Assembly: GCF_028274965.1 (NCBI RefSeq)
Contig: NZ_JAQCNO010000005.1
Coordinates: 1 to 64,000 of the forward strand
Direction: 5' to 3'
Source of the DNA: Natronomonas sp.
Lineage (GTDB): Archaea; Halobacteriota; Halobacteria; Halobacteriales; Haloarculaceae
DNA length: 64,000 nt
In this document: piece by piece, positions 1 to 64,000 of the stretch
Layout of the letters: each line of letters opens with the position of its first letter
Numbering within the stretch: the first letter of the stretch is position 1
Notes under the pieces: generated by a model
Databases searched by the model: none
The model's input: the letters and a program-made list of their open reading frames with translations, nothing else
What the model was told of the DNA's origin: nothing
Position numbers and translations under genes: made by a program

Positions 1-44
1 AAGTAGACCTGCGTGTGAATGGTGGGACGTTGAACGGCGAGAGT

Positions 45-148
45 CACCGGCCTATTGCTGGTGACTGATTGCCGGGAGTCCACATCAAAGCCCCACCCTC
101 AAGGACCGAGGCGCGTATGCGCCGAGGGAGTAGGGTGGGGTAGTTTAC
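45..148 (+). mobile_element. IS200/IS605 (IS1341-type) right end, copy 1, with RNA-like hairpin
   Basis: The segment closely resembles two other places in the window (26930-26991 and 32435-32496). It contains a perfect 9-bp stem, CCCCACCCT (91-99) with AGGGTGGGG (132-140), an inner hairpin GGCGC/GCGCC (110-123), and ends in GTAGTTTAC at 148, after which similarity to the other copies stops. One frame across it reads PTLKD just before a stop, like the PTLKER tail of haloarchaeal TnpB. A second hairpin, GTCACC/GGTGAC, lies at 45-67. This is what is expected of the 3' end of tnpB plus its guide-RNA scaffold; any intact tnpB would lie left of the window. The family assignment is inferred from the shared pattern and memory of haloarchaeal IS ends. 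Confidence 0.65.
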
Positions 149-533
149 GAACCGGTCAACGGAGCGCGTGAATGCCCCTATCGCCGCAATTCTTTTTCAT
201 CACACTCCCATCGTCCCAAACAACAGCGCACAGACCCAAGTACCGTCAACAGCGACGGGAATGTTGTCGCCGGGGAATCTTAGACCGACTGAGACGCCCA
301 TGGTGGAAACCGCGCCGTTCACGGCGCGGAGGATGTCATTGTTGCGCGTGTCAGGGGTTCGTGTGCATCTCCCGCCGATGCCTCTCTCCCGGGCGGGACT
401 CGCGTCGTGTAGAGACACCTCTACGGTTCCGTACACGGGGTCGTCGAAAATCACCGGAAGGGGTGGATTCCGGTGGAGATGGTGGGTAGGGGGTTCGGCC
501 TCGGATGACTCCCAGCATCAGACGTGCGTCAGC

Positions 534-548
534 GAGACACGTTGTCTC
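534..548. promoter_or_regulatory. Perfect inverted repeat GAGACA-CGT-TGTCTC
   Basis: A 6-bp perfect inverted repeat with a 3-nt spacer lies in a gene-poor stretch, about 80 bp before a TATA-like run (CATATATATG, about 611-620) and a 41-codon reading frame. It could be an operator, but no regulator is linked to it. Apart from this and the short frame at 625, positions 150-840 show nothing convincing. Confidence 0.3.
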
Positions 549-624
549 TCTGGAAGTCATCTGTTAGCACTCGGTATCGAATCATAGTATTTCGGTATAG
601 TACACCATGTCATATATATGGGGA

Positions 625-750
625 ATGATAGAAGCCACTCTGCCGCGGACAGCCGTCGGTCCCGTGGGCCGCTTCTACCGGTTGACGTCCTTCACCGATC
701 GCTACCGCTACGACGCGTTCGGCGGACGCGATAACACGGGTGCGGCCTAA
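625..750 (+). CDS. Possible small protein, 41 aa
   Basis: An ATG at 625 opens 41 codons with GC-rich third positions typical of this genome, just downstream of a TATA-like element at about 611-620. The product would be basic and aromatic-rich (it contains GRFYRLTSF and DRYRYDAF). I recognise no family, and there is no operon partner; the NUDIX gene ends at 840 on the other strand, so the two would be convergent. Without homologues this could be chance. Confidence 0.3.
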   Translation: MIEATLPRTAVGPVGRFYRLTSFTDRYRYDAFGGRDNTGAA

Positions 751-839
751 CGCATCAAAACAGCGCTTTCACGGTGGACTGTCGGTCACCACCCGGGCGC
801 TTCCGCCGGGTGACTATCACACCGGAGCGGTCGCCGCGC

Positions 840-1289
840 TCACGGCGAACGATCCACGAGGAGTCGCCGGACCTGCGGAACCGTTTCCGGCGGCAGGCGC
901 TCCGGGGACACCCACCGCGACTCCAAGATGCCCTCGCCCCGAACGGGTCGTACGGGGGGCACAACAGAACAGGAAAACACCGTATGATGAGAGACGACGC
1001 CCGGCGAGCTGTGATGGGCGTACCAGAACGTCCCCGCGCTATCGATCACGACGGAATCACAGCGGAGCTCTTCGAGCAGCTCCCGACGAAGGCCCTCCGT
1101 GAGCGACTCCTCTGACCGGACCCCGCCGCCCGGGAGCGTCCAAAACGTCCTGCCGTCCGAGTGGCGCTCTCTGATCAGAAGCACTCGAGAGCCGGAGGAA
1201 ACGATCGTCTTTGCGCCGCGTCTGACCGGGTTCTCGGTGTGCGTTGCGCCGGCGCTGTTCTCGTAGGAGTCCGCGTGATGGCTGAACAT
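840..1289 (-). CDS. NUDIX hydrolase
   Basis: The 149-residue product carries a NUDIX box at about residues 54-76: it starts GGGVRSEE, then has the RELLEEL core that supplies the Mg2+-binding glutamates. NUDIX enzymes hydrolyse nucleoside diphosphates linked to another moiety; the substrate cannot be told from sequence. The N-terminal ~25 residues precede the first beta strand (TIVSSGSRVLLIRE). The ATG at 1289 has a weak A/T-rich promoter-like stretch upstream on its strand (about 1313-1325). It stands alone; the nearest gene in the other direction begins near 1464. Length is normal for a single-domain NUDIX protein. Confidence 0.88.
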   Translation of the reverse strand: MFSHHADSYENSAGATHTENPVRRGAKTIVSSGSRVLLIRERHSDGRTFWTLPGGGVRSEESLTEGLRRELLEELRCDSVVIDSAGTFWYAHHSSPGVVSHHTVFSCSVVPPVRPVRGEGILESRWVSPERLPPETVPQVRRLLVDRSP

Positions 1290-1463
1290 ACCCGAGAGGG
1301 CAGGCCCTACCGAATAAGTAAATGCTAGTTACTACCACGTCGACCCTTCGTTCTACGACGGACTCTGTCGGATCCGAACTCCCGATGCAGTCCTCTGAAA
1401 CGACTGCTCGCCGAAGGTACGGACGTAGCGAAGGGATTTCCCTGAGGCGAACCTGTGGGACGT

Positions 1464-1697
1464 ATGTCGAAGCGGCCGCGACCCGTCGTCGGTCACGTCG
1501 TTGCGTTCGTCTCGGGGACCGAGCGACGCCGCCTGGCGGTGGTCGTTGGGATCCCGGTCACATTCGCGGTGCTGTTCGAACTTCTCGCCAACTACGGGGT
1601 CCTCGTGTTGGTTCTCGCGGCGGGGTTAGCAACGTTTCTGTACACCCGACCGACGGGCCAGGAGACGGTGGCGGCCGGCGCGTACGGGGTCGGGTGA
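1464..1697 (+). CDS. Small membrane protein
   Basis: The 77-residue product (start MSKRPRP) has a basic N-terminus, then two hydrophobic stretches (VVVGIPVTFAVLFELL and VLVLVLAAGLATFLY) that look like two transmembrane helices. An in-frame ATG three codons upstream is also possible. Its TGA overlaps the ATG of the next frame (TGATG at 1695-1699), so the two are probably translated together. I recognise only that such small membrane-protein pairs are common in haloarchaea; the role is unknown. Confidence 0.65.
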   Translation: MSKRPRPVVGHVVAFVSGTERRRLAVVVGIPVTFAVLFELLANYGVLVLVLAAGLATFLYTRPTGQETVAAGAYGVG

Positions 1698-1849
1698 TGA
1701 CCGGTTTGTTCGTGTTCGAGCTGTACTGGAACGGCGTAGGGGGCAGCACGGAGCCGCTGTTACGCACTGCAACACGCGTGCTCTGGGTAGCGGCGGCGGG
1801 AACGGCGCTGGTCGGTCTCGGAGTGTGGCTCCGTCGGATCGAAGCCTGA
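1697..1849 (+). CDS. Small membrane protein, coupled to preceding gene
   Basis: This 50-residue frame begins at the ATG that overlaps the upstream stop codon. It has one clear hydrophobic helix (VLWVAAAGTALVGLGVWL) followed by a short positively charged end (RRIEA). The stop-start overlap and similar codon use argue that it is a real gene. The pair would form a two-component membrane unit of unknown function. The 360 bp after it (1850-2212) hold no gene I can support. Confidence 0.6.
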   Translation: MTGLFVFELYWNGVGGSTEPLLRTATRVLWVAAAGTALVGLGVWLRRIEA

Positions 1850-2212
1850 TACGGTGGTCGCAAACGGGATCCGATCAGGCCGAACGGACTGTCCTGCACT
1901 GAGCGATCGTAACGACGCCTACGCTTCGCTGACGGACGCGATCGGGCGTATCCGGTCGTGTACGACGGTACTACCGCGAACTAACTGAGCCATACCCTCT
2001 CGTGGCACGGGGTTTCGGGAGAACTGCACGACGCGCTCCGTTCGACTGCCCGTTTTGTAAGCCGACCGATCCCAGATCCAGATGCTGTATAACAAACCCT
2101 CGTGGGGTAGTGGACGGAGTGTGGTGAATAGCCGTCGGTACCCCTCTCAGTCACCGACAGCGGCCGCGGGTCATGCCGCAGGGTTATGCGGTCGGATCGC
2201 CTACGAGAACGA

Positions 2213-2812
2213 GTGGCAGACAACAAGAGCGGCCGCGACGAGCAGGCGGACGACAGCGAGAAACGCCAGCGCGAACGCGACCTCGCCACCGAGCTGAAAC
2301 GCCGCGACGAGCCCGAACCACCGATCGACCCGGACTCGCTCGCGCGCCTCGAAGCGGATCTCGGCGCGCTGCGGTTTCCGACGACCGGATCGGCGATCGT
2401 TGCGGCCGTCGGCGACAACAGGATCGAATCGCCCGACGAAACCCACACCGTGGCGGAGCTCCTGCCCGACACGGACGGAGAGAGCTTCAGGTCTCCGTCG
2501 GCCGTTCGACAGCGGGTGAAACGACCGAGCGTCGCCGCGGTGATGAAACGGATCGTCGAGACCGGCGAGACGGTTCGGGGCGTCGATCCCGACGAATCAC
2601 AGCGGGACGCCTACGAGCGGACGCTGCAGGAACTCCGGGCGATCGACGCCGATGACGACGACGAGGGGGTGGCGGTGATCGGCGATTGGGTGATCACGCA
2701 AGCCCAACTGAACGGGGCGTTCCCGGGATCCCGCAGCGTGCGACGGCAGGCGGCGAAGTTCTGTCGGGCGAACGGGTACGAAATCCGGAACGACGAGTGG
2801 CTCGGTATATAG
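2213..2812 (+). CDS. Conserved haloarchaeal protein of unknown function
   Basis: The product is about 199 residues and very acidic. The first ~45 residues are charged and probably disordered or helical; the middle resembles short haloarchaeal domains in which VESPDG-type turns are followed by a helical pair (here DRIESPDE region, VAAVMKRIVE, RDAYERTLQEL). The C-terminus (KFCRANGYEIRNDEWLGI) looks strongly conserved and ends the protein. I chose the GTG at 2213 because the usual N-terminus of this type is (M/V)ADNK; an ATG nine codons upstream (2186) is an alternative. No catalytic motif is visible. Confidence 0.75.
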   Translation: MADNKSGRDEQADDSEKRQRERDLATELKRRDEPEPPIDPDSLARLEADLGALRFPTTGSAIVAAVGDNRIESPDETHTVAELLPDTDGESFRSPSAVRQRVKRPSVAAVMKRIVETGETVRGVDPDESQRDAYERTLQELRAIDADDDDEGVAVIGDWVITQAQLNGAFPGSRSVRRQAAKFCRANGYEIRNDEWLGI

Positions 2813-2866
2813 GGCCCTACGAGAGTCCCGATCGATCGTCTCGTTTCGGTCTCGGGCGGCCGGACG

Positions 2867-3649
2867 TCAGAGCACCGACTCGCACACCGCTTTGATCCGT
2901 TCGCCCATCCGATCGATCCCGAGCGGCTCGACGGCTTCCCGGCCGTTGGACGGGCGTCTCGCCCCGAGAACGTCGATGAGGCCGTCGCAGAGCGCCCCGT
3001 CGGTCCGACAGACGAACGACGGGTCGACGCCGGCGAGACGCTCGCTGACGTCCCCGACGTCGGTCGCGACGACCGGCAGGTTACACGCCATCGCCTCCTT
3101 GACCGAGTTCGGCGATCCTTCGCTCTTCGAGGTTAACAGGAGAACGTCGGCGGCGTTCATGTACAGCGGCATCAGGGCGTGCGGCACGTCGTGGAGCGTC
3201 TGTAAGACGACGTCCCCGTCGATCCGGCCGCGGACCCGATCGACCACGCGCTCGGCCCGCGGGTAGTCCTTGGCCTCGCGTTGGGACGCGTACGGAAACA
3301 GCACGTGCGTCGCATCGGATCGCCAGCCGACCGATCTCCGGGCCGCCTCCCGCGAGAACGGCCGAAACAGGTCGAGATCCACGCCGTGTGGGATGACGTG
3401 CGATTCGGTCTTCAGCATCCCGTCCATCTCGTTGCTCATCACGATGACGGCGTCGGCCAGCCGGGCGCACAGGCGGCTCATCCGACCGACGTTCCCCAGC
3501 AGATCGGACCCCCAAAACGAGACGACCACCGGGCGGATCGACTGGGCGAGCGCCATGGGCCCCGTCAGGCCGTAGTTGGCGTGAACGACGTCGTACGGCT
3601 CTCTCGAGCGCCGACGGACCCGTCGATAGAACCGGACGTAATCGAGCAT
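2867..3649 (-). pseudogene. 5'-truncated glycosyltransferase family 4 gene
   Basis: The readable part (about 260 residues from MLDYVRFYRR) is the C-terminal two thirds of a GT-B glycosyltransferase. It has the acceptor-domain end (DVVHANYGLTGP, SFWGSDLLG) and the nucleotide-sugar domain with the E-x7-E motif in SEGSPNSVKEAMACNLP. The first Rossmann half with its usual N-terminal glycine-rich loop is missing. The frame stays open upstream to 4009, but that extension is arginine-rich antisense of another gene. The break lies at about 3650-3662, where a second, oppositely oriented gene also loses its 5' end. The product is probably inactive; the missing N-terminus is inferred from family length. 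Confidence 0.75.
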
Positions 3650-3661
3650 CGACCGCGAGTC

Positions 3662-4024
3662 CACGTCGTCGTCGGTGACCGCCCGTTCGCCGGCGAGTGG
3701 ACGCTCACCGCCGGCGTCGGCGACGAACGAGCGGAGACGACGGTCCTGATCAACGCGACCGACAGGTCGTCGGAGCGAGCGGATACCGCTGAACGCGCCG
3801 CGCTCGAAGCCGGAACGGAGTCGCCGTCCTCGCCGGACCCCTCCGATTCGACGGCCGATCCGACGGGAACCGACACGTCGCCACAGGAGACGTCGACGCG
3901 AACGTCCGCCCCGGAGACGCCGGACGGGACGGAAACCCAGCGCAGAGTCGGGTTCGGCGCCGGAGCCGTGGTGGTCCTGATCGGCGTTGTGACCGTCCTC
4001 GCCTATCACGTTCGGTGGGGCTGA
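3662..4024 (+). pseudogene. 3' remnant of a secreted, C-terminally anchored protein gene
   Basis: About 120 residues are readable: a beta-rich end (VVVGDRPFAGEWTLTAGVGD), a long Thr/Ser/Asp/Pro-rich stalk, and a C-terminal transmembrane helix (GAGAVVVLIGVVTVLAY) with a basic end. This is the layout of haloarchaeal surface proteins held by a C-terminal membrane anchor. There is no start or signal peptide, because upstream sequence belongs antisense to the truncated glycosyltransferase. The two stumps lie head-to-head, suggesting one deletion or inversion removed both 5' ends. I cannot name the family. Confidence 0.55.
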
Positions 4025-4063
4025 GGGTTTCGTCGCCGGATCCGCTTCGAACGGACCGAGCGG

Positions 4064-4717
4064 CTACGCACCGTCGACCGAAACGAGCGCGTTCGTGACG
4101 AGGGTCGAAATAGCGCGGCGGAGCCGTTCCGTCACGGCCTGATCCGAGATGCCCAACTCCGCGGCGAGTTCTTTCGTCGTACAGCCCCTCGGGATGTCGT
4201 AATAGCCGGACTCGACCGCGAGGAGAAGCGCTTTGCGCTGTGGGTTCGTCAGATTGTACCACGGTTCGCTCTCCGGTTGTGTCGGGTTATAGATGCGGAT
4301 TATCGTCGTCGGCGTTCCGACGTCGTTGCAGTACTTGTTGAACTCGGAGAGCGCGTTGTGATCGGAGAACCGCACCTCGAACTCCCATATCTCCGACGTG
4401 CCGAGGGCGCTCAACAGCTGTCCGCCGTGCGTCTCGAGGCCTCGAATAACGGAGTCCTTGCTCGCGTCCCACTCGAGCGTAAACAGCGCCCGGTCGTCGA
4501 ACACGTCGATCTCGGTGGCCGTGATCACGGCCGAATGGTCCTGGATCCCCTGGATGAACGACCCTCTGTCCGAGTCGTGAATCCAAAAGAGCGGGACGGT
4601 ACGACTGCTGATCGGGACCAGACGTTCGAGTTCGACGGACGACATCCCCCCCACGTCGAGGATCCGGCCGAGTTCGAAGTCCGCAGACTCGGTCTGGAAT
4701 TCTACGATCACACTCAT
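4064..4717 (-). CDS. Bat-type HTH-10 transcriptional regulator
   Basis: The 217-residue product starts MSVIVEFQTES, the usual opening of bacterio-opsin-activator-like regulators. Residues 1-145 form the sensory/GAF-like N-terminal region; residues ~160-217 are the HTH-10 domain (LTNPQRKALLLAVESGYYD, then TTKELAAELGISDQAVTERL as the recognition helix pair). Such proteins regulate pigment, redox or stress genes; the targets here are unknown. The upstream start at 4867 is unlikely because the extra residues are arginine-rich and unlike the family. It is divergent from a paralogue across 188 bp, so the two may share a control region. Confidence 0.88.
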   Translation of the reverse strand: MSVIVEFQTESADFELGRILDVGGMSSVELERLVPISSRTVPLFWIHDSDRGSFIQGIQDHSAVITATEIDVFDDRALFTLEWDASKDSVIRGLETHGGQLLSALGTSEIWEFEVRFSDHNALSEFNKYCNDVGTPTTIIRIYNPTQPESEPWYNLTNPQRKALLLAVESGYYDIPRGCTTKELAAELGISDQAVTERLRRAISTLVTNALVSVDGA

Positions 4718-4905
4718 CCTTACGTCTACCCGTCTTCGCGTGCCAGATAATAGCAAGCCATTGTTCACCAAGCTGAGAGCGCGCGAGACGCTGAGGTAGA
4801 CGCCGGTTCCCGCTCGTCGGGGCACCGCGGCGCCCGCGTCGGGGGCGTTCTCACCCCGAGTTGTCATACCGACGTGTTACACTCGCGCGCACCGGACCGT
4901 TAGAC

Positions 4906-5547
4906 ATGGCCACCGTGATGGAGTTTTCGAGCCCCGCCGAGGAGTTCCCGCTCGGGACGGTCTTCGAGAACGTGCCGGGCGTGACCGTCGAGCTAGAGCG
5001 ACTCGTTCCCCAGGAGACGCTTCTCATCCCGTACTTTTGGGTACGTGGCGCGTCGGTCGAGGACATCGAAGCGGTCTTCGAGACCCACGCCGGCGTGGTG
5101 AACATCGAACTCATCGACAGCGTCGAGGACGAGTACCTCCTGCGCGCCGAGTGGCACTCCGAGTACTTCGGGATTCTGGACGCGCTCGCGGCGGCCAACG
5201 TCACCGTGCTTTCCGGGATCGGAACGGTCGAGGGCTGGCACTTCGAGGTGCGCGGGGATGATCACGAGACCATCAGCGAGTTCCGGACCAGCTGTCAGGA
5301 CCACGACATCCCGATCGAGATCACCGCCGTCCACGCGCTGCTCCCGATACAGGACGACAACTACGAACTGACGAACGCACAGCGGGAGGCGCTCGTGTTG
5401 GCCTACGAACACGGGTATTTCGATTCGCCGCGCGAGTCGTCGCTCCAGGAGATCGCCGCCGAACTCGGTATCACCCAACAGTCGCTGTCCTCGCGGCTCA
5501 GGCGCGGCCACCGACGACTGATCGGGGGTGCCGTCATCGATCGCTGA
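4906..5547 (+). CDS. Bat-type HTH-10 transcriptional regulator
   Basis: The 213-residue product (start MATVMEFSSPAEEF) has the same layout as its divergent neighbour: an N-terminal ligand-sensing region and a C-terminal HTH-10 domain (LTNAQREALVLAYEHGYFDSP, then LQEIAAELGITQQSLSSRL). The two share the LERLVP motif near residue 40 and appear to be paralogues by duplication. The alternative TTG start at 4861 adds 15 residues not seen in the family. Effector and targets are unknown; the divergent layout suggests mutual or shared regulation. Confidence 0.88.
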   Translation: MATVMEFSSPAEEFPLGTVFENVPGVTVELERLVPQETLLIPYFWVRGASVEDIEAVFETHAGVVNIELIDSVEDEYLLRAEWHSEYFGILDALAAANVTVLSGIGTVEGWHFEVRGDDHETISEFRTSCQDHDIPIEITAVHALLPIQDDNYELTNAQREALVLAYEHGYFDSPRESSLQEIAAELGITQQSLSSRLRRGHRRLIGGAVIDR

Positions 5548-5626
5548 CCGCGATCCGGGATCGTATATATACCTCCTGTATGATCAGAGCCAATACTGAA
5601 CCGACCCAGAGGAGTTAGTTCTACGT

Positions 5627-5974
5627 ATGAGTAGGGTGACTACACGAGCGGGTGTCGATCTGGAGTCCTTCGAGTACCATCCGGAATCGGACACGCACCG
5701 GGCGCGGTACGACCGGGGAACGACGCCTCCGAGTTTGGCCGTCATCGCGTCGGTGTCCAAGGCGCTGAACGTCGGCCCCACCGAACTGGAGCAGCTCCAC
5801 TACGCCGTGGACAGCGACGCCCTTGACGAGTTGCTCCGCGGCCGAGAGCAGACCGAACGAGAGGTCTCGGTCCGGTTCACTATCGAGGAGCACTCGATCA
5901 CCGTCAACGACCGCGGTGTGATCTCGATCACCCCCTCGGAACGCGACACGGACGGGAGTGATCCGGACGAATGA
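5627..5974 (+). CDS. HalOD1 output-domain protein
   Basis: The 115-residue protein matches the haloarchaeal output domain HalOD1: a region with ASVSKALNVGPTELEQLHYAVD followed by the beta-rich tail (VRFTIEEHSITVNDRGVISI). HalOD1 occurs alone or as the output module of response regulators; its molecular action is not known. A TATA-like element (CGTATATATAC, about 5568-5578) and an AGGAG run (about 5611-5615) precede the ATG. Its stop overlaps the next start (ATGA at 5971-5974), indicating an operon of two. Confidence 0.85.
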   Translation: MSRVTTRAGVDLESFEYHPESDTHRARYDRGTTPPSLAVIASVSKALNVGPTELEQLHYAVDSDALDELLRGREQTEREVSVRFTIEEHSITVNDRGVISITPSERDTDGSDPDE

Positions 5975-6162
5975 CGGTCGATCCCGACAGACGACCGCCG
6001 GAGACGCCGGAGGAACTCGCCGTCGGCATACGGCTGCTGTTCAAGCAGGCACACGGCAACGGCGTCGACGTCACGGGCGGCTGGGACTGCCGAAACGGCG
6101 ACCGGTATCCGGACTGGGACGTGGTCGTCACGGAACTGCGAAAGCCGGACCACGACGAGTAA
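5971..6162 (+). CDS. Small conserved haloarchaeal protein
   Basis: The 63-residue product (contains TPEELAVGIRLLFKQAHGNGVDVTGGW) has a predicted helix followed by a Trp/Asp-rich beta region ending in WDVVVTEL. It overlaps the HalOD1 gene by 4 nt and is surely co-translated with it. Small proteins of this kind often follow HalOD1 genes in haloarchaea; a shared role is inference. No catalytic or metal-binding motif is present. Confidence 0.75.
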   Translation: MTVDPDRRPPETPEELAVGIRLLFKQAHGNGVDVTGGWDCRNGDRYPDWDVVVTELRKPDHDE

Positions 6163-6202
6163 CGACCGCATACTAAATCCGGCCCCGGGCGAACGGCGGT
6201 CC

Positions 6203-7399
6203 ATGCAAGCAGTCATTCTCGCGGCAGGACGGGGAACCCGGATGGGGCCGATAACGGAGACGATGCCGAAACCGATGGTACCCGTGGCCGACCGCCCGCT
6301 CGTCGCACACGTCGCGGACGCCGCGGCAGCGGCCGGGGCCGACGAGCTGATACTCATCGTCGGCTACCGCGGCGATCGGATCCGGTCGTACTTCGGCTCG
6401 GAGCACGCCGGCGTTCCGATCCGGTACGCCGAGCAGCCGGACCAACTCGGGACCGCGGACGCGCTGAACGCGGCGGCCGATCTTCTCGACGACGACTTCG
6501 CCGTCATGAACGGCGATTCGCTGTACCGTGCCGAAGACATTTCCCGGCTGTTTTCGGCCGTCCCGCAGGTCGGCGCCGCCCGCGTCGAGGATCCGTCGGG
6601 CTACGGCGTCTTGATCACGAACGACGGGACGGTCACGGCGGTCAGAGAGAAACCCGACGACCCCGCCAGCGACCTGATCAACGCCGGCGCGTACACCTTC
6701 CCCGAGGCGGCCATCCGGCTGCTCGACGTCCCCGAGAGCGAGCGAGGGGAGCGGGAACTGACCGACGTTCTGGATCGGCTCATCGAGCGCGATGAACTAA
6801 CGCCCGTGACCTTCGAGGGCTGGATGGACGTGGGGCGCCCCTGGGAGCTGTTGGAGGCGAACGAACGCCGGCTGCCGGGCGCGGCCGACGGAGTGACGAT
6901 CCCCGACGGCGGAGCGGTGGTGACCGCCGACCGAGACCGAGCGACCGGAACAGGCGATGCGCGCCAAGCGCCGGAGATCCATCCGAGCGCGGTGCTCCGG
7001 GGTGACGTCGTCGTTCACCCGGGCGCCTCGATCGGCCCCGGCACCGTTATCGAGGGACCCACCCTCGTTCGGTCCGGAAGCTCCGTCGGGCCGAACGCGT
7101 TGGTCCGCGGCGCGAGTCTGATCGGCGAGGACGTACACATCGGACACGGCGTCGAGATCGAAAACAGCGTCGTGATGCCCGGAGCAACCGTGGGACACCT
7201 CTCGTACGTCGGCGATAGCGTTCTCGGCCGCGACGTGAACCTCGGAGCGGGAACGAACGTTTCGAACCTCCGTCACGACGGGGAGTGCGTCTCCCTTACC
7301 GTCAACGGTACCCGGGTCTCCACGGAGCGGCGGACGTTCGGCGTGGTGCTCGGCCCCGGGGTCAAGACCGGGATACACCGGGGTTCAATCCGGGCGTGA
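6203..7399 (+). CDS. Sugar-1-phosphate nucleotidylyltransferase with left-handed beta-helix domain
   Basis: The 398-residue enzyme has the GT-A-type nucleotidyltransferase signature at its start (VILAAGRGTRMGPIT..MPKPM) and residues ~1-230 form that domain, which couples a sugar-1-phosphate to an NTP. Residues ~260-398 contain hexapeptide repeats of a left-handed beta-helix (DVVVHPGASIGPGTVIEG and following), as in GlmU-like proteins, which may carry acetyltransferase activity. It would supply nucleotide sugars for surface-glycan or lipid-linked sugar synthesis. No sugar-pathway genes are adjacent, so the sugar cannot be set. Confidence 0.88.
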   Translation: MQAVILAAGRGTRMGPITETMPKPMVPVADRPLVAHVADAAAAAGADELILIVGYRGDRIRSYFGSEHAGVPIRYAEQPDQLGTADALNAAADLLDDDFAVMNGDSLYRAEDISRLFSAVPQVGAARVEDPSGYGVLITNDGTVTAVREKPDDPASDLINAGAYTFPEAAIRLLDVPESERGERELTDVLDRLIERDELTPVTFEGWMDVGRPWELLEANERRLPGAADGVTIPDGGAVVTADRDRATGTGDARQAPEIHPSAVLRGDVVVHPGASIGPGTVIEGPTLVRSGSSVGPNALVRGASLIGEDVHIGHGVEIENSVVMPGATVGHLSYVGDSVLGRDVNLGAGTNVSNLRHDGECVSLTVNGTRVSTERRTFGVVLGPGVKTGIHRGSIRA

Positions 7400-7623
7400 C
7401 GCTCTCGGCCGACACCCGAACCGATCCCGGAGAGATCGTCTCGCGCGACCGGTGAGACAGCGCCGAAGCGCGACGACGTCGATGCGCGGACGGTCGACAG
7501 CCCGAGACCCACGTTCGGAGCGCCACTCGGAGCCCGACGCGCCGGCGGGAACGCTGCCGGGATAGAGGCCCTGAAAGCGCCGGTAGCCGGAGGATAACAA
7601 TACCACGTCCGTCCGTAGCCCGG

Positions 7624-7806
7624 ATGCAGATGTCATTGATCAAACGAAGCTCCGGGCCGGGCCTGCTCGAATCGGTCGTCGTCGATTACGACGACGCGCC
7701 GAGTGAGTGCACGATATACCCAGCCGACAGCGACATCGAGGAGCGAACGACCGCGTGGATAACAGCGAAGGAAGGTTCGTTCTGTCCGATCACCTCCCGA
7801 CAGTAA
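7624..7806 (+). CDS. DUF7511-like small protein
   Basis: This 60-residue frame contains LESVVVDYDDAPSECTIYP and TTAWITAKEGSF, which I recognise as the conserved pattern of a widespread small haloarchaeal family (DUF7511, from memory). The C-terminus (CPITSRQ) differs from what I recall, so it may be slightly altered. Function unknown. It is isolated: 224 bp from the previous gene and over 400 bp before pckA. A second in-frame ATG lies at 7630. Confidence 0.7.
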   Translation: MQMSLIKRSSGPGLLESVVVDYDDAPSECTIYPADSDIEERTTAWITAKEGSFCPITSRQ

Positions 7807-7994
7807 CCCGACGGCGACCGCGGAACCCGACCCCACGGCAGGCGTCTGTACCAGCCGCACGTCCGATGAAAGCTGCGTAGGCGACGGGACCCGCACCGAA
7901 GGTCGGACGTCACGTCGTCGCTGCGAACGCGCGACACCGCAGGGGGTCGTCCCGTCGAGAGGACGGGTCGGTGTGCATTGTGCGTCGTGTAGTA

Positions 7995-8018
7995 TATAAC
8001 AGGCATACCTCTGTTATA
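7995..8018. promoter_or_regulatory. Inverted repeat TATAACAG-n8-CTGTTATA
   Basis: Two perfect 8-bp arms separated by 8 nt, the left arm overlapping a TATA-like sequence (TATATAAC, 7993-8000). A 36-codon frame starts 27 nt after the TATA-like run, at 8027, where a leaderless transcript would start. The layout fits an operator overlapping a promoter, but the dependent gene is doubtful. Confidence 0.35.
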
Positions 8019-8026
8019 GACGTGGT

Positions 8027-8137
8027 ATGCTGCGCCCGGTGGGGCAGACCACCTACGGATCTGAGGTGCGAACACGCGCCGTCCGGACCGGTGGCGGGGT
8101 GTCGCGTGTCGAACACACAGATACGACGGTCGCGTAA
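8027..8137 (+). CDS. Possible small protein, 36 aa
   Basis: A 36-codon frame with ATG at the position expected for a leaderless start from the TATA-like element at 7993-8000. It encodes MLRPVGQTTYGSEV followed by an arginine- and threonine-rich remainder; no family is recognised. Support comes only from promoter spacing and GC-rich third positions. Confidence 0.25.
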   Translation: MLRPVGQTTYGSEVRTRAVRTGGGVSRVEHTDTTVA

Positions 8138-8236
8138 TCCGACCGAGTAGCGCCGAACGAGGACCTGTTAACGAGTGCTTTCGAGCGCTTGTCCTCGTTC
8201 GGAATCGGCGCGTCCGGACGACGCCGGTAACCCGTC

Positions 8237-8247
8237 TATATTTATAA
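8237..8247 (+). promoter_or_regulatory. TATA box of pckA
   Basis: TATATTTATAA centred about 28 nt before the pckA ATG at 8271, the spacing at which haloarchaeal transcription would begin at or next to the start codon, so the mRNA is probably leaderless. Confidence 0.65.
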
Positions 8248-8270
8248 GCGCCCGGCTCCCTTCGCTCACA

Positions 8271-9797
8271 ATGTCGGATCCCAGACTGATCCCTCCGGCG
8301 CCGAAAACGACGCTTCCCGACCCGATCGAAGCGGACAGCGTGATCTATAACCCCTCGCCCGATCGACTCCTGGCGCTCTCGCGGGAGTTCGAGACGGGAA
8401 CGGAGACGGAGACTGAGTTCGGCTCTCTAGCGCACGTGACCGAACAGCGCTCCCGGTGTGCCGATCGGACGAAAAACGCCGTGGACGACGCGTTCGACGC
8501 GACCGACCACGCTCACATCGAGACCGCCCTGCAGTGCGCTCGCGAACGGAAAACGATCTGTCTCGACCGACGGATCGCCCGTCATCCCGATCACTCGTAC
8601 GTCGGCCGGTACTACGTTCCGACGCGGTACGCCCGGATCGCGCTGACGATGACCAACCTGTTCGAACCGGCCGAACGCGGCGTCGACCCGGACTTCGTCA
8701 CCGTTCAGATCCCCGATCACGACGAAATCGCGATCCGCGTGCTCCCCGATACCGGCGTGACCGCCGTCCTCGGGAGCGACTACTCGGGCGAGGCGAAAAA
8801 GTCGTTCCTCCGGCTGTTCATGCGCCGCGTCAAAGAGCGCGGAGGATTGGGCATCCACGCCGGCAGCAAGCGGGTCACGCTGCACACCGACGAGGACGGC
8901 CTCGAGGACGTCGGCCAGGTGTTTCTCGGCCTCTCGGCGACCGGAAAGTCGACGCTGACCGCCCACGGGCTGTGGCTCGAGGAGCCCGAGTCGGCAACGA
9001 TGCTGCAGGACGACATCTGCGCACTCCTGCCCGACGGAACCGTCGCCGGCAGCGAGGGCAACGGGCTCTACGTGAAGACGATCGGTCTCAGCGCCGACGA
9101 ACAGCCCGAAACGTACGCGGCCGCAACGCACGAGTCGGCCGTTCTGGAAAACGTCGCCGTCACCGGCGATGGCACCGTCGATTTCGACAGCGACGAACAC
9201 ACCGCTAACGGGCGGGCGGCGATCCTCCGGGAGCACCTCACCTCCGCGGACAACGGGATCGATCTCGACACCGTCGATCAGGTGTTTTTCATCACGCGGA
9301 ACCCGGTGATGCCCCCGGTGGCAAAGCTCTCGACGACCGAGGCCGCCGCGGCGTTCATGCTCGGCGAATCGGTCCAGACCAGCGCGGGCGACCCCGAAAG
9401 CGCCGGCGAGTCGATCCGCGTGGTCGGCACCAACCCGTTTATCACCGGTCCGGAGGGGGCGGAAGGGAACCGGTTTCGGGAGCTCATCTCGGATCTCGAC
9501 GCGGACTGTTTCGTCCTCAACACCGGGTACCTCGGCGAGCGAGCGAAGGACATCGGCGTCGAGGAGTCGGTGACGCTCCTTCGCGAGATCGCTCGCGGAA
9601 CCGTCGAGTGGACCGACAGCGAGGAGACCGGGCTCACGGTTCCCCGCTCCGTGCCGGGGATGGACATCGACGAGTTCGCCGTGCCGGATCACGTCGAAAA
9701 CTACGAAACGAAGCTCCGCGAGCTGCGAGCCGATCGGGCCGAGTACCTCTCGGAGTTCGAGGAGCTCGACGAATCGATCGAGGACGCGGTGTATTAG
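8271..9797 (+). CDS. pckA: Phosphoenolpyruvate carboxykinase (ATP)
   Basis: The 508-residue product has the ATP-type PEPCK core: the kinase-1a loop GLSATGKSTLTAHG (residues ~223-236), the preceding SDYSGEAKKSFLR segment, and a Mg2+/Mn2+-binding aspartate region (QDDICALLPDGT). It converts oxaloacetate and ATP to PEP, CO2 and ADP, feeding gluconeogenesis. The start at 8271 fits the TATA spacing; the frame remains open 96 nt upstream. No other carbon-metabolism genes are adjacent, so it is monocistronic. Length is near normal. It belongs to the divergent haloarchaeal branch, so the call rests on these motifs. Confidence 0.85.
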   Translation: MSDPRLIPPAPKTTLPDPIEADSVIYNPSPDRLLALSREFETGTETETEFGSLAHVTEQRSRCADRTKNAVDDAFDATDHAHIETALQCARERKTICLDRRIARHPDHSYVGRYYVPTRYARIALTMTNLFEPAERGVDPDFVTVQIPDHDEIAIRVLPDTGVTAVLGSDYSGEAKKSFLRLFMRRVKERGGLGIHAGSKRVTLHTDEDGLEDVGQVFLGLSATGKSTLTAHGLWLEEPESATMLQDDICALLPDGTVAGSEGNGLYVKTIGLSADEQPETYAAATHESAVLENVAVTGDGTVDFDSDEHTANGRAAILREHLTSADNGIDLDTVDQVFFITRNPVMPPVAKLSTTEAAAAFMLGESVQTSAGDPESAGESIRVVGTNPFITGPEGAEGNRFRELISDLDADCFVLNTGYLGERAKDIGVEESVTLLREIARGTVEWTDSEETGLTVPRSVPGMDIDEFAVPDHVENYETKLRELRADRAEYLSEFEELDESIEDAVY

Positions 9798-9851
9798 ATG
9801 CCTCCGCGATCCCGACCGAACGGCGGTTAGCGTACGGGGCTCGTATTCACC

Positions 9852-10004
9852 GTGCTACCACCTCTCACCCGTCAGTGCCCCGAGTGCGGCGTCAGAACCT
9901 GGAGCCACCGTTTCACAGTCGTCGTCATCGGCGCCGACCGCCGCGTGATCGCGTGTCCCTCGTGCAGCCACCGGTTCAAACGCGAGCCCCCGTGGCTCAA
10001 CTGA
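9852..10004 (+). CDS. Small zinc-finger protein, 50 aa
   Basis: A GTG-initiated 50-codon frame encodes two zinc-knuckle half-sites, CPECG (residues 9-13) and CPSCSHRF (35-42), separated by a beta-strand-like VVVIGADRRVIA. Small proteins with two CPxC motifs are abundant in haloarchaea and can act in regulation or swarming, but no role is known for this one. It lies between pckA and the AI-2E transporter gene and is too short for most gene finders. Confidence 0.65.
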   Translation: MLPPLTRQCPECGVRTWSHRFTVVVIGADRRVIACPSCSHRFKREPPWLN

Positions 10005-10157
10005 GACCACCACTCCAGCAAAGGTCCACACGGGACAGACAGAGTCAGCGTCGCCTCACGGCCCTGGCCTCGTCCCGCTCGGCCGGTAAGCACTGAATAA
10101 CTACCGGTGCGCCGATGAAGGTCAATACAACCGTCGTCAACGCGCCGGGGGAACTCC

Positions 10158-11387
10158 ATGTTTAGTTCCGGTGACAACGCTCGCACCGTCTGGATGGGAC
10201 TAGCGGTCGTCCTCGCAGGCGTCCTGCTGTTCGTCATCTACTCGTTCATCAGAACGTTCGTCCTCGGCCTCTTTCTGTACTACGCGTCCCGCCCGATCTA
10301 CGTCCGTCTCCGGCGGCGAATCCGACCGCCGACGCTGGCGGCGGCGGTGGCCCTGTTCGTGCTCGTACTCCCCGTCATCCTGCTGTTTTGGTACACGGCC
10401 GCGCTCGGTATCAGCGAACTCCGGTCGCTCGCCGAACTGAACCTGTCCGGCTACGAAGGGCTCTTGACCCCGTACACCGACTTCGCCGGTCTGATAGGTG
10501 AACTCCAGGTGGTTCTCCGGACGCTGGCCTCCGATCCGGGACGGCTTCTGACGGAGTCGCGCCTACGGACCGTCGGGGTGAACTTCACCGCGGCGATAAC
10601 GACGTACCTCGGGGTCGTTCTCAGCGGTCTCCTCCACCTGTTCATCGTGCTGGCGCTGGCGTTCTATCTGCTTCGTGACGGTGAGCGGTTGGCCGCGTGG
10701 ATCCGCGGTCGTTTCCCCGATGAAACGCTCGTCAGCTACGGGCGGGCGGTGGACGCCGACCTCAAGACCGTCTTCTTCGGGAACATCCTGAACGCGCTGC
10801 TCACGGGGACCGCCAGCGCGATCGTGTTTTCGGCTCTCGGGGCGATCGCACCGCCGACCGTCCCGGTTCCGGTCCCGATCCTGCTCGGTCTGCTCGCCGG
10901 AGCCGGGAGTCTTATTCCGGTCGTCGGGATGAAGATAATCTACATCCCGGTGTCTCTCTATCTCGCCGGCTTGGCGGTGATCTCCGATCCCCAGTTGCTC
11001 TGGTTCCCGCTCGTCTTTTTCGGCATCACGTTCGTCGTCGTGGACACGATCCCGGATTTCATCATCCGTCCGTACGTCTCGGGGCGAAACCTCCACGTCG
11101 GGGCGGTGATGTTCGCGTACATCTTCGGCCCGTTGCTGTTCGGATGGTACGGGCTGTTTCTCGGCCCCCTGCTCCTTGTCGTCATCACGGACTTCGCACG
11201 CGAGGTCGTTCCGGATCTCTTCGGACCGGACACGGAGACGGTATCGACCCAGCCAATCGGTGACCGATCCGATCGGGGACCGGACACTGTGACGGCCGAC
11301 GACGGTACTCACGAGCCCGATACCGCACCCGGCGGCGACGAGTCGGAACGGGTCAACGACTCCGACGAGGACCCCGACTCGGAGTGA
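10158..11387 (+). CDS. AI-2E family transporter (PerM/YdiK type)
   Basis: The 409-residue integral membrane protein has seven to eight predicted helices: paired N-terminal helices (VWMGLAVVLAGVLLFVIYSF, LAAAVALFVLVLPVILLFWY), a long soluble stretch, then LLHLFIVLALAFYLLRDGE and the C-terminal helices around FGNILNALLTG and GLLAGAGSLIPVVG, characteristic of the family. The last ~45 residues are an acidic cytoplasmic tail. Members export varied small molecules or ions; despite the name, AI-2 transport is rarely shown. It is a single gene with no informative neighbours. Confidence 0.85.
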   Translation: MFSSGDNARTVWMGLAVVLAGVLLFVIYSFIRTFVLGLFLYYASRPIYVRLRRRIRPPTLAAAVALFVLVLPVILLFWYTAALGISELRSLAELNLSGYEGLLTPYTDFAGLIGELQVVLRTLASDPGRLLTESRLRTVGVNFTAAITTYLGVVLSGLLHLFIVLALAFYLLRDGERLAAWIRGRFPDETLVSYGRAVDADLKTVFFGNILNALLTGTASAIVFSALGAIAPPTVPVPVPILLGLLAGAGSLIPVVGMKIIYIPVSLYLAGLAVISDPQLLWFPLVFFGITFVVVDTIPDFIIRPYVSGRNLHVGAVMFAYIFGPLLFGWYGLFLGPLLLVVITDFAREVVPDLFGPDTETVSTQPIGDRSDRGPDTVTADDGTHEPDTAPGGDESERVNDSDEDPDSE

Positions 11388-11660
11388 ACACCTCGCTCGC
11401 CGTCAGGCGCCGTTCGACGTGCTCGCGCGGAGACCGTCCGTGTCACAACTGGCTGTCCACCTAGATCAGTGCCCGGCAGCGCCCTCCCACGATTGGTATG
11501 TCCGCTTAGAACCTACTTCCGGGAGGATCGATCTCCCCGAGGTCGTCCGGCGGTCGCGTGGGCGACCGTGGGGTTCGCAGAGGCCACGTGGGGGCCGAGT
11601 GGTATATAAAAGCGACAGCAAGAGGCACGGGAGCGTTACTAACTGCTGCAGTCATCTCAC

Positions 11661-11670
11661 ATTTATAAAT
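11661..11670 (+). promoter_or_regulatory. TATA box before the enolase-superfamily gene
   Basis: ATTTATAAAT lies about 30 nt before the ATG at 11697, consistent with a leaderless transcript. A second TATA-like run (TATATAAAAG) lies at about 11602-11611. The intergenic region 11388-11696 holds no other feature I can support. Confidence 0.5.
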
Positions 11671-11696
11671 GAGACCGAGACGAAGGTGGGGCCACG

Positions 11697-12746
11697 ATGT
11701 TGTACGATCACGTCTCCGGCCTGGAACTCGACGTGGATGGTTACGAGTTCGAGCACCGCGAGCGGGACACGTCCAGCGGATTCACCCGGGCGACGACCGT
11801 CGTCTCGTTACACGGCGACGGCGAAACCGGACGCGGCGAGGACGTTACCTACGACAACGACGCACACGAAAGGGTCGAGGGGTCCGCGGGAGACCTTCCC
11901 CTATCGGGCGAGTACGTCTTCGAGGAGTTTTCCAGCCACGCGTCCGAGTTCGATCTCTTCGACGGTGCCGAACCGAGCCAGTCGGTGTTTCGTAACTACA
12001 GACGGTGGGCCTTCGAGAGCGCCGCGCTCGATCTCGCATTGAAGCAGGCCGACACCACCCTCGCCGACCGTCTCGGCCGCACGTACGACCCCGTTCGGTT
12101 CGTCGTGAGTACACGCCTGGAGGACCCACCGACCGGCGACGTCGTACTCGAGTGGCTCGAGCGCAACCCCGAGCTAAAGTTCAAACTCGACCCGACATCG
12201 GGGTGGACCACGGAGGTCATCGAGCGACTCGCGGCGACCGGCGCCGTCCGGACACTCGATCTCAAAGGGCAGTACCACGGAACGACGGTCGATCAGCCGG
12301 CCGACCCGGAGCTCTACGAGCGGATCATCGAACACTTTCCCGAGGCGCTCATCGAGGACCCGGAACTGAACGGCGAGACGCGGGCACTGTTCGAAGGCCA
12401 AAAGGCGCGCGTGACGTGGGATTACCCGATCCGCGGAGTCGAGACGATCGAGGACCTCCCGTGGGAGCCCGAGTGGCTCAACATCAAACCCTCACGGTTC
12501 GGCTCGGTTCGGTCGCTTCTCGACACGGTCGATTACTGCCGGGAGCGTAACATTCGGATGTTCGGGGGTGGACAGTTCGAACTCGGCGTCGGACGCGAGC
12601 ACATCCACGCGGTCGCTTCGCTGTTCTATCCCGACGCGCCGAACGACGTGGCTCCAAAAGGGTACAACGAGCCCGATCCGAGCGATGACCTCCCGACGAG
12701 TCCGCTCGCGCCGCCAACGAGGTCTCGGGGCTTTTCCTGGCGATAG
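11697..12746 (+). CDS. Enolase-superfamily protein
   Basis: The 349-residue protein has the enolase-superfamily layout: an N-terminal alpha/beta capping region to ~residue 130, then a barrel with an MLE-like KxK element (LKFKLDP), metal-ligand positions in VRTLDLKG and LIEDPELNG, and a later lysine strand (LNIKPSRFG). The superfamily abstracts a proton alpha to a carboxylate; the substrate (sugar acid, muconate or other) cannot be told. A small cofactor pocket residue GGGQFELGVG is near the C-terminus. It is monocistronic. The last ~25 residues are Pro/Ser-rich and probably disordered. Confidence 0.8.
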   Translation: MLYDHVSGLELDVDGYEFEHRERDTSSGFTRATTVVSLHGDGETGRGEDVTYDNDAHERVEGSAGDLPLSGEYVFEEFSSHASEFDLFDGAEPSQSVFRNYRRWAFESAALDLALKQADTTLADRLGRTYDPVRFVVSTRLEDPPTGDVVLEWLERNPELKFKLDPTSGWTTEVIERLAATGAVRTLDLKGQYHGTTVDQPADPELYERIIEHFPEALIEDPELNGETRALFEGQKARVTWDYPIRGVETIEDLPWEPEWLNIKPSRFGSVRSLLDTVDYCRERNIRMFGGGQFELGVGREHIHAVASLFYPDAPNDVAPKGYNEPDPSDDLPTSPLAPPTRSRGFSWR

Positions 12747-12759
12747 CGAGTGCAGGCCC

Positions 12760-13045
12760 ACGGCATGAATTTACTTCTACGGCGCACCGACGAGGAACGC
12801 GGCGTCGGAGTCGTCGTGTTTCTCCGAGAGTCCGGCGGGAAACGAGTAAGCGAGAACGGTCGTGTCGTCGGTACAGGATTCGTGCGACGCAGATCATTCG
12901 TCTCAAGACCGACAGTGCATACAGCTAACATCGTCCACCGTCGGGCTGGATCACAGTTTCGTCGACCGCAACGTGACCCGAATACCGGCCCGTTTCGGGC
13001 CGTGAGCCAACGTTGTCAGTCCACGTACGAGCGGCTGATCAGGCA
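12760..13045 (-). pseudogene. Decayed DDE transposase fragment (ISH type)
   Basis: Reading the minus strand gives GSRPETGR, then HVAVDETVIQPDGGR, an in-frame stop where Trp is expected, then LYA, a frame change with ETND, and finally LSEKHDDSDAAFLVGAP. In order these match the catalytic-core pattern of haloarchaeal DDE transposases (VDETVI-DG-WLYA-ETN-EKHDV-DAVFLVDGA), the first Asp of the triad being in VDET. Both termini and the terminal repeats are missing, and several frameshifts and stops are present, so it is inactive. Which ISH element it came from cannot be told. The rest of 12747-13249 holds nothing else I can support. Confidence 0.7.
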
Positions 13046-13249
13046 CGTCTGGAGCTAAGTATCAGAAGATAAGACAGTATTCAAAATGTACTTTACCGCG
13101 GATTTCTCCGACGCCCCGTTCGGCATACCGATAGCCGTACACCAGTAGATGCGTTCGGTCCGTCGCTGCGTTTCTGGGTTGGAATGTAAAAACGCGATCC
13201 CGTCTATTTCAGATAACGCTACTCTCAATACTGTTTGTTAGAGGGGCGA

Positions 13250-13870
13250 TCAGGCGTCGGCTTCGGGGTCGTCATCGTCGTCGCTCTCTTCGTCCTCCGT
13301 GTCGACCTCTTCGTCGTCTTCGTCATTATCCTCATCTTCCTCATCGTCCTCTCCGTCTTCGTCCTCGTCTGGCTCGTTCTCTTCGCGTTCGTCGTCCGCC
13401 CCGCGGTCGTCGTCGTCCACCCCGTCGTCCGTTTCGTCCGCTTCGTCGTCCGCTTCATCGTCGATCTCGTACTCGTACGTCTCCTCGACGAGCGTCAGCG
13501 AGCCGTCCTCGACGACGTACTCCAGTTCGCCCTCCACGTCGTCGGACTCGTACTCGGTTTCGAGTTCCTCGAGCGACTCGCCGGACTCAATGAGAGTCGA
13601 CAGGCCGACCGTCGCGGTCCCATCGGGGCCGGTACTGAGAGTCGTTTCCGTTTCGCCCTCGACGGTGATCGAGGCGTTCTCTACGGGCTCGCCGCCGTCG
13701 GTCGCGGTCACGGTGACCGTCTCGTTATCGAGCGCTGCGTCCATCTCCAACTCGGATACGGACGCAGACGACGCGTCGGACTCCGTCTGTGCGAGTCCCG
13801 TCGCCGCAGCGCCGGTTCCAGCGACGAGCAGAACCGCCAGTACGGCCAGCAGGGATTTCGAGACTGACAT
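13250..13870 (-). CDS. Secreted protein with Ig/beta-sandwich-like domain and polyacidic tail
   Basis: The 206-residue product (start MSVSKSLLAVLAVLLVAG) has a Sec-type signal peptide ending near residue 27, a region resembling surface beta-sandwich repeats (LDNETVTVTATDGGEPVENASITVEGETETTL, read in part), and a C-terminal ~75 residues made almost entirely of Asp and Glu. No C-terminal membrane anchor is present, so it may be soluble in the exoplasm or bind cations. The start at 13900 would place ten residues before the signal peptide and is less likely. It is monocistronic and its function is unknown. Confidence 0.75.
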   Translation of the reverse strand: MSVSKSLLAVLAVLLVAGTGAAATGLAQTESDASSASVSELEMDAALDNETVTVTATDGGEPVENASITVEGETETTLSTGPDGTATVGLSTLIESGESLEELETEYESDDVEGELEYVVEDGSLTLVEETYEYEIDDEADDEADETDDGVDDDDRGADDEREENEPDEDEDGEDDEEDEDNDEDDEEVDTEDEESDDDDDPEADA

Positions 13871-14139
13871 TGCGATCGGTACGACGGCTGTGAGGGACAT
13901 AAACCGGGGACACCGTTAGACGGAGTTTCGCCGAGTTTGTTCGGATCAAAACGGTTTAATCGGGCCGGAGAGCGTTTGTTCGGGGTTGTGAGCCCACGAT
14001 TAACAGTTGTTGGCAATGTGATCTATCTTATCTCGCCGGCCGACCACGTTGGCATCACCTTCGAGTTCGTCGGACCGCTGCGATCCCACGGATCGACAGA
14101 CGCGCGACACACGGGCGGGCCGAAGCGAGGCGCGGGCGC

Positions 14140-14529
14140 TCACTCTGGGACGATCGCAACGGCCTCGATCTCGACCAGCAGCTCCGGGTCGATGAGACGG
14201 CTCACTTCGATCATGCTGGTGGCGGGTCTGATGGCGCCGAACACCTCGCTGTGGGCGTCACCGATCGCTTCCCACCTGTCGATGTCGGTGACGTATATTC
14301 TGGTCCTGACGACGTCTTCGAGCGAGGCGTCGGTCTCTCCGAGGGCGTTCTCGACGTTTCGGAGCGCCTGTCTCGTCTGCTCGTAGGGCTCCCCCGTTCC
14401 GACTACGTTCCCCGCGTCGTCGGTCGCCGTGGTCCCCGACACGTGGACCTCCGCGCCCGCCTGAACCGCACGAGAGTATCCGACGTCCGACTCCCACTGT
14501 GTTCCGGAAGACACTCGTTTTCGCTCCAT
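14140..14529 (-). CDS. RidA-family (YjgF/UK114-like) protein with altered active site
   Basis: The 129-residue protein (start MERKRVSSG) is a full-length Rid-family chorismate-mutase-like fold, with VHVSGTTATD, the QTRQALRNVENAL helix and the C-terminal IEAVAIVPE strand. RidA hydrolyses reactive imines and enamines from PLP enzymes, using an arginine in PARS. Here the equivalent stretch reads RPATSMIEVSRL, so the catalytic arginine is Thr, as in other Rid subfamilies of unknown activity. The start at 14589 adds 20 unlikely residues. It stands alone, with no amino-acid metabolism genes nearby. Confidence 0.85.
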   Translation of the reverse strand: MERKRVSSGTQWESDVGYSRAVQAGAEVHVSGTTATDDAGNVVGTGEPYEQTRQALRNVENALGETDASLEDVVRTRIYVTDIDRWEAIGDAHSEVFGAIRPATSMIEVSRLIDPELLVEIEAVAIVPE

Positions 14530-14589
14530 ACACCGGATCGCTCGACAGCACACAAAGGCGTTCCCTCGGTCGAAACGGTAGTGTGACAC

Positions 14590-15165
14590 GTCACCGACGG
14601 AGGCGTTCCCGATACACCGCCTTCTGTGGCCGCCGGGCTAACGACCTGAACAAACTCCGGACGCGAGTTGTGTCCGTCCGAGACCCTCCTTCGGTTCGAT
14701 CCAGGTAGTGTTCCCGGTAAACAAATAGTATCAGTTTACAAAACATATACGAAATACAGTAATTGCGCGCGAAATCGGAGTTGCCCCCCGCGCAACAGCC
14801 TGGTACGGCAAGTGTGTACCGACATATAAAACGAAACGATATAATTATACTTTGGACCGGACGGCGCATTCCACCCGTCTGTTTTAGGATAACTCTGAGA
14901 GGCGAACGACCTACCTGCATCGATCGACGTGAGGAGTCCCGACATGTCTTTCGACATCTCCACGAGTTACGACTGGCTGTTTGGGTAGTTCAGAGCGCGG
15001 GCGATCCGATCCGGTCCGACCGGTGTATCCTCCGAACGCAAAATAAAAGCAGATTTAGAAGAAATCAGAAATAAAATATATATTATATATTTGCGAGGAC
15101 TATCTTACGACGGACGACGCGTCGGAAAAGACAGTTATTTATCCGCTACCGGTCTGTGCGTGAAC
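14590..15165. other. AT-rich intergenic region before the SMC-related gene
   Basis: This 576-bp stretch has no supported gene. It is much more AT-rich than its surroundings at about 14705-14870 and 15045-15095 (runs of TATA-like sequence such as ATATATATTATATAT). It probably holds the promoter of the SMC-related gene and perhaps of others. A 14-codon frame (MSFDISTSYDWLFG) at about 14944 was seen but is not supported. Confidence 0.5.
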
Positions 15166-17139
15166 ATGTCGAACACCGAGGCAACTGATGCTGTTGCCAC
15201 CGTCCGCGCCGAAAACATCGGAGGGATCACGCGGACGGACGTCGAGATCCCCCCCGGAGTCACCGTTCTCGAAGGGCGAAACGCCACCAACCGGACGTCG
15301 TTTCTGAAGGCGGTGATGGGCGCGATCGGAAGCGATGCCGTCGCGCTCAAGGGCGACGCAGACGAGGGCCGCATCGAGTTGACTCTCGACGGCAAAACCT
15401 ACACTCGAGTGCTTCGCCGGACCGAAGACGGGGTCGCGTCGAGCGGGGATCCGTACCTGGCCGACCCGACGCTCGCGGACCTGTTCGCGTTTCTGTTGGA
15501 ATCCAACGAAGCCCGGCGGGCGGTCGCGCAGGAACGCGACCTCCGTGAGATAATCATGCGGCCGGTCGACACCGACGAGATACGGGCCGAGATCGATCGC
15601 CTCGAGCGCGAACGCGATCGGATCGACGACGAGATCGAGGAACTCGACGAGTTGAAGCGGGAACTGCCCGGCTTAGAGGAGCGACGCACCGACCTCACCG
15701 CCCGGATCGAAGCGAAACGCGAAAGCTTGGCCGACACGGAGGCCGAAATCGAGTCCACGGACGCGGCGATCGACGAGACGCGCGCCGAAAATGAAAAACT
15801 GGAGGCGCACCTCGAGGATCTCCGCGAGCTGCGCGCCGAACTGGACGACGTTCGCTCGGAGATCGAACTGCAAACCGAGAGCATCGCGTCGCTGCGCCGC
15901 GAGCGGGAGGAGCTGAACCAGAAGCTGGCCGAACTGCCCGAGGTCCCGATGGGCGACCACCAGCACCTCGACGACGAGATCGCCCGTCTGCGCGAGCGCA
16001 AGCAGTCCCTGGAGACGGAGATGAGCGCCCTCCAGAACGTCATCCAGTTCAACAACGACGTGCTCGACGACCGCGAAACGGCCGTCACCGACGCACTCGA
16101 CGCGGGCGGTGTGGGCGATGCGAGCGGTGCGGGCGGCGAGGACGGTGAGCCCACGGCGCAGTTACTCGCGGGCGATTCGGTCACCTGTTGGACCTGCGGG
16201 AGCGACGTGAGCCGCGAGCGCATCGAGGAGACCCTCGAGCGACTGCGCGGCGTCAGACAGGGGTATCTGGACGACGTTCGCGAGATAGAAGCGGACCTCG
16301 AGGAGGTGCGCGAACGACAACAGGAGCGCAAGGCACAACGGCGCCGACGCGAGAAGCTCCAACGGAGGCTCGAAACGACCGAGAGCGAACTCCAGCGGCG
16401 CCAGGAGACGCTAACCGAGCTCCGCGCTCGCCGCGACCGCCTCGGCGAGGACGTCGAAGCCGCCGAGCGGGAGGCCGAACAGCTGGAGTCCGAGGACGTC
16501 TCCTCGGTGTTGGACCTCCACAAGGAGGCGAACCAACTCGAGTTCGATCTCGGCCGCATCGAGTCGGAGTTAGAGGACGTGACCGACCGTATCGAAACGA
16601 TAGAGGACCGCCTCGGCGAGAAGGAGGACCTGCAGGCGCGACGCGAGCAGATCCAGACGGGGTTAGAGGAGCAACGAACGCGCATCGACCGCATCGAGCG
16701 GGAGTCGGTCCGGGAGTTCAACGACCGCATGGAGGAGGTACTCGGGATACTCGAGTACGACAACCTCGCTCGGATCTGGATCGAACGGGTCGAAACGACG
16801 GTTCGTCAGGGACGCGGCACGTCCGAGCAGGCCGCCTTCGAGCTTCACGTCGTCCGCACGACCGACGCGAACGTCGCCTACGAGGACACGGTGGCGCATC
16901 TCTCCGAGAGCGAACGGGAGGTGACCGGGCTGATATTCGCACTCGCCGGATACCTCGTTCACGACGTTCACGATCGGGTTCCGATCATGCTCTTGGACTC
17001 GCTTGAGGCCATCGATTCCGAACGGATCGCCGCGCTGGTCGAGTACATCGCCGATCACGCCGAGTACCTGCTCGTCGCGCTTCTCCCGGAGGACGCACAG
17101 GCGGTCTCCGCGGCGGACGCGCGCATTACCGACATCTGA
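15166..17139 (+). CDS. Archaea-specific SMC-related (Rad50/Sph-like) coiled-coil protein
   Basis: The 657-residue protein has an N-terminal ATPase half, two long coiled-coil arms (about 140-330 and 350-540) around a CWTC motif (C341, C344) at the exact centre, like the Rad50 zinc hook, and a C-terminal ATPase half. The motifs are unusual: the P-loop reads GRNATNRTS, with Arg in place of the invariant Lys; the signature is LSESERE instead of LSGGE/Q; and Walker B ends LLDS rather than DE. I believe this is typical of the haloarchaeal family rather than a defect. Its tail faces rdfA across 9 bp. It probably acts in chromosome or cell-shape organisation; the molecular role is not established. 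Confidence 0.85.
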   Translation: MSNTEATDAVATVRAENIGGITRTDVEIPPGVTVLEGRNATNRTSFLKAVMGAIGSDAVALKGDADEGRIELTLDGKTYTRVLRRTEDGVASSGDPYLADPTLADLFAFLLESNEARRAVAQERDLREIIMRPVDTDEIRAEIDRLERERDRIDDEIEELDELKRELPGLEERRTDLTARIEAKRESLADTEAEIESTDAAIDETRAENEKLEAHLEDLRELRAELDDVRSEIELQTESIASLRREREELNQKLAELPEVPMGDHQHLDDEIARLRERKQSLETEMSALQNVIQFNNDVLDDRETAVTDALDAGGVGDASGAGGEDGEPTAQLLAGDSVTCWTCGSDVSRERIEETLERLRGVRQGYLDDVREIEADLEEVRERQQERKAQRRRREKLQRRLETTESELQRRQETLTELRARRDRLGEDVEAAEREAEQLESEDVSSVLDLHKEANQLEFDLGRIESELEDVTDRIETIEDRLGEKEDLQARREQIQTGLEEQRTRIDRIERESVREFNDRMEEVLGILEYDNLARIWIERVETTVRQGRGTSEQAAFELHVVRTTDANVAYEDTVAHLSESEREVTGLIFALAGYLVHDVHDRVPIMLLDSLEAIDSERIAALVEYIADHAEYLLVALLPEDAQAVSAADARITDI

Positions 17140-17148
17140 CGCGAGACG

Positions 17149-17805
17149 TCACTCGCGGTCGCAGTCACAGCCCCCCTCACTCAGCAGCGTGGTGATCTCG
17201 TACTGCGAGCCGCAGTCCTCACAGAGGACGCTCACGTCGACGAGGATCCGGAACTCGCCGAGCGAGAGCGCCGACGTCTTTCGGAGCCGACGGAGGCCGT
17301 CGTCGGCGACCGACCGCAGGCGGGCGGTGAGCTGTTGGACCGTCTCCCGGGTGCTCTCGACGCGCGCCGTGTCGCTCGGTTTCTCGTACTCCGCCCCGCG
17401 GTACTGCGTGAGGTAGGATCGGATCGCCTGGTACGTGACGAAGTCCGTTTCGAGGCCGTCGACGTCGATACCCTCCTGGCGCAGGCGGTTCCGCGCCGCG
17501 GCGCGCTGGCCGCCGGTGGCGTCCTCGTCCGTCAGCAGCCGGTAGAGGTTATCGACCTCGCCGTCGAGCACCGTGGTCCCGGCGTCGGCGATCGCCGTCG
17601 ACAGCAGCCGCTTGTTGAACCGGTCGGCCAGCGACCGCAGGCTCTCGCGTCGCTCCCCGTCGGCCGTCCAGAGGGCCTCAAGTCGGTCGCCGACCGACGG
17701 CCCGAGGTCGTACTCCCCGATGAGCCGCGCGACCTTGCTCGACGGCTTGGCGCTGTTCGTTTCGTCCGCGGACACCGCCTTCCCCGAATCGTCGGCTGAC
17801 GTCAT
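17149..17805 (-). CDS. rdfA: Rod-determining factor RdfA
   Basis: The 218-residue protein has an Arg/Asp-rich helical body (VARLIGEYDLGPSVGDRLEALW, SLRSLADRFNKRLLSTA) with little hydrophobic sequence and a C-terminal cysteine knuckle, CEDCGSQYEIT then CDCDRE, likely to bind zinc. I recognise it as the RdfA family, identified in Haloferax volcanii as needed for rod-shaped cells; the mechanism is unknown. It is convergent with the SMC-related gene, 9 bp apart, a layout I believe recurs in haloarchaea. The acidic first ~25 residues are probably disordered. Confidence 0.82.
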   Translation of the reverse strand: MTSADDSGKAVSADETNSAKPSSKVARLIGEYDLGPSVGDRLEALWTADGERRESLRSLADRFNKRLLSTAIADAGTTVLDGEVDNLYRLLTDEDATGGQRAAARNRLRQEGIDVDGLETDFVTYQAIRSYLTQYRGAEYEKPSDTARVESTRETVQQLTARLRSVADDGLRRLRKTSALSLGEFRILVDVSVLCEDCGSQYEITTLLSEGGCDCDRE

Positions 17806-17887
17806 CGATGGGTCTGTTAGTGCCTACCGAAGCTATAATCCCTCGCTTTGCGGAGGGGCTGTCCTGCACGTAACGGTAATACGACTG

Positions 17888-18013
17888 TTATCCGATCGAG
17901 GGGCGCTGTTCGGCGGCCTCGTAGCTGAAGGCGGCCTCACTCGTCGGATCGCGCGTCTCGGTCGATTTCTGTGAGGGGGTCGCCTCCGCCGCCTCCGCTT
18001 CGGACGCCTCCTC
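17888..18013 (-). pseudogene. Possible 3' stump of an unidentified gene (acidic tail)
   Basis: The minus frame gives an acidic, Ala/Glu-rich end (EEASEAEAAEATPSQKST, then FSYEAAEQRPSIG and stop). It looks like a genuine C-terminal tail, not antisense, but its upstream part is replaced by the oppositely oriented TPP-enzyme stump at about 18014. The parent gene is not recognisable. The layout mirrors the two truncated genes at about 3.65 kb. Confidence 0.35.
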
Positions 18014-18014
18014 G

Positions 18015-18326
18015 GTGTCCAGCGACGGCGGCTTCGGCCAGTACATGGGCGAGTTCACGACCGCCGTCAAGTACGACATGGACGTCACGCACGTCCTCCT
18101 CAACGACGACGAACTCGGGAAGATCAGCAAAGAGCAGCGCACGGGCGGGTGGGACGTCTGGCAGACCGATCTCGTCAACCCGGAGTTCGCCGCGTTCGCG
18201 GAGAACTGCGGCGGACACGGCGTCTTCGTCGACGACGCCGACGACCCCGACGAGGCGCTCGAGGACGCCATCGCGTACGACGGCCCCGCGCTCGTCGAGA
18301 TACTCACCGACGCGGACCCGATCTGA
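18015..18326 (+). pseudogene. 3' remnant of a thiamine-diphosphate-dependent enzyme
   Basis: The ~103-residue frame starts at DGGFGQYMGEFTTAV, inside the TPP-binding motif (GDGG-x~25-N) shared by acetolactate synthase and pyruvate oxidase-type enzymes, and runs to the normal end (CGGHGVFVDDADDPDEALEDA, VEILTDADPI). About 450 N-terminal residues are missing, so it cannot be active. The 5' edge lies exactly where another truncated gene begins on the minus strand. The stretch 18327-18645 has no further gene. Confidence 0.7.
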
Positions 18327-18645
18327 GCGACGGTTCGGCCGCGGGCGAACCCCTCCGGCGGGAGTCGGTTGGCTGTCGGTGAGCCGTGGGTGATACGCTC
18401 GGCCTGTTCTCGTGGTGCGTGCGGCCGCTGTGTTCCCGTACCGACCGCCACACCCCTTCGACGTTCTACGTAGTTTACGCTCCTCGCGGACGGGTAACGC
18501 GGTGACTGTCGCGTTCGGCGCGGGCTTCGATCGCGTGGAAAACAGTTAATACGACACAAACTAACACGGTTATTGATACCAGTTGTCGACGAGGCCAGAG
18601 TCGGGGGACCGAAGCCGGAACACCGACGAAACCGAGACACGAACC

Positions 18646-19743
18646 ATGATAGACTTAGAGGAGACGTTCATCTTCGACGCGGTCGTACACGCCTACAACC
18701 TCAGTCCGGCGAACTACCGGAACGAACAGCACGCCGAGGGCATAACCGAGATGATCTTCGGGACGGTCGACGCGGCGTCGCCGCCCGGCTACCGGGTCAC
18801 CCGCGACGGCTACGTCAGGAACTGGTCGGTCGAAGAGACGGCGAACATGCTGTTTTTGGAGAGCGACACCGACATGGCGACGTTCCAGTCGCTTCCGCTG
18901 TACGCCTTCCACGACGGGCTCACGGCGAATCAGAACTGCGTCGAGGCCGTCGAGACGTATCCGGAGCGGTTCCTCGGGTTCGCGAACATCGACCCGCTCC
19001 GGGACGGGTGGGAGGAGTCGCTCGAAGAGCAGGTGGAGGCGGTCGACCCCGTCGGACTGAAGCTGTACCCCTCACACTGGGGCGAGGAGTACCACGAGGG
19101 CTGGCGGATGGACGACGAGTCGGTCGCGTATCCGGTCTTCGAGAAGGCGAAGGACCTCGGGATCGAACTGATCGAGGTGCACAAGGCGATCCCGTTCGGC
19201 CCCGTCCCGCGGGACCCCTACCACCCCGGCGACGTCGACAACGCGTGTGCGAACTTCCCCGAACTGCAGTTCGGCCTCGTTCACGGCGGGTTGGCGTTCA
19301 CCGAGGAGACCGCCTGGCAGATGGCCCGGTTCCCGAACCTCCACATCAACATGGAGACGCTCGGGGTGCAACTGGCCGCAAACGAGCGGGCCTTCGCCGA
19401 GACGATGGCGAAGATCATCTCGATCGGCGGCGAAGCCGTCCTCGACCGGATGTACTGGGGTTCGGCCGCGATGGCGTACCACCCACAGCCGGAACTCGAG
19501 GCGCTGCGGGACTTCGGGTGGCCCGACGACATCCGCCAACGCGGGACCGAGTTCAGCGACATGCCGGAGATCACCGACGAGCACAAGCGGAACATCCTCG
19601 GGCGAAACTACGCCGACCTCGTCGGGTTGGACATCGAGAAGGCGCGGGCGGCACTCGAGAACGACGGGTTCAGCAAGCGGGTTCGAGAGTCGGGGCTCGC
19701 CGACCCGTTCTCGACGACCGACGCCGCCGCGGAGGTGTACTGA
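18646..19743 (+). CDS. Amidohydrolase-fold protein of the propane-monooxygenase-cluster type
   Basis: The 365-residue TIM-barrel protein (start MIDLEETFIFDAVVHAYNL) strongly resembles the amidohydrolase-family gene found downstream of soluble diiron propane/alkane monooxygenase genes in actinobacteria. The usual metal motif HxH reads HAY, and the late FGSD position reads YWGSAAM, so metal ligands are altered and hydrolysis is doubtful. It is followed directly, without a gap, by a MIP18-like gene. The frame opens upstream at 18583, but the ATG at 18646 matches the family N-terminus. No monooxygenase genes are visible nearby, so its role here is open. Confidence 0.8.
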   Translation: MIDLEETFIFDAVVHAYNLSPANYRNEQHAEGITEMIFGTVDAASPPGYRVTRDGYVRNWSVEETANMLFLESDTDMATFQSLPLYAFHDGLTANQNCVEAVETYPERFLGFANIDPLRDGWEESLEEQVEAVDPVGLKLYPSHWGEEYHEGWRMDDESVAYPVFEKAKDLGIELIEVHKAIPFGPVPRDPYHPGDVDNACANFPELQFGLVHGGLAFTEETAWQMARFPNLHINMETLGVQLAANERAFAETMAKIISIGGEAVLDRMYWGSAAMAYHPQPELEALRDFGWPDDIRQRGTEFSDMPEITDEHKRNILGRNYADLVGLDIEKARAALENDGFSKRVRESGLADPFSTTDAAAEVY

Positions 19744-20133
19744 ATGTCGGGCGACCCCGCCCCGCTCGCCGTCCGGGAGTGCCTCGACGAGATCATCGAC
19801 CCGTGTAGCGACGCCAGAGGGACCGGCATCAGCATCGTCGAGATGGGGCTGTTGAAACGGATCGAGATCGAGGACGGAACGGTTCACATCGAACTCCGGA
19901 TCACGTCGCCCTCCTGTATGATGGTCGGGTACTTCATCGAACAGGCCCAAGAGCGCGTCGGCGGGCTCGAGGGCGTCGAGGAGGTCACGCTCGAAACGGA
20001 CGCCGGGATGCAGTGGCGCGACGACATGATGGCACCGGAGGCGAAACGGCGCCGCCGCGAACACCAACAGGCGCTCGCCGATCGGTACGAAGCGAGCCAA
20101 CAGCCGGCGCCGTCCGTCTCTGCGGAGCGTTGA
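19744..20133 (+). CDS. MIP18/PaaD-like metal-sulfur cluster assembly protein (DUF59)
   Basis: The 129-residue protein starts the nucleotide after the amidohydrolase stop. It has the MIP18 (DUF59) core, GISIVEMGLLKRIEI, then the conserved cysteine motif ITSPSCMM (C58) that in this family binds or transfers iron-sulfur clusters, and a charged C-terminal helix (APEAKRRRREHQQAL). In actinobacterial monooxygenase clusters a DUF59 gene also follows the amidohydrolase. A role in maturing a metalloenzyme is inferred. The C-terminus ends close to a convergent gene. Confidence 0.85.
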   Translation: MSGDPAPLAVRECLDEIIDPCSDARGTGISIVEMGLLKRIEIEDGTVHIELRITSPSCMMVGYFIEQAQERVGGLEGVEEVTLETDAGMQWRDDMMAPEAKRRRREHQQALADRYEASQQPAPSVSAER

Positions 20134-20152
20134 GTTCTCTCGTCGCCGACGG

Positions 20153-22246
20153 CTACAGCTTCTCGGCGTTTTTCGCCTGGTCGCTCCGACGGTCGGCCTG
20201 CTCTAAGCGGTTGCCCGTTGCCCGAGCGAGACCGTCCGGGAGCGAGCCTCTCGCCTCGTCCAGCCTGGTCCGAACGCGGCGCAGCCGCTCGATCACGTTG
20301 TCGAGACTCCGGTCGGCCCGCCCTCGGTTCCCGTTGTCCGCGGCCTCGGCCGCGCGTTGTGCGGCTTCCGCGACCGCCTCAAGGGCGTTCGCGAGCCCGG
20401 TCACCGAGTTTGCCCGACCGCCACCGCCCTGTCGGTCGTTGTCGTCATCGTCGCCGTCGTCGCTGTCGCCGTCGCCCTCGAGGGCCGCTATCTCGTCTCG
20501 GGTCTCCGCGACGATGTCCGCGAGGTACTCGGCGAGCGGGGACTTCCCGGTGCGCGGATCGGCCACCCGCACGCGCCCTTCGTCGCCGGGGTTGACCCGG
20601 AACGCGCCGATCTCGTCGTTTTCGTCCCTGAGTTCCGTCGTGTACGCGCCGCCACCGTGGACGTAGACGGCCTCGGGGCCCGAAAGCGGCGCGTCGTACA
20701 GCCGCCCCGCGAAGTCGTCCTCGACCGCGAGCGCGCGGAGTTCGCTGTCCGCTTCGCTCGGGTCGATCTCCATTTTCACGGCGTTCTCGCGGGCCACGAC
20801 GGGGATTTCGCCCTCGACGCCGGCCGCCGTCGCCTCGCCCTCGGCGACGGTCACCGTCTCCGTGTGGGGCGCAACGCCGGCGCCGTTGATGGTCAGTTCG
20901 TGATCGCCGGCAGGGACGCCGTTGAGGACGGCGATACCGTTGAACGTCGGGACGGCTTCGGGGTCGCTTCGCAGCAGCGCGAACATCTCGAGCGGCGAGG
21001 GGACGGTCGTTACGCCCTCGTCTTCGGGGGCGTCCTCGTCGGAGACGGCGTTCGTCACGCCGGCGACGACCTGGCTGACGGGGGACGGCTCGCCGATGGC
21101 GTCGTAGCGATCGGCAAGCGCCTGCCGGTGGACCGGCTCGCTGATGTCGTTTGCGGGGTTCTCGTAGCGCGGATCCATCCAGGGCACGCCGGCGGTCGTG
21201 ATGTGGCTGGCGACGGCGTTCTCGGCGAACGCCGGCACGGAGAACTCGAAGCTCAACTGCGGCCCGACGAAGTCGTCGATGTGTTCGAGGTCCGAACTCG
21301 GGCGCAGATCGTAGGGCACGTCGGTCCCCTCGGCCTGCGCGTCGCGGTAGTCGAACCGGTAGCCGGTCTCCCGCGTCGAGAGTTCCGGCGGCGATCGCAA
21401 CTCCTCGAGCGAGCGGACCGTCAGCTCCTCGGGGATGAGGTTCGAGGCGTCCACGGACGGCAGGCGGTCGTCCTCGTAGAACGGCGCCCCGTCGAGTTCC
21501 GGGACCGCGTACGGGAGCCCGAAGCCCTCGTCCCGCGGCAGACCGTACGCGAGCGGGACGGCCGCGACGGCGTCGATGCCGTCGATGACGCTGTTGGTGA
21601 TGTCGGCGACGCTGCCGTCGAGCGGGAGCCGCTGGAAGTGCTCGGCGTCGTCGTTGACCGAGAGGCCGCTGGAGTGTGATCCGAGCTCCGAGAGGATCCG
21701 CGGTCTGGTGCGCTCGGGGTCGAGGAACTCGTTGTTCGGGACCTTCCGCGAGTGCGAACTCGCGACGTGGAGCTGCGGCTCCTCGGTGTCGGTGTCCACG
21801 AACACCTGCAGGAGCTCCCAGTCGTGCCAATGGAAGTTCGCGGTGAACTGATCGAACGCCGAGTAGAACCAGAACTGAACGACCGTCAGCGGCGACTCCG
21901 CGTACTCCACGACGTTGTAGAAGCCGGTCGGAGCGGGCGGATCGTCCGCGCCGCCCTGGCCGACGTAGCCCTCGAGGGCGTCGAACCCGTCGACGACCGT
22001 CTCGCCGTCGCGCTCGCTCTCGTAGGGCCGGGGGTCCGTCGGGAACCACCGCTCGTGTTCGTCGAAGTACAGCGTCGGAGCGAACCGCTCGGCGAGCTCC
22101 CGCGCTCGGTCGTCCTCGACCGTCGAGACCTCGCCGTCGCTGCCGGTATCGAACAGCGAACAGCCGGCCAGCGAGGCGGCTCCGGCGCCGGCGACCGAGG
22201 CGAGGTACGCCCGTCGGTCGATACTCGAATGGTTCTCGTCCGACAT
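20153..22246 (-). CDS. Large Tat-exported lipoprotein
   Basis: The 697-residue protein (start MSDENHSSIDRRAY) has a twin-arginine signal, RRAYLASVAGAG, and a lipobox ending in Cys29 (LAGC), so it is folded before export and anchored by a lipid. The middle region (LYFDEHERWFPTDPRPY, WHDWELLQVFVDT) resembles the Vps62-type beta-structured family, though I cannot be sure. Residues ~430-560 look like an Ig-like domain, and the last 130 are a Gly/Asp linker and helical tail. It stands alone. Function unknown. It is convergent with the MIP18-like gene, 19 bp away. Confidence 0.72.
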   Translation of the reverse strand: MSDENHSSIDRRAYLASVAGAGAASLAGCSLFDTGSDGEVSTVEDDRARELAERFAPTLYFDEHERWFPTDPRPYESERDGETVVDGFDALEGYVGQGGADDPPAPTGFYNVVEYAESPLTVVQFWFYSAFDQFTANFHWHDWELLQVFVDTDTEEPQLHVASSHSRKVPNNEFLDPERTRPRILSELGSHSSGLSVNDDAEHFQRLPLDGSVADITNSVIDGIDAVAAVPLAYGLPRDEGFGLPYAVPELDGAPFYEDDRLPSVDASNLIPEELTVRSLEELRSPPELSTRETGYRFDYRDAQAEGTDVPYDLRPSSDLEHIDDFVGPQLSFEFSVPAFAENAVASHITTAGVPWMDPRYENPANDISEPVHRQALADRYDAIGEPSPVSQVVAGVTNAVSDEDAPEDEGVTTVPSPLEMFALLRSDPEAVPTFNGIAVLNGVPAGDHELTINGAGVAPHTETVTVAEGEATAAGVEGEIPVVARENAVKMEIDPSEADSELRALAVEDDFAGRLYDAPLSGPEAVYVHGGGAYTTELRDENDEIGAFRVNPGDEGRVRVADPRTGKSPLAEYLADIVAETRDEIAALEGDGDSDDGDDDDNDRQGGGGRANSVTGLANALEAVAEAAQRAAEAADNGNRGRADRSLDNVIERLRRVRTRLDEARGSLPDGLARATGNRLEQADRRSDQAKNAEKL

Positions 22247-22350
22247 CCTACCGTCCACCGCCGTCGAGCGTCGGGGTCGTCGTCGGTTTCATCGCCGCCA
22301 CCGCTTCGCTGTTCGTCGGCACATTTTTTCATTTCACACGTTCGACGGAC

Positions 22351-22470
22351 ATGGCGCTTTTGATCGCCGGTGCGGTCTTCGGTCGCCGGGTGACCGTCGG
22401 GCGGTTCGCCGAACGCGGCGGCGAGTCCGGGGTTCGAACGGTGTCGGCCGCCGTCGACGCCCTCAGTTAG
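22351..22470 (+). CDS. Doubtful short membrane-protein remnant
   Basis: From 22351 the frame gives 39 residues (MALLIAGAVFGRRVTVG then a charged end), and the frame is open and hydrophobic upstream to about 22264 without a start codon (VGVVVGFIAATASLFVG). It may be the 3' end of a lost membrane-protein gene or chance. The remainder of 22259-22737 holds only the tupA promoter. Confidence 0.25.
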   Translation: MALLIAGAVFGRRVTVGRFAERGGESGVRTVSAAVDALS

Positions 22471-22706
22471 TGCAACGGGGCCCCCGCCGTGTAATCGGGG
22501 GGCGTCACCCCGTCGTGATCCCATCGGGAAGTTCGAGCGTGGACCGACATCCGTCACGGACACGTAACCGCTTTCGGGTATGCGTCCGCGACGCGCTTCG
22601 ATCGTCACACCCGTCTCGTTCGGGGCCGCTAACCGACCTGCAGCCCGAATCTCGCCTTCCACGCGCCGACGACCGTAACCGGTTTCGGTTCATCGAACGG
22701 CAGAAG

Positions 22707-22716
22707 CTATAATTAC
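22707..22716 (+). promoter_or_regulatory. TATA box of tupABC
   Basis: CTATAATTAC is centred about 26 nt before the tupA ATG at 22738, so the operon probably starts with a leaderless mRNA. No operator for a tungstate or molybdate sensor was recognised. Confidence 0.55.
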
Positions 22717-22737
22717 TATCAGTCCGACGGTGTATCC

Positions 22738-23661
22738 ATGTCGATACAACGACGACGGTTCATCGCGGCGATCGGTGCCGGGGCGCTCGCTGGTGCTGCC
22801 GGATGCGCCGGGTCCGGGGTCGACGACGACCGACCGGCGGTATCGGGGGAGAGCCTGACGCTCACGACGACGACGAGCACGTACGACACGGGGCTGTTGG
22901 ACGAGATCCACACCGACTTCGAAGGGATGTACGGCGCGTCCGTCGACGCGATCGCACAGGGGACCGGCGCGGCGCTCGAGTCGGCCCGCAACGGCGATTC
23001 CGACGTCGTGATGGTCCACGCGCGCGGTCTCGAGGACGAGTTCATGCGCAACGGCTACGGGATCAACCGCCGCGACCTCATGTTCAACGACTTCGTCGTC
23101 GTCGGCCCCGAGGACGACCCGGCGGGGATCGGGGGAGCGAGTTCGGCGACCGAGGCGCTCACGGCGATCGCAGACGCGGAGGCGACGTTCGTCTCGCGGG
23201 GGGACAGCTCCGGAACCCACACGAAGGAACTGAACCTCTGGGCGGCCGCCGGGACCGAACCGGGCGGCGAGTGGTATCAAGAGACCGGTACCGGGATGGG
23301 CGAGGCGCTGAACATCGCCACCCAGCAGGGCGCCTACACCCTCTCCGATCGCGGGACGTTCATCTCACAGCGCTCGGCGATCGATCTGGTCGTCCTCGTG
23401 CAGGGGCCGATCGAGGACGGCCCCGAGATCCTCGCGAACCCCTACGGGATCATGGCGGTCAACCCCGGCGTCCACGACAGCGTCAACTACGACCTCGCGA
23501 TGGCCTACATCGGCTGGATCACCAGCCCCGGCGTCCAGGCGGCCATCTCGGAGTACCAGGTCAACGGCGAACAGCTGTTTTTCCCCGAGGCCGTCTCCGA
23601 GAACCCGGACTTCCGGCAGTACGTCCCCGAGGGATGGAACGGCGACGCATCCGAGGCCTGA
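22738..23661 (+). CDS. tupA: Tungstate ABC transporter substrate-binding lipoprotein TupA
   Basis: The 307-residue protein has a Tat signal ([12 protein letters not shown]), a lipobox with Cys23, and the TupA oxyanion-binding pattern: [16 protein letters not shown] near residue 45 and [16 protein letters not shown] near residue 160. TupA binds tungstate outside the cell and delivers it to TupBC; tungsten is used in aldehyde ferredoxin oxidoreductases. It is the first gene of tupA-tupB-tupC, with tupB starting 2 bp after its stop. Discrimination between tungstate and molybdate cannot be read from the sequence. Confidence 0.85.
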
Positions 23662-23663
23662 CC

Positions 23664-24380
23664 GTGTCCTTCGAGGCGATCCCACAGGCGCTCGCGGGCG
23701 TTCTCGATCTCCCGTTCCCGGAGGGCTACGTCTCGAGTATCGTCTACGTGTCGCTGTACGTGAGCCTCACCGCGGTGGCGCTGAGCACACTGTTCAGCGT
23801 CCCGGTCGCCGTCGCGATGGGCTTTAGCGAGTTCCCCGGCAAGCGGTTCGTGAAGTCGGTGATCAACGCCGGGATGGGCTTTCCGAGCGTGGTCGTCGGG
23901 TTAGTGGTGCTGTTTGCGGTCTCCAATCAGGGCCCGCTCGGACCGTTGGAACTCGTGTTCACCACGGAAGCGATGATCATCTCGCAGTTCGTGCTCGCGA
24001 CACCGCCGATCACGGCGATCAGCCTCGCGGCCATCAGCGGCGTTCGCGAGAACGTCCGCGACGCCGCGCGCGTCCTCGGCGGGACGCGGCTCGACGTGGC
24101 GCTCGTCGTCCTCAAGGAGGCCCGCTACGGGATCGCAACGGCGATCCTGGCGGGCTTCGGCCGCGCCATCAGCGAGGTCGGGTCGGTCCTCATCGTCGGC
24201 GGCAACATCACGAGCGCCGACGGCGTCTCGAAGACGCGAACGCTGACGACCGCCATCCAACTCGAGGCGCGCCAGGGGCAGTACGGGACCGCGATGGCGC
24301 TCGGGGCGGTCCTCGTCGCGCTCGTGTTGGCCGTCAACGCGATCGTCGTCCGGTTCGGCGACCAGGGGGTGCGGCGCTGA
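23664..24380 (+). CDS. tupB: Tungstate ABC transporter permease TupB
   Basis: The 238-residue membrane protein starts at GTG 23664, two bases after the tupA stop. It has about five transmembrane helices and the permease coupling loop (EAA-like) in [24 protein letters not shown], which contacts the ATPase. The late stretch [19 protein letters not shown] is typical of TupB/ModB-type permeases. It overlaps the tupC start by one base (TGATG). The frame is open further upstream, but that is antisense-like sequence inside tupA. Confidence 0.85.
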
Positions 24381-25144
24381 TGCTCCGGGCTGTGGGCGTG
24401 TCACAGTCCCGCGGCGAGGAGGCGGTGTTTCGGGACCTCTCCGTCGGGGTCGACGCCGGCGAGGTCCTGGCCGTCATCGGCCCCTCAGGGGTCGGGAAAA
24501 CGACGCTCCTTCGGACGCTCGCGCTGTCGCTCGAACCCGAGGACGGACGCGTCGCCTTCGACGGCACCGACGCGTGGAAAGCGGACGACTCCGAGCGGCT
24601 GTCGCTGCGGCGGCGCACCGGGATGGTGTTTCAGGAGGCGAGCCTCTTCGACGCCTCGGTCGCCCGCAACGTCGAGTACGGGCTGCGCGTCCGTCGGTCC
24701 TGGCGCGACCGACTCCGGGACGAACTCCGGTCGATCGCGGGCTCGAAGAAACACCCTCACGCCGTTCGCGAGTCCCTCGAGGTTGTCGGGCTCACGGGGA
24801 AAACAGGCCAACACGCCGGCTCGCTCTCGGGGGGCGAAGCTCAACGTCTCTCGTTCGCCCGCGCGCTGGCGTACGACCCCGACGTGCTGCTGTTGGACGA
24901 GCCGACGTCGGATCTGGACCCGCGGAACACCGCCGTCATCGAGGACGCGATCGCCGAGGCGCGGGACCGCGACATCGGGGTCGTCGTGGCGACGCACGAC
25001 ATGCACCAGGCCGAGCGGATCGCCGATCGGGTCGCGGTGCTGCTCGGCAAGCACATCGCGGAGGTCGGGCCGACCGGGTCGGTCTTCGAGAACCCGAGAG
25101 ACGAGCGCACGCGGAAGTTCATCTCCGGGGAGTTGGTGTACTGA
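24380..25144 (+). CDS. tupC: Tungstate ABC transporter ATP-binding protein TupC
   Basis: The 254-residue ATPase has all standard ABC motifs: Walker A GPSGVGKTT (residues ~34-42), Q-loop MVFQEASLF, signature LSGGEAQRLS, Walker B VLLLDEPTSDLD and the switch His in VATHDMHQ. It drives tungstate import through TupB. Its start codon overlaps the tupB stop. An insert of about 35 residues (RSWRDRLRDELRSIAGSKKH region) between the Q-loop and the signature is longer than usual. The operon ends here, 87 bp from a convergent gene. Confidence 0.87.
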   Translation: MLRAVGVSQSRGEEAVFRDLSVGVDAGEVLAVIGPSGVGKTTLLRTLALSLEPEDGRVAFDGTDAWKADDSERLSLRRRTGMVFQEASLFDASVARNVEYGLRVRRSWRDRLRDELRSIAGSKKHPHAVRESLEVVGLTGKTGQHAGSLSGGEAQRLSFARALAYDPDVLLLDEPTSDLDPRNTAVIEDAIAEARDRDIGVVVATHDMHQAERIADRVAVLLGKHIAEVGPTGSVFENPRDERTRKFISGELVY

Positions 25145-25231
25145 GCGACCGACGATCCGCCGCCGGGTTGAGACCCGTCGGCGACCCCTATTTTCGCTTC
25201 GGCGGCGGACAGCCGCGTGCCTTTCGCCGGG

Positions 25232-26878
25232 TCACTCGACGAGCTTGTGGCGCTGGACTTTCCCCGAGGCGGTCGTCGGGAACGCGTCGCGAAACGCCAC
25301 CTCGCGGGGGTACTTGTACGCCGCCTCCCGCTCTTTGACGAACGCCTGGAGCTCCGCCGAGAGGTCCTCCGAGGGCTCGACCCCCTCGGTTAGCGTGACG
25401 AACGCCTTGATCGCCTGGCCCCGTTGGTCGTGATCGACGCCGACGACGACGGCGTCGCGTACCGTCCCGTGGTCGCGGAGACACTCCTCGACCTCGAGGG
25501 GACTCACGCGGTACCCGCTGGTGACGATGACGCTGTCGGCCCGCCCCTCGTAGTAGATGTACCCCTCCTCGTCGAACGAGCCCGCGTCGCCCGTCTTCAT
25601 CCACTCCCCGACGAACAGCTCGGCGGTCAGTTCGGGCTGGTTCCAGTAGTCGAGCAGCATCGAGGGGTCCGGGCGCCTGACGGCGATGTGACCGATCTCG
25701 CCGGGGGGCTTTCGCTCGCCGGTTTCGGGGTCGATGACGGCGACCTCGTGGCCGGGACACGGCTTACCGGTCGCCTCGCGGTTCTCCCCGATCAGCGCGC
25801 TGTTCGTTCCGATGAGGAAGTTACACTCCGTCTGTCCGTAGATCTCGTTGACGACCGCGTCCCACTCGTCCTCGACGAACGCGATGACGTCCTCGGTGAC
25901 CGTTTCGCCGCCGCTCGGCACGACCTCGACGTCGAGGTCGTACTCGGCGTGATCCGTCTCGCGCAGCATCCGCACCATCGTCGAGGTCAAAAGCGTGTTG
26001 GTGACGCCGTAGCGCTCTAAGACCTCGTAGACCGACTCCGGTTCGAACCGCCCGCCGTACCCGACCACCGGCTGTCCGTGGTACCACGCGCCCCAACACA
26101 CGGCGAAGAGGCCGCCGACCCACGACCAGCCCGAGGGGGTGTAGTGGACGGCGCCGTCCCCCGGGAACTCGTTTATCATCTGCCAGCCCGGGAGGTACCC
26201 CAGCAGCGACCGGTGGGCGTGGTGGGCGCCCTTGGGATCGCCGGTCGTCCCGCTCGTGTATATGATGTACGCGGACTCCTCGGCGTCGGTCTCGACGGTC
26301 TCGAACGCCGGCGACGCCGAGGCCGTCACGTCCTCCCAGGAGCGTCCCTCGGCGCTCGGGTCGCCCACGGTGAGGACCGTCTCGAGCGCGTCGAGTTCCC
26401 CCTCGAGTTCGGCCACCGTCTCCGCCTGCTCGTTGTCGACGATCGCCACCTCACTTCCGGAGTGTCCCAGCCGGTATCGCAGGCCCTCGGTGCCGTACAG
26501 CACCGAAAGCGGGACCGCAATGCCGCCCAACTGCAGGACGCCGAGGTTCGCGATCAGCGTCTCCGGCCGCTGGGGGAGCACTATCGCGACTCTGGTCCCC
26601 GGGCCGACGCCGAGATCGGCCAGCGCGTTCGAAACGCGGTTGGCGAGACGCTGGATCTGCCAGAACGTGTACGTCTCTTGGGTCCCGTCGCTGCCCTCGT
26701 AGAACAGCGCGACCCGCTGTTTGCCGTCGTCGCGACGCGCCCACCGGCCACAGAGGGCGTCGGCCATGTTGAACGTCTCCGGTACGTCCCACTCGAAGCC
26801 CTCGCACGCCGCCTCGTAGGTCTCGAATCGGCTGAGATCGACGTCCATTTGCGCCCCATCTTCGATCTCGGCGTTCAT
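25232..26878 (-). CDS. Acyl-CoA synthetase (AMP-forming, medium-chain/acetyl type)
   Basis: The 548-residue enzyme has the ANL superfamily motifs: A3 YTSGTTGDPKGAHHAH (residues ~216-231), A5 YGQTECN, A8 YYEGRADSVIVTSGYR, and the C-terminal catalytic lysine in PTTASGKVQRHKL. It activates a short or medium-chain acid to acyl-AMP and then acyl-CoA. A second Met (residue 11) is an alternative start. Its 5' end faces the 3' end of the monooxygenase gene, with an IS right-end remnant between, so both may be one transcription unit or the IS may have separated them. The chain-length preference is not known. Confidence 0.87.
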   Translation of the reverse strand: MNAEIEDGAQMDVDLSRFETYEAACEGFEWDVPETFNMADALCGRWARRDDGKQRVALFYEGSDGTQETYTFWQIQRLANRVSNALADLGVGPGTRVAIVLPQRPETLIANLGVLQLGGIAVPLSVLYGTEGLRYRLGHSGSEVAIVDNEQAETVAELEGELDALETVLTVGDPSAEGRSWEDVTASASPAFETVETDAEESAYIIYTSGTTGDPKGAHHAHRSLLGYLPGWQMINEFPGDGAVHYTPSGWSWVGGLFAVCWGAWYHGQPVVGYGGRFEPESVYEVLERYGVTNTLLTSTMVRMLRETDHAEYDLDVEVVPSGGETVTEDVIAFVEDEWDAVVNEIYGQTECNFLIGTNSALIGENREATGKPCPGHEVAVIDPETGERKPPGEIGHIAVRRPDPSMLLDYWNQPELTAELFVGEWMKTGDAGSFDEEGYIYYEGRADSVIVTSGYRVSPLEVEECLRDHGTVRDAVVVGVDHDQRGQAIKAFVTLTEGVEPSEDLSAELQAFVKEREAAYKYPREVAFRDAFPTTASGKVQRHKLVE

Positions 26879-26929
26879 AATACCGGGGGTGCCGGGCGGG
26901 GCGGGTTCTCACCCAATTCTGGGCGGAGG

Positions 26930-26991
26930 CCCCACTCTCAAGGAGCGAGTGGGTCCTTAGGCCCCAAGCGAAGTAGGGTAGGGTAGCTTAC
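26930..26991 (+). mobile_element. IS200/IS605 right end, copy 2 (solitary)
   Basis: The segment has CCCCACTCT (26930-26938) opposite AGGGTAGGG (26975-26983), the coding trace GPTLKER as in the other copies, and ends GTAGCTTAC at 26991. No LE or transposase gene is nearby, so it is a lone scar. The stem is weaker than in copies 1 and 3 (one mismatch and one G-U). Its TTA at 26988-26990 is read on the minus strand as the stop codon of the adjacent monooxygenase. Confidence 0.6.
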
Positions 26992-28658
26992 TCCGATCGG
27001 ACTCGCGCCGGCGAGTCCCGTATCGCGAACCCCTGATACCCGCCCGCCGCCTCCGCTTCGAGTTTCGAGGCGAAGGCGGGATACCCCCCGGGGTAGGGGA
27101 GGAACACGCTCGGCTTGCCGGGCACGTTGTCCCCCTGATACCACGACTCGGCGTCGGTGTACAGCGTTCTGTCCGCCACGTCGGAGGTGTGTTCGATCCA
27201 GTACTCGACGGACTCCCGTTCGACCTCGATGACGTCGCCGCCGTTTTCTTCGGCGTACTCGATGAGGTCGTAGATCCACTCGACTTGGTTCTCGATGCAG
27301 AGGACCTGGTTGGTTATCGGCGAGGGGCTCTGGGGCCCGGATATCATGAACATGTTGGGGAACTCGTCGATGACCATCCCGAGGTACGTCCGGGGACGGC
27401 TCCCCCACTTCGATTCGAGCGTCGTACCGCCCGTTCCGACGATCTCCATGTTGTTGTACGAGCCGGTGACGGCGTCGAACCCCGTCGCCAGCACGATCGC
27501 GTCGTGGGCGTACTCCGAGTCGGCGGTCGCGATGCCCTCCGGGGTCAGCCGCTGTATCGGCGCCTCGTCCACGTCAACCAACTCGACGTGGGGCTGTTTG
27601 ATCGTCTCGTAAAAGTCCCACCCGTACCGGTTGTTCTCGTAGTTGAGCGGCGGCCGCTTCGCGGCGTAGGGGTACCCCTCGGGTCTGAGCGCATCGATCA
27701 ACTCCGGATCGTCGAACCGCTGGGCGATCTTCGATCTGATGAACTCGCACACCCGCTCGTTCGTCGCCCGGTTCGAGAGGAGGTCCTCGAAGGCGGTCAG
27801 GAACTTGAACCCGCCCATCCGCCAGCGCTTCTCTAGGATGTGCTCCACCTCGGCGTCGGACAGCCCCTCCGCGGAGGGGAGATCGCTCTCGTAGGGGAAC
27901 CCGGAGTCGGTCGTCTTCGCTTGCTCCCACGTCTCGGCGAACCCGTCGTTCCACGCTTCCCACGCCGCGTCGCTTACCGGGTGGTTGTTGGCCGGGACGA
28001 TGTAGTTCGGCGTTCGCTGATACACCGTCAGGCGCTCTGCGTCCTCGGCTATCCGCGGGGCGATCTGAATCCCGCTCGAGCCCGTTCCGACGAGTCCGAC
28101 GCTCTGTTCGCGGAACGAGACCTCCTCGCGCGGCCACGTGGCCGTGTGGTACAACTCGCCGTCGAACCCGTCCATCCCGTCGAACTCCGGCACGTACGGC
28201 TCCGACAGGAAGCCGAGGGCCAAGACGACGTACCGACTCGTTGTCACCGCCCCGTCGTCGGTCGAGACCGCCCACGTCCCGGAGCTGGGATCGAACCGAA
28301 GCGACTCCACCTCCGTCCGGAAGCTGATCTCGTCTCTGACGCCGAGAAACTCCGAGGCGAACCGCAGGTACTCCAGTATCTCCCCCTGTTCGGGGTACCG
28401 CTCGGAGTACTGCCACTCGCTTCGCAGCGCGTCCGAGAACTGGTACTGATAGAGGTGGCTCTCGGTGTCGCAGCGAGCGCCGGGGTACCGGTTGTAGTAC
28501 CACGTCCCCCCGACGTCGTCCGCGCGCTCGATCCCCCGAACTGACAGCCCCTGCTCCCGCAGGTGGTAGATCGCGTAGATCCCGGCGAACCCTGCGCCGA
28601 CGACGACGGCGTCCGTATCGACGGGATCGCTCCTGGTGCCAGGCGACGAGGCCGACAT
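26988..28658 (-). CDS. Flavin-containing Baeyer-Villiger monooxygenase
   Basis: The 556-residue enzyme (start MSASSPGTRS) has two Rossmann motifs, GAGFAG (21-26, FAD) and GTGSSG (181-186, NADPH), and the type I Baeyer-Villiger fingerprint FDGELYHTATWP (residues 155-166, F-x-G-x3-H-x3-W-P). It would insert one oxygen next to a ketone carbonyl using NADPH and O2. The frame is open upstream to 28784 but that part lacks homologue character. Its stop codon comes from an adjoining IS right end. A promoter with a dyad precedes it. Possible relation to the acyl-CoA synthetase: both could act on a ketone's products; this is inference. Confidence 0.88.
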   Translation of the reverse strand: MSASSPGTRSDPVDTDAVVVGAGFAGIYAIYHLREQGLSVRGIERADDVGGTWYYNRYPGARCDTESHLYQYQFSDALRSEWQYSERYPEQGEILEYLRFASEFLGVRDEISFRTEVESLRFDPSSGTWAVSTDDGAVTTSRYVVLALGFLSEPYVPEFDGMDGFDGELYHTATWPREEVSFREQSVGLVGTGSSGIQIAPRIAEDAERLTVYQRTPNYIVPANNHPVSDAAWEAWNDGFAETWEQAKTTDSGFPYESDLPSAEGLSDAEVEHILEKRWRMGGFKFLTAFEDLLSNRATNERVCEFIRSKIAQRFDDPELIDALRPEGYPYAAKRPPLNYENNRYGWDFYETIKQPHVELVDVDEAPIQRLTPEGIATADSEYAHDAIVLATGFDAVTGSYNNMEIVGTGGTTLESKWGSRPRTYLGMVIDEFPNMFMISGPQSPSPITNQVLCIENQVEWIYDLIEYAEENGGDVIEVERESVEYWIEHTSDVADRTLYTDAESWYQGDNVPGKPSVFLPYPGGYPAFASKLEAEAAGGYQGFAIRDSPARVRSE

Positions 28659-28668
28659 GTTCTGTGAC

Positions 28669-28684
28669 TGTGTGCACGCACACA
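28669..28684. promoter_or_regulatory. Inverted repeat at the monooxygenase promoter
   Basis: TGTGTGC-AC-GCACACA, two perfect 7-bp arms. It lies between the gene start (28658) and a TATA-like ATTGTATT (28684-28691, read on the minus strand), so a bound regulator would cover the transcription start. Confidence 0.5.
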
Positions 28685-28979
28685 ATACAATTGTGGTCGT
28701 CGGTGACGTACCGCCCGGGGCGGTCGCCGATCCGGGCGAGAGCCGGTAGTGGTGGATCTTCGCCGCTTTCCGGAACGACCTCATCGTTGGGTCGCTGGCC
28801 GGCGATGGTATGTTCTGGCTCCGTCGAAACCCTCAAACGGTGGTATGTTGTATCGACTGTGCTGCATAGCGGGCGCGAACCCCGCACGAGGAACCGGTTC
28901 GACGGATGCAGTTGTGACCGCTCGATAGAGGGATTTCTCGAATCGCCCGATACACACGACGAGATCGAAGCCAGTTTCG

Positions 28980-29573
28980 TTACAACAGGCCACGGAGGCC
29001 GACCATCATCACGATAATAGCCAGCATAAACACGGTCTGGAGCAGGCCCCACTGTTGGGCTTTGGCGAACAACGCATCGATGCGTTCACCGTCGGGACTG
29101 TCCTTGTTGAGTTCAACCGCCATCTTCGTCGTGACGACGTGCAGTGGACCGAATCCGTTGACGAGCATCAGCACACTGATTCCGAGGGCCCCCCACAGCC
29201 ACACCGTGGGGTTTGCCCAGTAGCCCAACAGCGACGTGAGCCCGATTCCAGAGCCGATGACGCCGACGCTGAGCGGTTCAGCAACGGTAATCATCTTCGG
29301 GATCAGCCGATGATTGATAGCGCCCGCAGCCTCGTCGGGAGCGGCATCTAACGACGGGCCGAGAACGAACTTGAAAAAGAAATCGAGGCCGAACCAGAAC
29401 GCTCCGAGCGCGACGTGGGTGTAGAACATCAGAGACGTGATCCCTGACAGATACGCAAGAACTGGAGTGCCGATAGTAATGAGAACGGCAGCGATCGTGA
29501 ACTGCTTATCGGCCAACTCAACGACAATTCCGAGTTCTTCTCGGTGCGACGTCGGCGTGCTCGTTGTCGCCAT
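28980..29573 (-). CDS. Haloarchaeal four-helix membrane protein (DUF2269/CopD-like)
   Basis: The 197-residue protein (start MATTSTPTSHRE) has four or five transmembrane helices (FTIAAVLITIGTPVLAYLSG, HVALGAFWFGLDFFFKF, SVGVIGSGIGLTSLLGYW, WGALGISVLMLVNGFG, GLLQTVFMLAIIVMMVGL) and conserved histidines (THVALG, LHVVTT). It resembles CopD/DUF2269-type integral membrane proteins, which may bind metal or heme. The upstream region to 29800 is AT-rich and holds direct repeats CTGTCAGTTG (about 29675 and 29755). Third-position GC is lower than in its neighbours, suggesting acquisition. Function unknown. Confidence 0.7.
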   Translation of the reverse strand: MATTSTPTSHREELGIVVELADKQFTIAAVLITIGTPVLAYLSGITSLMFYTHVALGAFWFGLDFFFKFVLGPSLDAAPDEAAGAINHRLIPKMITVAEPLSVGVIGSGIGLTSLLGYWANPTVWLWGALGISVLMLVNGFGPLHVVTTKMAVELNKDSPDGERIDALFAKAQQWGLLQTVFMLAIIVMMVGLRGLL

Positions 29574-29808
29574 AGCACATTCGGTTTGTCCCAACCAAAT
29601 AATTCTACTGATGAGTTACTATATTCAATCAACGAACCCTCAACGGTACAGTTATTGGGTTCTTGCTCGTATCTGTCAGTTGATTCAACACGGAACGATC
29701 GGAACAAGTGAAATTCGTATATTACACACATTCTCCGTACTCTGCACACAGCTCCTGTCAGTTGTTGCGGATTTCAACGGGTCATATCTTCATTCGTTCG
29801 TCCCCGCG

Positions 29809-30282
29809 TCACCGACCGGTTTCGCTCCCGCTGGGCGTACAGGCGGCCGCCGAACACTCCCGACGGAGCGACCCGAGATGCGGACGGGCGGCGTCGGCGA
29901 TCGGAAACGTCCCGTCGATGTCGGCGGGCGCCCGTCCGTGCACGAGCCGACCGAAGCGGTCGCCGGCCGCCGCGTACGCCCGCTCCGCCCCGGCGACGAC
30001 GACCTCCGGAACCCCCCTGTCGCGGAGGAGCCGGCGGACCGTTCTCGTCCCGACGTGCACCGCGTCCGCGTCCGGATCGATCAGCGCGAACGCGAAGACG
30101 TGATCGCCGAACTGGGCCTCGAAGAACCGTCGGGCGGGGGCGGCGCGCCACGGCACGAGACGAACCGTCCCGGAGAAGCGCTCGACCCGGCGAGCCACCG
30201 CCCGAAACAGCCTGTTTCGCCCGTCGTAGATGAGAAACGAGTCGGACACAGGCGTACGTGTACCTCCGATCACTTGAGCCAC
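29809..30282 (-). CDS. DCC-family (thiol-disulfide oxidoreductase-like, DUF393) protein without CxxC
   Basis: The 157-residue protein fits DCC/DUF393 from LIYDGRNRLFRAVARRV onward, through VHVGTRTVRRLLRDRG and AAGDRFGRLVHG. The family usually starts YDGDCPFC; here the pair reads YDGRNRLF, so both active-site cysteines are absent. It cannot act as a thiol oxidoreductase and may be a structural relative. It is alone, with no partner gene. Confidence 0.6.
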   Translation of the reverse strand: MAQVIGGTRTPVSDSFLIYDGRNRLFRAVARRVERFSGTVRLVPWRAAPARRFFEAQFGDHVFAFALIDPDADAVHVGTRTVRRLLRDRGVPEVVVAGAERAYAAAGDRFGRLVHGRAPADIDGTFPIADAARPHLGSLRRECSAAACTPSGSETGR

Positions 30283-30461
30283 CCGGGGCTGTGCGGGGAC
30301 CGCTCACACGTGTATCGACCGATACCAGCGAGCGCGTCGCAACCCGACGGTGGTTCTCTGTCGAGACTCGGACGGTGCACGCTCAAAACCACTGATTCTG
30401 ACCGGTTCGGTGGCGAGGTAGCGGACCGGGGGAACGCCGCCGACGGCGGGGCTGTGCCGGC

Positions 30462-30719
30462 GTAAACCACGTCGTCCTCGACGTTGCCGACAAACTGGTG
30501 TATCTCTTCGACGAGGCGCCCTACGAGGCGGCGGGGTTGGTTGCTAACGTCGCGCCCGGATTCCTGCATTATGGCTTCGCCGTCCCCGATGTCGGTGCGG
30601 CGTGCGACGAGCTGCGCAATTCCGGCGGCGAATTTCTCATGGAACCGACGACGTTCGGCGATCTACAGGCGGGACAGGCCGAGTGCCCCGGGGTCAAGCC
30701 CCGAGTGAGGAGGCTGTAA
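30462..30719 (+). pseudogene. Internally deleted VOC (glyoxalase-like) gene
   Basis: The frame starts VNHVVLDVADKLVYLFDEAPYEAAGLVANVAPGFLHYGFAVPD, read in pieces: the VNHVVLDV strand is the first strand of a VOC module and FLHYGFAVPDVGAACDELRNSG is the start of the second half. The segment between them is much too short, the metal-binding end (E in the last strand) is missing, and the frame ends in IS-like sequence (GCCCCGGGGTCAAG hairpin at about 30686-30703). There is no usable start codon at the natural N-terminus. It is a decayed remnant. Confidence 0.55.
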
Positions 30720-30802
30720 TCTCGGCTAAACGTGTTCCGCTCGCTTGATGTCCTTATCACCGGACGGCATCTCCCGTCGTTAGACCGGCTGAGACAGAGC
30801 AC

Positions 30803-31180
30803 TCACTGGTCGTCCTCAGTATCGACGCTTGGATGCGACTCCCCAACCGTGTGTTCACGCCAAGCACTCCTGTCCTCCGGTCCGAGCTGTCCATTAAACA
30901 GGGTAGTCGCCCGCTCGTACCCGCTGTATCCCTCAAGACGTTCTTCATCGTCCGTCACTGCCCAGTACGTTGCCTTGTGCTCGACCAGCTCACGATCCTT
31001 CAACCGAGAGAGTGCCGTACTAACCGCGCCTTCGTCAAGACCGGTCTGAGACGCAATCTCGCGGGCCTTGAACGCAAAGTCGTCGTTTGCTATGAGGAAG
31101 CCATGGACCTGATTAGGGACCGAAAGATCGGCGAGCTCGTCCTCGCTCGTGTTCTCGAATGTGTCTCGGTCGATGAACAT
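30803..31180 (-). CDS. Winged-helix (MarR-like) protein, possible orphan antitoxin
   Basis: The 125-residue protein (FIDRDTFENTSEDELADLSV start) has a winged helix with FKAREIASQTGLDEGAVSTALSRLKDRELVEHK. I recall this family mostly next to a PemK/MazF-type toxin gene. Downstream here the expected partner is missing: only a 14-codon frame (MPSGDKDIKRAEHV) follows before IS-like sequence, so the toxin may have been lost. It is probably DNA-binding. The family-toxin link is from memory. Confidence 0.65.
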   Translation of the reverse strand: MFIDRDTFENTSEDELADLSVPNQVHGFLIANDDFAFKAREIASQTGLDEGAVSTALSRLKDRELVEHKATYWAVTDDEERLEGYSGYERATTLFNGQLGPEDRSAWREHTVGESHPSVDTEDDQ

Positions 31181-31190
31181 CGTTGAAAAT

Positions 31191-31540
31191 AGGTATGTCG
31201 TCTGCTGTAAACAGTGTTAGCTATGAAAGTCACGAAATTTTTGAAGATGAATCGCTGTCAATTGCGAAGACCGTATGCATCGGGCAGCCAGTCTCACCGA
31301 CTGTGTCTCCGGGAGAGCTGAGACCACGCCCGGTATAGAGGGCCTGAATGCGTGTTTCTGAACGAATTGGCGGAGAAAAATTGTTGTATACGACCCTGAA
31401 AGGTCAAGGAAGATGTGTATCTAGATCCAGTTCCAGCGGTCCCGAGTAGTTGAGATGGTACAATCACTCGCCGCGCTATTTTGATTTAGTACCGGAAACA
31501 CCAATAGTGGCCAATATATTTATAAATAGTTTCTGTAACG
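31191..31540. other. AT-rich intergenic region, no gene seen
   Basis: The 350 bp between the two winged-helix genes are AT-rich and contain only short frames. A TATA-like cluster (AATATATTTATAAATAG, about 31513-31529) lies in its last third. I see no tRNA or IS ends with confidence. Confidence 0.4.
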
Positions 31541-31545
31541 TCTCC

Positions 31546-31890
31546 TCACCCACCGGCTGCGTTCAGCGCACTGTTCAGCTCGAAAAGCTCCTGAACGGCA
31601 TCGCTCTTGGCGACCTGATACCGGCGGGGTGACGAGTTCGCTACTCCCTCGACGATCTCGGTTTCTACCAGAAGGTCGATGTACTTACTCACTGTCTGCC
31701 GGGTAACGCCAGCATGATCCGCGAGCTCCGTCTTGGTGAACTCTCGGCCTGGCGGGAGCGTGAGAATGGCGTCAATGAGGATTGGGACACTCTCGTGCTG
31801 AAAGAGATACAAGACGCCGCTCGGATTCTCCAGGCGGGCTTCCTTGGTGTCCTTCTCCGCTGCTGGATGCTTCTGAGGTGACTCGCTCAT
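31546..31890 (-). CDS. Winged-helix DNA-binding protein
   Basis: The 114-residue protein has a winged helix (REFTKTELADHAGVTRQTVSKYIDLLVETEIVEG) after an acidic N-terminus. Its C-terminus (VQELFELNSALNAAGG) is a helix likely to dimerise. It is divergent from a conserved 105-residue protein across 94 bp, and a perfect 16-bp palindrome lies in between, a likely binding site for autoregulation. I recognise no exact family. Confidence 0.7.
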   Translation of the reverse strand: MSESPQKHPAAEKDTKEARLENPSGVLYLFQHESVPILIDAILTLPPGREFTKTELADHAGVTRQTVSKYIDLLVETEIVEGVANSSPRRYQVAKSDAVQELFELNSALNAAGG

Positions 31891-31933
31891 ACTGCTGGTT
31901 TATCGGTGATAATACATAACTGTTGTCCCGGGC

Positions 31934-31949
31934 GTTAATGCGCATTAAC
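31934..31949. promoter_or_regulatory. Perfect 16-bp palindrome GTTAATGCGCATTAAC
   Basis: GTTAATGC and GCATTAAC are exact reverse complements with no spacer. It is in the 94-bp gap between two divergent genes (31890 and 31985), the place where a homodimeric winged-helix regulator would bind. Confidence 0.6.
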
Positions 31950-31984
31950 ACACTCTTATCAAAGAGGCATAGAAAAAAAGGAAC

Positions 31985-32302
31985 ATGCGTAAGCCGTCGG
32001 TGAAATGTGCGCTCCTTGCAGCAATGATAGCCGAGCATCGGTGGGGCTCGCCTATCGTTGAAGAGAACCTCCTCTCTATTGCTGCTATCGAGACGAGTGA
32101 CTACCCCACCGCCAGCGACGTCTTCGACGAGCTGCGTTCCAAGTCCTACATCACGAATCAAGGGAATCGGGGAATCGAACTCGACAACAGCGAGTTCGGT
32201 CACCTAGCCGATGTCCTCTACCACGAGTGCGACTGGGAACCGTTTGAGATCAAAAGCCGTCTGAAACACTACGAGGGCTGGGAAACCCACGACTGGGCGT
32301 GA
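31985..32302 (+). CDS. Conserved haloarchaeal protein of unknown function, 105 aa
   Basis: The protein (MRKPSVKCALLAAMIAEHRWGSPIVEENLL) appears conserved over its whole length, including the C-terminal HECDWEPFEIKSRLKHYEGWETHDWA region. It has a helical first half that could be a degenerate winged helix. It has no catalytic motif. Divergent pairing with a winged-helix gene suggests a regulated unit, possibly toxin-antitoxin-like, but this is inference. Confidence 0.7.
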   Translation: MRKPSVKCALLAAMIAEHRWGSPIVEENLLSIAAIETSDYPTASDVFDELRSKSYITNQGNRGIELDNSEFGHLADVLYHECDWEPFEIKSRLKHYEGWETHDWA

Positions 32303-32366
32303 CCGTCTTCAGTCACTCTCAAGAGTGGCAACAATATCGGAGAGATCGAAGAGCCGGAGGTCATCA

Positions 32367-32477
32367 ACGCCTGTGGAGACTGCGCTCCCTGTGGATACGC
32401 CTGTATCTGCAAAGCGCGTCGTGGAAGCAGGATGCCCTACCCTCAAGGAGCGAACCGCGTCAGCCGTGAGCGAGTAG
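32367..32477 (+). pseudogene. TnpB C-terminal tail remnant
   Basis: The frame gives TPVETALPVD, then SAKRVVEAGCPTLKER and SAVSE with a stop at 32475-32477. I recognise this as the usual C-terminal end of haloarchaeal IS1341-type TnpB. Only the last ~36 codons remain; the RuvC domain and the rest are gone. It overlaps the RNA-like right end (32435-32496), as expected from tnpB 3' ends. A minus-strand tail (FDLSDIVATLESD, to 32309) sits just upstream and may be a truncated host gene. Confidence 0.7.
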
Positions 32478-32496
32478 GGTAGGGTAGGGTAGTTCA
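32435..32496 (+). mobile_element. IS200/IS605 right end, copy 3, with RNA-like hairpin
   Basis: CCCTACCCT (32435-32443) pairs perfectly with AGGGTAGGG (32476-32484). Relative to copy 1, one pair is C-G in copy 1 and T-A here, a compensatory change. The element ends GTAGTTCAC at 32496. TAGGGTAGGGTAGGG is repeated at 32475-32490. Together with copies 1 and 2 it shows the same stem, PTLKER coding trace and GTAGnTnAC end. Confidence 0.65.
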
Positions 32497-32584
32497 CCTC
32501 TAATGACAGATGATTCCGGCAGCGTGTCGGAAGTTGTGCATCGAATCATGCGCTAGTGGCTCTTGTAAAAATGCGAGTACAAAC

Positions 32585-32715
32585 TTGACATCCTCCTCCG
32601 CGTAAACGTGGAGGAATCCTGAGCGTTGGAGATTTCAGGTTTGCAGTCTCACCGAACCCCAAACGGTGAGAATCCGTGTGAGGTTCACGGACTGTGGCGG
32701 GTGGGACTGCTGGGA
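32585..32715. mobile_element. IS200/IS605-type end with hairpin
   Basis: TCCTCCGCG (32594-32602) and CGTGGAGGA (32607-32615) form a 9-bp stem with one G-U pair and a 4-nt loop, followed by sequence I associate with haloarchaeal IS200/IS605 ends (ACTTGACATCC, GGAATCCTGAG). No intact transposase gene joins it. The following stretch to about 33000 holds short hydrophobic frames (for example WGGQAAIVGLIGIALFPA) that may be debris of a lost membrane-protein gene. Confidence 0.5.
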
Positions 32716-33062
32716 GTGCCAAGCCCCCGGTACTCCTATCCTCTATCATATAGGGACTCTCGGAGTTGTTTTTATCTCGGGGAGTCCGGCAGATCTCGAC
32801 GGACTTGGAGTTACTTCTGTGGTGCGTACAGCAGTCGGGCACTGCATCGATTCATTATAAGAACCGACCGTTCACCTGACTGGTTCCGATTATTGTCTCA
32901 TTGCTTGGGGCGGACAGGCCGCCATCGTAGGATTGATCGGAATCGCTCTGTTCCCAGCCTGATTCCTACCTGTACGTAGGATTGCCTGTCAGTTTAAATT
33001 ACGGACTGTCAATCTCAGCGTGGCTATTGCAGCGTAGATTGACTCTGAGTTGTCGGATTCAT

Positions 33063-33082
33063 CCTGCGGCTGAAGCCGCAGG
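33063..33082. repeat. Hairpin end of the tnpA remnant
   Basis: CCTGCGGCT-GA-AGCCGCAGG forms a perfect 9-bp stem with a 2-nt loop. It lies just past the 3' end of the tnpA remnant (minus strand), where IS200-type elements carry their right-end hairpin recognised by the Y1 transposase. Confidence 0.65.
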
Positions 33083-33129
33083 TATTCTCCTTGAGATTTA
33101 TAAGGTCGCAAACGCAGTCAACCCGGCAA

Positions 33130-33514
33130 TTTTCGGGCAGAGCCCGAGCAACGTCCTGTTCAATCGTATCGGTCGAAACGTCACCAGCCGTCCCGCCGTA
33201 GTACGATTCTTCCCAGAACCCACCGCCCCGCAGGTAACCTTCCAAGAACGGTTCGTGCTGTTCTCACATCTCCCGCGCCGTGATGCGCTTGATTGTTCGC
33301 ACAATCTCACTCGGTGAGTGTTCGGGTGAGCGGAGACGAACAGGTGCACGTGGTCGGGCGAGATGCGGATAGACAGTATCTCGTAGCCGTACTCGTTGCA
33401 CACGCCACGGAAACTCGTTTCCAGCGAATCTTCGATCGGTTCGAGGATCGTGTGACGGTACTTTGGACACCATACGGAGTGGGAGTTGATGTTGTACATC
33501 GTGTGGTCCGACCG
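33130..33514 (-). pseudogene. tnpA: IS200/IS605 TnpA (Y1 HUH transposase) pseudogene
   Basis: The minus strand encodes YNINSHSVWCPKYRHTIL, then the HUH motif DHVHLFVSAHP. After a frameshift it continues EHSPSEIVRTIKRITAREM, an in-frame stop, then FLEGYLRGGGFWEESYYGG with the catalytic Tyr region and AGDVSTDTIEQ. One frameshift and one stop disable it, and the normal C-terminus is replaced by sequence running into the right-end hairpin. The 5' end lies at about 33499-33514, touching the stump of another gene. The transposase would have cut single-stranded DNA at hairpin ends. Confidence 0.8.
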
Positions 33515-33770
33515 CGTAGCCGACGACGGCGACGTGGCGTTCCGAATCAGCGCCAAGCCGTACAAGCACCTCAAAGGCGTCGTTGGGGGCGACGACGGCA
33601 CGAGCGGGGACGGAACCGACGGACAGACGAACGGCATCGAGGACCAGCCCGGACTCGGGATCGGCACCGCCGCGGCCGCGCTGGGCGGGGCGGGGCACCT
33701 CTGGAAGCGCGGCTCCGGCGGCGGTAGCGAAAGCGGGAGCGGAGGCAGGGGCGGAGCCGACGGGGCCTGA
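33510..33770 (+). pseudogene. 3' remnant of a C-terminally anchored surface-protein gene
   Basis: The frame gives RVADDGDVAFRISAKPYKHL, an acidic Gly/Thr/Asp stalk, then QPGLGIGTAAAALGGAGHLWKR, which looks like the C-terminal anchor (PGF-type signal, one hydrophobic helix and basic residues) of haloarchaeal surface proteins, and a Gly/Ser tail. The start and signal peptide are missing because the tnpA remnant occupies the upstream DNA. The family cannot be named. The IS insertion probably truncated it. Confidence 0.45.
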
Positions 33771-33848
33771 CCCCCGACCGCTCGGGGCCCGAGCGCCGCC
33801 GAACACCGCGGTCGAAACGGTTTTCATTCACCCTCGCGCAACGTCAGT

Positions 33849-35510
33849 ATGCCGACGGAACTCACCGGGTACGATCCCGACCTGGGAAACAAGTTCGTTT
33901 TCGTAACGGGGGGCGTGATGTCGGGCCTCGGAAAGGGCATCACCGCGGCGAGCACCGGGCGTCTGCTCGCCAACGCCGGCTTCGACGTGACGGCGGTCAA
34001 GATCGACCCGTATCTGAACGTCGACGCCGGGACGATGAACCCCTACCAACACGGCGAGGTGTACGTCCTCGAGGACGGCGGCGAGGTCGATCTCGATCTC
34101 GGGAACTACGAGCGCTTTCTCGACATCGACATGACGTTCGATCACAACATCACGACGGGAAAGACCTACCGCCACGTCATCGAGAAGGAGCGGGCCGGCG
34201 ACTACCTCGGCGACACCGTCCAGATCATCCCGCACATCACCGACGACATCAAACGCCGGATCAGGGAGGCCGCCGAGGGCCACGACGTCTGTCTCATCGA
34301 GGTCGGGGGGACCGTCGGCGACATCGAGGGGATGCCCTACCTGGAGGCGCTCAGGCAGTTCGCCCACGAGGAAGCCGACGAGGACATCCTCTTCGTGCAC
34401 GTCACGCTCGTCCCGTACTCGAAAAACGGCGAACAGAAGACCAAACCCACCCAACACTCCGTCAAGGAACTCCGGTCGATCGGGCTACAGCCGGACGTTG
34501 TCGTCGGCCGCTGTGGGGACCGACTCGACGCGGAGACAAGAGAGAAGATCGCGCTGTTCTGTGACGTCCCCGTCGACGCGGTCTTCTCGAACCCCGACGT
34601 CGAGGACATCTACCACGTGCCCCTGATGGTCGAAGAGGAGGGCCTCGACGAGTACGTCATGTCCGAACTCGGGTTGGCCGACGAGGCGGCCCCCCGCGGC
34701 GAACGCGACAACGGGTGGCGCGACATCGTCACGCGGGAGAAGACGAACGAGATCGACGTTGCGCTCGTCGGGAAGTACGCCCTCGAGGACGCGTACCTCT
34801 CGATCCACGAGTCGCTGAAACACGCCGGCTTCGAGACGAACACGAGCGTCAACACCATCTGGATCGACGCCGACGAGATGGACGGGACGGTCCCCGAGGA
34901 GCTACGGCGCGCCGACGGGATCATCGTCCCCGGCGGGTTCGGGACGCGGGGGGCCGAGGGGAAGATCGACGCGGTCCGCCACGCGCGGCGAAACGACGTC
35001 CCGTTCCTCGGGCTCTGTTTGGGGTTCCAGATGGCGGTCGTCGAGTTCGCCCGTGCCGTCTGCGGCCTCGAGGGGGCGCACTCCGCCGAGATGGACGAGT
35101 CCACCCCCCACCCGGTGATCGACATCCTCCCCGAGCAGTACGAGATCGAGGACATGGGCGGCACGATGCGGCTCGGCAGCCACGAGACGACGATCGAGAC
35201 GGACACCCTCGCCCACGAGGTCTACGGCGACACGTCCTGTACGGAGCGTCACCGCCACCGCTACGAGGTCAACCCCGAGTACATCGACCGACTGGAGGCC
35301 GACGGGCTGGTGTTTTCGGGGCGGGACAACAACCGGATGGAGATCCTCGAACTCCCGGATCACCCCTTTTTCTTCGGCACCCAGTTTCACCCCGAGTTCC
35401 GGTCGCGGCCGGGGCGGGCGTCGCCGCCGTTTCTCCGGTTCGTCCGGGCCGCGCTGTCGGCCGACGCCGATCTCGAGGGCGAAAGCGAGTCCGAGGGGGT
35501 GACCGCCTGA
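33849..35510 (+). CDS. pyrG: CTP synthase
   Basis: The 553-residue enzyme has the synthetase P-loop domain ([18 protein letters not shown], residues ~18-35) and a C-terminal class I glutamine amidotransferase domain with the nucleophile Cys in [14 protein letters not shown] and the His-Glu pair in [12 protein letters not shown]. It makes CTP from UTP, ATP and glutamine in the cytoplasm. It is the first gene of a pyrG-guaAb-small Rossmann unit, with the guaAb start overlapping its stop by one base. Length is normal and the acidic C-terminal ~20 residues are a halophile trait. Confidence 0.97.
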
Positions 35511-36427
35511 TGGTCGACGCCGAGTCGTTCATCGACGAGAAGATCGCAGAGATATCCGACGCGGTCGGCGACGGCAACGCCGTCATCGCGCTCTCGGGGG
35601 GCGTCGACTCCTCGACGGCCGCCGCGTTGGCCTACGAGGCGATCGGCGACCGGCTCACGCCGGTGTACGTCGACACCGGGCTGATGCGGAAGGGCGAGAC
35701 CCGAGGGATCCGCGAGACCTTCTCGTACATGGAGAGTCTCCGGATCGTCGACGCCCGCGAGCGGTTCTTGGACGCTCTCTCGGGGATCACCGACCCAGAG
35801 GAGAAGCGCCACGCCATCGGCGAGCGCTTCATCCGCGAGTTCGAGACGATCGCCCGTGAGGTCGACGCCGAGTACCTCGTCCAGGGCACGATATACCCCG
35901 ATCGGATCGAAAGCGAGGGGACGATCAAATCCCACCACAACGTCGGCGGCCTCCCGGAGGTCGTCGATTTCGAGGGCCTCGTCGAGCCGATGCGGGACCT
36001 GTACAAGGACGAGGTCCGGGAGGTGGCGCGCGCGCTGGATCTTGAGGCGGTCGTCTCCGAGCGCATGCCGTTCCCGGGGCCGGGGCTCGCGATCCGTGTC
36101 CTCGGGGAGGTCACAGAGGAGAAACTCGCCGTGGCCCGGGAGGCGAACCACGTCGTCGAGGAGGAACTCGAGGCCTACGAGCCCTGGCAGGCGCTGGCGG
36201 CCGTGTTGGGGAAGGCGACGGGCGTCAAGGGCGACAACCGCGTCCACGGGTGGGTCGTCTCGGTGCGCTCGGTCGAGTCCCGGGACGGCATGACCGCCAG
36301 GGCACAGGAGATCGACTGGGAGACGCTCCAGCGGATCCAATCCCGGATCACCGGTGAGAACGAGAACGTCGCCCGCGTCGTCTACGACGTGACGCACAAA
36401 CCGCCGGCGACGATCGAGTATGAGTGA
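35510..36427 (+). CDS. guaAb: GMP synthase subunit B (PP-loop ATPase)
   Basis: The 305-residue subunit has the PP-loop [16 protein letters not shown] (residues ~28-43), the XMP/Mg-binding stretches [10 protein letters not shown] and [11 protein letters not shown], and the C-terminal dimerisation domain (KPPATIEYE). It adenylates XMP and uses ammonia supplied by the separate glutamine amidotransferase subunit, which is not in the window. It overlaps pyrG by 1 nt and the next gene by 8 nt, so the three are co-translated. The pairing links CTP and GMP synthesis. Confidence 0.95.
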
Positions 36428-36743
36428 GTTCGTCGTCGCCGGGCGCGACCCGGACGGTCTCGGCGACGCGCTCGAACGGCGCGGCGCGTCGGTGCGCTAC
36501 GCCGAGGGGACGGCCGACCGGGCGGCGCTGCGGGCGGCCGACATCGCCGAAGCGGACGTCTTGGCACTGACAGACGCCGGCCTCGCGACGTCGATCACCG
36601 TCGCGCTCGATGAGAACCCCGCGCTCCGGATCGTCGTGTACGCCCGCGACTCCCTCCCGGAGTTCATCAAGGGGCAGGCGGGCCACATCGTCGATCCGGC
36701 GCTTCTCGATCCCGACACCGTCGCCGAGGAACTGCTGCGGTAG
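36420..36743 (+). CDS. Small TrkA-N/Rossmann-like protein (DUF7126-like)
   Basis: The 107-residue protein overlaps guaAb by 8 nt. It has an alpha/beta pattern ([51 protein letters not shown]) like half of a TrkA-N domain, with an altered nucleotide loop (GRDPDG in place of GxGxxG). The domain seems to have lost NAD binding. Its place in the operon suggests a role with GMP or CTP synthesis, but none is known. Confidence 0.78.
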
Positions 36744-36785
36744 CGTCCGGCTCCCGACGCCGCCTGTTTTGACGGCGATTTCGCC

Positions 36786-37781
36786 CTACGGTTTCGGCGC
36801 GGCGTTCTGCAGCGCCGTCTCGGCGACGTTGCCGCCGTAGTCCGCGCTCCGGGAGAGCGAATCGACGATCAGGCCGAGCGCCTGGGCCTGCTGGGGCTTC
36901 AGCTCCCGGATCCGGTCGTCGACCGCCCGCGCGAGTTCGTCGATCCCGTCGACGCGCTGTCTGGCGTCGTTCGCCAGCCGCGTCGCCCGCTCGGAGTCCG
37001 ACTCGAGGAGCGCGTCCATGCCCATCTCGATGATCTCGGTGGCCTCGTCGTGCAGGCCCTGGATCGCCTCGGAGGCGTCCTCGGGCGGCGTGTCGAGCGT
37101 CTGTGCGTGGGTTGCGATCTTCGAGGCGTGGTCGGCTACCCGCTCTAGCTGTCGGGCGCTGGAGTGGTAATCGAAACACGTCTCGCGGTCGAGCCCGATC
37201 TCCGCGGCCGCGGCGGGATCGCGCAGCACCGACCGAAACACCCGCGAGACCATCGACCACAGCCGATCGACGTCGTCGTCGCGCTGGATGACGTCGGCCG
37301 CGAGGTCGTCGTCGCCGTCGATCAACGCGACCACGGCGTCCGAGAGCATCGTCGTCGCGACGAGACGCATCCGCGTGACGGCGTTTTCCATCGACAGCTC
37401 GGAGGAATCGAGGAGGTCTTGCAGCCGGACCCGACCGGCGGTCTCGCCGATGACCTCGAGCCCGACGAGCCCCTGGGTCGCATCGCGGATCGTCCGCCGC
37501 TGTGCGGCGGTGATCTGTGCGGTCTCGAGGGTGATGATGTCGAACCCGCTGACGTACATCGTCACAACGGCCCGCATCAGCTCCTCGCCGTCCTGCCCCG
37601 TGATGTCGAGGCTCCCCTCGATCCGCTCCTCGTCGCGCTGGGGCATCAACAACAGCGTCTCCTCCTCGGGGTGGAACTCGACCCGGCTCCCGCCGGTGAT
37701 CCCGTTGTCGGTCGCCCACCCCTTCGGCAGCGAAACGGTGTACGTCGACCCGCCCGTCACCTGCACTTTCCGTGTCTCCAT
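36786..37781 (-). CDS. AbrB-PhoU fusion regulator
   Basis: The 331-residue protein has an N-terminal SpoVT/AbrB-like DNA-binding domain (METRKVQVTGGSTYTVSLPKGWA, residues 1-45) and two PhoU three-helix repeats (ELSMENAVTRMRLVATTML and ARQLERVADHASKIATHA). In haloarchaea this fusion usually sits divergent from pstSCAB and is thought to control phosphate uptake. Here the pst genes are missing, leaving a scar at 38033-38071. TATA-like sequence (CGTATATTA, about 37804-37812) precedes it on its strand. Confidence 0.88.
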   Translation of the reverse strand: METRKVQVTGGSTYTVSLPKGWATDNGITGGSRVEFHPEEETLLLMPQRDEERIEGSLDITGQDGEELMRAVVTMYVSGFDIITLETAQITAAQRRTIRDATQGLVGLEVIGETAGRVRLQDLLDSSELSMENAVTRMRLVATTMLSDAVVALIDGDDDLAADVIQRDDDVDRLWSMVSRVFRSVLRDPAAAAEIGLDRETCFDYHSSARQLERVADHASKIATHAQTLDTPPEDASEAIQGLHDEATEIIEMGMDALLESDSERATRLANDARQRVDGIDELARAVDDRIRELKPQQAQALGLIVDSLSRSADYGGNVAETALQNAAPKP

Positions 37782-37802
37782 AGCGTGACGTTCGCGTAGG
37801 AA

Positions 37803-37940
37803 CGTATATTACTGTCGGTATATATAGAAAACCCGATACGGCGGGAAATCACCGACGGGACGCGCCGGTTAGCGGCCGGTCGGCGCGGATGACGGGTCGG
37901 ACGAACGTACCCGGCAGTTGTACTATATAGATATATAGAG
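37803..37940. promoter_or_regulatory. Promoter-rich AT island between the PhoU genes
   Basis: TATA-like runs occur at about 37804-37812 (for the AbrB-PhoU gene), 37820-37828 (GTATATATAG) and 37922-37937 (ACTATATAGATATATAG). The latter two point rightward but no gene starts at a suitable distance, as though they once served pstS. The intervening bases have no gene. Confidence 0.45.
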
Positions 37941-38032
37941 AAAAGGGAAATCGATCTGTTACGTCCATAGTTCCGAACGCCGATACCGACACGACGCCGG
38001 ATCTCCCCCCGTCGGCGCGGGGACGCCCGGGC

Positions 38033-38071
38033 GACCGCGTCGAGGACTACATCACCGGCAAGTTCGGGTAG
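38033..38071 (+). pseudogene. pstB: 3' scar of pstB (phosphate ABC transporter ATPase)
   Basis: The last codons read DRVEDYITGKFG and stop, identical in style to the conserved C-terminus of PstB (E. coli ends TEDYITGRYG). The residues before this (SARGRPG) do not look like PstB, so only ~13 codons survive. The scar lies 62 bp before phoU, where pstB ends in the normal pstSCAB-phoU order. The rest of the transporter (pstS, C, A and most of B) is gone from between the two PhoU genes. Confidence 0.75.
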
Positions 38072-38133
38072 CCGTCGGACGGCCGTCGGACGCGTCCCGA
38101 AGAAACATACCGGAGAACCGACAACGGGGACCA

Positions 38134-38814
38134 ATGGCACGGAAAGGGTACCAACAACAGCTCACGGACCTCCGGGAGGACGTCCTCTACATGAGCGAAC
38201 TCGTCCTCGATCGGATGCGGACGGGGCTTCGGGCGCTCGAGACGAAAGACAACGCCTTGGCCCGCGAGATCATCGAGGGCGACCACGAGATCAACGAGCT
38301 GTACCTCGAATTAGAGCAGAACTGCATCGATCTCTTCGCGCTTCAACAGCCGGTCGCGAGCGACCTCCGGTTTATCGCCGCCTCGTTCAAGATCATCACC
38401 GACTTGGAACGGATCGCCGACCTCGCGACCAACCTCGGCGACTACACCCTCAAGGCCGAGCGGGACCTCTACCCGGACGTGGACATCCAGGGCGTCGGCG
38501 ACGCCGTCGTCGAGATGGTCGAGTCTGCGATGGTTGCCTACGCCGAGGAGGACGCCGAGGCGTGTTTCGCCATCGACGACCGTGACGACGAGATCGACGC
38601 GCTGTGCGAGCGCGCGTCGAACACCGTCGTCCGGGACCTCATCGAGACCGAGACCGAAGACCCGACCGGCGACGACGAGATCGAGGGGCTGATGACGGAG
38701 GTCTCGCGGCTGCTGTTGACGATCCGGGACCTCGAGCGGGTCGGGGACCACGCGGTGAACATCGCCGCCCGGACGCTGTACATGCTCGAAAACAGCGACG
38801 AGTTGATCTACTGA
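38134..38814 (+). CDS. phoU: Phosphate regulator PhoU
   Basis: The 226-residue protein is a standard two-repeat PhoU: ENCIDLFALQQPVASDLRF and ITDLERIADLATNLGDYTL in the first repeat and LLLTIRDLERVGDHAVNIAA in the second, with the conserved E/D metal-binding residues. PhoU restrains phosphate transport and signalling through PstB. Its usual partner operon is deleted upstream. The start at 38134 lies 62 bp past the pstB scar. Without Pst genes nearby it may act on a transporter elsewhere or be on its way out. Confidence 0.92.
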   Translation: MARKGYQQQLTDLREDVLYMSELVLDRMRTGLRALETKDNALAREIIEGDHEINELYLELEQNCIDLFALQQPVASDLRFIAASFKIITDLERIADLATNLGDYTLKAERDLYPDVDIQGVGDAVVEMVESAMVAYAEEDAEACFAIDDRDDEIDALCERASNTVVRDLIETETEDPTGDDEIEGLMTEVSRLLLTIRDLERVGDHAVNIAARTLYMLENSDELIY

Positions 38815-38873
38815 CCGGCCCTCCGCCGGACGAGTGATAACGGTTTTTGTGCTCGCGCCGATTACGTACTCAT

Positions 38874-39224
38874 ATGAGCGGCAACCCCGACGACGAGAAA
38901 CTGCAGGAACTCCGCGAGGAGCGACTCGAGCAGCTCAAAGAACAGCAGGACGGACAGGGCGACCCCGAGGCCGCCGAAGCCCAACGCGAGCAGGCCGAGG
39001 CGCAGAGACAGGCCGCCCTCCGGAAGGCGCTGACCGACGGCGCGCGAAAGCGGCTCAACACCGTTCAGATGTCGAAACCCGAGTTCGGCGAACAGGTCGA
39101 ACAGCAGATCATCGCCCTCGCACAGAGCGGGCGGCTCCAGGGGAAGATCGACGAGGACAAGATGAAAGAGCTGTTACAGGAGATGAAGCCCGAATCGAAG
39201 AGCTTCGACATTCAGCGTCGCTGA
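38874..39224 (+). CDS. PDCD5-family DNA-binding protein
   Basis: The 116-residue protein (start [10 protein letters not shown]) is rich in Gln, Glu and Arg over its first ~45 residues (coiled helix), then has the PDCD5 core [33 protein letters not shown] and the usual end. Archaeal members are small basic-acidic DNA-binding proteins of unsettled role, often near ribosomal genes. It overlaps the next gene by one base (TGATG at 39222-39226) and so is co-translated with a PP-loop protein. Confidence 0.88.
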
Positions 39225-39811
39225 TGGAGTGCGGACTGCTGTTTAGCGCCGGCAAGGACTCCTCGCTCTCGGCGCTGCTCCTCGAAGAGTTCTACGACGT
39301 CACGCTGGTGACGGCGCATTTCGGCATCACCGACGACTGGAAGTACGCCCGCGAGGCGGCCGAATCGCTCGGGTTCGATTTCGTCAGCGTCGAACTCGAC
39401 GCCGAGACGGCGGACGCGGCGGCCGAACGGATCCACGAGGACGGGTTCCCCCGGGCGGGCATCCAACAGGTCCACGAGGCCGCACTGGAGGTCGTCGCCG
39501 CCGAGTACGACGTGATCGCCGACGGGACCAGACGCGACGACCGGGTGCCGACGGTCTCGCGGGCCGTCGCACAGAGCCTCGAGGACCGCCACGGGGTCGA
39601 TTACGTCGCGCCGCTGTCGGGGTTCGGGCGGGGGGCGATAGACGACCTCGTCGAGTCACACCTCACCGTCGAGTCGGGCCCAAGCGAGACGATACAGAAG
39701 GGCGATTACGAGACGGAACTCAGAGAGCGGATCCGGTCGCGGTGGGGACAGACGGCCGTCGAGGACGCCTTCCCCGACCACGAGCAGACCCGGGTCACCG
39801 GCCGCGGGTGA
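39224..39811 (+). CDS. PP-loop ATPase (asparagine-synthase-like, DUF7411-like)
   Basis: The 195-residue protein starts [20 protein letters not shown], with the PP-loop SAGKDSS at residues 8-14. The remainder is an alpha/beta N-type ATP pyrophosphatase fold (DVTLVTAHFGITDDW, DGTRRDDRVPTVSRAVAQ, PLSGFGRGAIDDLV). Such enzymes adenylate a substrate; tRNA thiolation and related modification are possible. It is coupled to the PDCD5 gene, a conserved archaeal pair. Substrate unknown. Confidence 0.8.
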   Translation: MECGLLFSAGKDSSLSALLLEEFYDVTLVTAHFGITDDWKYAREAAESLGFDFVSVELDAETADAAAERIHEDGFPRAGIQQVHEAALEVVAAEYDVIADGTRRDDRVPTVSRAVAQSLEDRHGVDYVAPLSGFGRGAIDDLVESHLTVESGPSETIQKGDYETELRERIRSRWGQTAVEDAFPDHEQTRVTGRG

Positions 39812-39869
39812 CCAGTTGGGGCGCCCGGCGGCGTACACCTTTTTACCGCACCGCTTCGTACCGGCGGGC

Positions 39870-40523
39870 ATGAGATTCGTTATCGTTGGGTACGGTCGCG
39901 TCGGCGCGCGGACCGCCGCCATCGCGTCGGCGGAGGGACACGACGTGGTGATCGTCGACAACGACAGACAGCGGGTCGAAAACGCCCGCGCCGACGGACA
40001 CGAGGCCGTCGAGGGCGGCGGCGAGGACGAGCGCGCCCTGGAGCGTGCCGGCGTCGAGACGGCGGACTCTCTCGCCGCGCTCACCCCGGATCTGAACGCC
40101 AACTTCACGGCCTGCATGGTCGCGAACAACCACGACTGCCGGACGGTGCTCCGGATCGACGAGGACTACCGCGAGGAGATCTACGAGACGTACGCCGGCG
40201 ACGTCGACGAGGTGGTCTACCCCGAGCGGATGGGCGCCGCGGGCGCGAAAACGGCGCTGTTGGGCGGCGATCTGAACGTGCTCGGCGACCTGACGGAGCA
40301 CCTCACCGCGACGAGCCTCGAGATACCCGACGGCGCCCCGGTCATCGGCCGACGCGTCGTGGAACTCGAGTTGCCCGACCGTGCGCGCGTGTACGCACAC
40401 GGCCGGCGGCGGGAGCCGATGACGATCCCGATGCCGAAAACGGAACTCAAGGCGGGCGATCGACTCGCGTTGATCGCCGAACAGACGTCGCTCGATGACG
40501 TCAAGTCAGTGCTCCACGGGTGA
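39870..40523 (+). CDS. TrkA-type regulatory protein (RCK N and C domains)
   Basis: The 217-residue protein has the NAD-binding Rossmann domain with GYGRVGARTA (residues 7-16) and acidic VDNDRQ after the second strand, then a TrkA-C/RCK_C domain (LEIPDGAPVIGRRVVELELP, LKAGDRLALIAEQ). It would bind NAD(H) and gate a K+ or other cation channel or transporter, whose gene is not here. The start at 39870 excludes 18 upstream residues that are not family-like. Confidence 0.85.
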   Translation: MRFVIVGYGRVGARTAAIASAEGHDVVIVDNDRQRVENARADGHEAVEGGGEDERALERAGVETADSLAALTPDLNANFTACMVANNHDCRTVLRIDEDYREEIYETYAGDVDEVVYPERMGAAGAKTALLGGDLNVLGDLTEHLTATSLEIPDGAPVIGRRVVELELPDRARVYAHGRRREPMTIPMPKTELKAGDRLALIAEQTSLDDVKSVLHG

Positions 40524-40706
40524 TTCCGGGCGTGTCCGCCGGGCCTCCCGAAAAGGGGCAGAATGCCCCGGGCGCGCGGGCCGAGGAAAACGGGGGGAGA
40601 TCCGAATCCGAGGTCACTGACGCGCCCGGCAGAAGCGTTGCCGCGCGACCACATAAACCCGCGTCAGACGCGCGGACGACGCCGTTCGCCGCCGGGGACA
40701 GAAGAA

Positions 40707-40738
40707 CCCCGGAACCGCGGTCGAGACCGGGGCTTTTT
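40707..40738 (+). terminator. Possible terminator hairpin with T-run
   Basis: CCCCGG (40707-40712) and CCGGGG (40727-40732) form a stem with a 14-nt loop, followed by TTTTT at 40734-40738. It lies 180 bp after the TrkA-type gene and just before a small gene. The rest of 40524-40763 shows nothing. Confidence 0.4.
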
Positions 40739-40763
40739 GTTCGCGAGGCGGCTGTCGGGACGT

Positions 40764-40859
40764 ATGTCGTGGGCGGAGCTGTTCGAGCGGGGAGCCGAGC
40801 ACGGGGCGACGGTCGAAACGGTGCGGACGGCCCTCGAGGCGCGGCGGGATGACGGGTGA
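40764..40859 (+). CDS. Tiny conserved helical protein, 31 aa
   Basis: MSWAELFERGAEHGATVETVRTALEARRDDG is read in two parts: MSWAELFERGAEHGATV and ETVRTALEARRDDG. Very short proteins starting MSW-LFERG occur upstream of the next gene in other haloarchaea, as far as I recall. It overlaps the DUF7384-like gene by 11 nt, so the two are translated as a unit. A helical regulator or subunit is a guess. Confidence 0.6.
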   Translation: MSWAELFERGAEHGATVETVRTALEARRDDG

Positions 40860-41331
40860 GGACCCGCTCCCGAACGTCGATCGGATCGTCGCGGACGCCG
40901 ACGTCCTCGCCGCGGACGTCCTCGTCGGCGGCCCCTCGCGCGCGGCGCTCGACGTCGTCCGGGCGCACTCGTGGCTCGGTCTCGTCGCGACCGAGCCGCT
41001 TCTCTCCGACGCCGAGTCCGTCATCGGTACGGTGGCCGACCGATCGCTCGCGGCCGAGTGGCGCGAGGCGATCGACCCGCTGGCGACGGTCGTCGAACAG
41101 CCGGAGACGGATCACCCGGCGCTTGCGGCCGCCTACCGCGGCGAGGCGCCCCACGTCGTCTCGCTCGACGAGCGGTTGACGGGCGCGGCCGCGGGCGCCG
41201 AACTCCGCGCGGCGATGGACGTAAGCGTCAGGTCCCCCGAGGCGTTCGTCTCGGTGTTCGACCCCGGGACGGCCTACGAGTTGCGCTTCGACGACGAGTA
41301 CCCCGGCCCCGACCGCGACCCTCGGGCGTGA
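40849..41331 (+). CDS. PIN-like DUF7384 family protein
   Basis: The 160-residue protein has an acidic alpha/beta fold like a PIN domain: DADVLAADVLVGG (first Asp), SWLGLVATEPLLSDAE, and HPALAAAYRGEAPHVVSLDERLTGA with further Asp/Glu. PIN proteins are ribonucleases; here only some acidic positions are kept. It is coupled to the 31-aa gene. I place it in DUF7384 from memory. Its end is 5 bp from the convergent rdgB. Confidence 0.7.
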   Translation: MTGEDPLPNVDRIVADADVLAADVLVGGPSRAALDVVRAHSWLGLVATEPLLSDAESVIGTVADRSLAAEWREAIDPLATVVEQPETDHPALAAAYRGEAPHVVSLDERLTGAAAGAELRAAMDVSVRSPEAFVSVFDPGTAYELRFDDEYPGPDRDPRA

Positions 41332-41336
41332 GGCGG

Positions 41337-41981
41337 CTACCGGTCGACGAACCACTCGGCGAACTTCGAGAGCGCCCGCCCGCGGTGTGAGACGGCGTTT
41401 TTCTCCTCGGGGCGCATCTCCGCGAACGTCGTCCCGTCGTGTTCGAAGATCGGATCGTACCCGAACCCGCCGTCGCCGCGGGGCTCGACGATCCGCCCGG
41501 GGACGGCCCCCACAAAGAGCTTTACCGGAAGCTCGCCGTCGGCGACGGTCTCGTCGGTGCTCGCCGAACCGCGGGCCGCGGCGGCCGTGTCCCGACCCCG
41601 CCGGTCGCCGGTGTCGACGGGCTCCGGGGAGGCGTCGAAGGGCTCGCCGTCGCAGTAGGCGATCACACAGCGAAACGCCGCCCGGGTCGCTCCGTCCTCT
41701 CTTGCGAGCGCCCCGACGCGCTCGACGCCGAGGGTGTTCTCCACGTACGCCGAGTACGGCCCCGGAAACCCCTCGAAGCCGTCGATGTACAGCCCCGCGT
41801 CGTCGACGATGACCGGACCGCCGACGTGCCGGTGGGCGTCTCTGGCGCCGTGCGCCGCGACGCGTTCGAGCGAGTCCGCCTGTATCTCGGGGTAGTCGTA
41901 GTCGACGCTGGAGACGCCCTCGCCGAGGTAGGACTCGGCCTCCCGGACCTTTCCGTCGTTGGTCGTGACGTAGCTGAGCAC
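41337..41981 (-). CDS. rdgB: XTP/dITP diphosphatase (HAM1/RdgB)
   Basis: The 214-residue enzyme has the HAM1 pattern: SYVTTNDGKVREAESYL, VIVDDAGLYIDGFEGFPGPYS and GGFGYDPIFEHDGTTFAEM, with the conserved Asp/Glu residues that bind Mg2+. It hydrolyses non-canonical purine NTPs such as ITP and XTP to keep them out of DNA and RNA. An acidic insert of about 30 residues (TGDRRGRDTAAAARG region) after the central strand makes it longer than the usual ~185. It is monocistronic. Confidence 0.93.
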   Translation of the reverse strand: MLSYVTTNDGKVREAESYLGEGVSSVDYDYPEIQADSLERVAAHGARDAHRHVGGPVIVDDAGLYIDGFEGFPGPYSAYVENTLGVERVGALAREDGATRAAFRCVIAYCDGEPFDASPEPVDTGDRRGRDTAAAARGSASTDETVADGELPVKLFVGAVPGRIVEPRGDGGFGYDPIFEHDGTTFAEMRPEEKNAVSHRGRALSKFAEWFVDR

Positions 41982-42073
41982 GCCGGACGTTCGTGGCCGA
42001 TCAGAAAAGAGCCTCCGGTACGCCGCGGGGGTGACCCCGGCGCTTATTTCGATCTGCGCCGAAGGTGACGACG

Positions 42074-42457
42074 ATGACGGACGACGAGATCCGGGACGTA
42101 CTTCTGGAGCACTCGGATCACCGGGCGGCCCGGAACGTCTTCGGCGAGCGGACCGAGACCGGTTCGGCCGCCGTCGTCGACTACGTCGAAACCGCCCGCA
42201 TCACCGGCGGCGCCCTCGCCGTGGCCGCGACCGACGGGACGGCGGACGTCTACGCCCGCTGGAACGACCGCCGCGGGCGGTACGAACGCCTCTCGGTGTG
42301 GCCGCCCTGGAGCGTCTCCGGGTGCGAGTACGCCGACCGGGACGAGCTCGTCGCGTACCTCGAGGGAACCGACGACCTCGAAGCAGTGCGACACGGGGAG
42401 ACGCCGTTCGCCGACGAGGAGGTCCTCGCGACGCTTTCGGACGGGATCTGGCCGTAG
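42074..42457 (+). CDS. Conserved haloarchaeal protein
   Basis: The 127-residue protein (start MTDDEIRDVLLEHSDH) has an N-terminal helical segment, then a beta region with DYVETARITGGALAVAATDG and a Trp-rich WPPWSVSGCEYADRDELVAYL. It is acidic with one cysteine. A GTG start three codons upstream (42065) is possible. Family and function are not recognised. It converges on the LLM gene 6 bp away. Confidence 0.65.
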   Translation: MTDDEIRDVLLEHSDHRAARNVFGERTETGSAAVVDYVETARITGGALAVAATDGTADVYARWNDRRGRYERLSVWPPWSVSGCEYADRDELVAYLEGTDDLEAVRHGETPFADEEVLATLSDGIWP

Positions 42458-42463
42458 GTCCGG

Positions 42464-43480
42464 CTACGGCTCGGCGGGCGCGAGGACGTCGAGCGTCTGC
42501 CGCCGCTCGGCGTCGTCCATGCCCTCGAAGAACCCGACCTGGATCGCGTCGACCGCGTCGATGTCGGCGAAGCGTTCGAGTTGGCGCTCGACGTCGGCCG
42601 GCGTTCCGGCGGCGACGACCGCGTCCAACAGCGCGTCGGGAACGGCCGCGATCGCGGCCTCCCTGTCGCCGTCGAGCCACGTCGATCTGACCGTCTCGGT
42701 GACATCCTTCCAGCCGGCCTCGGCGATCGCCTTCCGGTAGAAGGGGCCGTAGCGCGCGATCATGAACGCGACCTGCGAGCGGGCGTACGACCGGGCCGCC
42801 TCGCCGTCCTCGAGGGCACAACACCGGAGCGTGTAGGCGACCCTGATGTCCTCGACGCTCCGGTCGCCGAGTTGCGCCCCCCGCCGGAGGTCCTCGATCC
42901 GATCGAGGAGGCCGTCGTACGGGATGAGCTGCGGGACCCATCCGTCGGCGAACCGCCCTGCCAACTCGGTGGCCTTCGGGCCCAGCGCGGCGACATCGAC
43001 GGGGACCGACTCGGCGGGCGGAGGACAGCCCAAGGCGAGCCCGTCCGGCGTGTAGATCTCCCCGTCGTACGAGACGCGATCGCCGGACTGGACCGCCCGG
43101 ACGATCTCGATCGTCTCGCGGACGCGACGGAGGGGTCTGTCGAACGAGCGGCCGTGCCAGTCCTCGGCCAGCGCCGGCGAGGACGCGCCGATGCGGAGCC
43201 GAAAGCGGCCCCCGGAGATCTCCTGTAGCGTGACCGCCGTCTGGCCGATGAGCGCCGGCGACCGGGAGTACGGCGAGACGACGTCGTTCGTGATCCCGAT
43301 CGCGTCCGTCTCGCCTGCGACCGTTGCGAGCACCATCGGGACGTTCCGCCCCGTCGTCTCGCCCGCGGTCACGAACCCGTACCCGCGGTCCTCGGCGTGG
43401 TTCGCAAGCGCGTACAGCCCTGAGAGGTCGTCGTACCGGCCGACGGGTAACACGACGTCGCGGCTCACTATGGGTGCCAT
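42464..43480 (-). CDS. LLM-class F420-dependent oxidoreductase (paralogue 1)
   Basis: The 338-residue TIM-barrel protein (start MAPIVSRDVVLPVGRYDD) belongs to the luciferase-like monooxygenase class (TIGR04024-type in haloarchaea). It has AEDRGYGFVTAGETTGRNVPMVLATVAG, the conserved SPALIGQTAVTLQEISGGRFRL and later WKDVTETVRSTW. Members reduce or oxidise an unknown substrate with coenzyme F420. The open frame extends 354 nt upstream, but that part overlaps a divergent lipoprotein gene. It is a paralogue of the gene at 50595. Confidence 0.85.
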   Translation of the reverse strand: MAPIVSRDVVLPVGRYDDLSGLYALANHAEDRGYGFVTAGETTGRNVPMVLATVAGETDAIGITNDVVSPYSRSPALIGQTAVTLQEISGGRFRLRIGASSPALAEDWHGRSFDRPLRRVRETIEIVRAVQSGDRVSYDGEIYTPDGLALGCPPPAESVPVDVAALGPKATELAGRFADGWVPQLIPYDGLLDRIEDLRRGAQLGDRSVEDIRVAYTLRCCALEDGEAARSYARSQVAFMIARYGPFYRKAIAEAGWKDVTETVRSTWLDGDREAAIAAVPDALLDAVVAAGTPADVERQLERFADIDAVDAIQVGFFEGMDDAERRQTLDVLAPAEP

Positions 43481-43622
43481 ACCCGGAGGTGAGCGCGCTG
43501 TCACATCAAACCGACTCCCGTCGGCGCGCAGCGCCCCCGCGATCGTCGGCTCGGGCGGGTCTCGGTCCGTACGGGCCGTCTCGGCCAACAGACACATACC
43601 CGCCGGTGGCCTCCTCGGTTGT

Positions 43623-44261
43623 ATGAGACGACGCAAACTGCTCGCCACGGCGGGCGCGGCCGCGGCGCTCGGCGTGTCCGGCTGTCTCGGCGCCATCGGG
43701 ATGGACGAACACGAGGCGTCGCCGGCGGGGGTCGAGCAGGCGGTGCGCGAGGAAACCGGGTACGAACAGACGAACGTCGAGGAGCTCGTCGTCGAGCGGA
43801 CGGTCGACGCCGTCTCGGAGGACATCACCGTCACGAACTACCTGACCGAACACGAGAAGGCGGTCGATCTCGGGCCGATCGGCTCGCCGAGGGCGGCGGC
43901 GTTCATCGTGCTGACGTCGCCGCAGATCACGCTCGTCGGCCGGGAGTTCAACCCGATCGCGGAGATGTCCGCCGAGGAGCTCATCGGGATGATCGAGGCC
44001 GACTTCGACCGGATAAACAACGCCGAACTCGTCTCGGAGGGCGAGGCGACGGTGCTGGGCCAGGAGACGACGGAGGCGCTCTTCGAGGCGGAGGCACAGG
44101 TCGGCGGCGTGCCGATCGATCTGAACGTCCACATCACCGAAAGCGTCCGGACGACGAGCGACCACCTCGTCACGGTGGGCGTCTACCCGGTGCAACTCGA
44201 GTCACAGGAGGCGGACAACATCGCCGCGCTGGTCGGCGGCATCGTCGAAGAGATCGCCTGA
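43623..44261 (+). CDS. Lipoprotein (DUF6517-like)
   Basis: The 212-residue protein has a positively charged start (MRRRKLLATAGAAAALGVSGC) with a lipobox giving Cys21. The RRR and short hydrophobic core fit a Tat-type lipoprotein signal. The rest is a conserved haloarchaeal lipoprotein domain (TSPQITLVGREFNPIAEMS, LNVHITESVRTTSDHL), placed in DUF6517 from memory. It is anchored outside the membrane. Role unknown. Confidence 0.75.
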   Translation: MRRRKLLATAGAAAALGVSGCLGAIGMDEHEASPAGVEQAVREETGYEQTNVEELVVERTVDAVSEDITVTNYLTEHEKAVDLGPIGSPRAAAFIVLTSPQITLVGREFNPIAEMSAEELIGMIEADFDRINNAELVSEGEATVLGQETTEALFEAEAQVGGVPIDLNVHITESVRTTSDHLVTVGVYPVQLESQEADNIAALVGGIVEEIA

Positions 44262-44335
44262 CAGACGGCGGCCACGACCGCGACCGGGGTGCACGTGCGA
44301 GTGCGAATGCGAGCCGACCGCGCAGGCCCCGTATC

Positions 44336-44971
44336 TTACGCTCGTTCGGCGGCGAGACGCTCCTCGAGGATCCGCTCGACGACGCCCGAAAGGTGCACCT
44401 GCCCGAAGACGGCAACGAGGACCGCCCCGAGGAAGTTGAACATCAGGTCCTTGACCGTGTCGTCGAGGCCGAACTGCGCGAGCGGCATCGTCACGCCGGT
44501 CTCCTCGGCGAGGAGGTCCAGCCCGAACTCGAACAGCTCCCAGAAGACGGCGAAGGCGAGCACGACGACGAGGACGTACACGAAAAAGAACTGCTTCGGG
44601 AGCCTGACCCGGTCGCTGTGGAGGTCGACGCCGCGGGCGAACGTGTAGCCGACGCCGGCGACGAGCGACGCCGACATCGCGTGCGTCAGGCTGTCCCACC
44701 AGCCGAACTGCGCGTAGAGGCCGGCGGACCCGAGCGTGTGCAACACGACCGCGAGCGTGATCCACAGCCCGAGCCACGGGTCGAGCGGCACGCGGTAGTT
44801 CCGCTCTAGCAGCGCCGGGACCATCGTGATGAGAAGCGAGATGCTCCCGTTGGCGATGGCCTTCGGCTCAGTGTAGACGACCCCGTAGACGGCGATCCCG
44901 ATCAACGCGAGCTGTAGGCCCCGCGTGAGCCGCCGTTGGGTCCGCTGAGAGGGGCGAACGAGCAGGTTCAC
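44336..44971 (-). CDS. Multi-helix membrane protein, pair member
   Basis: The 211-residue protein (GTG start at 44971) has about five transmembrane helices (GLQLALIGIAVYGVVY, LGLWITLAVVLHTLG, LTHAMSASLVAGVGYTFA, FFFVYVLVVVLAFAVFWELF, LMFNFLGAVLVAVFG) and a DH-type motif (WDSLTHAMSA) near the third. Its start overlaps the stop of the upstream membrane protein (GTGA), so the two form an operon. Resembles DUF2238-type membrane proteins loosely. Function unknown. Confidence 0.72.
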   Translation of the reverse strand: MNLLVRPSQRTQRRLTRGLQLALIGIAVYGVVYTEPKAIANGSISLLITMVPALLERNYRVPLDPWLGLWITLAVVLHTLGSAGLYAQFGWWDSLTHAMSASLVAGVGYTFARGVDLHSDRVRLPKQFFFVYVLVVVLAFAVFWELFEFGLDLLAEETGVTMPLAQFGLDDTVKDLMFNFLGAVLVAVFGQVHLSGVVERILEERLAAERA

Positions 44972-45630
44972 CGCCGGATCAGCCCCCGGACCCGGCGGCG
45001 GAGTTCGCGCCCCCGGCGCTTGAAGTACGCGTCGAAGAGCACGCCGGCGGCGATACCGGCCAGGGTGACCCAGACGAACTCGATCATCAACGCCGCGTTC
45101 GCCTCCATCTGTCCCGTTCCCGGTTCGGAGAGAAAGCGCGTCCCGAGCAGGGCGTCGGCGTTCCAGCGGACGACCGTCCAGGCGGCCGCCGACGCCATCG
45201 TCGTCATCGCGACGAACACGACGGCGAACCAGTGGGTCATCCGGACGTTGCCGAAGGTGTGTAGCTCGACGGTGACGACGAGCGCCAGTCCGGCCACCGA
45301 GAGGTAGTACGCGAAGGTCCCCAACTCCCCGCCGAAGAGCCCGCGGACGAGGATCGGCAACAACGCCACCACCAGCACCTCCCACGGGAGCATCATCCGC
45401 CACTCCCGGTAGGCAAGCGGGGGCAGCAGAACGATCGCGCCGGTGACCGCCACGAACAGGATCCAAAGCAGGTCGACATCGAGCAGGCTGTTGAAAAGGA
45501 CCAACCCGAGCACGCCGACGAAGAGCCACGAGACGAGCGCGTTCACCCGCCCGCTCCGGAGCAGCGCCGCGAGGCGGTCCTCGGGCTGTTCGGACGCCTC
45601 GGTCTCGGACGGTCGCTTCTCCGGTGACAT
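44968..45630 (-). CDS. Multi-helix membrane protein, pair member
   Basis: The 220-residue protein has a charged N-terminus (MSPEKRPSETEASEQPEDR) and six predicted helices (ALVSWLFVGVLGLVLFNSLL, LLWILFVAVTGAIVLLPPLAY, WEVLVVALLPILVRGLF, YYLSVAGLALVVTVELH and two more), ending in a strongly basic tail (YFKRRGRELRRRVRGLIRR). It overlaps the following gene by 4 nt and is the first of a two-gene operon. Shared transport or lipid-related activity is only inferred. Confidence 0.72.
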   Translation of the reverse strand: MSPEKRPSETEASEQPEDRLAALLRSGRVNALVSWLFVGVLGLVLFNSLLDVDLLWILFVAVTGAIVLLPPLAYREWRMMLPWEVLVVALLPILVRGLFGGELGTFAYYLSVAGLALVVTVELHTFGNVRMTHWFAVVFVAMTTMASAAAWTVVRWNADALLGTRFLSEPGTGQMEANAALMIEFVWVTLAGIAAGVLFDAYFKRRGRELRRRVRGLIRR

Positions 45631-45702
45631 CTACCGGCAGTAAGATGCTGAGGAAAATAAACCCCTCACCGCGCTCGACGGCCCCTCAGTTCGGGTTCCG
45701 AT

Positions 45703-46374
45703 TCAGGGCTCGGCCTCGGTCGCCGGTGCGATCTCGATGCGGCGGGCGATCTCCTCGGGGAGGCTCTGTTCGTCGTCGCCGGTGCGGACCGTCACCAGAC
45801 CGAAGGGTGCGACCTCGACGACCTCGATCTCGACGCCCGGCTCGATGCCGGCGTCGGAGAGGTATCTGAGCTCCTCGTCGCCCTGGTGGCGGATCCGCCT
45901 GACGACCGCGCGGTCGCCCTCGGCGGTGTCCGCGAGGCGGTTCGTCGCCTCCGCCTCGGGGAGCTTCAGATCGGCGTCGGGGATCGGGTCGCCGTGGGGG
46001 TCGACGCCGGGGTTGTCGAGGACCTCCGCGATCCGCTCGGCCAGCTCCTCGGAGACGTGGTGTTCTAAGCGGTCGGCCTCCTCGTGGACGTCCGCCCAGT
46101 CGTAGTCGAGTTGCTCCGTGAGAAACGACTCCAGCAGGCGGTGGTGCCGGAGGATCTCCAGGGCGACGACGGTGCCCTCCTCGGTGAGGGTCACCCCCCG
46201 GTACTCCTCGCGGTCGACGAGGCCCTGCGCTTCGAGTTTCTGTACCATACTGGAGACCGTCGGGGAGGTCACGTCCAGGTGCTCCGCCAACTCGGAGGTC
46301 CCGACGCGGTCGCCGGTGTCGTTCCCGATGGCGTATATCGCCTTGATGTAGTCCTCCATGACGGCGCTCAACAT
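45703..46374 (-). CDS. DtxR/MntR-family metal-dependent regulator
   Basis: The 223-residue protein (start MLSAVMEDYIKAIY) has a winged helix (TSELAEHLDVTSPTVSSMVQKLEAQGLV, residues ~25-52), a dimerisation and metal-binding helical region (HHRLLESFLTEQLDYDW, EADRLEHHVSEELAERI, with His and Glu ligands), and a C-terminal FeoA/SH3-like domain (GDRAVVRRIRHQGDEELRYL). It would repress iron or manganese uptake genes when metal is bound. The ATG at 46374 matches family N-termini; the frame is open upstream. It is divergent from the sirtuin gene (160 bp). Confidence 0.9.
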   Translation of the reverse strand: MLSAVMEDYIKAIYAIGNDTGDRVGTSELAEHLDVTSPTVSSMVQKLEAQGLVDREEYRGVTLTEEGTVVALEILRHHRLLESFLTEQLDYDWADVHEEADRLEHHVSEELAERIAEVLDNPGVDPHGDPIPDADLKLPEAEATNRLADTAEGDRAVVRRIRHQGDEELRYLSDAGIEPGVEIEVVEVAPFGLVTVRTGDDEQSLPEEIARRIEIAPATEAEP

Positions 46375-46534
46375 TACCGAGCGGTACGCGGTCGGTCGGG
46401 ATAGTGTTTTTGTCGGGCGCTCGTCGTACGGTACTCGGGGCTCGGAACTCGGCGAGTCCACCGGGAGCCCGACCTCGGGACGTAACCGCCCCCGCGTCGC
46501 GGTGATTTTTGTGCCGCCCGCCCACAGATCGGGT

Positions 46535-47296
46535 ATGGACGGCAGGGAACTTTCCTTTGCGGCCGGGGCGATCAGCGACGCCGACTCGGTGGTCGCACTG
46601 ACCGGAGCGGGGGTCTCGACCGCGTCCGGCATCCCGGATTTCCGCTCCGCGGACGGCCTCTGGACCGAGTACGACCCCGAGGACTTTCACGTCTCCCGGT
46701 TCCGGGCCGACCCGGAGGGGTTTTGGCGCGAACGCGTCGCGTTGCTTCGCGATCTCTTCGGCGACGGCGTCGAACCCAACGCCGCACACCGGGCGCTCGC
46801 CGACCTCGAGGCGGCGGGACACCTCGATACGCTCATCACGCAGAACGTCGACGGCCTCCATCAGGCCGCCGGGAGCGAAGCGCCCCTCGAGATCCACGGC
46901 AACGGGACGCGGACGGTCTGTACCGACTGCGGGAGCCGCTCCGGTATCGACCGCGTCATCGGACGCGTCGAGGACGGCGAGATCCCGCCGACCTGTCGGC
47001 GCTGCGGCGGCGTCCTGAAACCCGACGTGGTGCTGTTCGGCGAGGCGCTGCCGAAGGCGGCGCTGTTGCGGGCGCAATCGGAGGCCAGAGACGCCGACGC
47101 GTTCCTCGCGATCGGGTCGTCGCTGACCGTCGAACCGGCCGCTTCGCTGCCGTGGTATGCGATCGATCGCGGCGGCACGCTCGTCATCGTCAACTTAGAG
47201 CGGACCGACCTCTCCGGGCGGGCCGAGTACGACTTCCGCGCCGACGTGACCGACGTGCTCCCGTCGCTCGCCGAGGCCGTCATCGACGACCGCTGA
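46535..47296 (+). CDS. Sir2-family NAD-dependent deacylase
   Basis: The 253-residue enzyme has the sirtuin NAD site GAGVSTASGIPDFRSADGLW (residues ~24-43), TQNVDGLHQ, the catalytic His in IHGN, two zinc-binding pairs CTDC and CRRC (residues ~130-156), and GSSLTVEPAASLPWYA. It removes acyl groups from lysines using NAD+; archaeal sirtuins deacetylate chromatin proteins or acetyl-CoA synthetases. It is followed by a cupin gene 66 bp on. Substrate unknown. Confidence 0.93.
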   Translation: MDGRELSFAAGAISDADSVVALTGAGVSTASGIPDFRSADGLWTEYDPEDFHVSRFRADPEGFWRERVALLRDLFGDGVEPNAAHRALADLEAAGHLDTLITQNVDGLHQAAGSEAPLEIHGNGTRTVCTDCGSRSGIDRVIGRVEDGEIPPTCRRCGGVLKPDVVLFGEALPKAALLRAQSEARDADAFLAIGSSLTVEPAASLPWYAIDRGGTLVIVNLERTDLSGRAEYDFRADVTDVLPSLAEAVIDDR

Positions 47297-47362
47297 TCGA
47301 CGACCGCTGGTCGGCGGGCCACGCGTAGCTTTTTGTTCACAGCCCTTCTCGGGGCACCCACG

Positions 47363-47764
47363 ATGGAGTACGACGTAGTCGACCTCGACGACGTGTCGAT
47401 CACCGACCTCTCGGAGACCGACAGCGTGCCGCCGGACCTCGATATCAAACCCGTCGGACGGCAACTCGGGCTCTCCGAGATGCGCGCAACGGTGTGGTAC
47501 TTCGAGCCGGGCGAGGAGATCCAGTACCACGCCCACAGCGAACAGGAGGAGCTGTACTTCGTTCTCGAGGGCGAGTTCTCGCTGAAACTCGGCCGGTCCG
47601 GCGAGGAGGAACTCGTCGAGGCGGGCCCGGGGACGTTCTGGGCCGCCGGCCCGGAGATCGGCCACGGGCACAGAAACGTCGGCGACGAGCGGGGCGTCGT
47701 GCTCTCGTTCGGCGCGCCGTCGGTCGACGATCCGGGGATAGACCCCCACAGTCTCGAGGAGTGA
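47363..47764 (+). CDS. Cupin-domain protein
   Basis: The 133-residue protein (start MEYDVVDLDDV) is a single cupin with metal-binding motif 1 in YHAHSEQEELYFVLEGEF (His-x-His-x4-Glu) and motif 2 in GHGHRN. It is likely to bind a divalent metal, and may act as an isomerase, dioxygenase or regulator; nothing favours one. It lies between the sirtuin gene and the convergent glutaredoxin gene. Confidence 0.85.
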   Translation: MEYDVVDLDDVSITDLSETDSVPPDLDIKPVGRQLGLSEMRATVWYFEPGEEIQYHAHSEQEELYFVLEGEFSLKLGRSGEEELVEAGPGTFWAAGPEIGHGHRNVGDERGVVLSFGAPSVDDPGIDPHSLEE

Positions 47765-47811
47765 GCCGGGCGCGGGGCTCGCGGCTCTCTGCTCTCGTCT
47801 CCCGGCTCTGG

Positions 47812-48087
47812 TTAGAAGCTGATCTCGACGTCGGCGGGCGAGTCGGCGTCGCCGTAGGTCGTCCGGAGGTACTCGGTGATTCGCGCCGACTCGCTCATCG
47901 AGACGCCGTGAGAGTCATCGACGAGCGCGGGGACCTGCCGCTGGCCGGTGACCTCTTTGACGGCGTCGCGCTTCGAGTGGAGCCCCTCGACCCAGACGCT
48001 GTCGAAGTCGATCCCGAGGTCACTCAGCGCGTCGACGACGAACTCACAGAACGGACACCCTTCCAGGCGATACAGCGTGACGGACAT
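47812..48087 (-). CDS. Glutaredoxin-family protein
   Basis: The 91-residue protein has the dithiol active site CPFC (residues 11-14) near its start (LYRLEGCPFCEFVVDAL), the cis-Pro motif QVPALVD and the GSH-like binding pattern SMSESARI. Haloarchaea use gamma-glutamylcysteine, so the partner thiol is probably not glutathione; this is general knowledge. It likely reduces protein disulfides. A single gene. Confidence 0.88.
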   Translation of the reverse strand: MSVTLYRLEGCPFCEFVVDALSDLGIDFDSVWVEGLHSKRDAVKEVTGQRQVPALVDDSHGVSMSESARITEYLRTTYGDADSPADVEISF

Positions 48088-48173
48088 ACGCGTGTCTACG
48101 GACCGAAGCGCAAAAACCCGACGCTTAGGCCCCGAGCGATACGCCCATACCGCAGTGCGCCCAACCGGTAGTC

Positions 48174-48464
48174 ATGAGCCATCCGGTTACGTACTACTGT
48201 CCGCACTGTGAGACGGTTGTCGAACTCCAGCGGGAGGGGTATCTCGACGACAAGTCGGTGACGCCGTACCCCCTCGAGGGGTGGAACTACGTGTCGGCAC
48301 GGGAGGACTACGGCGCCGACGACGCCGACGGCGTGCGGTTCGTCTGCGGGGAGGACGGCTCGACGCGGGACCCCGAGGCCGACGGCTGCGGGCGGGCGTT
48401 CTATCTCTCCTTCGTTCGACACGGCACGACGGCCGCCGGGCAGGCGCTCGGGCGACGCGAGTAG
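48174..48464 (+). CDS. Small zinc-binding-like protein
   Basis: The 96-residue protein has CPHC (residues 9-12) and a second cysteine pair FVCGEDGS with CGRAFYLSF in the last third, a likely zinc ribbon. The middle is acidic and aromatic (PYPLEGWNYVSAREDYGA). I do not recognise a named family. It stands alone between convergent glutaredoxin and the thioredoxin-fold gene. Confidence 0.7.
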   Translation: MSHPVTYYCPHCETVVELQREGYLDDKSVTPYPLEGWNYVSAREDYGADDADGVRFVCGEDGSTRDPEADGCGRAFYLSFVRHGTTAAGQALGRRE

Positions 48465-48563
48465 CGACGCGACCACCCGAGGAGGTCCGTATCTAACCCT
48501 GATCCCGACCCCGAACCGTTCGGCGGGCCGCGCAACTAAGTGGGACGCGCCGGAGATACCGGT

Positions 48564-49040
48564 ATGAGACCCGCCATCGGCGACGCCGCCCCGGCGTTCG
48601 AAGCGCTGCTTTGTGACGGCGAGACGTTCCGGTCGCGCTCGCTCGCGTCGGCGCTCGGAGAGCGCGGCGGCGTTCTCGTGTTTGACGGGTTCGTGTTCTC
48701 CGCGATCGCGCAGAACTGGTGGACGCGGTACGAGGCCTACGGGTGGGACGCGTTCGACGAGGCCCCGGTGTACGGCGTCGTTCGGGACGGGCCGTACTCG
48801 ATCAACGAGTTTCTCAGGCGGCTCGACAGCCCGTTTTCGATCTTTTCGGACCTCAACGGCGATGTCGCCGCCGCGTACGATCTCCTCGTCGAGCGCGACG
48901 GGATGGCGGGGACGGAGACGCCGCGCCGCGCCGTCGTCGTTCTCGACAGCGAGGCGACCGTACGACACGTCTGGGAGACGGACGAGTGGATCTCCCCGGT
49001 CCCTCACGAAGAGATCGAGGCCGCCGTCGGGGGGTTGTGA
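48564..49040 (+). CDS. Thioredoxin-fold AhpC/TSA-like protein lacking the peroxidatic Cys
   Basis: The 158-residue protein (start MRPAIGDAAPAFEALLCDGE) follows the AhpC/TSA pattern of halophilic peroxiredoxins (GDxAPxF, SLASALGERGGVLVFDGFVFS), but the site where the peroxidatic Cys is expected reads FSAIAQNWW. The later VVVLDSEATVRHVWETDEWISP matches the fold's end. It cannot use the usual peroxidase chemistry. I recall similar Cys-less forms in other haloarchaea, so it may be a conserved non-catalytic branch. Confidence 0.75.
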   Translation: MRPAIGDAAPAFEALLCDGETFRSRSLASALGERGGVLVFDGFVFSAIAQNWWTRYEAYGWDAFDEAPVYGVVRDGPYSINEFLRRLDSPFSIFSDLNGDVAAAYDLLVERDGMAGTETPRRAVVVLDSEATVRHVWETDEWISPVPHEEIEAAVGGL

Positions 49041-49120
49041 CCGCCCGATCGCGTTTCGCCCGCCCGTCGGCGGCGCCGACCCGACGCCAACGTTATGTCG
49101 GCCCCGCGTGACCCGGGCGT

Positions 49121-50305
49121 ATGCGCCTCGACGGGATTCGCGTGCTCGATCTCACACGGTTGCTCCCCGGCCCGTACGCCACGCAGTTGCTCGCCGATTC
49201 GGGCGCGGACGTGATCAAGATCGAGGACACCGGGGCCGGCGACTACGCGCGGGAGATGCCGCCGCTCACGGAGGACGGGATCGGGGCGGTGTTCGACGCC
49301 GTCAACCGGGGGAAACGGAGCCTCGCGATCGATCTGAAAACGCCCGCCGGAACCGACGCGTTTCGGTCGGTGCTCCGGGAGGCGGACGTGCTCATCGAGA
49401 GCTTCCGGCCCGGCGTGACAGAGCGGCTCGGCGTCGACTACGAGGCCGTCTCGGAGCACCGCGAGGACATCGTGTACTGCTCGCTCACCGGCTACGGACA
49501 GAACGGGCCGTACGCAGACCGGGTCGGACACGACATCAACTACATCGGCCTGGCGGGCCTCCTCGACATGACGCGGACCAACGCCGACGAGGCGCCGCGC
49601 GTGCCGGGGTATCAGATCGCCGATCTGGCCGGCGGACTGTTCGCGGCGTACGCCGTCTGCTCGGCGCTCCTCTCGCGGGAGTTGGGCAACAGCGGCGGGG
49701 AGTACATCGACGTGGGGATGACCGACGCCGTCGTTTCGTTCTCACAGGCCATTGCGCCGCAGGCGCTTCGCGGCGCGAACCCCCGACCTGGCGAGCAGCC
49801 GCTCGTCGGCGGCTACCCGTGGTACGACGTGTACGAGGCGAAGGACGGCTACGTGACCCTCGGGGCACTCGAACCGAAGTTCTTCGAGGCGTTCTGTTCG
49901 GCGGTCGATCGCCCGGAACTGGCCGACAGCCACATGACCGACGACCCCGCCGAGCGGGCCGCCCTCCGCGAGGAACTCGAAGGGATCTTCGCCCGACGGA
50001 CGCGGGACGAGTGGGTCGAGACGCTCTCGGGGGTAGACGCCGCCGTCGGGGGCGTCTACACGCCTCAGGAAGCGCTCGAGCACCCACAGATCGAGGCCAG
50101 AGGCTACGTCGACCGCCCGAGGGACGGATCGCCCCGCGTCGGTCTCCCGCTGTGTGGCTCCGACGTGCCCGGCCGCTCACCGGAGCGAGGGTCCGGGCGT
50201 CCGGACGTTCCGGCCCAGGGTCAACACACAGAGGAGATCCTCCGGGACGCCGGCATCGACGAGGAGCGGATCGACCGATTATACGCCGAGGGGACGATCG
50301 CGTGA
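49121..50305 (+). CDS. CaiB/BaiF family CoA transferase (AMACR-like)
   Basis: The 394-residue enzyme is a class III CoA transferase/racemase, opening GIRVLDLTRLLPGPYATQLLADSGADVIKIE. It resembles alpha-methylacyl-CoA racemase more than formyl-CoA transferase: GHDINYIGLAGLL holds a His, and EYIDVGMTDAVVSF an Asp, at the racemase catalytic positions. It may racemise 2-methylacyl-CoA or move CoA between acids. The acyl-CoA synthetase and BVMO genes are 20 kb away; LLM and SDR genes are adjacent downstream. Confidence 0.85.
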   Translation: MRLDGIRVLDLTRLLPGPYATQLLADSGADVIKIEDTGAGDYAREMPPLTEDGIGAVFDAVNRGKRSLAIDLKTPAGTDAFRSVLREADVLIESFRPGVTERLGVDYEAVSEHREDIVYCSLTGYGQNGPYADRVGHDINYIGLAGLLDMTRTNADEAPRVPGYQIADLAGGLFAAYAVCSALLSRELGNSGGEYIDVGMTDAVVSFSQAIAPQALRGANPRPGEQPLVGGYPWYDVYEAKDGYVTLGALEPKFFEAFCSAVDRPELADSHMTDDPAERAALREELEGIFARRTRDEWVETLSGVDAAVGGVYTPQEALEHPQIEARGYVDRPRDGSPRVGLPLCGSDVPGRSPERGSGRPDVPAQGQHTEEILRDAGIDEERIDRLYAEGTIA

Positions 50306-50594
50306 GCCGCGATCCGACAGAGGGCCGACGGAGCCGAGCCGCTGCGTTGCCGCGGCGACGTGTCTCGGTGGACGCACCGAGCAGGTGACCGGACGCGTCG
50401 ACGGACCGCGGGTCACACGGGCGCGCGGACCGAGAGACCGCCCGCCTCGCTCCCGCCTCGACGGCCCGTCGGCGATCGTATCAGCGCACACGCACGCTGG
50501 CCTCGTCCGAGTACATAAACCGTCGGGCGGAAAACCGAGGGAAGCAGGTAGAGGGCGAACAGCGACGGCGAACTGGGAGCGGGGCGAATCCGAG

Positions 50595-51596
50595 TCAGGC
50601 CGGTGCGAGTGCACGCACCGTCGATTCGATCTGATCGGCGTCGGCGCCCCTCGGAAACGAGACCGCGACCGCGTCGACGCCGTCGATGTCGGCGAACGCC
50701 GCCAGACGCTCGCGGGCCCGCTCGGGCGTTCCCCACACCGCGATCCGCTCGAGCAGTTCCTCGGGCAGCGCGTCCATCGCCGCGTCCGTGTCGCCGTCCT
50801 GCCAGGCGTCGTAGACGGCGTTTGCGACCGATTCGTGGCCCTGACGGGCCAGGTTGTCGCGGTAGAACGTCCCCATCCCGCCGATATAAAACGCCGTGTG
50901 CTGTTTGACGAGCCGTCTCGCCGCCTCGGCGTCCGCGAGGGCACAACAGGTCACGGAGAGGGTGACGCGCTGGTTCGAACGGTCCCGACCGCCCATCTCC
51001 GAGCCGCGATCGAAGTCGGCGAGGCGGTCCCGAAGCCCCGCCCGCGTGAACAGCAGGGCGTGCCACCCGTCGGCGAACCGGCCGGCCAACTCGACCGCCT
51101 TCGGCCCCATGCCGGCGGCCTCGACCGGCGGCGCGGGGTCCGGCGGATCACACCGCAGCCGGAACCCCTCGAGGTCGAAGTACTCGCCGTCGTAGTCGAC
51201 CGTCTCCCCCGAGAGGACCTCCGTGACGATCTCGACCGTCTCGCGGGTCCGCCGCAGCGGATTCCCGAACTCGACGCCGTGCCAGTTCTCGATGACGATC
51301 GGCCCCGAGGGCCCGAGGCCCAACCGGAAGCGGCCCCCGGAGATCTCCTGTAGCGTCGCCGCGGTCTGTCCGATGAGCGCCGGCGATCGGGAGTACACCG
51401 GCATGATCGACGTCCCGATCCCGATCCCGTCGGTCCCCTCGGCGATGCAACTCAGCGTTCCGACGGCGTTTCGGCCCCAGGTCTCGGGGAGCCACGCGGT
51501 GTCGTAGCCGAGCTCCTCGCCGAGTTCGGCCTGCTCGACGAGCGCGTCGACGCCGGGCTGTGCCGCGACCGGAAGGAAGACGTCCCGATCGGTCAT
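50595..51596 (-). CDS. LLM-class F420-dependent oxidoreductase (paralogue 2)
   Basis: The 333-residue protein is a second TIGR04024-like LLM oxidoreductase (ELGYDTAWLPETWGRNAVGTL, GGRFRLGLGPSGP). DNA identity with the gene at 42464 is visible over short stretches (GCCCCCGGAGATCTCCTGTA near 51330 and 43208), so these are duplicates. It follows the SDR gene on the same strand with a 7-bp gap and likely forms an operon with it. F420 use is inferred from the family. The 289 bp downstream (50306-50594) hold no gene. Confidence 0.85.
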   Translation of the reverse strand: MTDRDVFLPVAAQPGVDALVEQAELGEELGYDTAWLPETWGRNAVGTLSCIAEGTDGIGIGTSIMPVYSRSPALIGQTAATLQEISGGRFRLGLGPSGPIVIENWHGVEFGNPLRRTRETVEIVTEVLSGETVDYDGEYFDLEGFRLRCDPPDPAPPVEAAGMGPKAVELAGRFADGWHALLFTRAGLRDRLADFDRGSEMGGRDRSNQRVTLSVTCCALADAEAARRLVKQHTAFYIGGMGTFYRDNLARQGHESVANAVYDAWQDGDTDAAMDALPEELLERIAVWGTPERARERLAAFADIDGVDAVAVSFPRGADADQIESTVRALAPA

Positions 51597-51603
51597 CGAC
51601 GGC

Positions 51604-52380
51604 TCACGGCAGGGCGTCTTCCAGCGGCGGGACGCCCTGTGCGGTTATGGTTTCGCCCACGACGTACGAGGAGGCGTCGCTCGCGAGGAACTGTACGATG
51701 TCGGCGATCTCCGCCGGCAGGCCCATCTCCTTTGCGACCTCGGATCGGTCGACGTCGGCGGGGTCGATCCCCATCTGTGAGGCGACGCCCTCGGTGCCGA
51801 CGAGCCCCGGCGCGACGCAGTTCACCCGGATGTCGTGGTCGGCGTACGCCGCCGACAGCGATGTCGTCAGGTTGACGACGGCCGCCTTCGCGGCCCCGTA
51901 GTGGCTCATGTACTTCGAGCCCATCGTCCCCGCGATCGACGCGAAGTTGATAATCGTCCCGCCGCCGTCCTGGCGTTGCATCCGCTGGCCGGCGAGCTGT
52001 GAGCAATGAAAGGTCCCGTGGAGATTGATGTCGACGATGGTCTTCCATCCGTTCTCCGAGATCTCGTCGAACTCCGCCATGAACGACGCCCCGGCGTTGT
52101 TGATCATCGCGTCGATCCGGCCGAACTCCTCGACGGTCGCCTCGAGGAGCGCGTCGACCGCCTCCCGGTCGCGGACGTCGCACTCGACGGCGATCGCCTC
52201 CCCCGGGCGGTCGCTGTCGTTTATCTCGGCCGCGACCGCGTCGATCTCCTCGGGCGACCGCGAGGTGACGACGACGTTCGCGCCCTCGGCGGCGAACTGT
52301 TTTGCGGTCACCGCGCCGATGCCCTGGCTCGATCCGGTGACGACGGCCGTCTGTCCCTCGACCGAGAAGCGCGCTACCAT
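51604..52380 (-). CDS. Short-chain dehydrogenase/reductase (FabG-like)
   Basis: The 258-residue SDR has the cofactor loop VVTGSSQGIGA (residues ~13-23), NNAG in MINNAGASFM, the Ser of NFASIAGTMGS and the YMSHYGAAKAAV (Y-x3-K) catalytic pair. It interconverts an alcohol and a ketone with NAD(P)H. It begins the SDR-LLM pair on the minus strand. Substrate unknown; the adjoining F420 enzyme suggests a linked redox pathway. Confidence 0.92.
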   Translation of the reverse strand: MVARFSVEGQTAVVTGSSQGIGAVTAKQFAAEGANVVVTSRSPEEIDAVAAEINDSDRPGEAIAVECDVRDREAVDALLEATVEEFGRIDAMINNAGASFMAEFDEISENGWKTIVDINLHGTFHCSQLAGQRMQRQDGGGTIINFASIAGTMGSKYMSHYGAAKAAVVNLTTSLSAAYADHDIRVNCVAPGLVGTEGVASQMGIDPADVDRSEVAKEMGLPAEIADIVQFLASDASSYVVGETITAQGVPPLEDALP

Positions 52381-52551
52381 CCGCGGTCACGCGTCGGTCC
52401 GACGCTCGCGTCTGTGGCTCGCATGTACGCCCCGAGCTACCGCGGCCGCATTAATAAAGGTAAGTACGGGACGGCTAACACGAACATTGGTAACCCGAGG
52501 CGGCACAGCGCGAAACGAAGACTTATAGCCCGCCGAGGGATCTCCCGTGGT

Positions 52552-52596
52552 ATGAACGCACACGGAACCGCCGCGCGCTTCCGGGTCGGCGCATGA
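52552..52596 (+). CDS. Possible 14-codon upstream reading frame
   Basis: ATG at 52552 encodes MNAHGTAARFRVGA and its TGA (52594-52596) overlaps the HAD gene ATG (52593) as ATGA. A TATA-like ACTTATAG lies at about 52521-52528, well placed for a leaderless start at 52552. It may be a translational-coupling leader for the HAD gene. Confidence 0.35.
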   Translation: MNAHGTAARFRVGA

Positions 52597-53273
52597 CCGA
52601 CGCGCCCCGGACGGTGCTTTTCGACATCGGCGGCGTCATCGTCGATCTCGCGTCGATCCGCGCGGGGTACGCCGAGTTCGTCGGGGAACTCGCCGCGACC
52701 CACGGGCTCGACGACGACGCGTTCGAGCGGTGGAAGTCGACGCTCGGCGATCACTTCCGCGCGCGGGAGGGCGATCGCTACCGCCTCGCCCGTGTAGGCT
52801 ACCGGAAGGCGACGGCGTCGCTTTTCGACGGCGATCCGCCGGAGGGGTGGGAGTCCGAGCTTGAGGCGGCCGTCGAGGCCGCGCTCCGGCCGGAGGACGG
52901 CGCTCTCGGGACGATCGAGGCGCTCTCAGAGTCGGGGGTCGGGCTGGCGATCGTCTCGGACATCGACACGCCCGAAGCCGAGCGGATGCTCGGCGCTCTG
53001 GGGGTCCGGAGCCGCTTCGAGCACGTCACGACGTCCGAGGCGATCGGGTTCACGAAGCCCGACGAGCGGATGTTCCGGGACGCGCTCGCGGCGATGGACG
53101 CCGACCCCTCCGAGGCGCTCATGATCGGCGACCGGTACGACCACGACGTCGTCGGGGCGGCCGCCCTCGGGATCGAGACGGTTGGGTACGGACCGGACGC
53201 CCACGGCCCGGAGACGGACCACGAGATCGACGGCCTCCGGGAGGTGCTCGGTATCGTCGGCGTCGATCACTGA
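52593..53273 (+). CDS. HAD-superfamily hydrolase
   Basis: The 226-residue protein has a HAD core and helical cap: motif I VLFDIGGVIVDL (nucleophile Asp kept, second Asp replaced by Gly, as in the epoxide-hydrolase/haloacid-type branch), motif II VSDIDTPEAE, motif III FTKPDERMF (Lys) and motif IV MIGDRYDHDV. It may be a phosphatase or dehalogenase-like enzyme; the missing second Asp weakens the phosphatase call. It precedes dnaG by 192 bp on the same strand. Confidence 0.87.
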   Translation: MTDAPRTVLFDIGGVIVDLASIRAGYAEFVGELAATHGLDDDAFERWKSTLGDHFRAREGDRYRLARVGYRKATASLFDGDPPEGWESELEAAVEAALRPEDGALGTIEALSESGVGLAIVSDIDTPEAERMLGALGVRSRFEHVTTSEAIGFTKPDERMFRDALAAMDADPSEALMIGDRYDHDVVGAAALGIETVGYGPDAHGPETDHEIDGLREVLGIVGVDH

Positions 53274-53465
53274 GACGTTCGACCCTGACCGGCTGTGCGA
53301 GCCGACGGGAGCGCGCCGCGTCGCCGGCGGGGTTGGGCTCTCCGGCGCGCCGCATCATTTATCAGTGCGACCGGCGGTATTTAAAACGCCACCGGCGGCG
53401 CGGCCGATCGCCGCCGCCGAACCCATCACCATCACCACCACCGCCCGGCGACGGGCAGTTCACCA

Positions 53466-54863
53466 ATGCGAGACACAGCCAAATACCTCGTCCACGCGGA
53501 CATCACAGCCGACGGTATCGTCGAGCGCTCGGACGTCGTCGGGGCGGTCTTCGGGCAGACCGAGGGCCTTCTCGGCGACGAGTTGGACCTCCGGGAGCTA
53601 CAGGACGCCTCGAAGGTCGGCCGGATCGACGTCGAGATCGACTCCGAGAACGGCCAGTCGTTCGGCCGGATCACGATCGCGACGAGCCTCGATCGGGTCG
53701 AGACAGCCATCCTCGGCGCGGCCCTCGAGACGATCGACCGCGTCGGCCCCTGTCGGTCGACGATCGAGATCAGGGACATCGAGGACGTCCGGGCCGCAAA
53801 GCGACGCGAGGTCGTCGAGCGGGCCAAGGCGCTGCTCCGAGAGGGCTTCGGCGAGCCGATGCGTTCCAGCCGCGACCTCGTCGAGGAGGTCAGAGAGTCC
53901 CTTCGTGTCGAGGACATCACCGACTTCGAGGGGCTCCCGGCGGGACCGGGGGTCGCCGGTTCGGACGCCGTCGTCGTCGTCGAGGGTCGCGCCGACGTGC
54001 TCACGCTGTTGCGCTGTGGGATCACGAACGCCATCGGCGTCGAGGGGACGAACGTCCCGGAGGCCGTCGCCGAGTTGACCCACTCCCGGACCGTCACGGC
54101 GTTTCTGGACGGCGACCGCGGCGGCGAGCTCATCCGCCGCGAACTCGCACAGGTCGGCGACATCGACTACGTCGCCTTCGCGCCCGAGGGCCGCTCCGTC
54201 GAGGACCTCTCGCGCCGCGAGGTCACGAAGGCGCTCAGAGAGAAGGTCCCCTACGAGCGGGTCGGCGAGACCGGCCGGGAGTCGCCACAGAGCGGGAGCG
54301 ACCCCCCCGACGACGCGCTCGGCGGGGAGGCGACGAACGGGACGACCGCGGACGCCGCCGTCGAAAACGGCTCCGAAGAGGCGGCCGCGAACGGACCGAC
54401 GGAGCCGACACCGGACTCCGGGGAGAACGCCGGGGACGGCTCGGAAAAACGGGACGGGGCCGACCCGGAGACGGACGCGCCGGCCGACGGGGAGCCGGCG
54501 GCGGTCGATGCAGACACGGACGGGGACGCGGATAGGGACGGGAGCGCGGACGAACCGGCCACGCTGCGCGGCCACGTCCGGGCGGTCGTCGGCGAGGGCT
54601 CCGGGCGCGCCCGACTCCTGGACGAGGCGTTCGGGACCCTCACCGAGGCGGCGGCGACGGAGGCGTTCGATCTCCTCGCGGACAGCGAGACCGCCCCGAT
54701 GGCGCTCGTCGTCGACGGCGAACTCGATCAGCGACTCCTCGATCTCGCCGCCCAGCGCGGCGTCGATCAGGTCGTCGCCGCCTCGACGGGGCAGTTCGTC
54801 AAGCGCCCCACGAGCGTCCGAATCAGGACCGCAGAACAGCTACTCGCGCCGAACGAGGCGTAA
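53466..54863 (+). CDS. dnaG: DnaG-type primase (archaeal)
   Basis: The 465-residue protein starts [23 protein letters not shown], the archaeal DnaG N-terminus, and has the TOPRIM catalytic residues: Glu in [14 protein letters not shown] and DxD in [10 protein letters not shown] highly acidic, Gly/Ala/Glu-rich insert fills residues ~275-360, then the RNA-binding-type C-terminal domain ([19 protein letters not shown]) follows. Archaeal DnaG binds RNA and the exosome and has primase activity in vitro. Its 3' end overlaps the convergent GNAT gene by 24 nt. Confidence 0.93.
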
Positions 54864-55241
54864 CGCGTCCGTTCCGTCCGCGTAGAACCCGGCGACGACG
54901 CCCTCGACGGCGAACCCGGTTTCGGCGTACAGCCGCGTTGCGGCCTCGTTTCCCACGGGCGTCGACACCGAAAGCGGCGGCCCCGTCGCCGCGAAGACGC
55001 GTTCGACGAGCGCACGCCCGTGCCCGCGGCGACGATGCGCCGGATCGACGACGAGTTCCGAGAGCGTCGCCGGTCGCCCGGGCAGCGCGATCGCGTACCC
55101 GACGGGGCGGCCCTCGACGGCGACGAACCCGTAGAAGGGACCCTCGAGGGCGGCCTCGACGACCTCGGGGTCGGCGTAGGGCAGACGCTCCTGGAGCGAC
55201 CCGACGACGGGGACGTCGCGCCGCTCGATCGGTCGGATCAC
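54840..55241 (-). CDS. GNAT N-acetyltransferase
   Basis: The 133-residue protein (GTG start at 55241, [11 protein letters not shown]) is a GNAT: an acetyl-CoA site in [16 protein letters not shown] (R-x2-G-x-G/A loop) and the fourth strand/helix region [14 protein letters not shown]. It may acetylate a protein N-terminus or small molecule. Its start overlaps the DUF92 stop (GTGA), so it follows DUF92 in an operon. Its last 24 nt run into the 3' end of dnaG on the other strand. Confidence 0.85.
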
Positions 55242-56560
55242 AGCGCCACGGCGAACACGCCGGCGGCGAGTCCGGCGGCGAGCGTCGCCAGCAGGTTGAC
55301 GCCTTGGTTCCCGACGCGTTCGCCCTCGAGGGTCGCCCCGAGGACGCTGTCGAACAGCATGCCGAAAAAGCCCGCGAGGACGACGGCGGCGGTGGCGGCA
55401 CCGTCGAAGGCGAAAAACAGCGCCCCGAGGAGGGCGATGATCGAGGCTCCGATGGCCCCGGCGATCGCGCCCTGCCACGTCACGCCGCCGTCGGTCCCCG
55501 CGGCGACCGGTTCGAGCGTCGTTATCAGCCGGGGCGAATCGAAGAGCCCGCCGAACTCGCTGGAGAACGTGTCGGCGAGCGCCGCGGCGACGGCCCCGCT
55601 GAAGACGAACTGAAAGACCAACGGGTCGACTCCGACGCGACTCGAGGCCGCATAGGCGACCACGGCGACGAGGGCGACGGCGGAGTTTGCGAGGACGTTG
55701 CCGCCGCCGCGCGCCCCGTCGTTCTCCTGGGCGATGCCCCGGTCGAGCTTCTCGTCGTAGCGGTACTTCGAGGCTAACCCGCCGAGGCCGAAAAACGTCA
55801 CCAGCAGGACGAACCAGCCGTACCCGCCCAGGACGACCGCGAACAGCGCGAGCAACACGCCGGTCAGAACGCCGGTGACGGAGGCGGTCCCGAGGGCGTA
55901 GGCGACGTAACCAAGCGCCACCGTGACGGCGAGCCCGACGGCCATCCGTTCGGCCGTCGGGGCGACGCCGATCTCGAGGAGAAACCAGACGACGAGCGCG
56001 CTCGCGAGCAGGACGAGCGAGTCGTCCCGCCGGAACAGCGCCGACCTGATGAGCGCGCCGAGGACGGCCCCGCTCGCGGCCACGAACGCGACGAGAGGCA
56101 CGCCCGGGACGGCTCCGCCGACGACGCCGGCGAGCGCGACCGCGGCGCTGCCGCCGACGGTTCCGGAGACGGTGAAGACGGCGGCTCCGGCGACCGGCGT
56201 TCGCGTCCACGGTCGCGCGAGCGTCCGCGCGAGATCCCCGACGGTCAGGACGAAGATCGGCGCGAGGAAGGCCGTTAGCGGGAACGCGAACCCGACGAAA
56301 CACAGCGCAAGCGCCGTGGCGCCGAGCGCAAAGGAGAGGAGATCGTACAGGCGGCCCTCCTCGCGGTCGGCGGCGCTGGCCAGAAACTCGAACACCGTGC
56401 CGTCCCGGGAGACGAAGGCGACGATGGCCACCAGCGCGAACGGGGCGACGACGCCGACGTCGGCCGCGATCCCGCCGACCCGTCCGGTGAGAAGCGGGGC
56501 GAAAAACGCGAGGCTCCCGACGAGGAGGTATCCGATAGCCCGCGTCGTGTCGGCGTTCAC
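55238..56560 (-). CDS. DUF92/VTE-like membrane protein (TIGR00297)
   Basis: The 440-residue protein (GTG start 56560, MNADTTRAIGYLLVG) has about ten transmembrane helices (SLAFFAPLLTGRVGG, ALALCFVGFAFPLTAFLA, and so on) with the DUF92 cytoplasmic loop FGLGGLASKYRYDEKLDRG and ADTFSSEFGGLFDSP. Plant VTE6, a phytyl-phosphate kinase, belongs to this family, so the archaeal forms may phosphorylate prenyl phosphates. It lies next to cis-prenyltransferase genes, which supports a polyprenol role. Unproven. Confidence 0.88.
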   Translation of the reverse strand: MNADTTRAIGYLLVGSLAFFAPLLTGRVGGIAADVGVVAPFALVAIVAFVSRDGTVFEFLASAADREEGRLYDLLSFALGATALALCFVGFAFPLTAFLAPIFVLTVGDLARTLARPWTRTPVAGAAVFTVSGTVGGSAAVALAGVVGGAVPGVPLVAFVAASGAVLGALIRSALFRRDDSLVLLASALVVWFLLEIGVAPTAERMAVGLAVTVALGYVAYALGTASVTGVLTGVLLALFAVVLGGYGWFVLLVTFFGLGGLASKYRYDEKLDRGIAQENDGARGGGNVLANSAVALVAVVAYAASSRVGVDPLVFQFVFSGAVAAALADTFSSEFGGLFDSPRLITTLEPVAAGTDGGVTWQGAIAGAIGASIIALLGALFFAFDGAATAAVVLAGFFGMLFDSVLGATLEGERVGNQGVNLLATLAAGLAAGVFAVAL

Positions 56561-56643
56561 GAGCCGAGATTCCTCCGTCGACCACTTAACCTTCCCGAAG
56601 GTGGGACCGACACGTTCAGGCCCCCGGAGACGAAGCACCGTCC

Positions 56644-57252
56644 GTGGGTCTGTACGATCGGTACCTCGCCGCGCGCGTCGGCCTGAGCCGGGGGGCCGTC
56701 CCCGAGCGGATCGCGCTCGTCATCACCGAGCACGATCTCCTCGAGCAGGGCGCGTACGGAACGCTGTCGTCGTTTCTGCGCTGGGCGTTCGACGTCGGCG
56801 TCGACACCGTGATGATCTACGTCAGCGTCCTCGATGAGGCCGCCGTCCCGACGCTTCGCAACGCGCTCTCGGAGCTCGACAGCCCCAGGCGGGTCGCCGT
56901 GCGGGGGCCCGGCGACGACGCGGGCGTCGAGACCCCGGTACAGATCAGCATCGGGCTCGGCGGTCGCCGGGAGTTCGCCGCGGCCGTCGAGCGGATCGCG
57001 ACCGCGGCGGCGGCGGGCGAACTCGACCCGGTCGACGTCGACGAGGCGGAGATCGAACGGCGGCTCGTGTTCAAGTCGTCGCCGGATCTCATCATCAAGA
57101 CCGGCGCCGAGCGGCTCTCGGACTTTCTCATCTGGCAGTCGGTGTACTCTGAGCTGTACTTCACCGATGTCAACTGGCGGGACTTCCGGCGGCGGGACTT
57201 CCTGCGCGCGATCAGGGAGTTCCAGGAGCGACAGCGGCGCTTCGGGCGGTGA
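56644..57252 (+). CDS. Cis-prenyltransferase-like protein lacking catalytic residues (NgBR-like)
   Basis: The 202-residue protein has the cis-prenyltransferase fold: [16 protein letters not shown] in place of the DGNRR loop and C-terminal [16 protein letters not shown] and [15 protein letters not shown] like the catalytic paralogue. The catalytic DGN aspartate motif is not present, as in the Nus1/NgBR subunit of eukaryotic dehydrodolichyl diphosphate synthase. The GTG at 56644 is its start. It is convergent with the catalytic UppS-type gene (39 bp) and divergent from DUF92, suggesting a heteromeric enzyme. Confidence 0.82.
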
Positions 57253-57291
57253 CCGACGCCGGGACCGCCCGCACCCGGTCGACCGCGGCGC

Positions 57292-58221
57292 TCACCCGGC
57301 CGAGGAGCCGCTCTCCTCGCGGCCTTCGACCGTATCGTCCTCGCCGTCGACGTTCGGAACGGTCCCGCGGAACTGCCCGACGATCCGCTTTGCTTCGGTG
57401 AGTTCGACGTCGCTCACGGCCCCGACGAGCGCCGCAGCCCGCTGTGCGCGCGTCCGTCGCCACGATTCGCGCCGCGATTCGTACGTCCGTATCGCCCGCA
57501 GGAAGTCGATCCGGGAGAACTCCGGCCAGTAGGGCGCACAGAAGTACACGGCGGCCTCGTTGCCGCTGGCGTGCCACGGGAGGAAGTTCGAGGTCCGCTC
57601 GGCGCCGCCGGTCCGGATGATGAGGTCGACGGCTCGCGAGGGCCCGACGGTCAGCCGGCTTTCGATCTCCTCGACGGTCACGTCCTCGGGGGCGATCGCG
57701 CCGGCGGCGGCCTCCGACGCGATCGCCCGGGCGACGCCCAGAAGCTCCGCGCGGCCGCCGTACGCCAACGCGACGTTGAGATACAGGCCGTCGTACCCCT
57801 CGGTTCGCTCCTCGGCGTACCGGATCGCCTCTCTGACCCGCTCGGGGAGACGATGGGTCTCGCCGATGGCGCGGATCCGGACGTTTCGCTCGTGGACCTC
57901 CGAGCGATCGGCGAAGCCCCGGAGCTTCTCGGCGATGAGATCGAACAGCGCCTCCCGCTCGTCGGGCGGGCGCTCGAAGTTCTCCGTCGAGAAGGCGTAC
58001 AGCGTCAGCTCCTCGACGCCGAGGTCGGCACACCACTCTAAGACCCGTTCGGTCGTGTCCGCGCCGGCGCGGTGACCCGCCGTCGCCTCGTCGCCCTGCT
58101 CTTCGGCGTACCGGCGGTTGCCGTCCTGTATCACCGCGACGTGGGTGGGGACGCCCGACACCTCACGCTCCAAGAGCCGCCCGTAGAGCCGCCGGAAGGC
58201 GTTCCGGAGACGACCTCGCAT
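57292..58221 (-). CDS. uppS: Cis-prenyltransferase (UppS/DHDDS-type), catalytic subunit
   Basis: The 309-residue protein has the motif I Asp and pyrophosphate loop HVAVIQDGNRRYAEEQGDE (residues ~26-44), YAFSTENFERP (motif III), YGGRAEL and the RTGGAERTSNFLPW stretch with IDFLRAIRTY near the C-terminus. It condenses isoprenyl units to cis-polyprenyl diphosphate, the precursor of dolichol-type carriers for N-glycosylation. An acidic ~30-residue C-tail (VPNVDGEDDTVEG) follows. It may pair with the NgBR-like neighbour. Confidence 0.92.
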   Translation of the reverse strand: MRGRLRNAFRRLYGRLLEREVSGVPTHVAVIQDGNRRYAEEQGDEATAGHRAGADTTERVLEWCADLGVEELTLYAFSTENFERPPDEREALFDLIAEKLRGFADRSEVHERNVRIRAIGETHRLPERVREAIRYAEERTEGYDGLYLNVALAYGGRAELLGVARAIASEAAAGAIAPEDVTVEEIESRLTVGPSRAVDLIIRTGGAERTSNFLPWHASGNEAAVYFCAPYWPEFSRIDFLRAIRTYESRRESWRRTRAQRAAALVGAVSDVELTEAKRIVGQFRGTVPNVDGEDDTVEGREESGSSAG

Positions 58222-58431
58222 CGCCCGAAACGACGCGCGCCGGACCTATGAGTGTTGCTTTCGACGGCCGGCCGAGGGACCGAGCGACCGCGGAACAACA
58301 TTGTTAACTATCCGCCACGTCGGCCCCTCGAACCGGCTGAAAACCGACCTCACGGAGCGGTCCGGCAGATATTTGACCGAGGCTCTCGCAGTCTCGCTTA
58401 CGATGTTAGTGACGGCCGTCAGTGGTATCCC

Positions 58432-59514
58432 ATGACAGGGACCGACGCCGAGTACTTCGAACGGATCGTCGACACGGACTCGCTCGGCGCGTACCTGACC
58501 GCCGAACTCGGTCCGGTCGACGCCTACGAGGTTCGACACCACCAGGAGGGCCACTCGAACGAGACGCTTTTCGTCACGTGGGGGGACAGAGAACTCGTCG
58601 TCCGGCGGCCGCCGCCGGGCGACATCGCCGAAAACGCCCACGACGTGCTCAGGGAGTACCGGGTCATCGACGCGCTCCAGGGGACGGCCGTCAGAGTTCC
58701 GACGACGGTGTGTTCCTGCGACGACCACTCGGTCATCGGGAGCGACTTCTACGCGATGGAGCGACAGGAGGGCGACGTCCTGCGGGACGAGGAGCCAGAG
58801 CGGTTCAACACCCCCGCCGCCCGCGAGCGGATCGGATACGAGGCCGTCGACCGACTCGCCGAGATCCACGCGGTCGACTACGAGGCCGTCGGGCTCGAAG
58901 CCGGCGACTTCGGCTACCCGCCGGGGTTCACCGAACGGCAGGTCGATCGGTGGTCCGAACAGCTGATGTGGGCCTTTGAGGTCACCGCCGAGGAGCGCGA
59001 GGTCGAGGCGCTCTACGAGGTGATGGAGTGGCTCTCGGAGAACGTCCCCGACGACGACGAGTACCCCGACACGCTCGTTCACGGCGATTACAAACTCGAC
59101 AACGTCATGTTCGGCCCCGGCGACGACCCGGAGATCGCGGCGATCTTCGATTGGGAGATGTCGACGCTCGGCGACCCCTTCACCGATCTCGGCTGGCTGC
59201 TCTCCTATTGGCGCGAGCCGAAAGACCCCGAGGCGCCGACGCCCTCGCTCGCACAGACGTTCCTCACGCGCGAGGGGTACCCGAGCAGGCGGGAGCTCGT
59301 TGATCGCTACGAGCGCCGGACCGGCTTCAGCTTCGAGAACGCGACGTTCTACTGGGTGCTGGCGACGTACAAGCTCGCCGGGCTCGGCGAGATGTTCTTC
59401 CGGCGGTACCTCGAGGGCAACTCCGCGGACCCGATGTACCCGGAGATGGAGACCGGCGTCCCGGCGCTGGCCGAACAGGCGCTTCGCATCATCGACGGCG
59501 AGATGACGCTGTAG
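58432..59514 (+). CDS. Aminoglycoside phosphotransferase-like (ACAD10/11-type) kinase
   Basis: The 360-residue protein is a Choline/APH-type kinase of the acyl-CoA dehydrogenase 10/11 N-terminal type. It has HHQEGHSNETLFVTWGDRELVVRRPP (ATP-binding lobe), the catalytic HGDYKLDNVMFG loop (H-x-D-x4-N) and DWEMSTLGDPFTDLGW. In eukaryotes, ACAD10/11 kinase domains phosphorylate 4-hydroxyacids or related acyl-CoAs; a similar role is possible here. It is a single gene. Start at 58432 fits family N-termini. Confidence 0.87.
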   Translation: MTGTDAEYFERIVDTDSLGAYLTAELGPVDAYEVRHHQEGHSNETLFVTWGDRELVVRRPPPGDIAENAHDVLREYRVIDALQGTAVRVPTTVCSCDDHSVIGSDFYAMERQEGDVLRDEEPERFNTPAARERIGYEAVDRLAEIHAVDYEAVGLEAGDFGYPPGFTERQVDRWSEQLMWAFEVTAEEREVEALYEVMEWLSENVPDDDEYPDTLVHGDYKLDNVMFGPGDDPEIAAIFDWEMSTLGDPFTDLGWLLSYWREPKDPEAPTPSLAQTFLTREGYPSRRELVDRYERRTGFSFENATFYWVLATYKLAGLGEMFFRRYLEGNSADPMYPEMETGVPALAEQALRIIDGEMTL

Positions 59515-59590
59515 GGGCTCGGACCCGCCGGCGTAGGCTCGCGGCGGTCCGACCGGCGGTTTATTTGCGTTCTCGCCACGAAACACGGGC

Positions 59591-61228
59591 ATGGACCTGC
59601 CGGTCGCGGTCTGGTACGGTACGCTCGGCGCGGGCGTCGCCGTCTCGCTCGGCGTCGTGTTCTACCTCGCCCGACCGGTCGGCCGGTGGACGCGGACGCT
59701 CCGAAAGCGGCTGTACCTCGGCGTTCCGTGGGGGACGCTCCTGGCCGTCTGTCTCGTCGCGTGCTTCTATCTGTTCGTCCAGGACGGCCTCTCGAACCCC
59801 CGAAACCCGATCGAACTCCCGTTTCGGGCCTACAGCTACCTGTACCCCCTCGGCATGCTCACCGCCGGGTTCGCCCACTCGGGGCTCGGCCACGTCACGA
59901 GCAACCTCCTCTCGACGCTCGTCTTTGGGTCCCTCGCGGAGTACGCCTGGAGTCACTTCCCGGAGCGCGACCGCGGCGGCCCCCCCTCGCGGCTCTCGTA
60001 CCCGTTCGTCCGGATCGCCGTCTGGGTCGGCGCGATCGCGGCCGTCGGTGTCGGAACCTCGCTTTTCGGGCTCGGCCCGGTCATCGGCTTTTCCGGCGTC
60101 GTCTTCGCGTTCGTCGGGTTCTCGCTCGTCCGGTTCCCCATCGCGACCGTCGTCGCCGCGCTCTCGACAGGGATCCTCACGGGGCTGTACGGCGCGCTCC
60201 GGACGCCGGAACTCCGCCGGACCGCCACCGAGACGTTCTCGACGCCGTGGTGGGCCGGGATCGCGATCCAGGGGCACGCCCTCGGGCTGCTCGTCGGGGT
60301 CGCGGCGGGGGTCGCGCTGTTATACCGCCGCGGCGTGCGCCCAAGACCCGAACACGTCTGGATCGCCGCGCTCGCCTTCGCGGTCGATCGGGGGCTGTGG
60401 GCGATCTACCTCCCGGAGGGATCCGAGACGTTCCGGCTGTTCCGGGCGCTCGGGATGGCGTGCGTCTTCGTGTTGGCCGCGCTGATCGCCGGCGGCGCGA
60501 CGGCGACCCCCCGGAGTCTGCTGTCCGGGATCGATCTCTCCCGGCGGGAGGCGGCCTACGGGCTCCTCGTCGCGTTGACCCTGTCGATCGCGCTCGTCGC
60601 CGTCCCGCTGAACCTCTACGCCGTCGAGGACCCCGAGGCCGGCCTCGAGGGGGCCGACACCGTCGCCGTCGGCGACTACACCGTCGCGTACGTCGAGGAC
60701 GTCGACAACCGGTTCGTGCCGGCGCTGCCGGTCCCCGGCGACCGAAACCGGACGGCAAACCGGATCGGCGCGAGCGGCGTGATCGTCGTCTCCGAGCGGC
60801 GGAACATCTGGTGGGAGGAGGTCTCGGCGCGGCGGCTCGCCTCCCAGGGGGCGGCCACGGTCCGTCTGGGCGGGGCGACGTGGAACGAGGGCGTCAGGGC
60901 CAACCGGACGACGTGGAACGTCGCCGGCGGAAACGCGACGTACCACGTTCGGCTGGGCAGAGCAACGGCGGAGACGCGGCCCGTCGTCTTTCGGGCCGAC
61001 CCCGCCGAGGCGGACGCCGTCCTCGACGGGCGGAACGTCTCCATCGCGCCGGCCGGGGAGGGCTTCGAGGTCGTCGTTTCGCAACACAACGAGACGATCG
61101 GTCGGGCGGCCCTGCCGGGCGGCAACCGGACGGCGACGGCCGGCGACATCGCGTTCGTCCGCGAAAAGCGCAGCGTCTTCGCCGAACGCGACGGGACGCG
61201 CGTCCGGATCGCACAGCGGGCGCGGTGA
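59591..61228 (+). CDS. Rhomboid-family intramembrane serine protease with long C-terminal domain
   Basis: The 545-residue protein has the rhomboid signature: HSGLGHVTSNLLST (H-x4-H-x3-N), catalytic Ser in GFSGVVF, and the His in IQGHALGLLVG. Six to seven N-terminal helices precede another three (GMACVFVLAALIAGG, AYGLLVALTLSIALVAVPLNLY), after which residues ~350-545 are a soluble, beta-rich domain (YTVAYVEDVDNRFVPALPV) with no obvious catalytic motif. The C-terminal domain is likely extracellular. It would cleave membrane-anchored proteins. Substrate unknown. Confidence 0.9.
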   Translation: MDLPVAVWYGTLGAGVAVSLGVVFYLARPVGRWTRTLRKRLYLGVPWGTLLAVCLVACFYLFVQDGLSNPRNPIELPFRAYSYLYPLGMLTAGFAHSGLGHVTSNLLSTLVFGSLAEYAWSHFPERDRGGPPSRLSYPFVRIAVWVGAIAAVGVGTSLFGLGPVIGFSGVVFAFVGFSLVRFPIATVVAALSTGILTGLYGALRTPELRRTATETFSTPWWAGIAIQGHALGLLVGVAAGVALLYRRGVRPRPEHVWIAALAFAVDRGLWAIYLPEGSETFRLFRALGMACVFVLAALIAGGATATPRSLLSGIDLSRREAAYGLLVALTLSIALVAVPLNLYAVEDPEAGLEGADTVAVGDYTVAYVEDVDNRFVPALPVPGDRNRTANRIGASGVIVVSERRNIWWEEVSARRLASQGAATVRLGGATWNEGVRANRTTWNVAGGNATYHVRLGRATAETRPVVFRADPAEADAVLDGRNVSIAPAGEGFEVVVSQHNETIGRAALPGGNRTATAGDIAFVREKRSVFAERDGTRVRIAQRAR

Positions 61229-61240
61229 GTCTCGCCGCGT

Positions 61241-61876
61241 TTACTCGGCGCGCCACTCGATGCGGAAGACCTCGGTGTCGATCGATCGGCGCTCGGCCGT
61301 GTGGTGGTCGAACTGCCTCGGGAGGTCGAACTCGGCTGCGAAACTGTGGGTGACCGTGCCCCCGTTGTCGGCCGCGAACGACTCCACGAACGACTCGCTG
61401 CCGGCGTTGTGAACTGAGTACGAGACCGAGGCGATCCGGCTCGCGGTCTCGAGAAAGCCCCGGTCGGCCCCCTCGTTGCCGGACTGTGCGCCGAACGGGG
61501 GGTTCATGAGCACCGTCGCCCGCTCTTTCGGCGCGAACGGGGCTGCCGTCGCGTCGCCTCTGACCCACGAGACGTCCGTTATCGCGCCGACGCGGCGCTC
61601 GTTCTCGGCGGCGGTCGAAAGCGGCGCGGGGTCGACGTCGAGGCCGACGACCCGGTCGGGGCCGCGGAGGGCCGCCCCGAGCGCGAGCATCCCGGTGCCG
61701 CAGCCGAGATCGAGCACCGTTCGCCCCTCGATGTCGGCCTGCAGGTCGGCGACGTGGACGATGTGCGCGGCGAGATCCGGCGGGGTGTGGTACTGCTCCA
61801 ACGGCGCGCGGGGGTCCTCGAAGCCCGCCACGACTGCGAGTTCCTGTGCCAGTCGCCGTCGCGTCGCACCACTCAT
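61241..61876 (-). CDS. METTL5-family rRNA/tRNA methyltransferase
   Basis: The 211-residue enzyme (start MSGATRRRLAQEL) has the SAM-binding DLGCGTGMLALGA (residues ~56-68), acidic LDVDPAPLST, and the NPPFGAQSG adenine-recognition motif typical of METTL5, which methylates N6 of 18S/16S rRNA adenine with TRMT112. I prefer 61876 because a TATA-like ATTTATACG lies ~25-30 nt upstream on its strand, giving a leaderless mRNA; 61897 is an alternative. A TRMT112 partner is not visible here. Confidence 0.9.
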   Translation of the reverse strand: MSGATRRRLAQELAVVAGFEDPRAPLEQYHTPPDLAAHIVHVADLQADIEGRTVLDLGCGTGMLALGAALRGPDRVVGLDVDPAPLSTAAENERRVGAITDVSWVRGDATAAPFAPKERATVLMNPPFGAQSGNEGADRGFLETASRIASVSYSVHNAGSESFVESFAADNGGTVTHSFAAEFDLPRQFDHHTAERRSIDTEVFRIEWRAE

Positions 61877-61984
61877 CGTTTCATATTTCGGACGCATACG
61901 TATAAATCCGCGTATAACCGCGGGGAATCACGACGGGGGCGGCGGGGCCATAGCTTCTTTTCGGCCCGTGCGCAACGCCGAGAC

Positions 61985-62407
61985 ATGGAGTGTCCCCGGT
62001 GTGACAGCCCCCTCGAACGGTACGCCCTCGGGGACCGGAGCGCCGTCACCTGCGGCGAGTGCGGGTACGTCGGCGTCCCGGTCGATCACCGCGACGACGC
62101 CCAGCGAACCGAGACGTGGGCCGAGGCGGTGTCGAACGCCCCCGACACCGCCGCTATCGCCTCGGTGACCGTCGAGACGGTCGACGAGGACCCCTCGCTG
62201 TCCGTCGTCCTCGAGCCCCGCCCCGAGCGCCGGGACGCCGCCCCCGAACCGACCGTCGTCCGCGTGACCGACCCCGATCCGGCGCTCGCCGCGGCGCTGC
62301 GGGCGGCCGACGGCGGCGGTCGGGTCGTCTGTGACATCTGCGGGCGGGCGTTCGACGAGCGGGCGCAACTGTACGGGCACCTCGCGGTCCACTCGGACGG
62401 CGGGTGA
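61985..62407 (+). CDS. Two-zinc-finger protein
   Basis: The 140-residue protein has an N-terminal zinc ribbon (MECPRCDSPLERY ... CGECGYVG) and a C-terminal C2H2-like knuckle (CDICGRAFDERAQLYGHLAVH) joined by an acidic middle (TWAEAVSNAPDTAAI). The layout suggests nucleic-acid or protein binding. I do not recognise a named family. It converges on the actin-like gene, 10 bp away. A longer open frame begins upstream at 61754 but lacks the finger. Confidence 0.8.
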   Translation: MECPRCDSPLERYALGDRSAVTCGECGYVGVPVDHRDDAQRTETWAEAVSNAPDTAAIASVTVETVDEDPSLSVVLEPRPERRDAAPEPTVVRVTDPDPALAAALRAADGGGRVVCDICGRAFDERAQLYGHLAVHSDGG

Positions 62408-62417
62408 GCGCCCCCGG

Positions 62418-63437
62418 TCAGTCCTCGGCCTCTGTTGCGGCCTGGGCCTCCGCCGCGTCGTCCTCCTCGGTTCTGGACGCGACGAGCGCGCCGCGGGCGA
62501 CGCTGTACAGCGGCTCGTTGGCCTTCCGGACGTCGCTGATCGAAAACGGGATGTCGGCGTTCTCGAGGCGGTCCTCGAAGAGCTTCTCGAAGCCGGGCGG
62601 GCTCGCGGTGCCGCCGGTGACGACGACCGGGACGTCGAGGCCCTCCTCGACGTCCTCCTCGTTGACCTCGCGGGCGACGTTCTCGATGACGTAATCGAGC
62701 AGGTTGTCGTAGTAGATCGACAGCGCGCCCTCGACCCCGCCGGCGTCCGTCGTGAAGTCCAGCCGGAAGTCCTCCTCCTTGATCGAGGTCACCTTATCGA
62801 CCGTCTCGCCGGTCGCCGTTGCGGTCTGTTCGTCGATCCAATCGCCGCCGCGGGCGACGGAGAAGGTCATCACCGGGACCGCGTAGTACGACAGACAGAC
62901 GTTCGTCATCCCGGCCCCGAAGGAGATGCCCAGCCCGGTGAAGTTGTGGTCGGCCAACTCGGAGTAGATGACGGCCATCCCCTCGTTTATCGGCTCGGGG
63001 TCGTAGCCGATGTCGCCGAGGAACGACTCGAGGGTCTTCTGGTGGTACAGCGTCGAGAGATCCGAGTCGATCGGGTCCGCCGGCGTCGAGAAGTACACCC
63101 GCTCGTTCGGCCGGTCGGGCTCGCCGATCACCTGCTCGAGGATGAGTTTGATCATCGGGATCGCCGATTTCTCCTCCGAGGAGAGGATCCCGTGTTTCAT
63201 CGGTCGTCGGGTCTCCTCGTTGAAGATGTTCGCGAAGTTCAACGCGTCGTCGCCGACGACGTAGACGTTGTCGTCCTTCCGGATGTGGAGGACGTCCGAG
63301 CGGCTGAGCATCCGCTCGGCCATGTCGCTGTACTCGATCTCCACGAAGGAGTTCCGCTGTGATACGAAGACCGTCTCGCTGTCGTCCTGTTTGGCCGAAA
63401 CGATGTTCATCGTTCCGACGTCAATGCCGCGGGCCAT
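62418..63437 (-). CDS. Actin-like protein of the salactin/volactin type
   Basis: The 339-residue protein (start [19 protein letters not shown]) has the actin-fold phosphate-1 loop [10 protein letters not shown], the phosphate-2 region [18 protein letters not shown] and the adenosine motif [14 protein letters not shown] recognise it as the haloarchaeal actin family that includes salactin (Halobacterium) and volactin (Haloferax), filaments linked to cell-shape control. No cognate capping factor is known. It is preceded on the same strand by a gene cut off by the window end (93-bp gap). Which of the two it matches best cannot be told here. Confidence 0.82.
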
Positions 63438-63529
63438 ACCTGAACTCGGCGCTGGTGCGCTATTAAAACTACTCCCCGATCGCGTCCGTGTGCGACCGAA
63501 AGGCACACCGGCCGAACCGCGGCCGCGGA

Positions 63530-64000
63530 TCAGTTAAAATAGGACTTGAGCCGGTCGAGTACGCCCGCCGACTCCTCCTGTTCGGCCTCCCGTTTCTTCT
63601 GTTCGCGGAGCTCTTTGAGCGCCGCCGCCTGGTCGTCGACCCCGCCTCCGCTGTCGGTCCGCTGTTCGCCGCCCTGCAGCCCCGAAAGCGCCGACAGCTG
63701 CTCGTCGATGCCCGACGAGCGGTGGACCTTCGCGGAGGACTGATCGAGGGACTCGCCCTCTAGCTCCTCGTCCGGCGTGATCCGGAGGCGCTCGGTGTCG
63801 ACGCGCTCGACGCCGCCCCAGGAGATCTCCGTCCCTGACATCGCCTCGTCGATGTCCGACTCGATCTGGGCGTCGGTCACCGCGGGGTCGTCCGTCGAGC
63901 CCCCGCTTGGGTCCGACCCGGCGGCCTCAGAGCCGCTTTCGGTGCCGGTGCCGGCCCGCTCGACGTGGTAGCTGACGAGCGCGGCCGCCGTCGCCGAGAG
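63530..64000 (-). CDS. Partial gene, C-terminal end of an acidic/helical protein (runs off window)
   Basis: The frame continues past the window edge: upstream of the internal GTG (63880) it reads [17 protein letters not shown], an apparent membrane helix, then an acidic Gly/Ser linker, [18 protein letters not shown], and a charged coiled-coil end ([29 protein letters not shown], read in part). It is the last part of a larger membrane-associated protein, with its start outside the window. It lies just upstream of the actin-like gene in the same orientation, so may be its partner. Family not identified. Confidence 0.6.

Follow-up and report, generated by a model that had tools for sequence, protein, structure and literature searches.

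Hairpins shared by three sites on a Natronomonas contig are probably terminal hairpins of IS200/IS605-family elements

Three short sites in the window analysed here (the whole stretch of 64,000 nucleotides, contig C53:1-64000 of a 2.28-Mb assembly that is 94% complete in 73 contigs) end alike and carry related hairpins, and this raises the question of what such hairpins are. In the IS200/IS605 family, hairpins near both ends are read by the Y1 transposase TnpA as folded single-stranded DNA. In tnpB elements of this family, the right-end hairpin doubles as the 3' stem of the omegaRNA, and the omegaRNA guide sits just beyond the right end. A stem of this kind can serve as DNA and RNA simultaneously. 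A preliminary description of the window had reported three isolated TnpB right ends at 91-148, 26930-26991 and 32435-32496, sharing a stem with one compensatory change that was taken as a sign of RNA structure. We found all three sequences at these positions, each closing with GTAG[CT]T[CT]AC, and they do belong to right ends of IS200/IS605 (tnpB) elements. They are not equivalent, however, as copy 2 combines left-end with right-end sequence in one fused form, and copy 1 is not isolated. With considerable confidence, we read the sites as IS200/IS605-family termini (copy 1 the cut end of a tnpB element, copy 2 a terminal-only element, copy 3 a stump) whose stem is a DNA hairpin read by TnpA. 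Known transposon anatomy explains most of what had been noted about these hairpins. The identities, homologies, boundaries and covariation reported below were obtained directly from the sequences.

1-148, + strand: copy 1, probable 3' end of an IS1341-type (tnpB-only) element
Frame from base 3 with stop at 66-68, + strand: TnpB C-terminus of copy 1, by sequence reading
74, + strand: conserved GGGAGTCCAC of copy 1
90-141, + strand: right-end hairpin of copy 1, with the element end GTAGTTTAC at 148
149-168, + strand: putative guide position if copy 1 is transcribed as omegaRNA (position only, by analogy with IS200/IS605 omegaRNAs)
26906-26912, + strand: target-like motif TTCTCAC left of copy 2 (from the sequence; motif class from L124-L129)
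26913-26991, + strand: copy 2, probable 79-bp terminal-only element (PATE), from blastn and the right-end model
To about 26949, + strand: left-end hairpin arm of copy 2, fused to a right-end arm ending GTAGCTTAC
32363-32497, + strand: copy 3, probable 3' stump of an ISHmu6/ISHma12-type tnpA-tnpB element, from tblastn, plasmid matches and the right-end model
Within 32363-32497, + strand: TnpB residues 378-413, stop and right end GTAGTTCAC of copy 3

Identity of the three sites

Right ends were compared using a covariance model built from alignment A1, which contains 18 of the 26 genus right ends listed, with copy 1 among the 18. Four right ends with large inserts (L032, L035, L045, L048), three without tnpB (L016, L027, L029) and one that is the same as copy 1 (L051) stayed outside A1, and those of a short-hairpin type (L014, L017, L026, L044, L049, L050) were also kept out. 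The model finds matches at E 0.01 in all 20 genus genomes, each of the 20 also has PF07282 matches, and tnpA (PF01797) is present in 13 of them. There are eight model matches in the genome studied here, and the six listed are copy 1 at both contig ends, copy 2, copy 3 and copies on contigs C29 and C57. The assembly contains two tnpB loci and has tnpA solely as two broken pieces, both inside the window, so that present mobility is doubtful.

Copy 1 reads as the right end of a tnpB element whose tnpB is lost at the contig edge, because a TnpB C-terminus runs in frame into it and a second genus genome (G005) has this sequence downstream of a tnpB. Bases 3-68 translate to VDLRVNGGTLNGESHRPIAGD-stop, which resembles the C-termini of the two assembled TnpBs of the genome. 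In G005, the right end and about 70 preceding bases of locus L051 are identical to copy 1 (L018), with tnpB homology upstream and a PF07282 match at G005:C1:1027706-1027909. A tnpB thus lies ahead of the same right end in a relative, but the tnpB of copy 1, expected to the left of the window, is absent from the assembly. The end of contig C26 agrees with window positions 1-149 at every base; the two contigs begin at the same base and diverge beyond base 149, that is, after GTAGTTTAC and one common G, giving a sharp right boundary with different flanks. The identical 149 bases would be the assembler's trace of a repeat with two different right flanks, and the tnpB element of copy 1 is apparently present at least twice in the genome. 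Its resemblance to IS1341-type haloarchaeal elements covers the TnpB C-terminus, GGGAGTCCAC, the right-end hairpin and the end GTAGTTTAC; it differs from them in that its own tnpB falls outside the assembly at a contig break. The predicted fold of 74-148 is a 10-pair outer stem with an inner hairpin (z -4.08, 0/200 shuffles as good), and in a working element copy 1 would be expected to form part of an omegaRNA.

Copy 2 appears to be a 79-bp element made of a left arm and a right arm, since the query matches both ends of tnpB elements, since fused forms exist and since a target-like motif precedes it. By blastn against stretches of genus genomes, it matches both ends of a single tnpB element in L129 (G007) and in L127 (G001), where the two ends lie about 1.4-1.5 kb apart and the matches overlap in a common hairpin arm; in L125 (G005), the distance is about 2.1 kb and extra sequence lies between the ends. 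The fused form also occurs in L123 (G006) and L124 (G018), the latter with TTCAC before the element and TTCAC at its end. The left ends L125-L129 and the mini-element L124 are preceded by TTCAC, CTCAC, TCAC or CTTAC. The right-end model recognizes copy 2, which was outside its training set, with E 2.8e-8. The stem claimed for all three copies holds for copies 1 and 3 but not for copy 2, whose arms, read directly, contain a C.A mismatch and a T.G pair and whose best fold is a different hairpin (z -0.68, 50/200 shuffles as good). This imperfect stem, together with the several broken elements around copy 3, could be taken to mean that all three sites are plain decayed remnants and that copy 2 resembles a left end by chance. 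Such a reading is very improbable, as 33-45 bases of copy 2 are 80-90% identical to left ends in five loci (six stretches), the target motif stands directly ahead of its left end and the fused form recurs in other genomes.

As a terminal-only element, copy 2 would have arisen when an element lost its core in a deletion that joined the similar left-end and right-end hairpin arms, presumably by recombination between them, leaving a 79-bp fused element behind the target motif. No site orthologous to copy 2 and reaching the insertion was found among the 20 genus genomes, and we therefore infer its history. According to excerpts of a 2011 paper, core-deleted PATEs have been described, repeat-mediated deletion from one near-terminal palindrome to the other gives rise to terminal-only PATEs, and there is high similarity to Natronomonas pharaonis elements (PMC3119063). 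As far as these excerpts go, copy 2 is like a terminal-only PATE in being non-coding, in its target motif and in its fused left and right near-terminal palindromes, but it measures 79 bp against 52 bp in Haloquadratum and its deletion is not seen in a strain pair (PMC3119063). The terminal TTAC of copy 2 provides the stop codon of a convergent gene for a 598-aa oxidoreductase-like protein (ORF 26988-28784); as copy 2 supplies the stop codon, insertion there could be harmless.

The fused form is not common on plasmids, as just four plasmid records match copy 2 DNA, one of them over 80% of its length. A wider census of haloarchaeal left ends covered at least 120 stretches and at least 80 loci, of which 80 rows were examined and L201 was dropped for a match too near the edge. 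Among the 80 rows listed, the census rule assigned 38 as full, 6 as solo and 36 as other. Two of the six solo rows (L183, L212) were dropped because their end match lies far downstream, and four left ends among the 80 are fused by inspection (L164, L176, L210, L214). Many rows in the class "other" are cut off where the fetched stretch ends; two of them (L149, L157) also look fused and end in ...GGTTAC.

Copy 3 would be a 3' stump left from a different, tnpA-tnpB type of element. In tblastn, residues 378-413 of a Halolamina TnpB (L259) correspond in frame to window positions 32367-32474 at 94.4% identity (E 1e-13), and the right-end model matches copy 3, again outside its training set, with E 1.3e-10. 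The parent type has tnpA and tnpB, the former annotated as ISHmu6 or ISHma12 family; copy 3 shares with this type TnpB residues 378-413 and the right end (94% to the Halolamina element) but lacks tnpA, most of tnpB and the left end. The stretch is matched by 108 plasmid records, and among the 30 rows listed 12 are annotated as TnpB and 9 as "transposase". Of 392 genomes of the order, 211 carry the copy 3-type pattern TCTGCAAAGCGCGTCGTGGAAGCAGG with at most two mismatches, and control counts are 0 in the rows listed. The fold of 32400-32497 keeps the outer stem (z -2.37, 5/200 shuffles as good) and can pair in two registers owing to tandem GTAGG repeats. In full relatives, an upstream hairpin (GGAGTGGGACACTCC and variants) changes in sequence while its pairing stays, by reading. 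Copy 3 lacks this hairpin because it breaks at 32363, just past its place in the full relatives, and the omegaRNA scaffold is therefore incomplete. We also considered an exact left boundary shared as a mobile unit, since the breaks of copy 3, of the C57 copy and of a copy on a Halobaculum plasmid (L262) lie no more than about 2 bases apart. We do not claim it because 14 of the 30 relatives are truncated, with starts anywhere in TnpB residues 274-384, a scatter that fits the expectation for decay.

The PTLKE/D coding trace ascribed to all copies was borne out in copy 3 only, where it is in frame with TnpB; in copy 1, PTLKD lies downstream of the TnpB stop codon. The corresponding string CTCAAGGAGCGA is also found in left-end hairpins upstream of tnpB. 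Given these two observations, PTLKE/D is mainly hairpin sequence.

A further explanation is that orphan right ends are stand-alone omegaRNAs, which guide TnpB made elsewhere to sites matching the 3' flank. Stand-alone omegaRNAs were reportedly mentioned in the 2021 OMEGA work. The stem kept in copy 3, the covariation in the family and the two TnpB gene loci in the genome all agree with such a role. However, copy 2 consists of fused hairpin arms only, folds no better than shuffles, has no omegaRNA scaffold 5' of the right-end stem, and is flanked by the stop codon and 3' end of the neighbouring oxidoreductase-like gene. In copy 3, the scaffold is broken at 32363, the TnpB type is not that of either tnpB gene of the assembly, and the left breaks of its relatives scatter as in decay. 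We thus consider this role very unlikely. The guide-RNA ends proposed for copies 2 and 3 were rejected as orphan guide RNAs on account of the missing scaffold, and both copies are most likely without guide-RNA function. A search of the window against Rfam at gathering thresholds gave no matches; nor did four full tnpB loci (L051, L017, L264, L030) at E 0.1, so the silence of Rfam is not evidence against omegaRNAs of these types.

Covariation of the terminal stem

The compensatory change reported for the stem is real: copy 1 (CCCCACCCT/AGGGTGGGG) and copy 3 (CCCTACCCT/AGGGTAGGG) differ by one pair, C-G to T-A. The same change at the same pair occurs in two of the 18 right ends of A1 (L039, L042), which lie downstream of open tnpB frames of 402 and 422 aa. 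The right-end model was given 48 loci, including 18 of the 30 TCTGCAAAGCGCGTCGTGGAAGCAGG-pattern loci, some with truncated tnpB, and it matched 45; L268, L280 and L290 did not match. In a stem alignment of 59 matches (55 distinct) across relatives, all 17 pairs show double changes. Of its 824 cells, 95.6% are paired, against 39.5-48.5% with slid structures, and none of 500 shuffles reaches the observed values; this alignment was fitted to the model and hence leans toward pairing.

Left ends behave in a similar way. The right-end model also matches at the left-end position in 10 of 28 genus loci, and 66 of the 80 listed left ends of haloarchaea pair at 7 or more of 8 positions, a count that took the best partner within 75 bases and hence leans upward. 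Compensatory switches are seen at pair 2 (C-G/T-A), pair 5 (G-C/A-T/T-A) and pair 6 (G-C/A-T/C-G). These left ends are located upstream of tnpB, outside the omegaRNA. As hairpins that do not belong to the omegaRNA carry a stem of this kind and likewise covary, covariation does not single out RNA, and on this point the argument of the preliminary description fails. We infer that a DNA hairpin needed at both ends, where TnpA reads it as single-stranded DNA, is the common cause of covariation at both. An added RNA role of the right-end hairpin in full elements is likely, although covariation is no proof of that role. More generally, a DNA hairpin may be behind covariation at transposon ends, and examining the opposite end provides a check. 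That chance palindromes of a GC-rich genome account for the stem and its double change, for which the short stem and the two pairing registers of copy 3 might speak, can safely be dismissed in view of the copy 1 fold, the model matches outside the training set and the double changes at every pair.

A tnpB-less neighbour of copy 3

Adjoining copy 3 on the opposite strand is an element that we consider a better lead than the three noted hairpins.

32585-33099, - strand: tnpB-less 515-bp element (PATE) with palindromes near both ends, adjoining copy 3
32585-32773, - strand: omegaRNA-like segment of the 515-bp element, including the loop-to-end pseudoknot and right-end hairpin (RF02656)
33100-33103, - strand: TTAT before the left end (33099) of the 515-bp element, from the alignment of copies
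33156-33499, - strand: broken tnpA (Y1 transposase) in two pieces (PF01797)

The right end of this element is GTCAA. TTAT directly precedes the left end in 10 of the 15 copies aligned, and the other five (L300, L301, L302, L303, L310) have no intact left end. Window positions 32540-33120 match 87 places in 40 plasmid records, the best at 92%, and the family is widespread on plasmids of haloarchaea. Fourteen relatives, which come from nine haloarchaeal genera, were fetched out of 38 records (L302 and L303 are near duplicates), and none of the 14 fetched stretches carries an annotation of IS200/IS605 TnpA or TnpB, two of them coming from records without any annotation. Searches by tblastn with three TnpBs gave weak matches only, with E 0.015 in the window and a best value of 6.5e-4 in L301, just beyond the element end. 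By these searches, the omegaRNA-like segment does not overlap the 3' end of a tnpB gene. Two members of the family had no match in a phage collection. Beside the element lie the two pieces of tnpA, at 33305-33499 (PF01797, E 3.9e-16) and at 33156-33329 (E 3.2e-8, one internal TGA), shortly ahead of a CTP synthase gene at 33849-35510.

Positions 32594-32771 on the - strand match the whole model (1-174) of the sotRNA/omegaRNA family RF02656 (sot0042) with E 1.1e-7 and 4.3e-8, and the loop-to-end pseudoknot can form; unlike members of that family, the window element has no surrounding tnpB and scores 36.5 bits, below the gathering score of 88. Two relatives score 36.5 bits (L297) and 28.5 bits (L298). 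Mean pairwise identity among eight close copies is 0.87 in the omegaRNA part versus 0.77 in the rest, and the difference shrinks to 0.84 versus 0.79 after removal of two copies whose left end is not intact. Pairing was counted in 16 sequences, comprising 15 copies without annotated TnpB and one sequence from a tnpB element. Here, 96.0% of 494 cells pair and 8 of 32 pairs show double changes, compared with a shuffle mean of 3.6 and with 2 of 500 shuffles reaching 8. The five pairs of the pseudoknot are kept in 98.8% of cells with no double changes, and helix 3 in 87.4% of cells of this small alignment. In the predicted fold of the ten closest copies, 2 of 46 pairs have double changes, both in the right-end hairpin. 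The right-end hairpin is also needed by TnpA.

Together, these sequence comparisons suggest that the 515-bp element retained a guide RNA when the gene making use of it was lost, and the omegaRNA may have stayed under selection since then. Several points argue against strong claims, among them the small alignment, the weaker helix 3, the lack of double changes in the pseudoknot and the near absence of such changes outside the right-end hairpin in the closest copies. The two subfamilies may each have lost tnpB independently, and neither tnpB of the assembly is of the Halolamina (L311) type. We tentatively propose, as an idea that is more doubtful than probable, that the family is a double parasite: without transposase and TnpB, it would keep a complete, selected omegaRNA, TnpA acting in trans would move the element, and a foreign TnpB loaded with this omegaRNA and a guide from each new insertion site would cut the empty site and so secure retention. 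If true, this would mean that the retention function of an RNA-guided nuclease can be stolen by non-autonomous elements, and the family would offer a natural set of trans-acting guides for testing.

Related elements have been described. A 489-bp PATE present in Halorubrum lacusprofundi, in its virus HRTV-DL1 and on plasmid pR1SE has a strongly transcribed 3' part, and an ncRNA function was suggested for it, citing Gomes-Filho et al. 2015, in the section on that PATE (PMC10544981). Going by the description there, it resembles the 515-bp element in lacking tnpB and in length, and TnpB guiding is unmentioned in that section (PMC10544981). HqIRS71, a PATE that is non-coding and contains a degraded stretch of the TnpB C-terminus, is likewise tnpB-less and keeps the 3' region of a tnpB element, as judged from an excerpted description that dates from 2011 and predates knowledge of TnpB as RNA-guided (PMC3119063). 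In a bacterium, a 271-nt PATE-like copy combines 28 nt of left end with the final 58 nt of tnpB and a right end, according to an excerpt of PMC7290912; it closely resembles the C57 copy of our genome, which by reading consists of a left end, then a deletion, then the TnpB C-terminus. From these partial sources, both an expressed PATE and tnpB-less copies with retained 3' sequence have already been published. A literature search by title and abstract, of partial coverage, yielded no paper on tnpB-less elements as trans-acting TnpB guides.

Further copies and minor observations

An orphan right end on contig C29 (L010 4275-4379; C29 18274-18378) has GGGAGTCCAC but no tnpB, and it ends at the stop codon of the downstream gene. 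That gene is present in all 20 genus genomes, our own included, and the C29 right end is absent from all 19 relatives' sites listed. In L075 and L080, TCAC precedes the same bases as those flanking the orphan, as in an empty target, and the left edge of the orphan, when taken as C29 18300-18378, adjoins CTCAC. A left-end-like hairpin in reverse orientation lies near the C29-orthologous site in L076.

Hairpins have grown or multiplied at several ends. Right-end hairpins in L032, L035 and L048 are enlarged by nested palindromic inserts; the first two retain the outer stem arms, and L048 is cut by a contig end. A similar double-hairpin insert of about 60-70 bases lies in or near the 3' ends of different elements in L014 (own contig C4), L045, L306 and L308, and recalls small mobile repeats known from Haloquadratum. 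In L006, positions 272-352 give a weak match to HgcC (RF00062; 27.3 bits with the gathering score at 50, E 0.0073), which is probably due to chance.

In L127, a further pair of left and right ends, about 385 bp apart (G001:C57:113610-113994), lies beside the full tnpB element and probably represents another tnpB-less copy. In L027 (G003:C2:1044699-1047718), the left end and the start of tnpB are kept and most of tnpB is deleted, while the 3' part of the omegaRNA remains with the right end; judging from this arrangement, the tnpB promoter might drive the omegaRNA directly.
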